DNA from: Sphingobacterium sp. T2
Lineage (GTDB): Bacteria > Bacteroidota > Bacteroidia > Sphingobacteriales > Sphingobacteriaceae
DNA: 52,447 bases
Assembly (NCBI RefSeq): GCF_000814685.1
Contig: NZ_JXAC01000081.1
Span: 1-52,447 of the forward strand
Reading direction: 5' to 3'
Shown here: positions 1-52,447 of the stretch, piece by piece
Numbering within the stretch: position 1 is the first letter of the stretch
Layout: every line of letters starts with the position of its first letter
The notes under the pieces: generated by a model
What the model saw: only the letters and a program-made list of their open reading frames with translations
Database searches by the model: none
What the model was told of the DNA's origin: nothing
Translations under genes and position numbers: made by a program

Positions 1-1
1 G

Positions 2-618
2 AGATTGTTAAAACTCAAAAGTGTAATCCGAGTTAAGAAATATAAGTCTTATAAGGGAGATGTAGGTATAGCGGCGGCAAATATTCTACAAAGAAATTTT
101 AAAGCTGACAACCCATATGAGAAATGGGTTACCGATGTGACTGAATTTAAAGTTGCTGGAAGCAAATTATATTTATCACCTATTATGGATTTATTTAATG
201 GGGAAATTATAAGTTATAATATATCTACATCTCCTAACTATAAACAGGTTGAAGACATGCTAGATAAAGCGCATCAAAAGAAGAAAAAAAGAAGGACAAA
301 GATCATATAAAGACTATATTACATTCCGATCAAGGAACATTATATAGGCTAAAAATATATCAAAATCTATTAAAAGACAATGAAATTATTCAGAGCATGT
401 CCAGAAAGGGAAACTGTCTAGATAATGCTATTATAGAGAACTTTTTTGGGGTACTAAAATCAGAGTTGTTTTATTTAAAGAAATATAGGTCAATACTGGA
501 ATTAACTAAGGATATTATAGAATATATTAAATATTACAACGACAAAAGGATAAGAACTAATTTAAATGGAATGAGCCCGGTAGAATACCGAGCTCATCAT
601 ATCAAAAATATTGCATAA
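2..618 (+). CDS. IS3-family transposase OrfB, C-terminal part, one frameshift
   Basis: This is the DDE integrase core (rve domain) of an IS150-type OrfB. The N-terminal half carries WVTDVTEF with the first catalytic Asp. The second Asp is in LHSDQG (about 320-337), readable only in a shifted frame. The catalytic Glu is in the ENFFGVLKSE segment (about 436-465), and the end has the usual SPVEYR. The frame breaks in the A-rich stretch near 285-295, where an 8-A run read as 7 A would restore one continuous protein. It is therefore either a sequencing error or a dead copy. The programmed -1 frameshift of IS3 elements lies between orfA and orfB, so it does not explain this break. The 5' end is cut by the window start. 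Confidence 0.82.
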
Positions 619-620
619 AT

Positions 621-645
621 TCGTCCAACTTTTTGGGGGCAGTCC
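621..645 (+). repeat. Right terminal inverted repeat of the IS3 element
   Basis: Read on the minus strand it begins TGGACTGCCCCCAAAAAGTT, the classic IS3/IS150-type terminus (TG...CA ends). It follows the transposase stop directly. Confidence 0.75.
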
Positions 646-662
646 ATTTAAGGGACCTTTTA

Positions 663-2357
663 TTATTTATCCAAATGTTCTTTTCTCAATTTAGAGTTTT
701 TATATCCATACAAGAAATATATAGCCAGCCCTAAAATCAACCATATGATGAAAATTATCCAATTGCTTGCTCCCAGCTCACTCATCAAATAAAGGTTAAT
801 CAGAATACCTATAACAGGAAATAAGGAAAAGTTATGTTTAAAAGAGAGTATACTCAACACTAACCAGGTCAACCAGAATACCAAGACCAAAGATTTGTGA
901 AGAATAACCTTACCGGCTCCTAAGGTTTTCCATTCGTTCAGGCTATCCTGTCCGTAGAAATACATCAGCACCAGTCCCACTATAAATCCTAGTCCCACAA
1001 GATATTTTCCATTGATGTAGGGCACTTTAAATTTAGACTTTTCAGACAAGCCTGATTTGTCCATATAGAGCACTCCGGCACACACCAAGATAAAAGCAAA
1101 GAATGTACCTACCGAAGTAAGATCGACAAAGAAGTCCATCTTAAAAAATAATGCCGGAATAGTCACTACGATTCCTGTCACGATGGTGGCAAAGGATGGT
1201 GTTTTGTATTTAGGATGGATGGTAGCAAATCTTTTCCACAACAGTCCGTCACGGCTCATCGTCATCCAGATACGTGGCTGTGCCAGCTGAAACACCAACA
1301 AAGCACTGGTAATGGCAATCACCGAAGTAACCGAGATTACACCGGCCATATGATTGAAGCCTACATAGTCAAAAACGTAAGCTAAAGGGTCTTTCACATT
1401 CAGTTCAGTGTAGTTGACCATACCGGTAAGCACCAAAGTGATAAGCACATATAATATGGCGCATATCACAAGGCAATAAATCATCGCACGTGGCAGGTCC
1501 CGCTGAGGATTCTTACATTCTTCGGCTGTGGTAGAGATGGAGTCGAAGCCAATGAAGGCGAAAAATACTGCTGCTACCCCACTTAGGACGCCTGAAAGAC
1601 CATTGGGTGCAAAAGGAGTCCAATTCTCCGGCTTAACAAAGAAAGCACCGCCTAAGATTACAGCCACAATGATACCCACCTTGATCAGTACCATGATATT
1701 GCTGGCACGCTGTGATTCCTTTATACCTATATAGACTAACCAAGTTACTAAAACAGTGATTAAACCTGCTGGCAAGTCAAATACTATAGGAATATCACCA
1801 ATACGTGGTGCAGTCTGGTATGCTTCCAAGGCAATGCGGTCTATACCGGTAAGTTGTTCTGCCCCTACCTCCAACATCTTGGCATGTGCATCCAAAGCGT
1901 AGCCGGGAGCCATGGTCAGCCACTTAGGTATATGAATACCAAATCCCTCAAGCATGGAGACAAAATACTGAGACCACGATATGGCCACTACCATATTGGA
2001 TACGGCGTATTCTAACACCAAAGCCCAACCTATTATCCAAGCGAAAAGCTCTCCAAAAGCGACATAGGCATACGTATAGGCTGAACCCGACACAGGGACG
2101 GTGCTAGCAAACTGGGCATAAGAAAGGGCGGTAAACACACAGGCGAAAGCTACAAAAACGAACAGCATAGATACCGCAGGACCTCCATTGTAGGCAGCAA
2201 GACCTATGGTACTGAAAATACCTGCCCCGACAATTGCAGCGATACCTAAGGATACCAAATCACGCACCCCAAGAATTTTCATCATCCCACTGCCCTTCGC
2301 TTCCGAATCCGCAATGATTTGCTCTACACTTTTCTTCCTGAAAAGTTGATTCTTCAT
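663..2357 (-). CDS. APC-family amino acid permease
   Basis: A 564-residue integral membrane protein of the amino acid-polyamine-organocation superfamily, closest in look to cationic amino acid transporters (CAT/YfnA type). The N-terminal cytoplasmic tail is followed by the first helix with the GAGIFSTIG motif (about residues 44-52), which contributes the substrate site in APC transporters. About 12-14 hydrophobic segments follow; the EECKNPQRDLPRAM loop after GFDSIS is typical of the family. It likely imports amino acids across the inner membrane; the substrate is not readable from sequence. It lies 32 bases downstream of the AcpH-like gene on the same strand, so the two may be cotranscribed. 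The IS element ends just beyond its stop codon. Confidence 0.88.
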   Translation of the reverse strand: MKNQLFRKKSVEQIIADSEAKGSGMMKILGVRDLVSLGIAAIVGAGIFSTIGLAAYNGGPAVSMLFVFVAFACVFTALSYAQFASTVPVSGSAYTYAYVAFGELFAWIIGWALVLEYAVSNMVVAISWSQYFVSMLEGFGIHIPKWLTMAPGYALDAHAKMLEVGAEQLTGIDRIALEAYQTAPRIGDIPIVFDLPAGLITVLVTWLVYIGIKESQRASNIMVLIKVGIIVAVILGGAFFVKPENWTPFAPNGLSGVLSGVAAVFFAFIGFDSISTTAEECKNPQRDLPRAMIYCLVICAILYVLITLVLTGMVNYTELNVKDPLAYVFDYVGFNHMAGVISVTSVIAITSALLVFQLAQPRIWMTMSRDGLLWKRFATIHPKYKTPSFATIVTGIVVTIPALFFKMDFFVDLTSVGTFFAFILVCAGVLYMDKSGLSEKSKFKVPYINGKYLVGLGFIVGLVLMYFYGQDSLNEWKTLGAGKVILHKSLVLVFWLTWLVLSILSFKHNFSLFPVIGILINLYLMSELGASNWIIFIIWLILGLAIYFLYGYKNSKLRKEHLDK

Positions 2358-2389
2358 ATTTGTTAATAATTATTTATCGATCTAACTCT

Positions 2390-3064
2390 TTAATCTAACT
2401 GTTGGGAGATATAATGATATATCTCTCCGAAATCACGTAACTCGTCATGCTGATACTCGTCCAGCTGCACGGCCAAATTTTCTATATGTTCTGCCGTGGG
2501 TCTGAAGTCCCATACCCGCCTGCAAATATTAAAAAGAGCATGTGGGATGTTCTCAATCTGAGCGTAGTCAAAAATATATTTTGATTCAACAAATTTATTA
2601 TAAAAGTTGAGAAATCTATCCACGTCGACGATTTTCAACGTATTTAAGTATTTGGTGAGCATATTGACATCTACACTTTCCAAATGCTCGTACATGCGTC
2701 CTACACTCAGCAATTGATGTGCTATGAGCTTGTGGTCCAACAGCAGCTCCAGGCTGATATGCGCCAGAAAACTGGCCCGCACCGGCAAATCTTCTACCGT
2801 CTTCTCAATCCTTTTGCGTAGCGCATGGGTATGATCGTAAAAAAATGGAGAGCTGTGAAACAGCCGGTCTACCTCGACATGGTGCACCCACCCTTCCGTA
2901 ATGGCCTTATAAGTCGATCCAAAAGGAAATTGATCAGCAATCTTATGGATTTGAAAGGAATAATCTTTATCGACATTCTTCAACAAGTCCGGTAATAACC
3001 CTCCCAATACCTGCTCGGAAGAAGCAGCATACCGCTCAAAATAATAATGTGATAAAAAGTTCAA
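2390..3064 (-). CDS. AcpH-like (DUF479) acyl carrier protein phosphodiesterase family protein
   Basis: A 225-residue soluble protein. The N-terminus MNFLSHYY followed by [10 protein letters not shown] matches the start of ACP phosphodiesterase (AcpH) proteins, which remove the 4-phosphopantetheine arm from holo-[16 protein letters not shown] segment near residue 60 stands where the family has its conserved His/Asp metal ligands. The rest is alpha-helical. The match to AcpH is by eye and moderate; Bacteroidota homologs are often left as hypothetical. The start codon is TTG (3064-3062), chosen because it places the family N-terminus exactly; a purine-rich stretch lies just upstream. It is divergent from tyrS, sharing about 90 bases of upstream region. 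Confidence 0.6.
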
Positions 3065-3086
3065 ACCCTTACTATTTATACAATAT

Positions 3087-3120
3087 TTGTCGTAAGATAC
3101 ATCATAATCTGTTATCTTTG
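3087..3120 (+). promoter_or_regulatory. Bacteroidota-type promoter of tyrS
   Basis: A -7 element TATCTTTG (3113-3120) fits TAnnTTTG, with a TTG at 3087-3089 as possible -33 element; the 23-base spacing is slightly long. It lies 36 bases before the tyrS ATG, in the divergent gap with the AcpH-like gene. Confidence 0.6.
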
Positions 3121-3156
3121 CAATTCTTAATTAAAATTTATATAAATCATATCGCT

Positions 3157-4439
3157 ATGAGTTTTGTAGAAGAATTACGTTGGAGAGGCATGTTACAAGA
3201 TATCATGCCGGGTACCGAAGAATTACTGAACAAAGAGAAAGTGTCAGGCTACATCGGTTTTGACCCAACAGGCGATTCTTTACACGTAGGTCACTTGACC
3301 CAAATCATGACATTAATCCATTTTCAAAATGCAGGCCACAAACCTATAGCCTTGTAGGGGGTGCTACAGGCATGATCGGAGATCCTTCGTTCAAGTCTGC
3401 AGAGCGAAATCTTCTGGATGAAGAAACATTGCGTTACAATGTGGAATGTCTGAAAAAACAGCTTTCGAAATTTTTGAACTTCGGCGACAGTGAAAACGAT
3501 GCCAAAATGGTTAACAACTATGACTGGTTCAAAGATTTCAAATTCTTGGATTTCATTCGTGATGTGGGTAAGCTGATTACGGTCAACTACATGATGGCCA
3601 AAGACTCGGTAAAGAAACGTTTGGAAGGCGAAAACGGTCTTTCGTTTACTGAATTTACCTATCAACTCATTCAAGGATATGATTTCTATTATCTCTGGAA
3701 ACATCATAACTGTAAAATACAGATGGGTGGTTCGGACCAATGGGGCAATATCGTTACCGGTGCCGAGCTTATCCGTCGTCAGGATCAAGGCCAAGCTTAC
3801 GCCTTGACAACCCAGCTCATCAAAAAAGCGGACGGTCAAAAATTTGGAAAAACAGAATCCGGTGCTGTATGGTTAGACCCTAAGAAAACCTCCCCATTCA
3901 AATATTACCAATTCTGGCTGAATACGACCGACGATGATGCAAAAAACTGGATTAAAATCTTTACGCTGAAAACTAAAGAGGAAATCGATGCCATCATTGC
4001 CGAACATGAGGCCGCACCTCACCTACGTGTAGTGCAAAAGGCATTGGCTAAAGATATCACCATCCGTACGCACTCCATGGAAGCCTACGAAACAGCCGTA
4101 AAAACTTCCGAATTTTTGTTTGGCAACGGCTCTTTAGAGTTCCTAGCAGGCTTAGACCACGAAGGTGTGTTAGAAGTGTTTGACGGTGTCCCTCAATTTA
4201 CTGTAAGCAAAACAGAACTAGAAGCTGGAATCAACATTCTTGACCTATTGGCCGTAAAGACTCAGGTCTTCCCTTCAAAAGGAGAAGCCAAGAAAATGTT
4301 GGTAGGTGGCGGCGTATCGTTGAACAAAGTGAAGTTGAACGATATCGAAAAGACAGTGAACACCTCCGACTTGATCAACAACAGATATCTTGTTGCACAA
4401 AAAGGTAAGAAAAACTATTTCTTGATTATAGCTCAATAA
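3157..4439 (+). CDS. tyrS: Tyrosyl-tRNA synthetase, one frameshift
   Basis: This enzyme charges tRNA-Tyr with tyrosine in the cytosol. The class I fold is clear: the HIGH-type motif HVGHL near residue 48, the tyrosine pocket segment GGSDQWGN, and the KMSKS-type loop [10 protein letters not shown]-terminal S4-like RNA-binding domain follows ([18 protein letters not shown]). About 427 residues is the normal length. The start at ATG 3157 gives the usual [12 protein letters not shown]-terminus. The frame breaks at 3351-3357: the sequence TTGTAGGGGG must read TTGGTAGGGGG to give [13 protein letters not shown], so one G is missing. As an essential single-copy gene this is almost surely a consensus error. 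A strong terminator follows at 4466. Confidence 0.95.
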
Positions 4440-4465
4440 GAGTTTAACTTATACCAAAATAGAAA

Positions 4466-4492
4466 GGCTACAGAAAACTGTAGCCTTTTTTC
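4466..4492 (+). terminator. Rho-independent terminator after tyrS
   Basis: The arms GGCTACAG and CTGTAGCC form a perfect 8-bp stem with an AAAA loop, followed by six T residues. Confidence 0.9.
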
Positions 4493-4549
4493 TTATCTCA
4501 TAATAATATCATAAGCGCTCTACATTTCTCCAATTCTTTGCTAATTTTG

Positions 4550-4557
4550 TACCTTTG
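4550..4557 (+). promoter_or_regulatory. -7 promoter element upstream of the U32 gene
   Basis: TACCTTTG matches the Bacteroidota -7 consensus and lies 34 bases before the ATG at 4592. No convincing -33 TTG is seen at the expected distance. Confidence 0.5.
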
Positions 4558-4591
4558 CAAAATAAAAAGACAAAGGGTAAAAGAGATAGAG

Positions 4592-5838
4592 ATGATAGAT
4601 AAATCATTATTTGAAGTAATGGCTCCGGCCGGATCTAAGGAAGCTATGGCTGCAGCTATCAAGGCAGGAGCTGATTCAGTATATTTCGGAATCGAGCAGT
4701 TAAACATGAGGCACGTCAGACCAACAATTTTTTGATCGACGACCTTCCTGAAATTGCCAAGCTATGCAGTGACAACAACGTTAAGAGCTATATTACTTTA
4801 AATACCATTATCTATGATCACGATATCTCTTTGATGCGCCGCATTATAGATAAGGCTAAAGAGGCCGGCATTACAGCTGTCATTGCTTCGGACCTAGCGG
4901 TAATGAACTATGCCCGTAAAGTGGGAATGGAAGTACATATCAGTACCCAGTCCAACATTACGAATATTGAGACCGTGGAGTTCTACGCCCAATATGCGGA
5001 TGTGATGGTGATGGCGCGTGAGCTCACCTTAAAACAGGTTGGTGATATTGTGAAGGCTATTGAGAAAAACGATATCCGCGGTCCTAAAGGTGAACTCGTA
5101 CAGATAGAAATCTTTGCTCATGGCGCTTTATGTATGGCCGTTTCGGGTAAATGTTATCTGAGCTTACATTCGCATAATGCTTCGGCCAACCGCGGTGCTT
5201 GTATCCAAAACTGCCGCCGTACATATACCGTGACGGACGAAGAAGGTATTGAGCTGCAAGTAGACAACGAATACATCATGTCCGCCAAGGACCTCTGTAC
5301 CATAGACTTTTTGGACAAAATTCTGGAAGCCGGAGTTCGTGTATTGAAAATCGAAGGACGCGGACGTGCGGCAGACTACGTATACACAACGACAAAATGC
5401 TACCGTGAAGCAGTAGACGCTTTCGCCGAAGGAACTTATACTCCTGAAAAAATTGAACAATGGAAAGCTAGACTGAGCGCAGTATACAACCGCGGCTTCT
5501 GGGACGGCTACTATCTAGGACGTAAGATGGGCGAATGGTCCAACGTTCATGGCTCATTGGCGACAACCCGCAAGATTTACTTAGGAAAAGGGGTAAAATA
5601 CTTCGACAAAGTAGGTGTGGGTGAATTCTTCATTGAAAGCCAAAGCTTGCAAAAGGGCGACAAGATTATCGTTACGGGGCCTACGACAGGTTATGTAGAA
5701 ACCGAAGTAGAAGAAATCCGTCTGGATTCAGGAGAAGTAGTTGAAAAAGCCTCTAAAGGACAGACAGTATCCTTCAAAATCGCTGAGAAGATCAGACCTT
5801 CGGACAAATTGTACAAAATAGTAGCTGCAAATGCCTAA
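4592..5838 (+). CDS. Peptidase U32 family protein, probable tRNA-U34 hydroxylase (TrhP-like), one frameshift
   Basis: The reconstructed protein is about 416 residues. It begins with MAPAGS and GADSVYFG, the hallmark of the U32 family, and has the HGALCMAVSGKCYLS and RGACIQNCRR segments. The Cys residues in these segments bind the iron-sulfur cluster known or inferred for the tRNA/rRNA hydroxylases TrhP and RlhA. Family knowledge points to prephenate-dependent 5-hydroxylation of tRNA uridine 34 rather than proteolysis. The frame breaks at 4708-4712: ATGAGGCAC must be ATGAGGGCAC to give NMRARQTNNFLIDDL, so one G is missing. The start at 4592 is chosen by homology of the N-terminus. The gene overlaps a ferredoxin gene by 8 bases, suggesting translational coupling and a functional link. 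Confidence 0.88.
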
Positions 5839-6058
5839 GTTGATTCACTACAGACAACGTTGTATAGGATGCAATGCTTGTGTAGAGATAGCCTTCAGCC
5901 GTTGGCGAATGTCAAAAAAGGACGGCAAAGCCGTATTGCTTGGCGGCATAGAAAAAAAGGGAGTCTACCAAGCGACAATCCGTGAAGAAGAAGTAGAGGA
6001 CAATCTTCGTGTAGTAGAAGCCTGTCCTGTAAACATTATAAAATTGGATGGAGTCTAA
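5831..6058 (+). CDS. Small ferredoxin
   Basis: A 75-residue soluble electron carrier. It has CIGCNAC near residues 13-19 and a single CP motif (EACPVNIIKL) near the C-terminus, giving four Cys for one [4Fe-4S] cluster. Lysine- and acid-rich segments lie between. Its ATG lies inside the 3' end of the U32 gene (8-base overlap), and a terminator follows immediately, so the two form a closed two-gene operon. I infer that it supplies electrons to, or helps mature, the iron-sulfur U32 enzyme; the sequence alone does not prove this. Confidence 0.88.
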   Translation: MPKLIHYRQRCIGCNACVEIAFSRWRMSKKDGKAVLLGGIEKKGVYQATIREEEVEDNLRVVEACPVNIIKLDGV

Positions 6059-6060
6059 AA

Positions 6061-6092
6061 AATGTCTTTCTCATCGAGAAAGACATTTTTTA
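6061..6092 (+). terminator. Terminator after the U32-ferredoxin operon
   Basis: A perfect 12-bp inverted repeat, AATGTCTTTCTC and GAGAAAGACATT, encloses an ATC loop and is followed by T residues. A-runs on the other side make it symmetric. Confidence 0.88.
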
Positions 6093-6094
6093 CC

Positions 6095-6123
6095 TTGCCT
6101 TGATACATTACTTCTTACCTTTG
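6095..6123 (+). promoter_or_regulatory. Promoter of the aminotransferase gene, probably leaderless
   Basis: TTG (6095-6097) and TACCTTTG (6116-6123) are 18 bases apart, an excellent Bacteroidota -33/-7 pair. The ATG at 6128 is only 4 bases beyond the -7 box, so transcription would begin at or beside the start codon. Confidence 0.7.
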
Positions 6124-6127
6124 TTAA

Positions 6128-7315
6128 ATGATTAGTAATAGAGAGCTTTTCCTGAAAAACACAGCTCAAACCTCCGATAGTCCAAGACTTATTGAAATCG
6201 AAAAAGCCGAAGGTTCCTATCTCTATGGTCCTCAAGGACAGAAATATCTGGATCTTGTGTCGGGTTTCAATGTCAGCAATATAGGTCACCGTCATCCTAG
6301 GGTGATTCAAGCCATCAAAGATCAGCTAGAAAAATATTTGCACGTTACCGTGTACGGTGAGTTTGTACAAGCTCCACAGGTGCAGTTTGCTACCAAGCTT
6401 TTGGAAAATCTACCTGATTCTTTCGGTTCGGTATATCTCACCAACTCGGGAGCCGAAGCTGTAGAAGGCTCCATGAAAATTGCAAAGAAATATACGGGAA
6501 GAAGACAGATTATAGCAGCAAAAAATGCCTACCACGGCAGCACTCAAGGTGCATTGAGTCTAATAGGCAATGCAGAGTACCATAAAGCTTATGCTCCTCT
6601 CCTGCCGGAAATAGATTTTATAGAGTATAACAAGCTTCAGGATCTAGAATGCATCACCGAGAAAACGGCTGCCGTATTTGTGGAAGCAATCCAAGGAGAG
6701 GCCGGCGTACGTGTACCATCGGTAGAATATATGCAGGCCCTACGCAACAAATGTAACGAAACCGGAGCTCTGCTCATCTTCGATGAAATTCAAACAGGAT
6801 TTGGTCGTACAGGCCGATTGTTTGCTTTTGAACATTTCGGTATTGTGCCGGATATCCTCATGCTTGCTAAAGGTATTGGTGGTGGCATGCCATTGGGTGC
6901 TTTCGTAGCGCCAAAAGCAATTATGGATGTCATCAAATCTAATCCTATGCTCGGCCATATCACTACTTTTGGCGGGCACCCTGTATCTTGTGCGGCAGCA
7001 TTGGCTTCGCTGAATGTGATTTTAGAAGAAAAACTTATCGAAAAGGTAGAACAGAAAGCTGCTCTTTTTCGCAAGGAGCTTGCTCATCCCAAAATCAAAG
7101 AAATAAGAGGTCTTGGATTGATGATGTGCCTACAAGTTGAAAACTTCGATCAAGTTTATAACATAAGCAAATACTGTGCGGATAACGGCGTAATGATAGA
7201 CTGGTACCTGCACTGTGAAACAGCCTTACGTGTGGCTCCTCCTCTCACCATCAGTGAAGAGGAAATCATGGAAGCCTGCAGAATAATACGCGCCGCCATT
7301 GATAAATTCTGTTAA
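6128..7315 (+). CDS. Class III PLP-dependent aminotransferase
   Basis: A 395-residue soluble enzyme of the acetylornithine/ornithine/4-aminobutyrate aminotransferase family. Visible landmarks are the dimer and phosphate-binding NSGAEAVEGSMKIAKKYTGR segment, FDEIQTGFGRTGRLFA with the PLP-contacting Asp, and the Schiff-base lysine in LAKGIGGGMPLGA (residue 248). Length is normal for the family. The substrate cannot be fixed: no arg genes are near, and Bacteroidota carry several paralogs. The first ATG is used because it directly follows a strong promoter; the resulting mRNA would be leaderless. The SGNH hydrolase gene begins 33 bases downstream, probably in the same transcript. Confidence 0.88.
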   Translation: MISNRELFLKNTAQTSDSPRLIEIEKAEGSYLYGPQGQKYLDLVSGFNVSNIGHRHPRVIQAIKDQLEKYLHVTVYGEFVQAPQVQFATKLLENLPDSFGSVYLTNSGAEAVEGSMKIAKKYTGRRQIIAAKNAYHGSTQGALSLIGNAEYHKAYAPLLPEIDFIEYNKLQDLECITEKTAAVFVEAIQGEAGVRVPSVEYMQALRNKCNETGALLIFDEIQTGFGRTGRLFAFEHFGIVPDILMLAKGIGGGMPLGAFVAPKAIMDVIKSNPMLGHITTFGGHPVSCAAALASLNVILEEKLIEKVEQKAALFRKELAHPKIKEIRGLGLMMCLQVENFDQVYNISKYCADNGVMIDWYLHCETALRVAPPLTISEEEIMEACRIIRAAIDKFC

Positions 7316-7348
7316 CATCCATATTTTAGGGTTAATAAACCTTAATCT

Positions 7349-8098
7349 ATGAAAGACAGAAGAAGTTTTCTCAAACAGACTTTAGCTGCTGTAGGTGTTG
7401 CTGCAGTGGGAAGTAATATGGCTAAAACCGAAGAATTTATCGTTAAAGATACTAAGATAAAATTACAGCAGAATGATATTATCCTCTTTCAAGGAGATTC
7501 TATCACAGACCATGGGCGCAATAGAGAACATCTAGGACCCAATGACTTAGAAGGAATGGGAAAAGGATATGCAGCACAGGCTGCCCGAACCCTATTGCAC
7601 AGATTCGCTTCAAAGAACCTACAGATTTATAATAGAGGTATTGGAGGACATAAAGTTCCGCAGCTGCAAGAAAGATGGCAGAAAGACTGTCTGGACATAA
7701 AACCTAACGTGTTGAGTATCCTTATCGGCGTGAACGACTACTGGCATAAGCGTGACGGCAAATACCAAGGCACAGCAGCGGAATATAAGTCCCAATACCG
7801 AAAGTTGTTGGACTATACCTTAACACACTTACCTCAGGTGAAGCTTATCATCGGTGAGCCTTTCGGTGTAAAAGACGTAAAATACGTTGACGACTCTTGG
7901 TATCCGGAATTTGCAGATTACCAACGTGCGGCAAAAGAAATAGCTAAAGAATACAACGCCATTTTTATCCCTTATCAGAGCATCTTCGACAAAGCACAAA
8001 AAGAAGCCGAAGGAAAATACTGGACGTACGATGGTGTTCACACCTCCATGGCCGGCATAAGCCTTATGGCAGAAGCTATTGTAAATTGCTTTAAATAA
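7349..8098 (+). CDS. SGNH/GDSL-type hydrolase with twin-arginine-like signal
   Basis: A 249-residue esterase/lipase-fold protein. Block I is FQGDSITDHG with the nucleophile Ser51. The following GIGGHKVPQL, LIGVNDYW (block III, GxND) and YDGVHTSMAG (catalytic Asp and His) blocks complete the SGNH set. The N-terminus DRRSFLKQTLAAVGVAAVG resembles a Tat signal (RRxFLK followed by a hydrophobic stretch), so the protein is probably exported. Such enzymes often deacetylate polysaccharides or peptidoglycan sugars, but the substrate is unknown here. It lies 33 bases after the aminotransferase. Confidence 0.87.
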   Translation: MKDRRSFLKQTLAAVGVAAVGSNMAKTEEFIVKDTKIKLQQNDIILFQGDSITDHGRNREHLGPNDLEGMGKGYAAQAARTLLHRFASKNLQIYNRGIGGHKVPQLQERWQKDCLDIKPNVLSILIGVNDYWHKRDGKYQGTAAEYKSQYRKLLDYTLTHLPQVKLIIGEPFGVKDVKYVDDSWYPEFADYQRAAKEIAKEYNAIFIPYQSIFDKAQKEAEGKYWTYDGVHTSMAGISLMAEAIVNCFK

Positions 8099-8145
8099 AG
8101 AATTTATTTTGTTCCATAATTAATGATAAGTTAACATTAGCTTCA

Positions 8146-8153
8146 TACTTTTG
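8146..8153 (+). promoter_or_regulatory. -7 promoter element of the phosphate permease gene
   Basis: TACTTTTG fits TAnnTTTG and lies 17 bases before the ATG at 8171. No -33 TTG is seen at the expected spacing. Confidence 0.45.
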
Positions 8154-8170
8154 AATAATTTATCTTAAGT

Positions 8171-10428
8171 ATGGAACATTTTCTTTATTTGGTAATCATT
8201 ACTTTAGCGGTATTGGCCATCATAGACCTGATGGTCGGCGTGAGCAATGATGCTGTAAACTTCCTGAACTCCGGTTTGGGTTCCAAAGCTCTTTCATTCC
8301 GCACCATCATGATCCTAGCAACAGCGGGAATACTATTTGGTGCCGTATTTTCCAGTGGTATGATGGAAATTGCCCGTAGCGGCATTTATGTTCCCAGCAT
8401 GTTCTCCTTCAATGATGTCATTGTCATCTTTTTAGCGGTGATGATGACAGATATTATCCTGCTGGACATTTTCAACTATTTCGGACTTCCAACCTCTACC
8501 ACCGTTTCCATAGTGTTTGAGTTATTAGGTGGAGCGGTCAGCCTAGCCGTCTATAAGATCGTTACCAACAATGACAGCTGGACGACCCTGCCCAATTATA
8601 TAAATACGGAGAAAGCATCGGAAATAGTCGTCAGTATATTGCTGTCGGTAGCCATCTCCTTCACCTTGGGGATGATTATTCAATATCTCTCTCGTGTCAT
8701 TTTCACCTTTCAATTCGACAAGAGAGATAAAAAAATTCGGTTCTTTTTTCGGGGGGATTGCATTGGCGTTGATTTCTTATTTTATCCTCATCAAAGGATT
8801 AAAATCTGTAAGTTTTATTAGCCAGGACGCCCAGGTCTGGATTCATGAGCACGAGCTTATGCTTTTAGGCGGTAGCTTTATATTCTTCATCATACTAAGT
8901 TTTGTTTTTATCAAACTTCAATTAAATATCTTCAAAATCATTATCGGCGTCGGCACGTTTGGTTTGGCTCTTTCTTTTGCCGGCAATGACTTGGTGAATT
9001 TTATAGGGGTTCCCATAGCAGCCATTCAATCTATAGAAATCTTCAAATCGTCGGGAGGAGATCCGAACACCTTTATGATGACTCCTCTTGCCTCTTCGGA
9101 TATAGTAGCCCCTATGTGGATACTTTTCATCAGTGGGCTTATAATGGTATTTACTTTGTGGACTTCCAAGAAGGCCAGAACCGTTATCGAGACGGAGATG
9201 AGCTTAAGCAGTCAAGATGCTTCTACCGAAAAGTTTGAGCCCAACCTACTGTCTAAATGGATAGTGCGCTTCTTTGTCAATTTGGGAAATCTACTTTCGT
9301 ACATTGTCCCTCGTTCCTTGCAAGTAAAATTAGACAGACGTTTCGACAAAGTTACCTCCATAGAAAAAACATCTTCTGATGCTCCCATGTTTGACATGGT
9401 ACGTGCTTCAGTAAATCTTACTGTGGCCAGCAGTCTTATCGCCTTAGGAACCTCTCTTAAGCTTCCTCTGTCAACGACGTATGTAACGTTTATGGTAGCT
9501 ATGGGTACGGCCTTTGCGGACCGTGCGTGGGACCGTGAGTCCGCCGTTTATAGGGTTTCAGGTGTGTTTCATGTCATCGGTGGATGGTTTGTTACGGCAG
9601 GATGTGCTTTCTTAGGCGCTTTCATCATCGCTTATCTTCTCAAGATCGGAGGCATAATAAGTTTTGTCTTGGCATTGATAGCCTTGGCTATTCTATTGCT
9701 TCAGAATGCTCGAAGTCATCGCCGTAAGATTGCAGAACAAGCAACAAAAAAGTTGCAGCTGGAAAAATCAGATATCCGTTCGCTGCAACAGGTTACGGAA
9801 GCTAGCGCCACGCAAATTGCAGAGGTCATAGCCAAAACCAACCTTTTTTATCAAAGTGTCATTGACGACCTTGTAAAAATGGACCTTACCAACTTGGCAA
9901 ACCATAAAAAGCTGATCAAGAAATTAAACAAGGAGTTGGACTCTACCAACGACAATCTTTATAAGTTTATCCGTAACCTAGACGATACTTCTGCCAAGGC
10001 AAGCCGCTACTACATCATCTCTTTGGGGTACTTACAGGATATTGTGGAAAATCTCTATAACATCGGCAGCAATGCCCACAATCATGTGGACAACAATCAC
10101 AAACCACTCCGTGAATCCAAAGGAAAACACTTGTTTCTCGTGGGCGCACAGCTCAGTGATTGGTATGCTGAGATATACAACATGTATAAGCGTTTAGATT
10201 TTACCAATATAGACACCGTCATCAAAAAAACGCGACAAGATACAGCAGACGATAAATACCCTTATGGATCAGGAAATAGAATATATACGCACTAGCGACA
10301 CAAGTCCTAAAAATACCAAACTCTATTTCGCCATATTGCTGGAAACAAACGAAATGATAAGCTCTACCTTCAAACTTTTGCGCTTGCATAAGGAATTCCT
10401 AGAATTCAAAAGAGCCAACAGCAACTGA
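8171..10428 (+). CDS. Inorganic phosphate (PiT) permease with C-terminal PhoU-like domain, two frameshifts
   Basis: A PiT-family low-affinity phosphate transporter of about 752 residues. The N-terminal repeat has VGVSNDAVNFLNS and GLPTSTTVS; the second repeat has SFAGNDLVNFIG and LPLSTTYVTF. These paired ND and PTSTT-type signatures define the family. About 500 residues of membrane domain are followed by some 240 hydrophilic helical residues resembling a PhoU-like regulatory tail. There are two breaks. A 7-A run at 8729-8735 should be 6 A, giving KKFGSFFGGIALALISY. CCC at 10259-10261 should be CC, which extends the protein through EIEYIRTSDTSPKN to a TGA at 10426-10428. Both are probable consensus errors. 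Confidence 0.9.
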
Positions 10429-10452
10429 TAATCCATACACATACACTATCGA

Positions 10453-10493
10453 ACCGCATTATTTCAGAGAGAAATAATGCGGTTTTTCTTTTT
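10453..10493 (+). terminator. Terminator after the phosphate permease gene
   Basis: The 13-base arms ACCGCATTATTTC and GAAATAATGCGGT enclose an AGAGA loop, followed by a T-rich tract. Confidence 0.9.
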
Positions 10494-10621
10494 CGTTAAG
10501 TCTTAAGTTACATCTTGACAATATTTATTTAGATTATTAATTTGGAGACTTGTTAATCAAATTTAGACTTAACAACATTTTTTAAACGGTATTAGTTTGG
10601 ACTATTAATTCAGTTTAGATT

Positions 10622-11479
10622 ATGTTAACCCAGTTATCAAACTTAAAGAACTATCGAATCATTAGAGCTTTATTCGTCTTAGTATGTCTTGTTTTGGGTG
10701 TTTCGGCACACACCTTAGCTCAGAATCAAAACAAAAAGAAAAGTGCTTTTACATCACGCTTACTCAATGTTGCCGGTACGACCAATGAAACTTTCCGGTA
10801 TAATAGCACATTGACCAACGGTAAGCCTTTTACGCAAAACTACAGCCTCTCGGCGAAGCTTCCGGCAGGATGGCAGGTTATATTCCGTGCGGAAGGTGTT
10901 TCCGTTACAGCACTACAGGTAGATTCAAACGCTACCAAAGATATCACAATAGAAATTACATGCCCTGCCACTACTAAACCGGACACATACAAAATCCCGG
11001 TACAGGCTATTTCTTCTGCCGACACATTAACCTTGGACTTAGAAGCTGTGGTGCGCGGTTCTTATGGATTGGAAATCACCACACCTACAGGTCGTCTTAG
11101 CGACCAAATCGTAGCTGGGGGCAGCAAAGAAATATTATTGGAAGTAAAAAATACCGGAACACTTCCTCTAAACACATTGGAGCTTTCTTCACAACTACCT
11201 ACAAAATGGGAAACAAGCTTCTCGCCTAGCAATATTGAGCAGCTGCAGCCAGGACAAAAAGCAGACGTAAAGGTTACTTTGAAAGTTCCTGATAAGACCA
11301 TTGCCGGTGACTATGTATCGAAAATGATTGTGAGAACGAGCAATCATGAAACCACAGCAGAAGCAAGCATCCGTATTACGGTAAAAACTTCTATCCTTTC
11401 AGGATGGATTGGTATTCTGATCATCCTAGCTGCTGCAGGTTTAATTTATTATCTCATCCGCAAATACGGAAGAAGATAA
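10622..11479 (+). CDS. Exported, membrane-anchored NEW3-domain protein
   Basis: A 285-residue protein with a signal peptide (hydrophobic stretch at about residues 16-32 ending near AHTLAQ). Two beta-sandwich repeats of the NEW3 type (alpha-galactosidase-associated) follow: the first near residues 45-145 with KLPAGWQVIF, the second near 155-255 with ELSSQLPTKWETSF and GQKADVKVTLKVP. A C-terminal transmembrane helix (about 260-280) ends in a basic tail. It is thus anchored in the inner membrane with the sandwich domains in the periplasm. It precedes an ABC ATPase by 37 bases and an ABC-2 permease, so it probably serves as the periplasmic part of that transporter. The upstream region repeats a TTTAGA(C/T)T motif three times. 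Confidence 0.82.
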   Translation: MLTQLSNLKNYRIIRALFVLVCLVLGVSAHTLAQNQNKKKSAFTSRLLNVAGTTNETFRYNSTLTNGKPFTQNYSLSAKLPAGWQVIFRAEGVSVTALQVDSNATKDITIEITCPATTKPDTYKIPVQAISSADTLTLDLEAVVRGSYGLEITTPTGRLSDQIVAGGSKEILLEVKNTGTLPLNTLELSSQLPTKWETSFSPSNIEQLQPGQKADVKVTLKVPDKTIAGDYVSKMIVRTSNHETTAEASIRITVKTSILSGWIGILIILAAAGLIYYLIRKYGRR

Positions 11480-11516
11480 TATAAAACACATAGTCAAACT
11501 TAAAACCATATATCGC

Positions 11517-12497
11517 ATGAACAATCCTATCATTGAGTTGACGGATTTAACGAAGTGTTATGGGAAAAAGACCGCGGTCGACAGACTGAACCTTAAAATA
11601 TATTCCGGAGAAATATTTGGATTGCTGGGTCCTAACGGGGCGGGAAAGACAACCAGCATCTTGATGATGTTGGGGCTTACGGAGCCCACCTCTGGCACGG
11701 CCACCATTTGTGGTTACAATGCTACGCGCAATCCTTTGCAGGTTAAGAAGCTCGTAGGCTATCTACCAGACAATGTGGGGTTCTATCCAGACATGACCGC
11801 TGTAGAGAATCTATGCTTCATAGCTCAGCTGAACGGGTTAGCGGAAGAAGAAGCTAAAAAGTCTGCCAAGGAGCTTTTGGAAGTGGTAGGACTGGAAGCT
11901 AACAGCGACAGCAAAACTGGAACTTTCTCACGCGGGATGAAGCAACGATTAGGACTTGCGGAAGTGCTTATCAAGAAGCCTAAAGTGATAATTCTGGATG
12001 AGCCTACACTAGGAATAGACCCTAGCGGTGTCAACGAATTCTTGGAGCTTATCCAACGCCTAAGCCGTGAGCAAAAACTTACCGTATTGATGTCTTCACA
12101 TCATCTCCATCAGGTGCAGCGCGTATGCGACCGCGTAGGGATATTCGTAGACGGCAAGATGATCGTGGAAGGACCGATAGACTCGTTGGCACAAAAGCTA
12201 CAGATGCACGAAGGTTTCAAAACCGTAATTCAGCTTGCTAGTGAGATCGAAAACCCTACCGTACTTGAAAAAGCACTTCAGGATATTGAAGGATATAAAT
12301 CTTTATCGGTAAAGCAAGATACCCTGCATGTACTGGCATCTAAAGATATCACCGCGGAAGCAGTACGCGCTTTAGTATATCAAAATGCCAACATCGTTTC
12401 GGTACAAAGAAACGGATATTCCTTAGATGATATCTACAGCAAATATTTCGAAAGTAGTAATCAGAGAGAAGTGAAACATGAAAGAAAACGTAAATAA
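11517..12497 (+). CDS. ABC transporter ATP-binding protein (CcmA/NatA/NosF-like)
   Basis: A 326-residue cytoplasmic ATPase. Walker A is GPNGAGKTT at residues 38-46, the signature loop is FSRGMKQRLGLA, Walker B is VIILDEPTLGID, and the switch His follows in SSHHLHQ. The extra C-terminal domain of about 90 residues is normal for ATPases of ABC-2 exporters such as NatA, NosF and GldA. It lies between the NEW3 protein and the permease; its 3' end overlaps the permease start by 20 bases. The exported substrate is not evident. Confidence 0.9.
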   Translation: MNNPIIELTDLTKCYGKKTAVDRLNLKIYSGEIFGLLGPNGAGKTTSILMMLGLTEPTSGTATICGYNATRNPLQVKKLVGYLPDNVGFYPDMTAVENLCFIAQLNGLAEEEAKKSAKELLEVVGLEANSDSKTGTFSRGMKQRLGLAEVLIKKPKVIILDEPTLGIDPSGVNEFLELIQRLSREQKLTVLMSSHHLHQVQRVCDRVGIFVDGKMIVEGPIDSLAQKLQMHEGFKTVIQLASEIENPTVLEKALQDIEGYKSLSVKQDTLHVLASKDITAEAVRALVYQNANIVSVQRNGYSLDDIYSKYFESSNQREVKHERKRK

Positions 12498-13504
12498 TTT
12501 TTTTAAAAATATCTTCAACCCTGATGGGAGCTCTACGGGAAAATCGGCATTCCCTCCTACCCCCATGAAGGTGCTTATTCGCAAGGAAATAGGATCTCAT
12601 ATCCGTAGCTGGCGCTTTATTATCCTCATCGCACTTATCGTGCTTACCTTCGGTGCCTCCCTCTTCGTGTCCTTTTCGGGGCTAAGAGAAACTATCAACA
12701 ATGCCCAAGATCCGGATAGTGCTTTTGTATACCTAAAGCTCTTGACTACCAGCGATAACTCTATTCCTCCCTTTCATATATTCCTCAACTTCTTAGCTCC
12801 CTTACTGGGTATAGCCTTAGGATTTGATGCTATCAATTCTGAGCAGAATGGGGGGACGCTGACACGTCTTGTGGCACAACCGCTTTATCGTGACAACCTC
12901 ATTCTTAGTAAGTTCTTCGCTCCTCTTATTATCGTAAGTGTGCTTTTTACTTCACTATGTATGCTTATGATAGGAGCCGGAATTATTACAACAGGAATTA
13001 ATATAGAATGGCAGGAAGTGGTCCGTATTAGTGGATTCATTATCATCAGCATCATCTATGTAGCTTTTTGGTTGAGTCTGTCGATACTGTTGTCCATAGT
13101 TTTCCGTTCAGGGAGCCACCTCTGCACTGACAGCGATAGGAATATGGTTATTCTTCACCGTATTCTTTCCTATAGTAATCAACCTTATCATACGACCTTT
13201 CATCCCAAATCCGAATTATATTTCGGAACAGGAATATTTAGCGTGGAATAACCTTATCTTGAATCTATTGCGTCTGTCGCCAAGCCAACTGTATACGGAT
13301 GCTACGACGACAATTCTGATGCCTTCCGTACGAAGCCTTGGCCCTGTATCAATAGAACAAATGATAGGTGCTATACCTTCACCGCTTTCGTTCAAAGACA
13401 GCCTGATGATTATATGGCCTCAGCTGACAGGAATTACAGCAGCCATGATGGTGTGCTTTGCGCTGTCCTACTTCGTATTTATGCGAAGAGAAATACGTTG
13501 TTAA
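12478..13504 (+). CDS. ABC-2 type permease, one frameshift
   Basis: A reconstructed protein of about 342 residues with six or so hydrophobic segments, of the NosY/GldF-like ABC-2 family. The first helix is near residues 43-62, and the LAPLLGIALGFDAIN segment before EQNGGTLTRLVAQPLYRD is characteristic. The frame breaks at 13111-13113: TCAGGGAGCC should be TCAGGAGCC to give SGATSALTAIGIWLFF, which then continues in the second frame (PIVINLIIRPFIPNPNY) to the TAA at 13504. It overlaps the ATPase gene, completing a three-gene cassette with the NEW3 protein. A symmetric terminator follows. Confidence 0.85.
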
Positions 13505-13534
13505 GCAACTTTTCCTTTGGAAAATACTGTAAAT

Positions 13535-13566
13535 AAAAAAGCGATGAGTAATTCATCGCTTTTTTC
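13535..13566. terminator. Bidirectional terminator between the ABC cassette and atpG
   Basis: AAAAAAGCGATGA and TCATCGCTTTTTT form a 13-bp perfect stem around GTAAT, with T-tracts readable on both strands between two convergent operons. Confidence 0.9.
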
Positions 13567-13585
13567 ATATCTAAAATCATGACTA

Positions 13586-14464
13586 TTAACCATTTGAAAG
13601 TGCAGCTGCACCTGAAACGATCTCTGTAAGCTCCGTAGTAATGGCAGCCTGACGAGCTTGGTTGTATGAAAGCTTAAGCTGACGCAATAGATCTCCAGCA
13701 TTTTCTGTTGCTTTATCCATCGCAGTCATACGAGCACCATGCTCTGAAGCATTAGAATCCAATACGGCTTTATACAGCTGGATTTTAATAGCCTTAGGGA
13801 TCAATTCTTCAATGATTTTCTCTTTTGAAGGCTCAATGATATAATCCAACTCTACAGTATCTTCTTTCTTCTCTTCCGGCAATAGAGGTAACAGTTGCTC
13901 AGAAGTTAAAATCTGTACTGCAGCATTACGGAATTGGTTATAAACAACCTCTACACGGTCGAAAGTACCTTCTTTGAATTCTTGCATGATGAATTCAGTA
14001 ACCTGAGATACGTTTTCGAAGTTAAGGTTGTTTAACAGATCGTTATGATTACCGATAACGTTGTAATTACGTTTAGCGAAGTAATCGTGACCACGTTTAC
14101 CAATAGCGATGATGCTAACATCACCTTTTGAAAACTGATCCGCATATTTAGATGCGATCAAATTGTTGGTAGTTTTTATAACGTTGGTATTGAAAGCTCC
14201 GGCCAACCCTCTATTGGAAGTAATAACGACCAACAACACCTTGTTTGGTTCTCTATCCTGAGTATATGGAGAATCGTTACCTTCAACAGAAGCCGAAACT
14301 TGCGCAAGAATATCTCTTAACTTATTGGCATAAGGGCGCAACTGAATGATAGCATTCGTAGCACGCTTTAGTTTCGCTGCAGACACCATCTTCATGGCTT
14401 TAGTAATCTGCTGCGTTGATGTTACCGAGGTAATACGGTTTCTTACTTCTTTTAAATTTGCCAT
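13586..14464 (-). CDS. atpG: ATP synthase gamma subunit
   Basis: A 292-residue central-stalk subunit of the F1 part. The N-terminal helix MANLKEVRNRITSVTSTQQITKAMKMVSAAKL (family pattern) and the C-terminal helix SYNQARQAAITTELTEIV match the coiled-coil shaft, and DRRG-like SNRGLAGAFN is present in the middle. It is the last gene of the operon read from 19392 leftward. The 81-base gap to atpA holds a strong hairpin. No atpD or atpC follow; the operon ends at the terminator at 13535, so beta and epsilon must be encoded elsewhere, as is common in Bacteroidota. Confidence 0.96.
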   Translation of the reverse strand: MANLKEVRNRITSVTSTQQITKAMKMVSAAKLKRATNAIIQLRPYANKLRDILAQVSASVEGNDSPYTQDREPNKVLLVVITSNRGLAGAFNTNVIKTTNNLIASKYADQFSKGDVSIIAIGKRGHDYFAKRNYNVIGNHNDLLNNLNFENVSQVTEFIMQEFKEGTFDRVEVVYNQFRNAAVQILTSEQLLPLLPEEKKEDTVELDYIIEPSKEKIIEELIPKAIKIQLYKAVLDSNASEHGARMTAMDKATENAGDLLRQLKLSYNQARQAAITTELTEIVSGAAALSNG

Positions 14465-14487
14465 ATTTTAATAGAGATTTGAGTAAG

Positions 14488-14530
14488 GAGTATTGGTATT
14501 GAGTAAAAAGCTACTCTTTACTCAATACTC
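14488..14530. repeat. Intercistronic hairpin between atpA and atpG
   Basis: TTTACTCAATACTC (14517-14530) is the reverse complement of GAGTATTG..ATTGAGTAAA (14488-14507), the left arm carrying a 6-base duplication. The stem encloses a 9-base loop. There is no clean T-tract in the transcript direction, so it looks like an RNA-processing or stabilising hairpin and not a terminator. Confidence 0.65.
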
Positions 14531-14545
14531 TATACTCTTATCTAA

Positions 14546-16119
14546 TTAATATTTTGAAGCTAATTCTTTAGCTACTTTTTCTAATACTTCAGTTAACTCA
14601 TCCGAGAATTTACCAGCTTTTAGAGCTGCTAACACTTCAGGATGACGTTGCTCTAATTGCGTTAAGTATTCCTCTTCGAACTGACGTACTTTCTCTACAG
14701 GAACGTTACGCAATAAGCCTTTAGTACCAGCGTAGATGATAGCAACTTGCTTTTCTACAGGTACCGGAGAGAATTGACCTTGTTTCAAGATCTCTACGTT
14801 ACGTACCCCTTTATCCAATACCGCTTTTGTTGCTGCGTCCAAATCCGAACCGAATTTAGCGAACGCTTCCAACTCACGGAATTGCGCTTGGTCAAGTTTC
14901 AATGTACCGGCAACTTTCTTCATTGATTTGATTTGTGCGTTACCACCTACACGAGATACCGAGATACCTACGTTGATCGCAGGGCGGATACCGGCATTGA
15001 ACAAGTTAGACTCTAAGAAGATCTGACCGTCAGTGATGGAAATCACGTTTGTAGGGATATAGGCTGATACGTCTCCCGCCTGAGTTTCGATGATCGGCAA
15101 CGCTGTCAATGAACCACCACCTTTTACCAAGTGTTTGATAGACTCAGGCAAGTCGTTCATATTGCGAGCAATCTCATCCGATGAGTTGATTTTCGCTGCA
15201 CGCTCTAATAGACGAGAGTGTAGGTAGAATACGTCACCAGGATAAGCTTCACGGCCAGGAGGACGTCTCAACAACAAAGACACCTCACGGTAAGCTACCG
15301 CTTGTTTTGATAAGTCATCATACACGATCAATGCAGGACGACCTGTATCGCGGAAGAACTCACCGATAGCAGCACCTGCCATTGGAGCGTAGAATTGAAG
15401 TGGAGCTGGATCAGAAGCTGAAGCAGACACTACAATAGTGTACGCCATAGCCCCTTTTTCTTCAAGGTACGTACGATGTTTGCTACAGTAGAGTTTTTCT
15501 GACCTACAGCTACATATATACAATATACTGGATTACCAGCATCGTAGAATTCTTTCTGGTTGATGATAGTGTCGATACATACCGCAGTTTTACCAGTTTG
15601 ACGGTCACCGATCACTAACTCACGTTGACCACGGCCGATAGGAATCATAGCATCAATCGCTTTGATACCTGTTTGCAAAGGCTCATTTACCGGCTGACGA
15701 AAGATTACACCCGGAGCTTTACGCTCAATAGGCATTTCATATGTCTCACCAGTGATAGGTCCTTTACCATCGATTGGTTGACCCAAAGTGTTTACAACAC
15801 GACCAAGCATACCCTCACCTACCTTAATAGATGCGATACGGTTAGTACGTTTGATGGTATCTCCTTCTTTAATTTCATCAGAAGGACCCAAAAGAACAAC
15901 ACCTACGTTGTCTTCTTCTAAGTTTAATACAATACCTTGCAATCCATTTTCGAATTCAACCAACTCACCTGATTGAACCTTTGTTAAGCCGTAAACGCGA
16001 GCGATACCGTCTCCGACTGTAAGCACGGTACCTACTTCCTCTAGTTCGGCCTCTGACTTAAAGCCTGACAATTGCTCTCTAAGAATTGCCGAAACTTCAT
16101 CTGGTCTTACCTCTATCAT
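14546..16119 (-). CDS. atpA: ATP synthase alpha subunit, one frameshift
   Basis: The non-catalytic nucleotide-binding subunit of F1, about 525 residues when reconstructed. The N-terminus [17 protein letters not shown], the P-loop [15 protein letters not shown] (about residue 170) and the later [17 protein letters not shown] and [11 protein letters not shown] regions are typical. The frame breaks at about 15463: on the coding strand ACCTTGAAGAAAAAGG should be ACCTTGGAAGAAAAAGG, giving [14 protein letters not shown], so one G is missing. An intact gene is expected because the rest of the operon is intact. It lies 54 bases after atpH. Confidence 0.95.
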
Positions 16120-16173
16120 TTTACTTCGTATAAGGGGTTTTAGATTCTATTACTTTACTGAAAGTCAGGTTGC

Positions 16174-16719
16174 TTATATACCTTGACTAATGAAATGTCT
16201 TTCTAATTTTCTCAATTTGCCGGCAACGCTTTCATCCAGCTGTCTGTCACCAACTTTAATGATAAAACCACCGATCAAAGAGCTGTCTACCTTATTTGTC
16301 AAGACAACACTAGCATTGATTTGTTCGGCAATTTTATTACCTAAAGTTTGGATATTCTCTGAAGACAATGGCTGTGCCGATATTACTTCAGCTTTTACGA
16401 TACCTTTCAGCTCATTGTACTGACGTACAAACTCCAAAGTGGTATCGAAGATAATGTTACCACGTCCTTTGCGGACCATGATGTTGAAGAAACTGGAAAC
16501 CTCAGGGCTTACCTTTCCTTCAAATATAGCTTTTAAGATATTTTGCTTCTTGTCTAACTTGATGATAGGATTAGCCAATATAGCTCTCAATTCCGAATTT
16601 GACTTGATTACTTTGGCAACCTCCTCCATTTCGGATTTCACCTGCTCTAATATCCCTTTCTCCTGCGCCAAATCCAAAATAGATTTAGCATATCGTGAAG
16701 CAACTTTGAATACTGACAT
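16174..16719 (-). CDS. atpH: ATP synthase delta subunit (OSCP)
   Basis: A 181-residue peripheral-stalk subunit linking F1 to the b dimer. The N-terminus VASRYAKSILDLAQEKGIL matches the helical domain of OSCP/delta, and the C-terminal IGGFIIKVGDRQLDESVAGKL matches the conserved end. It lies 30 bases downstream of atpF in the same operon. Confidence 0.94.
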   Translation of the reverse strand: MSVFKVASRYAKSILDLAQEKGILEQVKSEMEEVAKVIKSNSELRAILANPIIKLDKKQNILKAIFEGKVSPEVSSFFNIMVRKGRGNIIFDTTLEFVRQYNELKGIVKAEVISAQPLSSENIQTLGNKIAEQINASVVLTNKVDSSLIGGFIIKVGDRQLDESVAGKLRKLERHFISQGI

Positions 16720-16749
16720 ATCTGTGCGTTAAATTTGAGTAACCAATTA

Positions 16750-17250
16750 TTAGTTAAGTTTTACATCTTTCAACAAGTCCGCTACATAAGCTTCTTGTTT
16801 TGCTTGGTCTTCAAATTCTTTTGTCAAAACTTTACGAGCGATTTCCAAGGACAAGGTAGAAACTTGATTTTTTACCTCTGCCAACGCTTTCAACTTTTGA
16901 TCTTCGATTTCACGTTTAGCAGCCTCGATCAATTTTGCACCTTCAGCTTGTGCAGTTTCTTTTGCTTCAGCAACGATCTTGTCTTTAAGTACTTTTGCTT
17001 CTTTCAAGATAGCGTCACGCTCTTCACGGGCTTCTTTCAATAATTGCTCATTTTCGTTTGTCAAACGTGCCATTTCTAACTTAGCTTTCTCAGCAGAAGC
17101 TAAAGCGTCAGAAATACCTTTCTCACGTTCTTCCAAAGCATTCACGATCGGCTTCCAAGCAAATTTTCCTAAGATGAAAATAACAATCAATAAAATGATT
17201 AGTTGCCAAAAGAACAAACCGTATGAGAACTGATTAAGTAATGCTTCCAT
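16750..17250 (-). CDS. atpF: ATP synthase b subunit
   Basis: A 166-residue peripheral-stalk subunit. A single N-terminal membrane helix (about residues 10-28, LFFWQLIILLIVIFILGKF) is followed by a long charged coiled coil with the conserved PIVNALEEREKGISDAL start. It follows atpE after a 111-base gap that contains a hairpin at 17306-17340. Confidence 0.95.
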   Translation of the reverse strand: MEALLNQFSYGLFFWQLIILLIVIFILGKFAWKPIVNALEEREKGISDALASAEKAKLEMARLTNENEQLLKEAREERDAILKEAKVLKDKIVAEAKETAQAEGAKLIEAAKREIEDQKLKALAEVKNQVSTLSLEIARKVLTKEFEDQAKQEAYVADLLKDVKLN

Positions 17251-17305
17251 TATATCTACTTATAAAATATGTTTCTATTTTCCTTCTAAATTTTTTGTCG
17301 TTTAA

Positions 17306-17340
17306 AACATGACTTACAACCAACCGTTGCAAGTCATGTT
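17306..17340. repeat. Intercistronic hairpin between atpE and atpF
   Basis: Perfect 10-base arms AACATGACTT (17306-17315) and AAGTCATGTT (17331-17340), with a second possible CAAC/GTTG pairing in the loop. It lies directly downstream of atpE in the transcript (minus strand), with no strong T-tract. Confidence 0.7.
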
Positions 17341-17361
17341 TAGTTCTTCTGATCAATTGGA

Positions 17362-17556
<195 letters not shown>

Positions 17557-17587
17557 TTATTTATAGAATTTAACAAAAAATTTCCAA

Positions 17588-18679
17588 TTAATGATGATCG
17601 TGGGAATGCTCTTCTACCGCCATACCGATAAATAATGATGACAGCATGGTGAAGATGAAAGCTTGCAAAAATGCAACCAACAGCTCCAAGAAGAACAACA
17701 CTAATGTCAACAACATCGAAACACCGATACTTCCAGGGATTGTCAATTCTCGCTGGAATAAATATACGATAGCGATCAATCCCATAACTACGGAGTGACC
17801 TGCCGTAATGTTAGCAAAAAGACGCAACATCAACGAGAATGGCTTAGTAAACATACCTAACACCTCGATAGGCGCCAACACAAATTTGAAAGGCACAGGA
17901 ACACCCGGCATCCAGAAAATGTGCTTCCAATAATCTTTGTTTGCTTTAATATTAGTGATGATGAAGGTGAATAAAGCCAAACATAGAGTCACTGAAATAT
18001 TACCTGTAACGTTAAAACCTATAGGAGTCAAGCCCAATAAGTTCAACGTGAAAATCAAGAAAAATACAGATAATAGATAAGGCATAAACTCCTTGTAACG
18101 GTGACCGATATTTGGAATAGCCATTTCATCACGCACATATAATACGAGAGGTTCCAACACACGACCTACCCCTTTAGGCAGGTTGTTCGAACCTTTTTTG
18201 TAAGTCTTCGCCAATGATGTGAATCCCCAGAACAACAATAATGTTGCTACCATCAATCCTACTACGTTTTTAGTAATGGAGAAGTCCCAAGGTTTGGCAT
18301 TAGTCGGATGGTGATGTTCATCAAAAGTCAATGAACCATTAGCATCAGTTTTATAAATTTTGCCGTGATAGTTAACATAATATTGTCCATCTACCTCAGC
18401 TACACCATTTCCTTCGTGAAATTTACCTGAAGAGAATACTTTAAGACCGTTATCAATCAGAATTACAGGTAATGGGAAACCAACGTATTCTTCTCCTTTT
18501 TTGAATAGAGTAAAATAGTGATCGTCTTGTAAGTGGTGTTGAATGTGCTCGTTAACTTTTTCAGCTTCAGTCTTCGGAGCATCGCCATGTCCGTGCGCCT
18601 CTTCCGCTCTTGTAGTGAAAGGATTGACAGCAAATAATAATACTGCTAGAATTAAAAGTGCTCTTCTAAGATTCACCAT
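17588..18679 (-). CDS. atpB: ATP synthase a subunit, long Bacteroidota type
   Basis: A 363-residue F0 stator subunit. An N-terminal signal-like helix (residues 6-25) and about 120 hydrophilic residues rich in His precede the membrane domain. The membrane domain has the conserved LRLFANITAGHSVV helix, with the essential Arg facing the c ring, and the final FLQAFIFTMLSSLFIGMAV helix. The extended N-terminus is normal in Bacteroidota. It is followed by atpE after 37 bases. Confidence 0.95.
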   Translation of the reverse strand: MVNLRRALLILAVLLFAVNPFTTRAEEAHGHGDAPKTEAEKVNEHIQHHLQDDHYFTLFKKGEEYVGFPLPVILIDNGLKVFSSGKFHEGNGVAEVDGQYYVNYHGKIYKTDANGSLTFDEHHHPTNAKPWDFSITKNVVGLMVATLLLFWGFTSLAKTYKKGSNNLPKGVGRVLEPLVLYVRDEMAIPNIGHRYKEFMPYLLSVFFLIFTLNLLGLTPIGFNVTGNISVTLCLALFTFIITNIKANKDYWKHIFWMPGVPVPFKFVLAPIEVLGMFTKPFSLMLRLFANITAGHSVVMGLIAIVYLFQRELTIPGSIGVSMLLTLVLFFLELLVAFLQAFIFTMLSSLFIGMAVEEHSHDHH

Positions 18680-18772
18680 TTTAGATTACTATTGATAATG
18701 AAAAATTTTGTGCAAAAATACAACTTTATTTGGCATATAATATGTTTTGTGAAAACTTTTTTTGTGAAAAGT

Positions 18773-19172
18773 TTAAGCTTCCATATTTCCCTCATTAAGA
18801 GCACTCAGCGCCACATAAACCTCGAAAAACAAGAAAAACAAAAAAGGTTGCTAAGAAATTATATTCAATAAAGTCATTTTCAAATTTATTTAAGCCATCC
18901 TTGATATAAATATAGCTGGCTATGGCCTGTATCACCACTAGCCCTAAGAATATAAATCCTAGATTTTTGGGCATGGACCACTGCGCCAGCAAGGTCAGCA
19001 CCACCACAGCCACACTGCTCACAAAGCAAAAGCTATACATCTGAGACAATGTGTAGCCTGTCTGACTCCACAATCCATCAGCATCTATACCTTTAAGAAT
19101 TAACATATGTGCCCAAAAAGCAGCTATAGCCACCACGGCAAGGCGAAGTAAATACTTGATATAATTATTCAT
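18773..19172 (-). CDS. Small four-helix membrane protein of the atp operon, one frameshift
   Basis: A reconstructed protein of about 133 residues with four hydrophobic segments, in the position of the DUF6168-type protein found upstream of atpB in Bacteroidota; its role in ATP synthase assembly is only presumed. An A-run of 5 at 18825-18829 should be 4 on the plus strand. The C-terminus then becomes LVFEVYVALSALNEGNMEA with a stop at 18773-18775, instead of an early stop at 18795. I choose the ATG at 19172, which overlaps the stop of the upstream AtpZ-like gene by 8 bases; an in-frame TTG at 19181 would add three residues. Confidence 0.7.
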
Positions 19173-19392
19173 CTTTTCCAATACGGTTAGCTTGTCTTAT
19201 AAATTGATAAAGTGAAACGACAATTCCTAACATGGTTAGTCCTTTGGTCCACCACCCTCCTTCCACAGCATACTTCACATCCAGCCAATCCCCCAAACGG
19301 TAAAACAAATAGATTGTAACCCCCATCTGAAAAGGCATAGAAGTAAATACAATCCATTTGTTGAGCTTGGACTTTTGCTTTCTGTTTTCCAA
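19165..19392 (-). CDS. AtpZ/AtpI-family protein
   Basis: A 75-residue protein with a basic N-terminus and two membrane helices (about residues 13-32 and 47-65). The second is preceded by WTKGLTMLGIV, as in the AtpZ/AtpI proteins at the head of F-type ATPase operons. Family members have been linked to c-ring assembly or to magnesium/calcium uptake. It is the first gene of this operon. Confidence 0.8.
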   Translation of the reverse strand: MENRKQKSKLNKWIVFTSMPFQMGVTIYLFYRLGDWLDVKYAVEGGWWTKGLTMLGIVVSLYQFIRQANRIGKDE

Positions 19393-19446
19393 AGTATCAA
19401 AATTTTGTTACAAAGATATTACTATGAAGCTTATCCCGAAAAAAAT

Positions 19447-21668
19447 CTAGGGCTTTATTTCTAAAACTTTCTGACCAATCCGGATTTCGGGATATGAGTA
19501 CTCTTCCCCTAGCATAAGTTTTATCTCCGAAGCGGATTTACCTGAGTTGCGTTTTAATACATCTACTTATTTTTTTTAGCTTTTCTGGCTCTATCAATTC
19601 CTCCGCATCGATATCCGTACCAACAAAATGGATTAAATGACCATAGACCGTGCCTTCTACCAATCCTCTCCTTTTGGCTATTTCAGCGATATCCATGCCA
19701 TCTTGATACATGTCCAACGTGATACGTTTGGTATCCTTCTCTCCTTCCTCTTCCTTGTCGTTCATCTGCATCGGATTCATTCTTTTACCGTTCCTGTCAC
19801 GATCATCAAGGGGATAGTCCTGAAGGACTTGATCTTTAGTAAGGGCCTCCGCTATGGTAAGGCAATGTTTAAGAATCTCATACTTCCTTTTGAAATCCAG
19901 CAGTAAAGCCTTCAGTTCTTGGATATATTTTTTTGTACGCTTACGCACTTTCCACTCATCGATGTGTTTTTCGGTAGCTTCCAAAAGTTCAGTCTCCATT
20001 TTCGGAAGAAACCACTGCACGGCAGCCGTAGTACGCTCACATATTTTCGTATAGTCTAATGCCTCTTTGTCGGCCAGCAGAGCGTGTAGCTGATGCATAA
20101 ATTTGTGGGCGACGCGTTCCTGCTCTGCTAAAGACTGCCGTAAACACTGAAAAAAGGCTAATATTCCCTCTTTATGGTCTATATTTCTATCGGGTAAGGT
20201 TTGGAAAAGCTCGTCAACCGCTTCTGTAAGAGCTGTCCAGCGGAAGCTCTGTAACAATATCTGTCCCAGATATGCTCTCTGACTTTCTTTCAATACGCCA
20301 TCCATCTCTTCCTCGCGCATCAACTGCTTCATAAAGTCCACCACTTGATAATCCGTACGGATGACATGCGGCGCAATCTTAGAACGCAACACCAGTCCTT
20401 CCAATCCCGTAAGCCTACTTAAGGCTACATAAACCTGTCCGGCAGCAAAAGAAGTTCCTGCATCAATAATAGCTTTGTCAAAGGTCAACCCCTGACTTTT
20501 ATGGATGGTGATGGCCCAGGCCAACCGTAATGGGTATTGTGAAAATGTACCCAACACCTCTTCTTCAATCTTATCTTCTTCTTTATTATACTTATATTTT
20601 ATATTCTCCCACGTTTCGCGGCGCACCACTACATCTTCCGACCCATCGGCAAAGCCTACCGTAATCTGATGCTTATCTATATTGATTTCTTTTACCGTAC
20701 CTATCTTGCCGTTAAAATATTTGCGTTCGTCGCCAGTATCGTTTTTTATGAACATGACCTGCGCTCCAACCTTCAGGGTTAGCAACTCTTCTGTAGGATA
20801 GGCTCCCTGTTGAAAATCATCCTTAATTATGGCCTTGAGGTTATACATCTTACCGGGAAGCTTAAATAGCTCCTCCTGATTAATTTGTTCGGCCAGCCTA
20901 TTGTGTGAGGTCAAAGTGATGTACTGTTCTTCGGGCTTAGGGATAAAATTTTCCCTATATCGTGCATTGAGCTCGTCCAAATCTTCTGCCGTCACCCTGT
21001 TGTTGCGGATATTATTGAGGATAGAAATAAACTTTTCGTCGCGCTGTCGATAGATATGCTGCAGCTCTATCTTCACCAGCGGTGTAGAGCGCAGTACCTT
21101 AGCATCAAAGAAAAAAGGACTGGTATAGTGATGACGCAACACCTGCCACTCCTGATCTTTCACCACGGGAGGCAGCTGATATAAATCTCCTATTAAAAGG
21201 ACCTGCACCCCACCGAAAGGACGCATATCCCGACGAACAGACTTCAAGATCACATCTATAGCGTCCAACGTATCGGCCCGCACCATAGAAACCTCATCGA
21301 TAATCAGAAGATCGAGCTCCTGAAGAATGGCTCTTCGCTGCCGCGTCAACTTTATCGTCGAAAACAGCCGATTTTTGTTATAGATATTGTTGTCTTGCTC
21401 ATCCCACTTTAGCTCATAATCCTCTATAAACACTCCGAAAGGCAGCCAAAAAAAGAGCATGTAAGGTCGTACCTCCGGCATTCATGGCTGCCACTCCTGT
21501 AGGGGCTGTGATAGCCATCTTCTTATAGCAGTTTTCTTTAATATATCTAAGGAATGTCGTCTTCCCTGTACCGGCCTTACCCGTCAAGAAGATATTTTGA
21601 TTCGTCTGATTGACGAAGGCTACAGCTTTCTGAAAGATTGGATGATGATCTAATTTCTTATTATCCAT
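19447..21668 (-). CDS. Pif1/RecD-like helicase with C-terminal HTH, two frameshifts
   Basis: An SF1 DNA helicase of about 740 residues. Walker A is LTGKAGTGKTTFLRY near residue 28, motif II is LLIIDEVSMV, motif III is QLPPVV, and the C-terminal RecA-like end has KSQGLTFDKAIIDAG and VYVALSRLTG. A long helical linker follows, then a helix-turn-helix-like region (MDIAEIAKRRGLVEGTVYGH). There are two breaks. A 7-base run at 21448-21454 should be 6, giving LHALFWLPFGVFIEDYELK. Near 19542-19548 one extra base hides about 30 more codons (KSASEIKLMLGEEYSYPEI) ending at a TAG at 19447-19449. The start at MDNKKL fits the family better than the upstream in-frame Met. Confidence 0.85.
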
Positions 21669-21794
21669 ATTTATACAAAGGTACGGCAATATGGATGAAA
21701 GAACTATTTTATATTAATATTTAAATTCTCGAAAATATTATAGATATTAGATATATAATAGGTACAAATACGTAAAACTTAAAACGACTACAAT

Positions 21795-22301
21795 ATGGCA
21801 TATCTTGATAAGAGTGAATTGTTCAACCAAATTCAAGGAAAACTTACGGACAAGGGCTTTATCATAGAAGAAATAGATCAGACACGTCCTTGGGGCGGCT
21901 TTTTTGTTATCGCCGAAAATCAGGCTCAACAATTTGCCAACGAATTTTTTGACGGCATGGACACACAAGATTTGAAAATATCCGGAAAGCTAAGCCCGAA
22001 AATTTTAGTGGTAGCCCCTAACAAGCGCCTTTCATGGCAATATCACCACCGTCGCGCCGAAATCTGGCGTGTAGTACGCGGCGAGGTAGGCGTGGTGACC
22101 AGTCCGGACGACGAAGAACATGAATTGAGAATTTTGAAAGAAGGAGATTATATCCGTCTGGCTCAGGGAGAACGTCACCGTCTTGTAGGCCTTGACAACT
22201 ACGGCGTAGTAGCAGAAATCTGGCAGCACACAGATCAAGAAAATCCTTCCGATGAAAACGATATCGTCCGCGTGCAAGACGACTTCGGAAGATCTATATA
22301 A
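21795..22301 (+). CDS. Cupin protein, mannose-6-phosphate isomerase type II-like
   Basis: A 168-residue single-domain cupin. The C-terminal half has the PF01050-type core: RPWGGFFV early, then LSWQYHHRRAEIWRVVRGEV with the metal-binding His cluster, EGDYIRLAQGERHRL, and VAEIWQH. Related proteins isomerise mannose-6-phosphate or are fused to GDP-mannose pyrophosphorylase; Bacteroidota homologs are sometimes labelled phosphoheptose isomerase. No sugar nucleotide genes are near, so the exact substrate is unknown. A single-gene unit ended by the terminator at 22325. Confidence 0.78.
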   Translation: MAYLDKSELFNQIQGKLTDKGFIIEEIDQTRPWGGFFVIAENQAQQFANEFFDGMDTQDLKISGKLSPKILVVAPNKRLSWQYHHRRAEIWRVVRGEVGVVTSPDDEEHELRILKEGDYIRLAQGERHRLVGLDNYGVVAEIWQHTDQENPSDENDIVRVQDDFGRSI

Positions 22302-22324
22302 GGCTAATAAACTCTCTGCATAGA

Positions 22325-22360
22325 AGAGCCGAAACAATTATTGTCCTTCGGCTCTTTTTC
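22325..22360 (+). terminator. Terminator after the cupin gene
   Basis: AGAGCCGAA and TTCGGCTCT form a 9-bp stem with a loop of about 14 bases, followed by TTTTCTTTCTT. Confidence 0.82.
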
Positions 22361-22421
22361 TTTCTTCAGTTTATCAAAGGCTTCCCTATGGAAGACACTA
22401 AAAGAAATCACAAGTTTTTTA

Positions 22422-22429
22422 TATTTTTG
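22422..22429 (+). promoter_or_regulatory. -7 promoter element of parE
   Basis: TATTTTTG fits the Bacteroidota -7 consensus and lies 25 bases before the parE ATG. Confidence 0.4.
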
Positions 22430-22454
22430 TTACGCATTAATTTTAGGCTAAACC

Positions 22455-24308
22455 ATGACGACATATAACGAAGATAGTATCCGCTCATTAGATTGGAAAG
22501 AACACATACGCTTACGTCCGGGAATGTATATCGGAAAGCTGGGAGACGGCTCAGCGTATGATGACGGTATCTATGTATTATTAAAGGAAATTGTCGACAA
22601 TTCCATCGATGAGTTCGTAATGGGAGCCGGAAAGACGATAGATATAACCGTAACGGAAAATAAAGTTTCGGTACGCGACTATGGCCGTGGTATCCCGTTG
22701 GGATCTGTGGTGGACGTAGTATCCAAAATCAATACCGGAGGTAAATACGACAGCAAAGCTTTCCAAAAGTCTGTGGGACTTAACGGTGTGGGTACTAAAG
22801 CGGTGAATGCCCTCTCTACGCAGTTTACCGTTCAATCTTACCGTGACGGCAAGACCCGCATAGCTTCCTTCAGCAAAGGAGTATTGGTGTCCGACGAACA
22901 AAAGGACACCACACAGCGTAACGGTACTGCCGTAACTTTCTGTCCTGATGAGACCATCTTCAAACACTATAAATATCGTATTGAGTTTGTAGAAAACATG
23001 ATCTGGAATTATGTTTTCCTCAACTCAGGGCTGACCATCAATTTCAACGGGAAGAAGTTCGTATCCCAGCATGGACTGAAAGACCTTCTCGAAAGGAATA
23101 TAGACCCGGAAAGCATGCGTTACCCAATCATTCATCTGAAAGGAGACGATATCGAAATTGCCATGACCCACGGTCAGCAATACGGGGAGGAGTATTATTC
23201 ATTCGTAAATGGTCAGCATACCACACAGGGTGGTACACACCAGGCAGCTTTCCGAGAAGCTGTGGTGAAGACGATTCGCGAATTTTACAAAAAAGATTTT
23301 GACGCCTCCGATATACGAGCTTCCATCATCGGTGCTATAGCAATCAAAGTGCAGGAACCGGTATTCGAGTCGCAGACGAAAACAAAACTGGGATCGCAGA
23401 GCGTCGGCCCTGAAGGACCTACAGTACGTACCTTCGTCAACGATTTTGTGAAGAAAGCGCTGGACGACTACCTCCACAAAGAACCGGCTACAGCCGAAGC
23501 TCTATTAAAACGCATCTTACAGTCCGAAAGAGAACGTAAAGATATCGCCGGCATCAAAAAGCTCGCCAATGAACGAGCTAAAAAAGCGTCACTGCACAAC
23601 AGAAAGCTACGCGACTGCAAAATACATTTTGGAGATAAGCACGAAAGAGCACTGGAAACCACCCTTTTCATTACGGAGGGGGATTCTGCTTCGGGATCCA
23701 TCACTAAGTCACGAGATGTGATGACCCAAGCGGTATTCAGCTTAAGAGGTAAACCCCTTAACTGTTTTGGTTTGACAAAAAAAGTGGTTTATGAGAACGA
23801 AGAGTTCAACCTACTTCAACACGCTCTGAATATCGAAGACGGACTTGAGGGACTACGTTATAACAATATTGTCATCGCTACGGATGCCGATGTGGACGGT
23901 ATGCACATTCGACTACTGATGATGACTTTCTTCCTTCAATTCTTCCCCGACCTGGTAAAGGCAGGACACGTTTATATCCTGCAGACACCATTATTCCGTG
24001 TTCGCAACAAGAAAGAAACCATTTACTGCTATTCAGATGAAGAACGCGTAAATGCCATCAAAAAGTTGGGAGGAAAGCCGGAAATCACACGATTCAAAGG
24101 ATTGGGTGAGATATCTCCTTCCGAATTCGGACAGTTTATCGGCGAAGATATGCGTCTTGAACCTGTAATCCTCACCAAAGAGAACAAATTACCTCAGGTG
24201 TTGGAATATTACATGGGGAAAAACACACCAGACAGACAGAAACATATTGTCGAAAATCTACGTGTGGAAATAGACCGGGAGGAAGAGCTCATTCAAGCAG
24301 CAGTATAA
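22455..24308 (+). CDS. parE: DNA topoisomerase IV subunit B
   Basis: A 617-residue type IIA topoisomerase ATPase subunit. The GHKL ATP site shows VDNSIDEF and DYGRGIP; the [14 protein letters not shown] lid follows. The TOPRIM part has [10 protein letters not shown] and [10 protein letters not shown], with the final [15 protein letters not shown] region. The length and the absence of the extra GyrB domain favour ParE over GyrB. It decatenates chromosomes together with ParC, which is not in this window. A terminator follows. Confidence 0.9.
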
Positions 24309-24325
24309 AATTCAAAATAGTGACG

Positions 24326-24352
24326 AAGCCTCCATTTTTTGGAGGCTTTTTT
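24326..24352 (+). terminator. Terminator after parE
   Basis: GCCTCCA and GGAGGC arms enclose a T-rich loop and are followed by six T residues. Confidence 0.88.
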
Positions 24353-24384
24353 GGTTATATTCGACATACAACAACCTAAACTAC

Positions 24385-25227
24385 ATGACACAGACACTCA
24401 TCCTTATTCAGTGCCAAGATGCCGTAGGACTCGTGGCAAATGTATCTAATGTATTAGCTAAGCACAAGCTCAACATCGTCACCATGCGTGAGTTTGTGGA
24501 TATTGAACACGGTAAATTCTTCCTCCGTGTAGAATGCACAGGGAACGTCGAAGAATCCAATGGTCTCTACAGCCACCTCAAAGCAGTCTTGCCTCCCAAT
24601 GCGGAGATAAAGATTAACCCTTCCCACAAAAAGCGACTGGCGATTCTAGTCACCAAAGAGCATCATTGCTTGGCCGACATCTTAGTACGTCACTATTTCA
24701 ACACACTCAATGGAGAAGTGTGCGCCGTCATAGGTAACTATGACAACCTCCGTGATTTCACCGAACGCTTCGATATTCCGTTTTTCCATATTTCACATGA
24801 AAACAAATCCAAAGAGGAATTTGAACAGGAAATAAGCCTGAAGCTAAGAGAAGTCGCTCCCGACTATATTGTATTGGCCAAATTCATGCGTATCCTCTCA
24901 CCGAAGTTTGTTTCCGAATTTGAAAATAGGATTATCAACATACACCATTCATTTCTTCCCGCTTTCATTGGCGCCAACCCCTACAAACAGGCTCACGACA
25001 GAGGTGTGAAGATCATAGGAGCCACGGCGCATTTTGTTACGAATGACCTCGATGAAGGTCCTATCATCGTGCAGAGCACCAAAAATATAGACCACAGTTA
25101 TGATGTACAGAAGATGAGAAGAGCAGGGCAGGAAATTGAAAAGGCTGTGCTCGTAAGAGCTATTCAGCTGATTACGGAAGATCGTGTCATGCTCAACGGC
25201 AACAAGACCATCATCTTCAAAGCATAA
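24385..25227 (+). CDS. purU: Formyltetrahydrofolate deformylase
   Basis: A 280-residue cytosolic enzyme that hydrolyses 10-formyl-THF to formate and THF, balancing one-carbon pools. An N-terminal ACT domain (residues 4-80, CQDAVGLVANVSNVLAKH) is followed by a formyltransferase fold. The fold carries NIHHSFLPAFIGANPY and GATAHFVTNDLDEGPII, which hold the catalytic Asn, His and Asp. Length is normal. It is flanked by terminators on both sides. Confidence 0.94.
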   Translation: MTQTLILIQCQDAVGLVANVSNVLAKHKLNIVTMREFVDIEHGKFFLRVECTGNVEESNGLYSHLKAVLPPNAEIKINPSHKKRLAILVTKEHHCLADILVRHYFNTLNGEVCAVIGNYDNLRDFTERFDIPFFHISHENKSKEEFEQEISLKLREVAPDYIVLAKFMRILSPKFVSEFENRIINIHHSFLPAFIGANPYKQAHDRGVKIIGATAHFVTNDLDEGPIIVQSTKNIDHSYDVQKMRRAGQEIEKAVLVRAIQLITEDRVMLNGNKTIIFKA

Positions 25228-25229
25228 AA

Positions 25230-25265
25230 AAAAATACCCCTAAGCGTATACTAAGGGGTATTTTG
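25230..25265. terminator. Bidirectional terminator between purU and the methyltransferase gene
   Basis: AATACCCCT and AGGGGTATT arms around a GCGTAT-containing loop, with A-runs before and T-runs after, at a convergent gene junction. Confidence 0.85.
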
Positions 25266-25278
25266 TATTCAGAATATC

Positions 25279-26179
25279 TTATTTTGCAAATTTTCTAAAC
25301 TTACCGAACACCCCTAATGGCAGCTTAGGGCCGGCAGTAGCCTGTAGATAAAGTTCCCCTATTTCGAGGTTTTCTACCTGTGGATAAGCCATAGTAATAA
25401 GGTTTTCTACGATTACCGAAGAAAAGCCCAAAGAATAGGTGTTCAATATCAAGAAATGCTCTTTAGGATCCAGCAGCTGCACCACATCCTGCATCATCTC
25501 CATGATATGGTCTTCCAGTTTCCACTTTTCACCTTTCGGACCGTGGCCATAGGCCGGAGGATCAAGGATAATACCGTTGTATTTATTGCCGCGTTTTACC
25601 TCCCGTTTCACAAACTTCAAAGCATCTTCCACCACCCAGCGGATGTCCGATAACCCGGACAGTTCCTGATTTTCGTTGGCCCAAGTTACCACCTGCTTGA
25701 TAGAATCCACGTGAGTGGTGTCAGCACCGGCAGCACGCGCTATCATGGAAGCTCCCCCTGTATAAGCGAAGAGGTTCAGCACACGGGGCTTAGGTGTTTT
25801 GAAGGATTTAATGGATTCTGAGATATAATCCCAGTTTACGGCCTGTTCAGGAAAGATGCCACATGTTTGAAGGATGTCAATCCTAGACGGAACTTTATGG
25901 TACATCTTTGTTTTTATATTCTATATGCCAGCGATCTACGGTTTTGGGATTTTTCTTGATCCAATCGCCGCTGGTTGCTGAACGTCCTTTGAATTTGATA
26001 TGATAACGCTTATTCCATTCGGCATCACCCAAACCTTTCGGCCATACCGCCTGAGGCTCCGGACGAATCAAGATAAGGTTTCCGAAACGTTCTAATTTTT
26101 CAAAATCACCACAGTCGATCAATTCATAATCTTTCCAGTGTTGTGGTGTCAATAGCTGAATATTCGTTGGAGTTGACAA
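25279..26179 (-). CDS. RlmI-like class I SAM-dependent rRNA methyltransferase, two frameshifts
   Basis: A reconstructed protein of about 300 residues. The C-terminal Rossmann domain has the SAM motif VLNLFAYTGGASMIAR and the catalytic-type motif ILDPPAYGHGPKGEKW, as in the RlmI/RlmK family that methylates 23S rRNA. The N-terminus carries RFGNLILIRPEPQAVWPK, a family-specific beta region. Two bases are missing close together: a T on the coding strand near 25897 (VPLKFRLG) and a G near 25860 (KHVGIFPEQAVNW). Both are needed for a continuous frame. The exact target base is inferred only from the family. Confidence 0.8.
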
Positions 26180-26241
26180 TGTGCTTTTCTTTTATTTTTG
26201 CAAAGGTAAAGAAAAATAGCGAACTAAGCAGGTTGAGACTC

Positions 26242-26998
26242 TTACTTCATCACATTCCTTGCAGCCTTCATCAACGGGCTGGCAAAGACAAAATCATTCA
26301 ACTCCTCTACATCCGAATGCAGCATATCCTGGTTGGAGCCTTCCCAGAATTTTTGACCCTTATATAGAAAAAGAATATACTCTCCTATTCCCATTACCGA
26401 GTTCATGTCGTGTGTTACCACCACCGTAGTACACTGATATTCTTGGGTGAGCTCTTGTATAAGCTCATCAATTAAGATGGATGTTGCAGGATCCAGTCCC
26501 GAGTTAGGCTCATCGCAGAACAGATATTTTGGGTTCATACTTATAGCACGGGCAATGCCTACACGCTTCTTCATACCTCCCGACAACTCCGAAGGATAAA
26601 GCTTATTGGTATTCTTCAGGTTCACGCGTTCCAAACAGAAGTTAGCCCTGTCCCTCTTCTCTGACTTACTCATATCCGAAAACATGTCCAGTGTAAAAAT
26701 GATATTCTGCTCTACGGTCATGGAGTCAAAAAGAGCAGAATTCTGGAAGAGCATGCCTATCTCCTTACGGATGGGTACCTTCTCCTCAAAATTCATGGAC
26801 GTAAATTCCTTGCCATCAAAAAACAACCTGCCCCTCATCGGGTTTATGAAGACCTACCATACATTTCAGCAAAGTACTTTTTCCGGATCCCGACCCTCCA
26901 ATGATAAGCGACACCTTCCCCGGCTCAAATACAGCATCAATACCTTGCAATACCGCATTGTCTCCAAAAGATTTATGTATATTCCTAATTTCTATCAT
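26242..26998 (-). CDS. ABC transporter ATPase, MlaF-like, one frameshift
   Basis: About 251 residues. Walker A is GGSGSGKST near residue 36, the signature is LSGGMKKRVGIA, Walker B is YLFCDEPNSGLDP, and the switch His is in VVVTHDMNS. Together with the MlaE-type permease this is an MCE/Mla lipid transporter ATPase, moving phospholipids between the membranes. The frame breaks at the run 26818-26823 (six A on the plus strand, should be five), restoring GQVVFDGKEFTSMNF. Its ATG overlaps the permease stop by 4 bases, indicating translational coupling. Confidence 0.88.
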
Positions 26999-27744
26999 GC
27001 CTTCGCTACTATAACATTAATGCTGTAATCAAATAATCTGTTGACCAAAATCGTGATACATCCTATTACTACAGACTTGGTTGCCGCGGCTCCCACCTCT
27101 AGCGCCCCACCACGCACAAAGAAACCTTTATATGCAGGCACAGATGTGATGATAAAGCCATATACTACGGCCTTGACGAGGGCTACCGCCACGGTATACC
27201 CCTTAAAAGCTGTCTGAATTCCGGCAACATATTCTGTAGGAGTTACTGCATCAGTCAAAGCACCTCCGACAAGACCTCCTACCAAGCACAGCCTATAGCA
27301 ACAATGACTAAGACAGGAATCATCACCACTCCCGCTATAATCTTAGGCAAGATCAGATAGCCGGCAGCATTTATCCCCATAATCTCCAGAGCATCAATCT
27401 GCTCGGTAACACGCATAGAGCCGATTTGAGAGGCTATGGAAGACCCTACCTTACCCATAAGCACTAACGCCGAGATTGTAGGCCCCAACTCTAGAATATT
27501 GGAATCTCGGTTGATTTGCCCTAATCACCGAATTAGGAATAAAGCCGGAGTCCAGCTGATAAGCAATCTGCATGGTCATTACGGCTCCTATAAAGGTGGA
27601 AATAATAAGTATCAACCCCAAAGACCCTACCCCTATATCGTTCATCTCATAAAGAATCTGCTTCCAATATACTCTCCACTTTTCGGGTCTTTTGAAAACC
27701 TTCTTAAGTAAAAGTAAGTATTCACCAAAATAATAGAAGATCAT
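26995..27744 (-). CDS. MlaE-family lipid ABC permease, two frameshifts
   Basis: A reconstructed protein of about 250 residues with the MlaE fold: an N-terminal amphipathic helix, then ISTFIGAVMTMQIAYQL, the conserved GPTISALVLMGKVGSSIASQIGSMRVTEQIDAL core, and four later helices. Frame errors: one extra base at 27509-27510 (GG on the plus strand), hiding ANQRDSNILELGPT, and one missing base near 27284-27287, hiding GCALVGGLVGG. It is the first gene of a two-gene unit with the ATPase. The MCE-domain (MlaD-type) component is not adjacent here. Confidence 0.88.
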
Positions 27745-27802
27745 ATATTCACTTACGGTTTACGCTAAAATACATATTTATCACTGAATTATATAACCGC
27801 TG

Positions 27803-27845
27803 AATGTCATAAATTGTTTATCGAAACTCGCAAATTCATGACATT
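27803..27845. repeat. Inverted repeat in a divergent promoter region
   Basis: AATGTCATAAATTG (27803-27816) faces CAAATTCATGACATT (27831-27845), arms nearly complementary around a 14-base centre. It sits between the divergent MlaE and LiaF-like genes. It could be an operator or an RNA hairpin; which is not decidable here. An AT-only near-palindrome follows at about 27887-27903. Confidence 0.5.
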
Positions 27846-27944
27846 TACCGAAAGTAATACTTACTTCGCCGAAAAATATTATATATAATATATTTTCTTG
27901 TGTAGATTAGCGAAAGAATCAGGATATTAGATTAATTTTTAGGT

Positions 27945-28841
27945 ATGAGAGGGACAATATCGACAGGAATTTGGTTAGTGTTTTTCGGAATTGTGGCTTT
28001 ACTGCACAATTTTGATGTGGTGCATTTCAACTTTTATGCTATACTCAAATACTGGCCTTTGATCATTATCTCCGTTGGAATAAACTTAATGTTTCAATAT
28101 AAAAACTTTGGAACCGCGATAATCATTGCTGCCAACGTAGCTATATGTGCATTTTTGGCAGTAATAGGTTACACTTCGGAAGAAAAGTTCAACTGGAAAG
28201 ATAAGATTAACTTTGAAAGTTCGGTAAAAACCAAGGGGAACTCTCCGAACAGTGTAATCATACCGTTAAAAGATTCTGTATCTAATCCGGAATTTTCCTT
28301 TAATATTAGTGCAGCTACCATAACTATAGATAGCACTACCCATCATTTTCTAGAAGCAAAATCTACCAACAAAAGCATAGGTTTCTCTTTGGAGAAGAAA
28401 AGAAACAGTATTGAGCTTGATGGTAGCATCACCAATAAAAAGGCCAAAGATAATTTTGTCACCTTGGCTTTTCATAAAGATTTTGTGTGGGACTTATCCT
28501 TCAACATTGCTGCGTCTCGCTTCGATGCCGACTTCAGCAGCTGCCAATTCTCCAATTTGGAGTTGAACGGCGCCGCAGCAGATATTCAATTAAAGTTGGG
28601 AAATCCCGTTAAGCGAGAAACCACTATAGAAGTCAATACAGCGGCCTCGGCCTGCAAAATTTCCATTCCGAAAGATGCTGCCTGTGCTGTCGAGATGGCT
28701 ACCATCCTTTCCTCTAACAAACTGGATGGATTTACCAAAGTGGATGACCAGTGGCAGACAGCAAACTTCAACTCCGCTTCCCAAAAATATATTATTGAAA
28801 TCAATGGGGCTGCCAACTCACTGACCATAGAGAGATATTAA
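27945..28841 (+). CDS. LiaF-like membrane protein with beta-helical C-terminal domain
   Basis: A 298-residue protein. The first about 85 residues contain three to four hydrophobic segments in the LiaI/LiaF transmembrane (DUF5668) pattern: GIWLVFFGIVALLHNF, then YWPLIIISVGINLMF. The rest is a soluble, beta-rich domain with alternating small and polar residues (NGAAADIQLKLGN, NTAASACKISIPKD) like the DUF4097/auto-adhesin or cell-wall-active-antibiotics domains. The family is linked to envelope stress sensing in Firmicutes; its role in Bacteroidota is unknown. It is divergent from the MlaE-MlaF genes. Confidence 0.72.
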   Translation: MRGTISTGIWLVFFGIVALLHNFDVVHFNFYAILKYWPLIIISVGINLMFQYKNFGTAIIIAANVAICAFLAVIGYTSEEKFNWKDKINFESSVKTKGNSPNSVIIPLKDSVSNPEFSFNISAATITIDSTTHHFLEAKSTNKSIGFSLEKKRNSIELDGSITNKKAKDNFVTLAFHKDFVWDLSFNIAASRFDADFSSCQFSNLELNGAAADIQLKLGNPVKRETTIEVNTAASACKISIPKDAACAVEMATILSSNKLDGFTKVDDQWQTANFNSASQKYIIEINGAANSLTIERY

Positions 28842-28870
28842 AATAGGTTAGTAATAAACCTATAAATACC

Positions 28871-28878
28871 TACCTTTG
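28871..28878 (+). promoter_or_regulatory. -7 promoter element of ispG
   Basis: TACCTTTG lies 8 bases before the ispG ATG, implying a very short 5' leader. No clear -33 TTG is visible. Confidence 0.5.
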
Positions 28879-28886
28879 TACTTGTA

Positions 28887-30884
28887 ATGGAAGCACAACA
28901 ACGTTTGACATTGCCTGGAGGCTATTGTAACTCCAAGCTTATATATTCCCGTTTCAAAACAAGGGAAATCTATATTGGCGATGTACCTATGGGCGCAGAT
29001 AACCCTATACGTATCCAAAGTATGACAACTATCGATACGATGGACACGCTAGGTACGGTAGAACAAACCATACGCATGGTAGAAGCTGGCTGTGAATATG
29101 TGCGTATCACGGCCCCAAGCATCAAAGAAGCTGAAAATCTCGCCAACATTAAAAAGGAATTACGTGCCAGAGGATGCAACGTACCGCTGGTAGCAGATAT
29201 ACACTTTACCCCTAATGCCGCGGAAGTGGCCGCTCGTATCGTAGAAAAGGTACGTATCAATCCCGGCAATTATGCTGACAAAAAACGTTTCGATCAAATA
29301 GATTATACAGACGAAGCATATCAGGCTGAACTAGATCGTATCTATAAAAAGTTTGCCCCTTTGGTGGCTATCTGTAAAGAGTACGGAACAGCAATGCGTA
29401 TAGGTACCAACCACGGTTCCTTATCTGACCGCATCATGAGTAGATATGGAGACACACCGGAAGGCATGGTAGAATCCGCCATGGAATTTATACGCATATG
29501 TGAGGACCTAAAATTTCATAACCTCTGCGTGTCGATGAAATCATCCAATCCGCAGGTAATGGTTCAGGCTTACCGCCTCCTGGTAGAAAGAATGGTGGCA
29601 GAAAACATGAACTACCCATTACACCTCGGGGTGACAGAAGCAGGAGACGGTGAAGATGGACGCATAAAATCTGCCGTAGGTATTGGAACGCTGTTGGAAG
29701 ATGGTATTGGAGACACAATACGTGTCTCGCTGACCGAAGAACCGGAAAAGGAAGCACCGGTAGCCATAGCCTTGGTAAATCGCTACAGTACACGTAAGAC
29801 ACAGGCGGCCCAGGAGAACAGAGAAATCCTAGCTTTCAGCGCCGAGCAGAAAACGACCCCTTACCATACAAGAGAAGTCAACGCCTTCATCGGCGGATCC
29901 ATGGTTCCACGTGTAATCATAGATATTTCATCCCGCAACCTAAAAGATCCTTTTATCCTTTCGGATGTAGGATACAAATATGATGCGCTGAATGACAAAT
30001 ACCACATGGGAGACCAATCGGTGGATTTCGTATATCTTGCCGATGAATTGCCTTCATTCACCATGCCGGGTAACCTTAAACAACTTTATAACTACAAAAC
30101 TTGGCTCCAACTCTCCAACAAAACGAATATACACCCTATCTACTCTTTGGCTGAATACAATACTGCAGAGATTAAAGATCCGGCATTAAATATAGTACGT
30201 CTTCGCAACGATGAGCTAAACAGCGAAGAGTTCAGCAACCTTAGCATTGACCATACACTGGTATTTGTCGCGGAAACCGACCATGTTCATGGCATGGCTG
30301 ATCAGCGCCAGTTTTTTGCCAATCTGCAGGAAATAGGATTAGATATTCCTGTTATCATCAAACGTTCTTATGCCAGAGAAGAATTTTCAGGACCCGTAGG
30401 TGATGCGATGAATCCTGAAGAACCAATCTCAAAGATACAGCTATACGCCGCCACTGACTTTGGCGCCTTGCTTATAGATGGTTTAGGCTCCGGCATATGG
30501 ATAGACTCTCCTGCTACGCCGACGGACAAGCTTGCCTCTATTTCATTCGGTATTTTGCAGGCTACCCGCTCCCGCATTTCCAAGACAGAATATATTTCCT
30601 GTCCGAGCTGCGGACGTACCCTGTTCGACCTACAAGAAACTACCCAGATGATTCGTTCGCGAACCAGTCACCTCAAAGGGCTTAAGATTGGCATCATGGG
30701 ATGTATAGTGAACGGCCCCGGCGAGATGGCCGATGCAGACTACGGCTATGTAGGTGCCGGACCAGGTAAAGTTACCTTATACAGAGGTCAGCAAGTGGTT
30801 AAACGTAATGTAAATTCTGCCGACGCCTTAGATGAACTCATCAACATCATCAAAGCGGACGGCAGATGGATAGACGAAAATTAA
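28887..30884 (+). CDS. ispG: 4-hydroxy-3-methylbut-2-en-1-yl diphosphate synthase, long form
   Basis: The penultimate enzyme of the MEP isoprenoid pathway, with a [4Fe-4S] cluster. At 665 residues it is the three-domain form (TIM barrel, inserted domain, cluster domain) seen in Bacteroidota, Chlamydiae and plants. The barrel begins RIQSMTTIDTMDT and has VRITAPSIKEAENL and VADIHFTPNAA. The insert spans about residues 310-560. The C-terminal domain carries CPSCGRTLFDL and GIMGCIVNGPGEMADAD with the three cluster Cys. The MEP pathway partner genes are not in the window. Confidence 0.96.
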   Translation: MEAQQRLTLPGGYCNSKLIYSRFKTREIYIGDVPMGADNPIRIQSMTTIDTMDTLGTVEQTIRMVEAGCEYVRITAPSIKEAENLANIKKELRARGCNVPLVADIHFTPNAAEVAARIVEKVRINPGNYADKKRFDQIDYTDEAYQAELDRIYKKFAPLVAICKEYGTAMRIGTNHGSLSDRIMSRYGDTPEGMVESAMEFIRICEDLKFHNLCVSMKSSNPQVMVQAYRLLVERMVAENMNYPLHLGVTEAGDGEDGRIKSAVGIGTLLEDGIGDTIRVSLTEEPEKEAPVAIALVNRYSTRKTQAAQENREILAFSAEQKTTPYHTREVNAFIGGSMVPRVIIDISSRNLKDPFILSDVGYKYDALNDKYHMGDQSVDFVYLADELPSFTMPGNLKQLYNYKTWLQLSNKTNIHPIYSLAEYNTAEIKDPALNIVRLRNDELNSEEFSNLSIDHTLVFVAETDHVHGMADQRQFFANLQEIGLDIPVIIKRSYAREEFSGPVGDAMNPEEPISKIQLYAATDFGALLIDGLGSGIWIDSPATPTDKLASISFGILQATRSRISKTEYISCPSCGRTLFDLQETTQMIRSRTSHLKGLKIGIMGCIVNGPGEMADADYGYVGAGPGKVTLYRGQQVVKRNVNSADALDELINIIKADGRWIDEN

Positions 30885-30892
30885 TTCTACCT

Positions 30893-30933
30893 ATACTAAT
30901 AAGACCTTAGAAAATTTCTAAGCTTATTAGTAT
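30893..30933. terminator. Long AT-rich hairpin between convergent ispG and MFS genes
   Basis: ATACTAATAAG (30893-30903) pairs with CTTATTAGTAT (30923-30933), and the interior CTTAGAAAATTTCTAAG is itself palindromic. It is placed exactly between two convergent stops but lacks a clear T-tract; a terminator role is probable. Confidence 0.55.
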
Positions 30934-32179
30934 CACTTTCTCCATTGAGGATATTCAATCTTAAATAATTTACGTTGAATATGCAGACGTAGATAAATAT
31001 AGAAACAAACGGATATCAAAACGCCTATACTTCCCATGATATAAAGCGCATTTTTAAGCCCTACAGCTTCAGCCATAGCACCCGTTAACAAACTTCCTAT
31101 TGGGAAGATTCCTTGAAAAGCCATCACATAATAAGACATTATACGCGCCCTAAAAGCCGGTAAGGAATGGGTCTGTATATAGGTATTGATACTGGAGTTT
31201 TGCATCATCATGGCGAAGGATACCGCTACAGTAGATAAAATGGCAGAAGGTAAGAAATGTGAATAAGCAAGTAACAACAGCGACACGCCCATGATCAATG
31301 CCGAAAACATTACTCGATAGCGAAGATTCTCTCCAGACTTGAGACTCGCCATCCGTATAGCTCCAATCATAGCCCCTAATCCAGCCGCCGACTCAAACCA
31401 CGAAAAGGTTGCTTCATCTCCATGGAATAGATCACGTGCAACAGCCGGCAATAGAGAAGTATAAGGAATGAACAAATAGGACTCGAAAATGTCATGATAA
31501 TAATCAAAGAAGCAAGATGAGGAGATCGCTTCAGATAATCAAAACCATCCTTCAACCCTTGCATATGAGAGCTGCCCTTGGATAAGATTATTGGCTTCTC
31601 CTTCACTTTCATCAACGACAAAGTTGTCAAAACCGGAATAAAACTCAGGAAATTAACAAAGAAACACATCAGTTCACCATAGGCACTCAAAAGAAAACCT
31701 CCTATGGCGGGCCCTACCATACGTGCCGCATTAAAGACGGAGGAATTCAACGCAATGGCATTGGGCAAATCCTTTCTATTATCAACCAAGGAAGACAAGA
31801 GAGCCTGTCTGCCCAACACATCGAAAGCATTAATCACCCCTTGTGTAAAGCCTAGCACGCACAACCACGTTACTGACTCCCAACCGACAAATACTACTAA
31901 TGTCAACAGCCCCGCCTGTAACATCAGAAGCACCTGCGTCCATACCACCAGCCTGTATTTAGAGCGCCTGTCTACAAAAGATCCTATAAAAGGCGACAGC
32001 ACCAACGAAGGCAGAAGAGAAATGAAAGAGACAAAGCCTAACCAAAATACAGAGTTCGTAAGTTCATATACCAGCCAGCTTATGGCTATGCGCTGCATCC
32101 ATGTACCTAGAAGGGATAATGACTGTCCTATCGTATGCAGCCTAAAATTAGGATAATGCAACGACCTGAAAATTTCCAT
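30933..32179 (-). CDS. MFS transporter, EntS/MFS_3-like, one frameshift
   Basis: A reconstructed 12-helix permease of about 415 residues. The N-terminal half has the family pattern RLHTIGQSLSLLGTWMQRIAISWLVYEL, and the loop SFVDRRSKYRLV with the MFS A-type motif. Similar proteins export enterobactin or other small molecules; the substrate here is unknown. The frame breaks near 31477: the coding strand AGTCCTATTTG should be AGTCCTTATTTG, giving FSSPYLFIPYTSLLPAVARDL, so one T is missing. It is a single-gene unit divergent from the transaldolase gene. Confidence 0.85.
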
Positions 32180-32214
32180 GCAAGCAATATATCTCTAAAT
32201 ATTGAATAATTAAC

Positions 32215-32222
32215 TACATTTG
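32215..32222 (+). promoter_or_regulatory. -7 promoter element of the transaldolase-like gene
   Basis: TACATTTG fits TAnnTTTG, 55 bases before the ATG at 32278. Confidence 0.4.
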
Positions 32223-32277
32223 TAACAGCTAAATTTATAGATAGTTTTAAATTTATTACATTTCAACAGATTAGAGC

Positions 32278-32937
32278 ATGAAGTTTTTTATCGACACAGC
32301 CAACCTAGATCAAATCAAAGAGGCACAAGACTTAGGCGTATTGGACGGGGTAACAACCAACCCTAGCTTAATGGCAAAAGAAGGCATAACAGGAGAAGAA
32401 AATATTCTAAATCACTACAAAGCTATTTGCGACATCGTAGATGGCGACGTAAGTGCTGAGGTAATCTCTACCGATTACGAAAACATGATTAAAGAAGGTG
32501 AAAAATTAGCATCTTTAGACCCTAAGATTGTGGTTAAGGTACCTATGATTAAAGATGGTGTTAAAGCTATCAAATACTTTAGCCAAAAAGGTATCAAAAC
32601 TAACTGTACGTTGGTATTCTCTGCAGGTCAGGCCTTATTAGCAGCCAAGGCGGGAGCTACCTACGTTTCACCTTTCGTTGGCCGTTTGGACGACATCTCT
32701 GTAGATGGCTTAGGCCTTATCGAAGAGATCCGTCTTATCTATGACAACTACGGATTCCAAACACAAATCCTTGCCGCTTCCATCCGTCACAGCGCACATA
32801 TCTTAAGCTGTGCGAAGATCGGCGCCGATGTGATGACAGGTCCTTTGTCGGCTATCACCGCTCTTCTAAAACATCCTTTAACTGATAGCGGCTTGGCTCA
32901 GTTCTTAGCAGACCACGCCAAAGCAGCAGGCAAATAA
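32278..32937 (+). CDS. Transaldolase / fructose-6-phosphate aldolase family protein
   Basis: A 219-residue TIM-barrel class I aldolase of the short TalC/FSA type. [16 protein letters not shown] and [12 protein letters not shown] form the substrate-binding start. The Schiff-base lysine lies in [11 protein letters not shown] (about residue 85), and [11 protein letters not shown] and [12 protein letters not shown] complete the site. Length alone does not separate transaldolase from fructose-6-phosphate aldolase. In Bacteroidota it usually serves as the pentose phosphate transaldolase. A terminator follows. Confidence 0.92.
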
Positions 32938-32960
32938 AACGAAATTACACGCATATTGTG

Positions 32961-32996
32961 AAACCCTCCAACACTCCATTGGAGGGTTTTCTTTTA
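32961..32996 (+). terminator. Terminator after the transaldolase-like gene
   Basis: The 10-base arms AAACCCTCCA and TGGAGGGTTT enclose a 9-base loop, followed by TCTTTT. Confidence 0.88.
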
Positions 32997-33022
32997 CCCT
33001 TAAAATTTAGTATTTTTACATC

Positions 33023-33496
33023 ATGAAAACTGCAGCACACGAAGTAAATAGGACAGCTACTCAAGCTGATTTTACCCAACTTTTGAAGTCGAACGGACTA
33101 AAAGTTACCAAACCGCGCCTTCGTGTTCTGGAAGTAATATCTGACAAAAAGACAGCCATCAAACAACCCGAATTGGAGAAGGTGTTCGGCTCCGAAATAG
33201 ACCGCGTGACCTTATACCGCATCCTGGCATCTTTCGAAGACAAGGGAATACTCCACAAAATTTTTGACCTGCACGGCACTGCCACCTATGCCATATGCTC
33301 ATCCAAATGTACCGAACATCACCACCACGATCAGCATGTTCATTTCATTTGTTCAGTATGCAACAGTGTGTACTGCCTTGACGAAATTTCCATTCCAAAG
33401 ATTAACGTTCCACAAAATTTTTCCCTTCATTCTATAGGCATTAATGCAGTAGGTATCTGCAGCAACTGCCAGGAAGAAATCACCGAAAATAAATAG
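33023..33496 (+). CDS. Fur-family metalloregulator with His-rich segment
   Basis: A 157-residue winged-helix repressor. The DNA-binding domain contains KVTKPRLRVLEVI and the recognition helix segment DRVTLYRILASFEDKGIL. The dimerisation part carries a structural zinc site (CSVC at about residue 112 and CSNC at about residue 149), plus an unusual SSKCTEHHHHDQHVHF segment just before it. The metal sensed (Fe, Zn or Mn) cannot be told; a Zur-like role is plausible from the Cys/His content. No obvious metal uptake genes lie in the window. The start is only about 14 bases after a TATTTTTA promoter-like motif. Confidence 0.88.
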   Translation: MKTAAHEVNRTATQADFTQLLKSNGLKVTKPRLRVLEVISDKKTAIKQPELEKVFGSEIDRVTLYRILASFEDKGILHKIFDLHGTATYAICSSKCTEHHHHDQHVHFICSVCNSVYCLDEISIPKINVPQNFSLHSIGINAVGICSNCQEEITENK

Positions 33497-33598
33497 CTTT
33501 CCACTTTTCTTACAACCTGAAGACTGAAAATCTTGCACATTCTTCAATATCGTGCAAAAAAGGTCTTTAATATGAATTTCATGCCTAAAAATCACGCC

Positions 33599-33662
33599 TT
33601 TATTTTAGCTAAATAGAATTATAAATCTTTATTTTATAATTATTTAAATCAGCTAAAATAAA
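33599..33662. repeat. Long imperfect palindrome in the fur-rnr spacer
   Basis: Outer arms TTTATTTTAGCT (33599-33610) and AGCTAAAATAAA (33651-33662) are perfectly complementary; inner arms AATTATAAA (33617-33625) and TTTATAATT (33633-33641) are too. The centre is TCTTTAT. It is AT-only except for the GC of AGCT and two other bases, and has no T-tract. Confidence 0.7.
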
Positions 33663-33894
33663 ACATTAAATTGACACATATAATTATCCAAAACAACTTG
33701 ACAAAAAACAAACAACAAACTAAAACACTGACAATCAAGCTATTACAAAATAATATTTTAGCATAAAAACTAAATAAATAACTATTTATCAATACATTAT
33801 TAAAACTAAAATAAACACTAAATTCATAAACAAAACTTTACCTTCATCCAAAAGCTTAACAAAGGCTTAATATGAATATCTGGTATCAATTTTG

Positions 33895-33902
33895 TATCTT
33901 TA
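33895..33902 (+). promoter_or_regulatory. Probable -7 promoter element of rnr
   Basis: TATCTTTA differs from TAnnTTTG at the last base. It lies 96 bases before the rnr ATG. Confidence 0.35.
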
Positions 33903-33998
33903 GAACCAACTAGAATAGAATACCTATCTGCCCAAATGAAAGTAGCCCCTCTCCTACTCTTGGTTTAAGATAGAAGAAATGAACAACAGAAAACTTCA

Positions 33999-36130
33999 AT
34001 GAAGAACAAAAAAGAAAACCCATATAAAGAAGTCTTAACAAAACTGATTATTGACGTCTTTGAGAAAAACGGTAATCAGCTAATGAACTACAAACAGGTA
34101 GCGGCAAAGCTTAACATCACGGATGCAGAGTCAAAAGCCGCTATTGCAGACATCCTCAATGACGCCTCCAAAGAAGGCTTCTTCCAACAACCCGAAAGAG
34201 GGAAATTTAAATTACGACAGCTTAACGTTTACATAACAGGAACTGTCGATATGACAGCTGACGGATCAGCCTACATCGTGCCAGACGACGAGCTTGAAAA
34301 CGACATCTTCGTAGCTCCAAGAAAGCTGCGACAAGCTCTCCATGGAGACTATGTTAAAGTGCACGTTTACGAACGTAAAAAAGGAAAGAAAAGAGAAGGT
34401 GAAGTGGTGGAAATTTTGCAGCGTGCAAAAACCGATTTCACCGGAACGATAGAGATCTCGAAGAACTACGCCTTTTTCCTTCCGGATGACAGGAAAATGC
34501 TTAATGATATCTTCGTGCCTTTGGCCAACCTCAACGGCGCCAAGGATGGAGAGAAGGTAGTTGTCTCCATCATCGAATGGCCAAAAAATGCCAAGAACCC
34601 GATAGGTACGGTAAAGGCTGTACTAGGAAAAAAAGGAGAGAACGACACCGAAATGAATGCCATCCTTACGGATTTCGGTTTTCCACTAAAATTTCCGGAT
34701 GAGGTAGAAAAGGCAGTCCAAGCTATACCGGACGAAATTCCGACAGAAGAGATAGCAAAACGTCGTGACTTCAGAGACGTCCTCACCTTTACAATAGACC
34801 CTTTCGACGCCAAAGATTTTGACGACGCCATCTCCTTCCGTGTGCTGGACAATGGCAATTACGAAATCGGAGTACACATCGCGGACGTGACCTATTACGT
34901 CACGCCGGACTCTATCTTAGATAAGGAAGCTTTCAGCAGAGGAACCTCCGTCTATTTGGTTGACCGTGTTATCCCGATGTTGCCAGAGCGCTTGTCCAAC
35001 GATTTATGTTCATTAAAACCCAATGTGGATAGGCTTACCTTTTCTGCCGTATTCGAGATGGACGATAAGGCCAACGTGTTGAATGAATGGTTCGGCCGCA
35101 CCATCATCCATTCGGACCGCCGCTTCACTTATGAGGAAGCTCAAGAAATCATCGAAACAAAAGAAGGGGATCACGCCGAAGCTATACTCAAATTAAATGA
35201 ACTGGCTCACATCTTGCGTGAACGCAAATTTAAAAATGGCGCAATAAGCTTCGAAAGTGAAGAGGTGAAATTTCACTTGGATGAAAACGGAAAACCTTTA
35301 GGTGTCTACACCAAGATCCGAAAGGATGCACACAAACTGATAGAAGACTTCATGTTGCTAGCCAACCGCAAGGTGGCAGAATTTATCGGCAAACGCGGAA
35401 AAGGAAAGAACAAGCCCGGCTTTGTGTATCGCTTTCACGATGTACCTAATACCGAAACACTGACCAGCTTCTCCACCTTTGCTGCCCGTTTCGGCCATAA
35501 GCTCAATCTACGCACTGAAAAGGAAGCAGCAAAATCCCTAAATGCACTGATGACACGTATTGAGGGCACAAAAGAACAAAACCTTTTGACCTCCTTGGCG
35601 ATTCGGTCCATGGCTAAAGCTATATATACAACCAAGCGTCATTCGCACTACGGACTAGCTTTCGACTACTACACCCATTTCACATCACCTATACGTCGTT
35701 ATCCAGACGTAATGGTACATAGACTTCTTCAGTTCTACTTAGAAGGAGGCAAAAACATTAATATAGAACAATACGAAAAGATGGCCGAACATTCGTCACA
35801 AATGGAAAAGAAAGCAGCCGAAGCCGAAAGAGCGTCCATCAAATACAAACAAGCCGAATTCTTACAAAATCAGATTGGCGTTGAATACATCGGTATTGTT
35901 TCTGGTGTCACAGAATGGGGAATGTACGTGGAGATCGAAGAAAATAAATGTGAAGGTATGGTTAGATTGAGGGATATTACAGATGATTTCTACATCCTCG
36001 ACGAGAAAAATTACGCTATCATAGGACAGCGTAAAGAAAAAAGTATATCAGCTGGGAGACGAAGTACGTATCAAAGTGAAAAAAGTAAGACTTAGAAAAA
36101 AGACAGATAGATTTTACGCTTATCAGCTAA
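33999..36130 (+). CDS. rnr: Ribonuclease R, two frameshifts at the 3' end
   Basis: A 3'-5' exoribonuclease of about 709 residues that degrades structured RNA. In order: an N-terminal helix-turn-helix-like region, cold-shock OB folds, the RNB catalytic domain with DPFDAKDFDDAISF (metal-binding Asp residues, about 267-280), and YTHFTSPIRRYPDVMVHRLL. A C-terminal S1 domain has YIGIVSGVTEWGMYVEIEENKCEG. The end is disturbed: a run of six A at 36037-36042 should be five, and AA at 36087-36088 should be A. Correcting both gives VYQLGDEVRIKVKKV then DLEKRQIDFTLIS and a TAA at 36128-36130, the expected S1 end. Confidence 0.92.
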
Positions 36131-36131
36131 T

Positions 36132-36165
36132 AAAGAAATCCTAAGCCGAGGCTTAGGATTTCTTT
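36132..36165. terminator. Bidirectional terminator between rnr and the metallophosphoesterase gene
   Basis: The 15-base arms AAAGAAATCCTAAGC and GCTTAGGATTTCTTT are perfectly complementary around CGAG, with T-rich flanks, at a convergent junction. Confidence 0.88.
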
Positions 36166-36180
36166 ATTTAGGTCATACAC

Positions 36181-37165
36181 CTATTTTCTCCATTTAAAAA
36201 CTGTTCCGTTAAATCCAGAAACGGAATCCGGTAAAGTTTCCAAGCTTATATGCGAATGGAAAGCCGGTTCATACCCCGTTATTTCTACCGCCTCTATTCC
36301 TTTTCTTTTAGGGAGGGTGATGAGTGCGTATGCTTTCGTCGCCGGAGCCGTATGCCCCAGCAATGGTCTAGGCCCTCCACCAAGACATCCGGCATGCAGC
36401 AGCACCAGCTCTTCCTTTGTCGCCGGATAGTAGGCATGCTGATGTCCGGAAATATACATATCCACACCGTGTTTACGGAGAAATTCAAGCGTAGCATCCG
36501 CCTCGTTAAGTACCTCCCCTTTCTTATTTTTTGAAGCAACGATAGCATAGAGCGGAAGATGGCCAAGCACGACGCGCGCACGGGCTTGCTTAGCTATAGG
36601 CTGTTCCAACTGCACTGCCATCCACTGCTTCACGGACTCAGGAATCACTGCCGAAGAGGCATCCCAGCTTATGAAAAACAACATTATCTTTCATATAGGA
36701 GTAATAGTATGGATAGTAAGTGTCATCCACAAAAACAAGATTTGTCTTTTGCTTATTCTTAATCCAAAACGAGGAAGCTGCCGCCCTATCAAGCTTATAG
36801 CTAGGAGAAGCATCGTGATTGCCCACAGTAAAACCAAAGGGTATGCGCAACTGAGCAATAGGTTCCAACACATACTGACCGAAAGCCAGCCACATTGAAT
36901 CCAGACGCGAAGCCGTCAACAAAGCTTTCTGCCCTGCGACCATATCTCCCCCACATAAAATAAGATCCGGCTTAATATCCTTAATACGCGCCACCACATC
37001 ATGGACCTCCTTACTGTAGGTGACCGAACCATAACTATCGTTCAGATCTGAAATCAAAAGAATTTTCAGTTTACGATTTTTACTTTCTTTGCGTAGGGAC
37101 TGTGCCACAGCGAAGGTACAGCCCAGACAAAGTATTAGACTTACAAGTATTCTGTGTAGACTCAT
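36181..37165 (-). CDS. Secreted calcineurin-like metallophosphoesterase, one frameshift
   Basis: A reconstructed protein of about 328 residues. An N-terminal signal peptide (residues 1-22, ending near FAVAQ) points to the periplasm or outside. Metal motifs: LLISDLNDSYG (motif I, with Asn where the usual DxH has His), CGGDMVAG, VGNHDASP, VVLGHLPLY and ISGHQHAYYP (final GHxH). The frame breaks at the A-run 36674-36678 (five, should be four, on the plus strand), restoring DNVVFISWDASSAVIPESV. The substrate is unknown. It is a single-gene unit divergent from the str operon. Confidence 0.85.
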
Positions 37166-37377
37166 ACTTCAAAAGTAACCATTAACGTCCATATCTTATC
37201 TTTCATACAGAATTTTTCAACACTATTTTCCAAAAAAGACAAGTACACCTTAACTTTGCACATCATTTTAACGAGAAAAAAGAACAGACAATCCCTACAG
37301 CAGCTAATGCTTGAAAAGTGCGGTTTATGTCTAAAACTTTTTTCTACACAACACTTTACATTTACATTTTTTCTATA

Positions 37378-37385
37378 TATCTTTG
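37378..37385 (+). promoter_or_regulatory. -7 promoter element of the str operon
   Basis: TATCTTTG lies 46 bases before the rpsL ATG, with a TTTACA about 18 bases upstream that may act as the -33 part. The 37166-37431 gap contains no gene. Confidence 0.55.
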
Positions 37386-37431
37386 CGGACTTAAAAAAGG
37401 ATTTTAAACAAAAATTTAAAACGAAAGGTAA

Positions 37432-37836
37432 ATGCCTACTATTCAACAATTAGTTAGAAAAGGTAGAGTAGCTCTGGTTGATAAGAGTAAGTCACCAGCG
37501 TTGGACTCATGTCCACAGCGAAGAGGTGTGTGTACACGTGTATACACTACTACCCCTAAGAAACCAAACTCAGCAATGCGTAAAGTAGCTCGTGTACGTT
37601 TAACAAACGGTAAAGAGGTGAACGCGTACATTCCAGGTGAAGGTCACAACTTACAAGAACACTCGATTGTATTGATCCGTGGTGGTCGTGTGAAAGACTT
37701 ACCAGGTGTGCGTTACCACATCATCCGTGGTGCACTAGATACTTCAGGTGTAGCAGGTCGTAACCAACGTCGTTCGAAATATGGAACTAAACGTCCTAAA
37801 CCAGGACAGGCGGCTCCAGCAAAAGGTAAAAAATAA
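37432..37836 (+). CDS. rpsL: 30S ribosomal protein S12
   Basis: A 134-residue decoding-centre protein. [12 protein letters not shown] and [31 protein letters not shown] are the universal signatures, followed by [11 protein letters not shown] and [14 protein letters not shown]. The lysine of TTPKKPNS that is often changed in streptomycin resistance is wild type. It is the first gene of the str operon, with rpsG 19 bases on. Confidence 0.98.
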
Positions 37837-37842
37837 TTAAAC

Positions 37843-37848
37843 GGAGGA
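37843..37848 (+). promoter_or_regulatory. Strong Shine-Dalgarno of rpsG
   Basis: GGAGGA lies 7 bases before the rpsG ATG. This is unusual in the window, where most starts have no recognisable SD, as expected for Bacteroidota. Confidence 0.7.
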
Positions 37849-37855
37849 AAAGAAA

Positions 37856-38323
37856 ATGAGAAAAGCAAAACCAAAAAAGAGAATCATTTTGCCTGATCCA
37901 AAGTTTAACGACGTTCAGGTAACGAGATTTGTAAACAATATGATGTATGACGGTAAAAAATCCATCGCATACTCTATTTTTTACAACGCTATAGATTTAG
38001 TAGAACAAAAAACTCAAGAAAACGGTTTAGAGGTTTGGAAAAAAGCTCTAAACAACGTTATGCCTTCAGTAGAAGTTAAATCTCGCCGTGTAGGTGGTGC
38101 TAACTTCCAAGTTCCTATGGAAGTACGTCCTGAACGTAAAATTTCCTTGGGAATGAAATGGTTAATAACTTACGCTCGTAAACGTGGTGAGAAAAACATG
38201 TACGAGAAATTAGCGGGCGAAATCATTTCAGCTTCTAAAGGTGAAGGTGCAGCTGTTAAGAAGAAAGAAGATACGCACAAAATGGCGGAAGCTAACAAAG
38301 CGTTCTCACACTTCAGATTCTAA
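37856..38323 (+). CDS. rpsG: 30S ribosomal protein S7
   Basis: A 155-residue assembly protein of the 30S head. MRKAKPKKR and the [27 protein letters not shown] region are diagnostic, and the C-terminus [11 protein letters not shown] matches the bacterial family. It lies in the str operon between rpsL and fusA, and is preceded by an unusually strong SD. Confidence 0.97.
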
Positions 38324-38351
38324 TAGTGAAAACAGACATTCAAATATAGGC

Positions 38352-38397
38352 ACACCGACCCTGGATAATAAAGCAAATTTATTATCAAGGTCGGTGT
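38352..38397. repeat. Intercistronic hairpin between rpsG and fusA
   Basis: ACACCGACC (38352-38360) pairs with GGTCGGTGT (38389-38397), and an inner GATAATAAA pairs with TTTATTATC around GCAAA. It is a two-part stem of 18 pairs with a short bulge. No T-tract follows, so read-through into fusA is expected. Confidence 0.8.
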
Positions 38398-38452
38398 ACT
38401 TATTTCCAAAAACAGTTTAAAATAAAAGCCCCCTAAGGGAAACTTTAATCAT

Positions 38453-40576
38453 ATGGGAAAAGATTTAAAATTAGTTAGAAATATTGGTATCGCTGCCCAC
38501 ATCGATGCTGGTAAAACGACAACTACAGAACGTATTCTTTACTACGCCGGTGTAAACCACAAGTTGGGTGAAACCCACGAAGGTTCTGCTACAACAGACT
38601 GGATGGCACAAGAGCAAGAGCGTGGTATCACTATTACTTCTGCGGCTGTAACAGTATTCTGGAACTACCGCGGTAAAAAATACCAAGTGAACATCATCGA
38701 TACACCAGGACACGTGGACTTTACCGTAGAGGTAAACCGCTCTTTACGTGTATTGGATGGATTGGTATTCTTGTTCTCTGCTGTAGACGGTGTAGAACCT
38801 CAATCAGAAACAAACTGGCGTCTTGCAGACAACTACAAAGTACCTCGTATCGGTTTCGTAAACAAAATGGACCGTTCTGGTGCGGACTTCTTGAAAGTTG
38901 TTAAGCAAGTAAAAGACATGTTAGGCTCTGAGGCTGTAGCTTTACAGTTGCCTATCGGAGCTGAAGATGACTTCAAAGGTGTAGTTGACTTGATCAACAA
39001 CCGTGGTATGGTTTGGAATGAGCACGACAAAGGTATGACTTATACAGAAGTGCCTATTCCTGATGACATGAAAGAAGAAGTTGCTATCTACCGCGAAAAA
39101 TTATTGGAAGCTGTAGCTTCTTACGATGAGTCTTTGATGGAAAAATTCTTCGAAGATCCTGATTCTTTGACAGAACGTGAAATCTTAGACGCATTACGTA
39201 AAGCGGTATTAGACAACGCTATCGTACCAATGGTTTGTGGTTCTTCGTTCAAAAACAAAGGGGTACAAACTATGCTTGACTTGGTAATGGAATTATTACC
39301 TTCTCCAGCAGACCAAGATGCAGTAAAAGGTACGGACCCTAGAACAGAACAAGAAATCAACCGTAAACCTTCTGAGTCTGAGCCTTTCGCCGCCTTAGCA
39401 TTCAAAATCGCTACTGACCCATTCGTAGGTCGTTTATGTTTCATCCGTGTGTATTCTGGTGTGCTTGAATCAGGTTCTTACGTATTGAACACTCGTTCGG
39501 GCAACAAAGAACGTATCTCACGTATCTTCCAAATGCACGCCAACAAACAAAACCCTATCGAAAGAATCGGTGCTGGTGACATCGGTGCGGTAGTAGGTTT
39601 CAAAGATATCAAAACTGGTGATACTCTTTGTGATGAGAAAAACCCTATCGTTCTTGAGTCTATGGTATTCCCTGAGCCGGTTATCGGTTTGGCAATCGAG
39701 CCTAAAACTCAAGCTGACGTAGATAAATTGAGTATCGCATTAGGTAAATTAGCAGAAGAAGACCCTACATTCCAAGTATTCTCTGACGAAGAGACTGGTC
39801 AAACAGTGATCAAAGGTATGGGAGAGCTTCACCTTGAAATCTTGATCGACCGTCTGAAACGTGAATTCAAAGTAGAGGTTAACCAAGGAGCTCCTCAAGT
39901 AGCTTACAAAGAGTCTATCACAGGCTCTACCGAACACCGTGAAGTGTACAAAAAACAAACTGGTGGTCGTGGTAAGTTCGCGGATATCAAAGTGGTTATC
40001 TCACCAGTGGACGAAGATTGGGATGTTACAAAGAGCCCTCTTCAATTCGTTAACGAAATCGTGGGTGGTGCTATTCCTAAAGAATACATCCCTTCTGTAC
40101 AAAAAGGTTTCGAAGCTGCTATGGCAAACGGTGTATTAGCAGGATACCCATTGTCAGGCATGAAAGTTCGTTTGATCGATGGTTCATTCCACCCTGTGGA
40201 CTCTGACTCATTATCATTCGAATTGGCAGCAAAATTAGCTTACCGTAACGCCTTACCAAAATGTAGCCCAGTGTTGATGGAGCCTATCATGAAAGTGGAA
40301 GTGTTGACTCCAGAAGAAAACATGGGTGATGTTATGGGTGACTTGAACCGTCGTCGTGGTCAAATGCAAGGCCTTGACTCTCGTAACGGTTCTCAAGTGA
40401 TCAAAGCTCACGTACCACTATCAGAAATGTTTGGTTACGTAACTCAATTACGTACTATCACTTCAGGTCGTGCAACTTCTACAATGGAGTTTGATCACTA
40501 TGCTGAAGCTCCTCTTAACATCCAAGACGAAGTGGTAGCTAAGTCTAAAGGTAAAATAAAAGATATCGAAGACTAA
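38453..40576 (+). CDS. fusA: Elongation factor G
   Basis: A 707-residue translocase GTPase. G1 is [15 protein letters not shown], the switch I region is [16 protein letters not shown]3 is DTPGHVDFT and G4 is [10 protein letters not shown]. Domains II-V follow, with [22 protein letters not shown] and [13 protein letters not shown] near the end. Length and domains are complete, and no frameshift is seen. Confidence 0.98.
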
Positions 40577-40601
40577 TAATCTAGATATTTAAAGGATAAC
40601 C

Positions 40602-40635
40602 GACCTCCTATTGCAAATAGCTCTAATAGGAGGTC
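40602..40635. repeat. Intercistronic hairpin between fusA and rpsJ
   Basis: The perfect 11-base arms GACCTCCTATT (40602-40612) and AATAGGAGGTC (40625-40635) enclose GCAAATAGCTCT. There is no T-tract. The right arm contains AGGAGG, 21 bases before the rpsJ start, so folding could hide an SD-like sequence. Confidence 0.8.
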
Positions 40636-40655
40636 ATTTAAAACAATAAAGTAAA

Positions 40656-40961
40656 ATGAGCCAAAGAATTAGAATCAAATTGAAATCTTACGATTACAAT
40701 TTAGTTGACAAATCAGCTGAGAAAATCGTAAAAACAGTAAAACCTACAGGTGCAGTAGTATCAGGTCCTATTCCTCTTCCTACTGAAAAGAAAATCTACA
40801 CTGTATTGCGTTCACCACACGTTAACAAAAAAGCACGTGAGCAATTCCAATTATGTTCTTACAAAAGATTATTGGATATCTACTCATCAAATGCTAAAAC
40901 TGTTGACGCGTTGATGAAACTTGAATTACCTTCAGGTGTTGAAGTTGAAATTAAAGTGTAA
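40656..40961 (+). CDS. rpsJ: 30S ribosomal protein S10
   Basis: A 101-residue 30S protein. [53 protein letters not shown] and the [12 protein letters not shown] end are typical. In most genomes of this phylum it leads into rplC and the large S10 operon. Here a strong terminator follows 26 bases after the stop and the next gene is on the other strand, so rpsJ is the last gene of the transcript. Confidence 0.97.
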
Positions 40962-40986
40962 TTGAATTAGATTTCAATATCCAAAG

Positions 40987-41016
40987 AAAAACCTTCTCTT
41001 GTGGAGAAGGTTTTTC
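40987..41016. terminator. Terminator after rpsJ
   Basis: AAAAACCTTCTC and GAGAAGGTTTTT arms (12 perfect pairs) with a TTGTG loop, followed by T residues; A-runs upstream also serve the convergent gene. Confidence 0.9.
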
Positions 41017-41035
41017 CATTTCTACACAACCGAAC

Positions 41036-41743
41036 TTAGTCGCAACCTTCAGGCCCACAAGAAGGAGCTTCTTCTGACTGTTCTATTTCAAAAGTACTAT
41101 TGTTTGCCTTCCACTCTGTTACAGCTTTTTCCAATGTTTTCTCGAAAACCTCTATGGGCTGGGCACCGGAAACTCCAAACCTACGGTTGTACACAAAAAA
41201 AGGAACTCCTTGAATTCCAAGTTGCCGCGCCTCGTGGATATCCATCTTCACCTCATCATCCAGACGTCCCTCTTGCAGCGTCTTCTCAAAATCGTCTGCC
41301 GACAATCCTACCTTATCCGCAATGTCTTTTAAAACTTCCAAATCGTCTATATTTTTCCCTTCGGTAAAATAACTTCGAAACAGAAACTCTTCGACATCAT
41401 TCTGCTTACCGAAAGCTTTTGCATAGTGGGTCAGCACATGAGCCCGGAAAGAATTTGCAACTATCGACTTATCGAAATTATAGACAAGACCTTCCTGTGC
41501 AGCCATCTGTGTGACCTGTGCATTTAGCGCTTTAGCTTGCGCTAAGTCTATACCTTTATGTTGAGCCAGATATTCGTCAATATTCAAAGAAGGATCCGTT
41601 TGTAGGTAAGGATTCAGCTGAAAGCTCTTCCATTCTATTTCCACCATATCCTTGTAAGGAGAATGCTCCAAAGATTTTTCAAATCTTCTTTTACCGATAT
41701 AACAGAAGGGACACATCACGTCACTCCATATCTCAATCTTCAT
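41036..41743 (-). CDS. DsbA-family oxidoreductase, FrnE-like
   Basis: A protein of about 235 residues with a thioredoxin fold and helical insert. MKIEIWSDVMCPFCYIGKRR contains the active CxxC (CPFC) close to the N-terminus; GIQGVPFFVYNRRFGVSGAQP holds the cis-Pro loop. The C-terminal tail ends with CGPEGC, a second CX4C pair. No signal peptide is seen, so it is cytoplasmic, as for FrnE/YwbO-type disulfide isomerases linked to oxidative stress. The start at 41743 fits the family; an ATG at 41752 would add three residues. Confidence 0.88.
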   Translation of the reverse strand: MKIEIWSDVMCPFCYIGKRRFEKSLEHSPYKDMVEIEWKSFQLNPYLQTDPSLNIDEYLAQHKGIDLAQAKALNAQVTQMAAQEGLVYNFDKSIVANSFRAHVLTHYAKAFGKQNDVEEFLFRSYFTEGKNIDDLEVLKDIADKVGLSADDFEKTLQEGRLDDEVKMDIHEARQLGIQGVPFFVYNRRFGVSGAQPIEVFEKTLEKAVTEWKANNSTFEIEQSEEAPSCGPEGCD

Positions 41744-41847
41744 TTTATGCATAACAAATTCTATATATCCTAAAAATACGAAGAGCAAGAGAATAATCCG
41801 TCAGTCTAATGTATAAAAAAAGCCTTACTCCAGCATGAGAAGTTTTC

Positions 41848-42144
41848 TTAAAATAGATATCCTATTCCGATGCTAAGAGACCTATTCTACAATCTCTCTG
41901 TGGCATTAAATCCACATTCATCAGCAAGCTGTTAGCCAGTTTATACCCTCAAAGCAAGTTAATACCTGCTTCAAAAGACTCTTACATCGAATGGTCAAAA
42001 CTTTCATTCTCTGTCACAGTTCTACTGTCATCAAATTTCGTGTGACATAGCTCTCTATTTTTCTCTTTTTCTACCCTTATTCTGCAGAGAAAGTCTCAAC
42101 TTCACAGCAATTCCCCCTAAATCCAAATGGATATATCCCGTCAC
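41848..42144 (-). pseudogene. Remnant of an outer-membrane beta-barrel protein gene
   Basis: No intact frame exists, but translating the minus strand in several frames gives a clear gene trace. It starts VTGYIHLDLGGIAVKLRLSL, shifts to DDSRTVTENESFDHSM, has a stop, continues ESFEAGINLL, has another stop, then GYKLANSLLMNVDL, and after one more shift ends LSIGIGYLF and TAA at 41848-41850. The alternating pattern and the aromatic terminal residue are those of a porin-like beta-barrel (OMP_b-brl type). At least two in-frame stops and two frame changes within 300 bases are more than the surrounding indel rate explains, so I take it as decayed. The rest of the 41744-42231 gap shows nothing further. 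Confidence 0.55.
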
Positions 42145-42231
42145 CCAAACGTGTTAATCTCTCCAATGATTTTTTACTAATCTATGGCGCAAAAATGACG
42201 TTCTTACTGACCTTTATTGGTAACTTCGTAT

Positions 42232-42948
42232 ATGGAAAATTTAAAAGGAAAGTTCGCTCTTATCACGGGCGGAGGAAGAGGATTAGGTAAGGCAACGGCC
42301 CTAGCTTTTGCTAAAGAAGGAATCAACGTAGCTATCACAGGAAGAAATCAAGCTTCCTTACAAGAGACCGTCAAAGAAATCGAAGCGTTGGGTGTGAAAG
42401 CGGCGTACAAAGCCTTTGATATTAAAAACTTCAATGAGGTATCCAAAGCTGTAGAAGAACTGAACAAAGAGTTTGGCTCATTCGATATCTTGGTAAATAA
42501 TGCCGGAATTGGCGTATTCGCCTCTGTGATGGATATGGATGTAGATACTTGGACAGATATCATCAACACCAACCTATTGGGCACCTATTTTGTGACAAAA
42601 GCCGTATTACCACAGCTTATTGCAAAAAATGAGGGAGACATCATCAACGTTTCATCTACCGCCGGCTTGAACGGTGCTGCCACCACCTCAGCCTACAGTG
42701 CTTCAAAATTCGGCGTCATAGGCTTCTCGGATTCTTTGATGCGGGAAGTACGTAAGCACAACATCCGTGTCTGTACTTTGATGCCTTCTACCATCGCTAC
42801 CGACATGTCTGTAGAACTCAAACTGACCGACGGCAATCCCGAAAAAGTATTGCAGCCGGAAGACTTCGCCGAACTAATTGTCGCTAACCTTAAGCTGCCT
42901 CGCAGAGCTATGCTTAAATCGGCTTCCCTTTGGTCAACAAACCCATAG
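42232..42948 (+). CDS. Short-chain dehydrogenase/reductase (FabG-like 3-ketoacyl-ACP reductase)
   Basis: A 238-residue Rossmann-fold oxidoreductase. The cofactor loop TGGGRGLGKATA follows the first strand; LVNNAGIGVFA, the catalytic Ser in ISSTAGLNGAATTSAYSASKFG (as VSST) and the YxxxK of SAYSASKFG are present. The GRN segment after strand 2 suggests NADP preference. The C-terminus PRRAMLKSASLWSTNP is the usual end of this Bacteroidota subfamily, so the gene is complete. I choose ATG 42232 over an upstream in-frame TTG because it fits the family and a TAACTTCG promoter-like motif lies just before it. Confidence 0.9.
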   Translation: MENLKGKFALITGGGRGLGKATALAFAKEGINVAITGRNQASLQETVKEIEALGVKAAYKAFDIKNFNEVSKAVEELNKEFGSFDILVNNAGIGVFASVMDMDVDTWTDIINTNLLGTYFVTKAVLPQLIAKNEGDIINVSSTAGLNGAATTSAYSASKFGVIGFSDSLMREVRKHNIRVCTLMPSTIATDMSVELKLTDGNPEKVLQPEDFAELIVANLKLPRRAMLKSASLWSTNP

Positions 42949-42949
42949 C

Positions 42950-42976
42950 AAAAAAGACGGTTATCCGTCTTTTTTG
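42950..42976. terminator. Bidirectional terminator between the SDR and AI-2E genes
   Basis: AAAAAAGACGG and CCGTCTTTTTT with a TTAT loop at a convergent junction; it overlaps the last codons of the AI-2E gene. Confidence 0.85.
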
Positions 42977-44101
42977 TTTTCTACCTCTCTGATCTCCACA
43001 ATTTCGGGATATAGTTCACTACGTAAGATCTTATACGAATGATCGGAGGAGTCTTCCTCTCCCAATAGAAAGCCCCACGGCTTTAGATCGTAAATCCTGT
43101 CAAAGACAATCTTCATAATCGCCAATATCGGTATGGCCAAAAACATTCCCGACACTCCCCAAATCAACTCCCCCATAATGATTGCCAACATCGCAAAAAG
43201 AGAATTTACCTTCACCTTGGATCCCACGACTTTAGGAACCACAAAGTTGCTATCTAATAAAATGAACGACAATCAGTGCTATAACCACGAAAAGCACATG
43301 GGTCAGAGAAGAGGTTGCAAAGGTAATGAGAGAAATCATCAACATGGCAGCAAAAATCCCTATATAAGGCAATACGTTGATGACACCGGTAATCAACGAC
43401 AGCATAAGACTATATTTCACACCTATGATACTCAAAGCGATAAAGGTCATGGCCGCCACAATAAGCATCTGCAAAATCAAGCCTATAAGATACTTTTTCA
43501 CCACATACTGTATCTCATGGGCTATTTCAAGGATAATAGCCTGATGTTGAGGCTTATTCAGCAAGAGAAAGAAACGCAGGATATGTCTTCTATACAAAAG
43601 AAGGAAGAAGGTATATAAAAAGGTAAACACCATCAGAATAAAGACCGAAGAAAGCGATAGCAAGGCTATCCCTACAATAGCCGTACCCTGATTGATGGAT
43701 TTATTGAGTGTTTGCGACAAATATTCGGATTGCTTGTTATATCCTATGTTGAATGTCTGACGTATCCATTCTTGCAAAGATTCTATCCCTCCGATAATCT
43801 GCTTCTCGAAGGCTGGCCAGTCATCTTTCAACAAGGTTAACTGTGACCCTATAAGGGTAAACAGTCCCCCTACAAATGCAGAAAAAAGAATCAATGAAAC
43901 CAATGCGGCCAAAGTACGATGGAACCTGAGCTTCTTTTCAAACCAGTTGCACACAGGTACCAACAACAGAGCAAACAACCCACCCAATATCAAAGGCACA
44001 ATAATCGTCTGACCAATACGCATAAGATATCCTATAGCGATAATACTGATCATTATTGCCGCAAGTTTTAAGTAAAAAGGCAGAGAAAAAAGTCTACGCA
44101 T
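42961..44101 (-). CDS. AI-2E (PerM) family permease, one frameshift
   Basis: A reconstructed protein of about 380 residues with seven to eight membrane segments. The family pattern is clear: IPLILGGLFALLLVPVCNWFEKK early, the long central loop with amphipathic helices, LMLSLITGVINVLPYIG, and the end NFVVPKVVGSKVKVNSLFAMLAIIMGELIWGVSGMFLAIP. Members export autoinducer-2 or act as sodium/proton antiporters; the substrate here is open. The frame breaks at 43256-43257 (AA on the plus strand should be A), restoring VVHFIDSNFVVPK. Confidence 0.88.
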
Positions 44102-44181
44102 AGATGTATAGGCATTTAAAAGAAATCATGCTTCCTTAATCCCTATAAATCTACATAAAGTTTGAAAAACAGAAAGTATTT

Positions 44182-45750
44182 TTATTTTAAAGAAAGAATA
44201 GTTTTTTTCAATGGCCTATAACAGAGAATAGCCAGCAGGATGACCATTCCGAAAACAAATAGACCCCTGAAAATTTCAGTATCCGCAAGAAGAAGAGCTT
44301 GCTGTGCTACTTTATTCTTTAATGTCGTTGAAGAAAGACGCAACGCATCATTATATAAATATTGCGAATAATATTTCCCAAATATGGCGAACCACTGTTC
44401 TTGAAACACAGGACGCGTCACATCCATATTATGGGCCAGCAGAAACTGATATTTCGTAGAAAGATAAAATACAAGATTCTGCATCAGGGCAAAACCGAAG
44501 GTGCTGGTCCAGAAACGTGTAGCGGTACCTGCTTGGGAGGCACTACTCGAAATGCTAGGATGCACCGCCCCAATCATGAAAAAAACCAAGAGGAGTCATC
44601 AAAATTCCTTGTCCTACCCCTTCTATAAATAAGGCAGGACCAATGGCACGAACCGTAGTATCCGGATAAAAAAGATAACTAAACCATAGCATCACTCCTG
44701 CCAGTATGGCAAAGGCTGTAATAAATATTTTCTTATACCCCACTCCTCTTGTAAAAAGAAAATAGGAAATCACAATCCCCAACAGACTACCTGCAACATT
44801 GAAATATTGAACCTTAAGCACATACTCCCAAGGCCATTTCCAAACTGTGCCCATCACTTGATATATATTGCTCATGCCTGATCGCAACACATAAAAGCAG
44901 AAGAATAGTATTACTCCCCCCAACACGCGCTCGGATTTAAATACCTCAAAATGATATAATGGTCTCTTGCTCGTACGCTGATAAAATAAGAATAAGGCAC
45001 AAAAAAGCATACAACTCACCAAAGCCAGTATTATTCTTTCGGACTCCAACCAGTTATATTTCTTCCCATACACCAAAAAATAGGCACCCGAAATAAGACC
45101 TATAGCCAGTAAAACAACACCGGCAAGATTTAGTTGGTATAAAGGTTTCTTAGGAAAAATGCGGTGAGGACGGAGCAGAAGCAGATAAATACAAAGAGCT
45201 AGCAGATGAAAACCTATAACCGTGTAGATAATGAAATTATGACTGTAGTGGTCGATAGCGTATTTTACCAACGAAGTGGAATATTTATCACCCGTAAGCA
45301 TGAACGAATACAACACACTGTAGGCTACAAACTTGGCATTGGGGCTTTTTAAGGTCTTCATCAAGACAGGAATCATAATACATCCCTCGAACAAGGATAA
45401 AGGTCCCTGAACAATCCTTAATGCTAATAGCAGTTGCGTCTGTCTTGTGCACGTCATGGCAAAAAGGACAAGGATATTGAGTGAAGTCATCACCAACAGG
45501 TAAAGCCCGCACATTCATTGCCCCGAAAAGACGACTATGCAGAAAGAGAGCACAGACAATAAGCGCATACCCCAAAGAAAACATAAACTGCAAATCCTCC
45601 ACTTCCATCTACTAAAAAGGAAGCAGTGAAGGTGCTGTTCAAGTTAAACATGGACAACAGCATCAAATGGGGAAACATTGCCAATGCCAAGAGAGCTACT
45701 GCCACCTTATCAGGAACCCAAGACTTGATCAAGCTACTTGTTGTGCTCAT
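44182..45750 (-). CDS. EmrB/QacA-type MFS multidrug permease, three frameshifts
   Basis: A reconstructed permease of about 520 residues with up to 14 membrane segments; the MFS conserved loop is weak, as in the Bacteroidota branch. It forms the inner-membrane pump of a tripartite efflux system with the HlyD-type and TolC-type genes just upstream (3-base and 2-base gaps). Three breaks lie at 45610-45613, at CCC 45506-45508 (should be CC, giving AMNVRLYLLVMTSLN), and at the run of seven at 44579-44585 (should be six, giving TPLGFFMIGAVHPSIS). The start at ATG 45750 follows the upstream stop directly. No terminator is obvious after the stop. Confidence 0.83.
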
Positions 45751-45753
45751 TCT

Positions 45754-46797
45754 TTATATTTTCTGTGCTGCTACGGTTACATTCATCCCTGCTTTCAACT
45801 TATCCTGCTCCGGCGAAGCGAGCAATACGATTTTCACTGGAAAACGCTGTTCTATCTTCACAAAGTTGCCCGTAGCATTATCCGGTTTAATCAAAGAAAA
45901 CTCAGAGCCGGCAGCAGGCGAAAAAGAATGGATCTTTCCTTTGAAAATTATATTCGGAAAGGCGTCGGCGCGGATCTCTATTTCCTTACTCGTGTCGATC
46001 TCCCCTATTTGGGTTTCCTTGAAATTTGCTACGATCCATTTCTCTTGCGAGACAACCTGCACTAAAGCCTGTCCTTCTTTCACCAGCTGTCCCACCTGTA
46101 TGTTACGTGTTCCTACCCATCCGTCATAAGGGGCTATGACATATGTAAAGCTCAACGCAAGCTTAGCATTGTTGACCAGCGCTCGATGTTGAGCCACCTG
46201 ACTTTTTACGGGAGCAATCTTGGTCTGTTCGGCGAATGCATTCATCGTTGCTGTCGACAGCTGATTTTGCAAAGCCTTAAAATGTGCCTGTGCCTGTCTA
46301 TATTTCGCTTCTACATTTTCAAACTGTTGTTGGGTGGCTGCCTCCTGTTCCACTAAATTTTTGAAACGCATATACTCCTGCTCGGCACGCCATACTTCAA
46401 TTTTAGCTGCCTCCACATTAGCTTGGATGGTTTGCAAGTCGCTAGCCTTAACCTTCACCGAACTCTCATATATATCCACCGACTCTGAGGTGCTGGCGAG
46501 GCTTGCCTCCGCCATATCCACCTGATTTTTAAACTCCCTATTATCAATGACTACCAACGTATCCCCCTTATGTACATATTGGTTTTCTTCGAAGCGGACC
46601 TCCTGAATATATCCCGACACCTTGCTAGCCACGGGTGTAATATACTGCCGAACCTGAGCATTGTTTGTACTTACATGAGTACGCGCAAAGAGGTAAAACC
46701 ACCCCAAGACGAGTACCCCTGCTCCCACTAATGTCCAAGCTATAAGAGTCAAGATGCTGTTTGTTCGTTTTTCTAATTTTGTCAACTGTGCTGCCAT
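45754..46797 (-). CDS. HlyD/EmrA-family periplasmic adaptor
   Basis: A 347-residue membrane fusion protein. A single N-terminal membrane helix (about residues 17-35) is followed by a biotinyl-lipoyl half (GYIQEVRFEENQYVHKGDTLVVID), a long alpha-hairpin (residues 75-185) and the second lipoyl half with YVIAPYDGWVGTRNIQVGQLV. The beta-barrel region follows. It connects the inner-membrane EmrB-type pump to the TolC-type channel. It sits second in the operon with 2- and 3-base gaps, implying tight coupling. Confidence 0.92.
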   Translation of the reverse strand: MAAQLTKLEKRTNSILTLIAWTLVGAGVLVLGWFYLFARTHVSTNNAQVRQYITPVASKVSGYIQEVRFEENQYVHKGDTLVVIDNREFKNQVDMAEASLASTSESVDIYESSVKVKASDLQTIQANVEAAKIEVWRAEQEYMRFKNLVEQEAATQQQFENVEAKYRQAQAHFKALQNQLSTATMNAFAEQTKIAPVKSQVAQHRALVNNAKLALSFTYVIAPYDGWVGTRNIQVGQLVKEGQALVQVVSQEKWIVANFKETQIGEIDTSKEIEIRADAFPNIIFKGKIHSFSPAAGSEFSLIKPDNATGNFVKIEQRFPVKIVLLASPEQDKLKAGMNVTVAAQKI

Positions 46798-46799
46798 AT

Positions 46800-48128
46800 T
46801 TATATTCTTCCTAATACGTATTGTAATTGATAGTATTTCAATTGCCTATTGATTTTCAGTGAAAGAAGATTGGATTGTGCTTCCAGATAGGCATTATCGG
46901 CATCAATAAGCTCCGTAATCAAACTTAACTGATTGCTATATTTAAGACGCACGATACGATAGTTTTCTTTAGCCTGGTCTATTGCCTGCTGCGCGATACC
47001 AATCTTTCGGGTAGCTTCCTCCAGCTTCTTTTGGGCGGCAAAGACCTCATGCCTAAGCTGTTCTTCCTTCTCTTCTACAGTCAGTTGTGCCATCTTGAGC
47101 TGCTCATTGGCCATATTTACCTTGGTCTTGTTCTTATAAAGATTAGATAATGGCATCTTAAGGCTTATCCCTACCGCGCCAAAGCGGTAAAGGTGTTCTA
47201 CCGGAGGAAAAAACATAAAATTCGGATAATTATAGCCATATTCTCCGCCAGCAAAAACTTTTGGAAGGACGTTGGCGTGCACTAACTTCTTATCCAGCTC
47301 CTTCTGCTCAGCCTCTTTCTCTGCTATGTGTAGGGATTCGCTATTATTTCTAGCCTGAGCTACAAGATCCTCAAGTACAGAAACTATCGGGATGTCGGAA
47401 AACAGTCCTTCCGTATCGATATGCATCTCCACTTCTTCTGGCAAAGCCAATAGAATCTTAACCTCATGCTCCAGAATAGTCAAATCCTTCTCTAAATCAT
47501 AATACAACATCTGATGGTTAGAAAGTTGCAGTTTCGTGCGCAACACATCGTTGTTGGTCACCACGCCATTCTGTCGCAGCTTCTCCGATTGGGCTATGAC
47601 CAAGGAGTCCTCTCGCATCTTTTCTAGGATAAGCTTCTTCTGTTGCTGAAGGTGTAAGCCATGAAGATAAGCTGCAATAAGCTGCATCTTCACATCACGT
47701 TCAGCCTTACGATAATGTAAATCTTGGATTTCAATATCCAGATGCGCCTTCTTCTCTTCGTATTTGAGCTTTCCTCCCGTATACAATGGTATTTCGGCGT
47801 CAATCGTAAAGTTATACTTAAATCTCGGGGTCTCATACATTGTGGAAGGATGCCCCAACCCCTGCTCGTATTGATGAAGGTTGTCCAACACCTGTACATT
47901 ACTGTTGAAAGCCACTTCCGGCAGTTTATCCTGACGTATATCTTCCGCCCTTATAGTGGTAACTTTATTTTCTATAGACTTAATCTGAAGTTTTTTGTTG
48001 TGCTGTAAAGCTAGGGTTATGGCGTCTTGAAGTGTTAGCCGTTGGAAAGTCTGCGCCATCAGGGGGAATGCTAAACTTCCCCAAAGTATCATTCCTATAA
48101 ATAGTGGATACCTAATTTTTAATCTCAT
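46800..48128 (-). CDS. TolC-family outer membrane efflux protein
   Basis: A 442-residue outer-membrane channel. A signal peptide (residues 1-25, ending FPLMAQ) precedes two OEP repeats: LTLQDAITLALQHNKKLQIKSIE in the first and the helical LIDADNAYLEAQSNLLSLKINRQL at the end of the second. It is the first gene of the tolC-emrA-emrB-type operon, divergent from the AraC regulator. A minus-strand -7 element TAACTTTG (48166-48173) precedes it by about 38 bases. Confidence 0.92.
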   Translation of the reverse strand: MRLKIRYPLFIGMILWGSLAFPLMAQTFQRLTLQDAITLALQHNKKLQIKSIENKVTTIRAEDIRQDKLPEVAFNSNVQVLDNLHQYEQGLGHPSTMYETPRFKYNFTIDAEIPLYTGGKLKYEEKKAHLDIEIQDLHYRKAERDVKMQLIAAYLHGLHLQQQKKLILEKMREDSLVIAQSEKLRQNGVVTNNDVLRTKLQLSNHQMLYYDLEKDLTILEHEVKILLALPEEVEMHIDTEGLFSDIPIVSVLEDLVAQARNNSESLHIAEKEAEQKELDKKLVHANVLPKVFAGGEYGYNYPNFMFFPPVEHLYRFGAVGISLKMPLSNLYKNKTKVNMANEQLKMAQLTVEEKEEQLRHEVFAAQKKLEEATRKIGIAQQAIDQAKENYRIVRLKYSNQLSLITELIDADNAYLEAQSNLLSLKINRQLKYYQLQYVLGRI

Positions 48129-48165
48129 AAATGAACTGATGCTATACTAAAAACTTATAACGGCA

Positions 48166-48173
48166 CAAAGTTA
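48166..48173 (-). promoter_or_regulatory. -7 promoter element of the efflux operon
   Basis: CAAAGTTA on the plus strand reads TAACTTTG on the minus strand, 37 bases before the TolC-type start; no -33 element at good spacing was seen. Confidence 0.45.
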
Positions 48174-48214
48174 GAACACCTCAAAAAGCATAACTTTATA
48201 AAATAAGAAAAACA

Positions 48215-48247
48215 TTTGCTCATTTACGCCAACAGATGGTACCTTTG
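48215..48247 (+). promoter_or_regulatory. Promoter of the AraC-family regulator gene
   Basis: TTTG (48215-48218) and TACCTTTG (48240-48247) spaced 21 bases apart form a full Bacteroidota promoter, 17 bases before the ATG. The efflux operon promoter lies back to back with it, so a regulator bound between 48174 and 48214 could control both. Confidence 0.7.
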
Positions 48248-48264
48248 TTTATAGGAACTGAAAC

Positions 48265-49080
48265 ATGAGAGCAGATATCAAGGAAATACTAAAGGAGCTA
48301 GATAGCGATGGCATTGACTTTTATGTCAACCATATGCAGTTGGCTGCCGTGGAAACGGCCATGCACAGCCACCATAAGGGACAGTTGCTCTATGCCGAAG
48401 GGGGCATTGTACATATCTTCATTCAAGAGAAACATTGGTATCTTCCAGCGCGTTGTTTTATGTGGATTCCTGCGGAAGTGCCACACTCCATTCTTACCTA
48501 TAGTAAGAAGGTGGAGCTTTACAACATCTATTTCAAGATTATGAAGGAAGATAGTTCTTTTTTTAGTCGACCAAACATTTATTTCGCCAACGACCTGCTT
48601 CGTGAGATGATTTTATATACTAAATCGTGGTTCGGACGCATTGAGAAATCTGATCCTGCAAAGTACTATTTCCTCCGCGCTATAAAGGAAAATCTTCCGC
48701 AGATCGAATCTACGCGCTTGCCCATTCTTATGCAACACCCTTTTCCTAAAGATCCCAAACTGTTGGAGATTGCACGTTTCCTCAACAGCAACCTGGAATC
48801 CAACTTCACCATCGAAGAGGTGGCACAACGGTTTGGCCTCAGCACACGCACCTTGTCTCGAAAATTTAAAGAAAATCTGGGAATGAACTATGTGCGCTTT
48901 CTACGTTCTTTGCGTATCACCAAAGCTTTCGAACTCATCTCAGAAAGACAGCACAACATGTATGAGATTACCTTGATGGTAGGCTACAGCTCCCTATCTG
49001 CCTTTAGCAATATTTTCTTTAAGGTGGCAGGAATACGTCCTACCGAATATGCGAAACTGTTGGATAAGAAAAACAGCTAA
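48265..49080 (+). CDS. AraC-family transcriptional regulator
   Basis: A 271-residue regulator. The N-terminal cupin-like sensor has HSHHKGQLLYAEGG and WYLPARCFMWIPAEVPHS. The C-terminal double helix-turn-helix includes FTIEEVAQRFGLSTRTLSRKFKENLGM and the second helix YEITLMVGYSSLSAFSNIFFKVAGIRPTEY. The divergent arrangement with a tripartite efflux operon strongly suggests that it controls this pump in response to a small molecule, though the ligand is unknown. Confidence 0.93.
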   Translation: MRADIKEILKELDSDGIDFYVNHMQLAAVETAMHSHHKGQLLYAEGGIVHIFIQEKHWYLPARCFMWIPAEVPHSILTYSKKVELYNIYFKIMKEDSSFFSRPNIYFANDLLREMILYTKSWFGRIEKSDPAKYYFLRAIKENLPQIESTRLPILMQHPFPKDPKLLEIARFLNSNLESNFTIEEVAQRFGLSTRTLSRKFKENLGMNYVRFLRSLRITKAFELISERQHNMYEITLMVGYSSLSAFSNIFFKVAGIRPTEYAKLLDKKNS

Positions 49081-49098
49081 AATACTGGTATTCATAAA

Positions 49099-49129
49099 CA
49101 AAAAAAGCTTCAAGGAAACTTGAAGCTTT
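49099..49129 (-). terminator. Terminator of the tRNA-Met gene
   Basis: AAAGCTTCAAG (49104-49114) and CTTGAAGCTTT (49119-49129) form an 11-bp stem; on the minus strand a T-tract follows. It begins two bases after the tRNA 3' end and also separates the AraC gene on the other strand. Confidence 0.88.
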
Positions 49130-49130
49130 G

Positions 49131-49204
49131 TAGCGGGGAGCAGGATCGAACTGCCGACCTCAGGGTTATGAATCCTGCGCTCTAACCATCTGAGCTACCC
49201 CGCC
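49131..49204 (-). tRNA. tRNA-Met (anticodon CAU), elongator type
   Basis: A 74-base cloverleaf. The acceptor stem GGCGGGG pairs with CCCCGCT, with a G-U first pair and A as discriminator. The D arm is GCTCAGATGGTTAGAGC and the T arm GGCAG/CTGCT encloses TTCGATC. The anticodon loop is TTCATAA (CAU). The fully paired first position rules out initiator tRNA; a lysidine-modified tRNA-Ile cannot be excluded by eye. One pair of the anticodon stem, A31-C39, is a mismatch, possibly another consensus error. CCA is not encoded. Confidence 0.9.
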
Positions 49205-49216
49205 CTTTCGGTGATG

Positions 49217-49247
49217 CAAATATAGCAACATCCTTTCACATTGCAAG
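49217..49247 (-). promoter_or_regulatory. Promoter of the tRNA-Met gene
   Basis: On the minus strand TTGC (about 49243-49246) and TATATTTG (49224-49217) are spaced about 19 bases, and the tRNA 5' end follows 12 bases on. The remaining 49248-49443 gap holds only A/T-rich sequence with no gene seen. Confidence 0.7.
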
Positions 49248-49443
49248 TATTTTTTTCATTTTTCTTTCACAAAAAATGGCCCTAAAAGCCCAATACAAGC
49301 ACAAAATATTAGAAATGAAGCACCTACAAGGATAATTTTCAAGATTAAAAACTTTTTTTTTATTTTACAGTAATATTTGCTCCAAAATATGTATTTTACA
49401 GCTATCATTCTTAGTTATAAACTTAAAATAAACGGAAAGAGAT

Positions 49444-49822
49444 ATGGCAAGAAAAAGCTAAACTTCACCTCGAATATATCATCAACTCATCACCTCGTAT
49501 CTTATATCCATATCTCATCGAGCCTAACGAGTTAGCACAGTGGTTTGCCGACGATGTCAACTACCATGACGGCATCTACGAGTTTATTTGGGACAATGAG
49601 TCTCATCGCGCGAAGCTTGCCGCATCAAAAGAAAACAAAAGCGTTAAGTTCAAATGGCTGGACGATGAGCCTCACTATTTTGAAATGGAAATCCTTCAAG
49701 ACGAGCTTACCAACGATGTAGCCTTAGCCATCACCGACTTTGTCAAAGAGGAAGACTTGGAAGAAAGAAAGAAAATTTGGGACAACTCAATTAGCTATTT
49801 GCAAAGTGTTATTGGTGCATAA
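49444..49822 (+). CDS. START-like (SRPBCC) domain protein, frameshift near the start
   Basis: A reconstructed protein of about 126 residues. The body reads KLHLEYIINSSPRILYPYL, then PNELAQWFADDVNYHDGIYEF, KFKWLDDEPHYFEMEI and DNSISYLQSVIGA, ending at 49820-49822. This is a small Bacteroidota family with the START-like, ligand-binding helix-grip fold; its ligand and role are unknown. From the ATG at 49444 the frame closes after five codons: the A-run at 49452-49456 (five) should be four to give MARKAKLHL. Without this repair no start codon serves the long open stretch, which is why the gene is easy to miss. Confidence 0.75.
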
Positions 49823-49829
49823 AAATCCG

Positions 49830-49837
49830 TATCTTTG
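49830..49837 (+). promoter_or_regulatory. -7 promoter element of the YjgP/YjgQ gene
   Basis: TATCTTTG lies 50 bases before the ATG at 49888 and directly after the START-like stop codon. Confidence 0.5.
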
Positions 49838-49887
49838 TAAATAAATTCTTATTCGGACAGTTGAGAGAAGAATAAGGGGCTGTTTAC

Positions 49888-51351
49888 ATGAAAAAGATAC
49901 ATATCTTAATACTGCAAGCATTCATTAGGCCTTTCATCGTTACTTTCTGTATCGTCATGTTTGTCCTATTGATGCTTTTTTTGTTTAAATATATTGATGA
50001 CCTTATCGGTAAGGGATTAGATTGGACTGTCATCATGGAGCTTATCGGTTATCAATGTGCCGTACAGCTATCCATGGCTTTGCCGCTATCTATGTTGCTG
50101 TCATCCATCATGACATTCGGCAACTTGGGTGAAAGCTACGAATTGGTAGCCATCAAAGCGGCAGGGGTGTCGTTGCGCAAGGCCATGACGCCACTTTTTG
50201 TCTTGGTGGGAATTTTCGCTGGCTCTTCGTTCCTATTTTCAGACTATACGCTACCGGTGGTTAACCTCAAGATGGGTTCCCTCCTATATGATGTGACCAA
50301 GAAGAAGGCTGATTTCTTGATCAAGCCGGGAGTATTTAACAACTCCATCGACGGATATGCCATCCGTGCAAAAAGTAAGTCCAAAGATGGGACGGAGCTG
50401 TACGACCTTACCATTTACAACAAAACGTCAGGAAACCCAGGAAGCAATGTATTGGTGGCCGATACCGGATACATGTACAACTCGAGGGACCAACGTTATC
50501 TTATCCTCAAACTCATCAACGGGGTACAATACCAAGATTCCCGCAAGCAGAATGCTACGAACTACGATCCCCGTCAGCAGTTCATCCGCTTCTACTTCAA
50601 AGAGACGGAAACAAAATTCGATGTTTCGGATTTCGGCATGAAGCGCACCGACGAAAACCTGTTTAAGCAACATCATCAAATGATGAACTTGCGTCAACTT
50701 GCTGCCAAATCCGATACCACAGAAAGGGAAATAGATAGTCTATCGAGGGTATATGCTATGGAGCTGAAGCAGAACCTTACATTCACATCCTCCTACTACA
50801 ATACCGGAGTGGTCGAGAAAGCCCAACTTGAAGGTAAAGGCGACAAAATCATAGACTATATCCCACAAAATATGCGCCTATCGGTCATTACGACCGCCAT
50901 GAACAATATCAACAACTTTAAGGATGCCCACCTTTTCCGTGGTCCTCAGTATAAAGATCTAGTAGATAAAAACATCAAATACTATGTCGAATGGCACCGT
51001 AAGTTCACGCTGGCCGTCTCCTGCCTTTTGCTCTTTGCCATAGGAGCTCCCCTGGGAGCCATCGTGCGCAAAGGAGGATTGGGAGCTCCCGTAGTCATGT
51101 CCATTATATTCTTCCTGATTTATCATATCATCTCTACGGTTGCGGAAAAGTCGGCAAAAGATGGCGTGATAACTCCTTTTTGGGGCATGTGGATGGCTAT
51201 CATCATCCTGACGCCGCTGGCAGCCTTCCTTACCTATAAGTCTACGACAGACTCCGCTATCTTCGATGCTGCCCAGTACAAAATCAAGGTCCAAGCAATC
51301 ATGGAGTGGCTGCGCAGCAAGTTTAACATCAAGAAGAAACAACCTCAATAA
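49888..51351 (+). CDS. LptF/LptG (YjgP/YjgQ) family permease
   Basis: A 487-residue inner-membrane protein of the lipopolysaccharide export ABC transporter LptBFG. Three N-terminal helices (residues 13-35, 55-75 and 95-120; ALPLSMLLSSIMTFGNLGESYELVAIKAAGVSL holds the family core) precede a large periplasmic beta-jellyroll region of about 250 residues. Three C-terminal helices follow, with PLGAIVRKGGLGAPVVMSIIFF. It is longer than the proteobacterial proteins because of the enlarged middle, normal for Bacteroidota. F and G cannot be separated from one copy alone. Confidence 0.9.
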   Translation: MKKIHILILQAFIRPFIVTFCIVMFVLLMLFLFKYIDDLIGKGLDWTVIMELIGYQCAVQLSMALPLSMLLSSIMTFGNLGESYELVAIKAAGVSLRKAMTPLFVLVGIFAGSSFLFSDYTLPVVNLKMGSLLYDVTKKKADFLIKPGVFNNSIDGYAIRAKSKSKDGTELYDLTIYNKTSGNPGSNVLVADTGYMYNSRDQRYLILKLINGVQYQDSRKQNATNYDPRQQFIRFYFKETETKFDVSDFGMKRTDENLFKQHHQMMNLRQLAAKSDTTEREIDSLSRVYAMELKQNLTFTSSYYNTGVVEKAQLEGKGDKIIDYIPQNMRLSVITTAMNNINNFKDAHLFRGPQYKDLVDKNIKYYVEWHRKFTLAVSCLLLFAIGAPLGAIVRKGGLGAPVVMSIIFFLIYHIISTVAEKSAKDGVITPFWGMWMAIIILTPLAAFLTYKSTTDSAIFDAAQYKIKVQAIMEWLRSKFNIKKKQPQ

Positions 51352-51423
51352 AGGATTATTTTGACGTTGCTATTATACATTTTTCATAAAATCTGAGTTA
51401 CTTAGCATAAAATTTTTATATCA

Positions 51424-52447
51424 ATGGATATTAAATTAAACACCATAGAAGAAGCTATAGAAGATATCAAAGCAGGCAAGGTGGTCATTGTCGTAGATGA
51501 TGAAGATCGCGAGAATGAGGGCGATTTTGTGACGGCAGCACGCAATGCTACACCGGAAATTATCAATTTCATGGCTACACACGGTAGAGGATTGGTTTGT
51601 GCTCCTCTTACCAAAGAGCGCTGCGAAGAGCTGAAGCTTCATCCTATGGTAGGTCAAAACACAGCCGTATATGAAACGAATTTCACCGTTTCGGTAGATC
51701 TACAAGGTTATGGATGTACTACGGGTATTTCGGCTTCTGACCGCTCGAAAACCATTCAAGCTTTAATAAACCCTAACACCAAACCGGAAGAACTTGGACG
51801 CCCAGGACATATCTTCCCTCTAATCGCTATGGATGGCGGCGTATTACGTCGTACAGGACACACCGAAGCAGCCGTAGACCTAGCACGTCTGGCAGGGTTC
51901 GAACCGGCAGGAGTATTGGTAGAAATCCTAAAAGATGATGGAGAAATGGCTCGCTTACCCGAACTGATGGAAGTAGCCAAACGTTTCGACCTCAAAATCA
52001 TCACCATCAAAGATCTAATCGAATACAGACTAAAATACGATACACTGATCAAGGAGGAAGTTACCGTACATCTACCTACAGAATTCGGCGACTTCAACAT
52101 GAAAGCCTTCACTCAAAAAAATACAGGAGAACAGCACTTGGCTATCTATAAAGGTGAATGGAAAGAAAATGAACCCGTATTGGTGCGTGTGCATAGCTCT
52201 TGCGTGACGGGAGATATCTTCGGTTCCTGCCGCTGCGATTGTGGTCCTCAGCTACACAAAGCTATGGAGATGATTGAAAAAGAAGGCAAAGGTGTCATCG
52301 TGTATATGAACCAAGAAGGACGTGGCATAGGCCTTATCAACAAGCTGCACGCCTAATAAGTCTCCAAGAAAATGGTGTTGACTACTGTAAGATGCCAACC
52401 CTACAGCTTGGATTCAAAGCCGATCTCCGAGACTATGGTGTAGGAGC
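51424..52447 (+). CDS. ribBA: Bifunctional riboflavin synthesis protein RibBA, 3' end cut and frameshifted
   Basis: The N-terminal 3,4-dihydroxy-2-butanone-4-phosphate synthase domain (residues 1-205) shows [35 protein letters not shown] and [14 protein letters not shown]. The C-terminal GTP cyclohydrolase II domain shows [23 protein letters not shown] with three zinc Cys and NQEGRGIGL. The frame closes at 52354, but reading across several single-base insertions (52353-52365, around 52384-52393 and near 52403) restores HAYKLQENGVDTVDAN and then [16 protein letters not shown] up to the window end. The dense errors in the last 100 bases suggest poor consensus at a contig end. The remaining about 70 codons lie outside. 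Confidence 0.92.

Follow-up and report, generated by a model that had tools for sequence, protein, structure and literature searches.

In Sphingobacterium sp. T2, a compact cassette of three genes encodes a membrane-anchored protein with two NEW3 domains, an ABC ATPase and an ABC-2 permease. The three genes are linked in all loci examined, the ATPase and the permease are kin to NosF and NosY, and the tail of the NEW3 protein is conserved. Further, roughly half of the relatives carry a TGTTAAA-type box upstream of the cassette, and some have stress-related genes as its neighbours. The reading that we favour, and hold to be somewhat probable, is a NosDFY-like force-transmitting ABC machine that serves to maintain the envelope during protein-folding or heat stress.

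The cassette resides in a window of 52,447 nucleotides (the whole stretch of DNA analysed), and its features are collected in Table 1. It had originally been predicted from the DNA alone as a compact NEW3 and ABC-2 set framed by terminators, an observation that is partly confirmed here and whose interpretation is partly supported. The ORF coordinates hold, and Pfam assigns domains to all three proteins: ABC_tran to the ATPase, ABC2_membrane_2 to the permease and two NPCBM_assoc/NEW3 stretches (E 6.7e-24) to the protein encoded first. The framing also holds, with a strong terminator-like hairpin on the 5' side and an A6/T6-flanked inverted repeat on the 3' side; the latter is probably a bidirectional terminator, and it was absent from the terminator scan output that listed the 5' hairpin. 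The region contains six terminator-like sites, compared with 2.8 (sd 1.5) in shuffles.

Table 1. Features of the NEW3-ATPase-permease cassette and its flanks, in window coordinates.
Feature	Position	Strand	Details
Terminator-like hairpin closing the PHO4-family gene 5' of the cassette	10451-10485	+	15 pairs, loop 5, T-rich tail
Bacteroidota-type promoter-like pair	TTG 10515-10517, 19 bp, TTAATTTG 10537-10544	+	7/8 to TAnnTTTG
Conserved 5' leader ending at ATG	10569-10621	+	includes TTTAGATT 10614-10621
NEW3 protein gene	10622-11479	+	285 aa; signal peptide, two NEW3 beta-sandwiches, TM helix, KYGRR tail
C-terminal TM helix codons (residues 258-282)	11393-11467	+	AlphaFold2 helix 258-282
KYGRR tail codons (residues 281-285)	11462-11476	+	alignment of 61 Bacteroidota proteins
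NosF-like ABC ATPase gene	11517-12497	+	326 aa; Walker A, signature, Walker B, H-loop motifs
NosY-like ABC-2 permease, interrupted in assembly	12478-13504	+	ORFs 12478-13251 and 13259-13504
Inverted repeat, A6/T6 flanks, before convergent ATP synthase genes	13535-13565	.	read from sequence

The permease starts 20 bp within the ATPase gene, as its description as an overlapping gene had implied, but it is read as two ORFs instead of one. In 21 listed relatives it is unbroken, a single ORF of 318-373 aa, and because atpA and the PHO4-family gene of the same window are split as well, the frameshift suggests an assembly indel rather than gene decay.

Consistent linkage of the three genes across genomes, the check that had been proposed for the cassette, was found throughout: all 53 Sphingobacteriales loci, all 7 loci from outside Sphingobacteriales and all 11 plasmid records, 10 of these from rhizobia and kin, have the genes for NEW3 protein, ATPase and permease in the same succession and on the same strand. 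These loci are related by descent, so that the counts are not independent, and the 53 leave out a fragment in G088 (L090; E 3.4e-5, one stop) and G157:C42 (E 6.5e-4). Among 72,556 plasmid records, the NEW3 and permease queries find the identical 11, with one archaeal plasmid added by the permease query alone. The cassette is present in 54 of 201 genomes of Sphingobacteriales, once as a broken fragment, and in 8 of 395 genomes of a phylum sample at 7e-78 or better, the genome of origin included; being patchy across order and phylum, it is accessory.

The likeness of the ATPase to NosF was borne out, NosF being its best solved match over the full span (residues 6-315 aligned with NosF 4-299 at 6.5e-46 in a PDB sequence search); ABCA proteins and 1vpl outscore NosF over shorter stretches. 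For the permease, NosY is the only PDB sequence match (4.6e-5, with the N-terminal ORF of the window). Fold searches used the predicted structure of the intact permease of a relative, L037, which is 73% identical in the aligned permease. With this model, the best 11 Foldseek rows are all NosDFY or NosFY chains, and the match to NosY (VIA Z 24.4, rmsd 2.5 Å, 248 residues) stands above that to the next family (Z 19.5). The permease is thus predicted to have a NosY fold.

The folds of ABCG, ABCA and PmtCD also match the permease model, ranked below NosY, and they bear on a different explanation: the cassette might be an exporter proper, moving a lipid, glycan or small toxic compound with the NEW3 protein as periplasmic acceptor or adaptor, and stress control would then reflect damage by the compound. 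Consistent with it, these folds belong to lipid and drug exporters, the top sequence matches of the ATPase, over a shorter stretch, are ABCA lipid transporters, and NEW3 was named from a glycosidase. The higher rank of NosY argues against such an exporter, as do the gene contexts described below, and we consider it rather unlikely. The phenol-soluble modulin exporter PmtCD, the first Foldseek match after NosY, shares the ABC-2 exporter fold at a lower fold score; its substrate is a gram-positive peptide, and we know of no NEW3 partner for it.

A distant resemblance to both NosDFY and GldAFG had been suggested; the first part stands through the NosFY kinship of ATPase and permease, while the likeness to GldAFG is only more distant. 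The cassette shares with NosDFY a NosF-type ATPase with a C-terminal domain that aligns lengthwise to NosF, a NosY-type ABC-2 permease and a partner on the periplasmic side. NosDFY works by force transmission. The partner there is NosD, a periplasmic beta-helix, whereas here it is a TM-anchored protein with NEW3 beta-sandwiches and a YGRR tail, and its Pfam matches include no NosD families. The settings also appear to differ: NosDFY belongs to denitrification, whereas the cassette has a stress context in many relatives.

With GldAFG the cassette has in common a NatA-type ATPase and an ABC-2 permease in Bacteroidota, and one genome carries a GldAFG-like set directly 5' of the cassette (L125), with both sets in tandem. 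A transporter of the GldAFG kind, related to gliding or type IX secretion, would fit this arrangement, the match to the GldA model and the weak match to the GldF model. Both scores lie under the equivalog cut-offs, however (216.2 bits against 402.6 for GldA; 17.8 against 288.5 for GldF, with the N-terminal ORF of the split permease), GldG and ABC_transp_aux have no match in the window cassette, NEW3 protein included, and the cassette also occurs in rhizobia, all of which makes this explanation highly improbable.

The predicted anatomy of the NEW3 protein, a signal peptide, two NEW3 beta-sandwiches and a C-terminal membrane anchor, is upheld by both Pfam and AlphaFold2, whose model (pLDDT 89.9) contains two runs of beta-strands and the C-terminal helix. 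In this helix G261 and G264 are invariant in 61 of 61 NEW3 proteins. Of the 61 Bacteroidota proteins, 59 have YGRR and two have FGRR at the exact C-terminus, and all 10 rhizobial proteins end in RYGRR. The mean share of the commonest residue is 0.97 at residues 280-285 versus 0.59-0.61 in the NEW3 domains. Together with the TM helix and the basic end, the G-W-x-G motif of the protein presumably resembles a tripartite sorting signal, and there is a weak match to the PACE-CTERM S-layer model (8.2e-5, 21.5 bits versus 110); the C-terminus might then be a sorting signal for a sortase-like enzyme, with the ABC link being secondary. Against this, the extreme tail itself is the most conserved part and the linkage to the ABC genes is complete in the loci examined, and we regard this as a very unlikely explanation. 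A fold search with the NEW3 protein returned many Ig-like matches, with TM-scores of at most 0.41 among the best 50 and no functional lead. Literature searches for the NEW3 domain or NPCBM-associated proteins retrieved no work on a NEW3-ABC cassette by title or abstract start, and neither did a search for NEW3 as a word, by title and among the matches listed. The pairing of NEW3 domain with ABC transporter led to work on the Thermococcus secretome only.

Upstream of the cassette, a similar promoter-like pair aligns in relatives; TAnnTTTG is the promoter consensus of Bacteroidota. A repeated TTTAGA(C/T)T motif had been noted in this region, and its local excess is real (3 copies in 136 bp, a number reached in 3 of 5000 dinucleotide shuffles), but there is no signal across the window, where 9 copies are found against 7.4 expected and 35 of 100 shuffles reach 9. 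The only copy kept in relatives, in similar form and within a larger leader, is the one touching the ATG, and a repeated operator was therefore rejected. A model of this leader (R1), built in part from the very loci it finds, matches strongly only at the cassette in each of six genomes (5.9e-7 in the window genome, next best there 0.0055); with no second strong copy in these genomes, the idea of a leader regulon was discarded. A search of the upstream region against Rfam gave nothing credible (best E 2.2, 20.6 bits versus a gathering score of 85).

A different upstream element, the box TGTTAAA-N3-TGTTAAA, was found at up to one mismatch within 300 bp 5' of 30 of 61 cassettes, compared with 2 of 61 for the reversed control and 0 of 1,220 single-base shuffles; the 61 include L057 despite its upstream region of only 29 bp. 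Moving two doubtful starts gives L074 and L089 boxes at -85 and -96 and raises the count to 32 of 61, with the control not recomputed. Of 31 boxes matched by regular expression, 26 sit 4-5 bp 5' of a TTG. Genome-wide, three genomes hold 39 sites against one for the control. The box is lacking in good form at the window's own cassette (best match 4 mismatches) and at L038-L050 (3-5 mismatches), and outside Sphingobacteriales six of seven loci have at least 3 mismatches and L121 has 2. Among the ten genomes scanned, 3 of the 6 that bear the cassette have the box at it. In the sister class, 2 of 13 loci (L131, L134) have an intergenic box at up to 2 mismatches, and the box is therefore not general there.

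The ten genomes together yielded 88 sites, excluding three sites in G003 and the cassette site in G193, for which the set contained no locus; the stringency of the scan differed between genomes, and G100, G102 and G140, scanned for the exact form only, stand outside this tally. The box lies 5' of an HtrA-like gene in eight genomes, of an RprX-like kinase gene in seven, of genes for SusC-like TonB receptors in seven and of bamA in four, with gene classes named after inspection of the sites. At 29 of the 88 sites there is no gene of a labelled class, and non-envelope genes also recur, namely dapF, which lies opposite htrA in seven of the ten genomes, and a KUP potassium transporter in six. Small secreted proteins beside two boxes (L187, L188) resemble Spy/CpxP by eye, but this identity was dropped, as they have no Pfam match. 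Taken together, the box outlines an envelope-stress-like regulon of Sphingobacteriaceae, of which no description appeared among the literature matches listed (titles and abstract starts; the motif letters were not the query).

The regulator gene 3' of the boxed kinase gene (G058, L207) is reminiscent of RprXY: its product matches RprY best (309.5 bits, next family 175.7), by 134 bits, and remains below the RprY cut-off of 370. Homologues of the RprX-like kinase and the RprY-like regulator also flank a sister NEW3-ABC cassette (regulator 53-54% in L134), and the RprY-like regulator presumably binds the box. RprY of P. gingivalis binds its own promoter and those of groES, dnaK and clpB (PMC3646045). 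It seems to be a repressor there, which counts against the stress-machine reading (PMC3646045). The article never uses the terms motif, consensus or binding site, and so provides no RprY site for comparison (PMC3646045).

The gene neighbourhood was assessed by clustering the neighbours of 56 loci and considering the 40 most frequent families, labelled by eye with few annotated by models. Hsp20-like genes lie near 9 of the 56 cassettes (examined with Pfam for one of the nine and for L121), and in L121 groESL is divergent from the cassette. On the rhizobial plasmids, the cassette is near a gene for the DegQ protease in 7 of 10, accompanied by GroESL and/or Hsp20 (6 of 10 each), while 3 of 10 are without chaperone or DegQ genes. 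This context, comprising the box, the Hsp20 and GroESL neighbours and the DegQ islands, points to stress and envelope biogenesis. The originally proposed export, with a polysaccharide, lipid or cofactor as substrate, was not borne out: read by eye, the 40 families include no conspicuous glycan or biosynthetic one. As none of glycan or cofactor type among them lies near more than a few of the 56 loci, such export lost its place as the leading explanation. For the exporter explanation above, the missing biosynthetic family is a further point against, as is the protein-quality and outer-membrane-assembly content of the box sites and islands. A further explanation, a NosDFY-like machine for cofactor or enzyme assembly that matures a single, specific metalloenzyme of the periplasm, would agree with NosF as best whole-length solved relative and NosY as only solved permease relative; it is nevertheless improbable, given that NEW3 stands in the place of NosD and that there is no constant partner enzyme next door, none of the 40 families outside the cassette exceeding 12 of 56 loci. 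Separately, a UbiX-like, cofactor-related gene lies 3' of the cassette in 4 loci of one group, and 12 of the 56 loci have a member of a short-chain dehydrogenase family nearby, at distances that vary.

In the stress-machine reading that we favour, a type I membrane protein would take the place of NosD; its NEW3 stalk, Ig-like, would lie in the periplasm and be followed by a TM helix and, on the cytoplasmic side, by the YGRR tail, which is nearly invariant. By binding and hydrolysing ATP, the NosF-like ATPase would drive the NosY-like permease, and the movement of the permease would pass to the NEW3 stalk, docked via the helix and the tail. Complex formation, topology and force transmission are proposed here, and we infer that the stress role extends to the window's box-less copy. 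The machine would work alongside HtrA/DegQ, BAM and chaperones and not in sugar or cofactor export, and its candidate clients are misfolded envelope proteins, lipoproteins or lipids. More tentatively, and with considerable doubt, the cassette may provide ATP-powered periplasmic quality control, in which the NosFY-like motor would do mechanical work, via the NEW3 stalk, on envelope proteins that are misfolded or mis-assembled, remodelling or extracting them and handing them to HtrA/DegQ or BAM.

If true, this would supply an energy source for proteostasis in the periplasm, where ATP is absent and where the powering of folding and repair is an open question for cells generally. The cassette is a compact and conserved ABC module that appears to combine a force-transmitting NosFY core with a new stalk, with HtrA/DegQ, BAM and chaperone genes alongside in many of its relatives across two phyla, and an uncharacterised system of unknown substrate thereby gains a first testable role.

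The three-gene cassette lies in an assembly of 3.04 Mb in 326 contigs, whose closest named relatives were found to be Sphingobacterium species. The compact NEW3/ABC unit of the original prediction stood up in its ORFs, its Pfam domains and the repeats at its two ends (see table), but not in its permease as a single ORF, since this gene is in two ORFs in the window versus one in relatives. As atpA and the PHO4-family gene are also split, the broken frames suggest indel errors of the assembly in all three genes. The ATPase carries a Walker A motif (GPNGAGKT), a signature (SRGMKQR), a Walker B motif (VIILDEP) and an H-loop.

Coordinates of the cassette and of neighbouring features in the window
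Feature	Position	Observation
PHO4-family phosphate transporter gene	8171-10295	two overlapping ORFs
Strong hairpin		5' of cassette, frames the unit
Conserved leader	10569-10621	last ~50 nt before the ATG
NEW3 protein gene	10622-11479	Pfam: two NEW3 stretches
ABC ATPase gene	11517-12497	Pfam: ABC_tran
ABC-2 permease gene	from 12478; ORFs 12478-13251 and 13259-13504	Pfam: ABC2_membrane_2
Inverted repeat		3' of cassette, frames the unit
atpA	14546-16119	two overlapping ORFs

The NEW3 protein was matched in 54 of 201 genomes of the Sphingobacteriales, a count including our own genome and one broken fragment. When the gene order was searched, the predicted linkage proved consistent: the ATPase and permease genes followed the NEW3 gene on the same strand in all 53 loci sampled from the 52 remaining genomes, with the ATPase match beginning 5-97 bp past the NEW3 match. 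Flanks were variable, the next commonest family being near only 12 of 56 clustered loci. Outside the order, 8 of 395 genomes in a phylum sample (own included) matched the NEW3 protein at 7e-78 or better, and the other seven all had the three genes in order; a sample of the class had five genomes out of 345, again counting our own, with a match at 1e-30. Among 72,556 plasmid records there were 11 matches, one from Bacteroides and ten from Hyphomicrobiales (rhizobia and kin), with the order kept in 11/11, counting L216, where ATPase and permease are each in two pieces. The system is real and widespread but patchy. The permease query returned the same 11 records plus the archaeal plasmid pMETHO01 (L270), which carries several ABC-2 permeases, one of them a distant relative (28.9%), together with hypothetical proteins and one ATPase.

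Of the solved structures, NosF gave the best match along the full length of the ATPase, although ABCA proteins and 1vpl outscored it on a shorter stretch. By sequence, the sole PDB match of the permease was NosY. For fold comparison the intact permease of the relative L037 was modelled (pLDDT 76.7); the top 11 Foldseek rows were NosDFY/NosFY chains, and the model aligned to NosY with a VIA Z of 24.4 (rmsd 2.5 A, 248 residues), the next family reaching 19.5. Scores against GldA and GldF models fell far under the cut-off. The cassette shares its NosF-like ATPase and NosY-fold permease with NosDFY, whereas its partner is a NEW3 protein rather than NosD; we class it as a NosDFY-type system in a new form, carrying a NEW3 stalk. 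That it is a true exporter, as originally proposed, we regard as unlikely. In L125 (4611-12028), the NEW3 cassette is directly preceded by GldA-, GldF- and GldG-like genes plus one for DUF4340, all in its own orientation. Sister NEW3-ABC cassettes (L127-L139) have NEW3 proteins of ~500 aa and permeases that are usually longer, at 470-490 aa, with the ATPase gene close by on the same strand in 13/13 loci and a histidine kinase and regulator directly divergent in six; a PDZ protein is present in L132, the sister locus tested.

In the predicted model of the NEW3 protein, two runs of beta strands fit the pair of domains found by Pfam, and residues 258-282 form a helix at the C-terminus; some relatives have a third NEW3 domain, as Pfam showed for L125 and L214. 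The most conserved part of the protein is the extreme C-terminal tail: of 61 Bacteroidota proteins, 59 end in YGRR and two in FGRR, and all ten rhizobial ones, which align to the window protein at about 27-33%, have RYGRR. With the N-terminal signal peptide, this anatomy suggests periplasmic Ig domains, one transmembrane segment and a cytoplasmic tail. The leader before the gene is kept across four genus labels (g1, g2, g3, g9), unlike the signal peptide right after it, and a model trained on the sequences of such leaders alone gave one strong match per genome in 6/6 genomes; this cassette-specific leader may be a site of translational or RNA-level control.

Many cassettes are preceded by a direct repeat of 10-bp period, TGTTAAA-N3-TGTTAAA. 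With one mismatch or none, it occurs in 30 of the 61 regions 5' of cassettes (32 if two doubtful start codons are moved), against 2/61 for the reversed pattern and 0/1,220 for single-base shuffles; in L037, one of the 30, it is reversed and more distant (-170). Of 31 boxes matched by regex, 26 have TTG 4-5 bp further on. Across whole genomes, exact matches to the A3 form numbered 15 in six genomes (control 0), at the cassette in five and between htrA and dapF in five; with one mismatch it gave 39 sites in three genomes (control 1), and the N3 form gave 20 in three (control 0) and 33 in four genomes without a NEW3 match (control 3). Across ten genomes and 88 sites, in a descriptive survey with gene classes labelled post hoc and stringency uneven across genomes, so that no enrichment is tested, the gene 3' of the box was HtrA-like in eight genomes, an RprX-like kinase in seven, a SusC-like TonB receptor in seven, BamA in four, and BamD, FKBP, M13 or S8 peptidases in one or two each; 29 sites had no labelled class. 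Pfam and NCBIfam confirmed examples of HtrA, BamA (POTRA), BamD, FKBP and the peptidases. Opposite htrA stood dapF in seven genomes, and a KUP potassium transporter stood opposite a small T9SS-tail protein in six. Judged from sequence, the box outlines a putative envelope-stress-like regulon of Sphingobacteriaceae, also in genomes without the cassette (loci L193, L181, L198, L201, L164, L205 and others). The window cassette has no good box (best match 4 mismatches), nor do those of its close relatives L038-L050; in the window's own genome, however, htrA and a TonB receptor gene are preceded by the box. The regulon thus extends beyond the cassette, which is an optional member.

The four genomes checked all have a gene for an OmpR-type regulator after the boxed kinase gene; the regulator of L207, the one tested, matched RprY best in NCBIfam (309.5 bits, under the cut-off of 370; next family 175.7). 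Homologues of both adjoin sister NEW3-ABC cassettes. Published work on P. gingivalis describes RprY as binding its own, groES, dnaK and clpB promoters, apparently as a repressor (PMC3646045). We infer that an RprY-like protein binds the box. On a Bacteroides finegoldii plasmid record (L213), the cassette faces genes for a histidine kinase and an OmpR-type regulator in convergent orientation; PepSY-like genes lie 5'.

On rhizobial plasmids, a DegQ/Do protease gene lies near the cassette in 7/10, immediately 5' in six, and the 9 kb flanks hold GroESL in six and Hsp20 in six; all three are absent near the cassette in 3/10. The islands combining DegQ, the cassette and GroESL and/or Hsp20 (L214, L215, L216, L218, L220, L222, L223) in some cases also carry DnaJ/CbpM and DUF982 genes. 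Of 56 Bacteroidota loci, nine have an Hsp20-like gene no more than about 9 kb away (Pfam run on L041); in five of these, which are similar Sphingobacterium loci, it sits two genes 5'. L121 has groESL in divergent orientation to the cassette. Near several cassettes the Hsp20 gene forms a pair with one for a ~95 aa protein (L041 10125-10415, L121 4842-5129). The evidence from both phyla thus converges, though its form differs: rhizobia have operon-like islands, Bacteroidota a shared box. The boldest reading, an ATP-driven periplasmic quality-control motor, is unlikely; we lean modestly towards the cassette being a machine for envelope and protein-stress maintenance that would act by force transmission.
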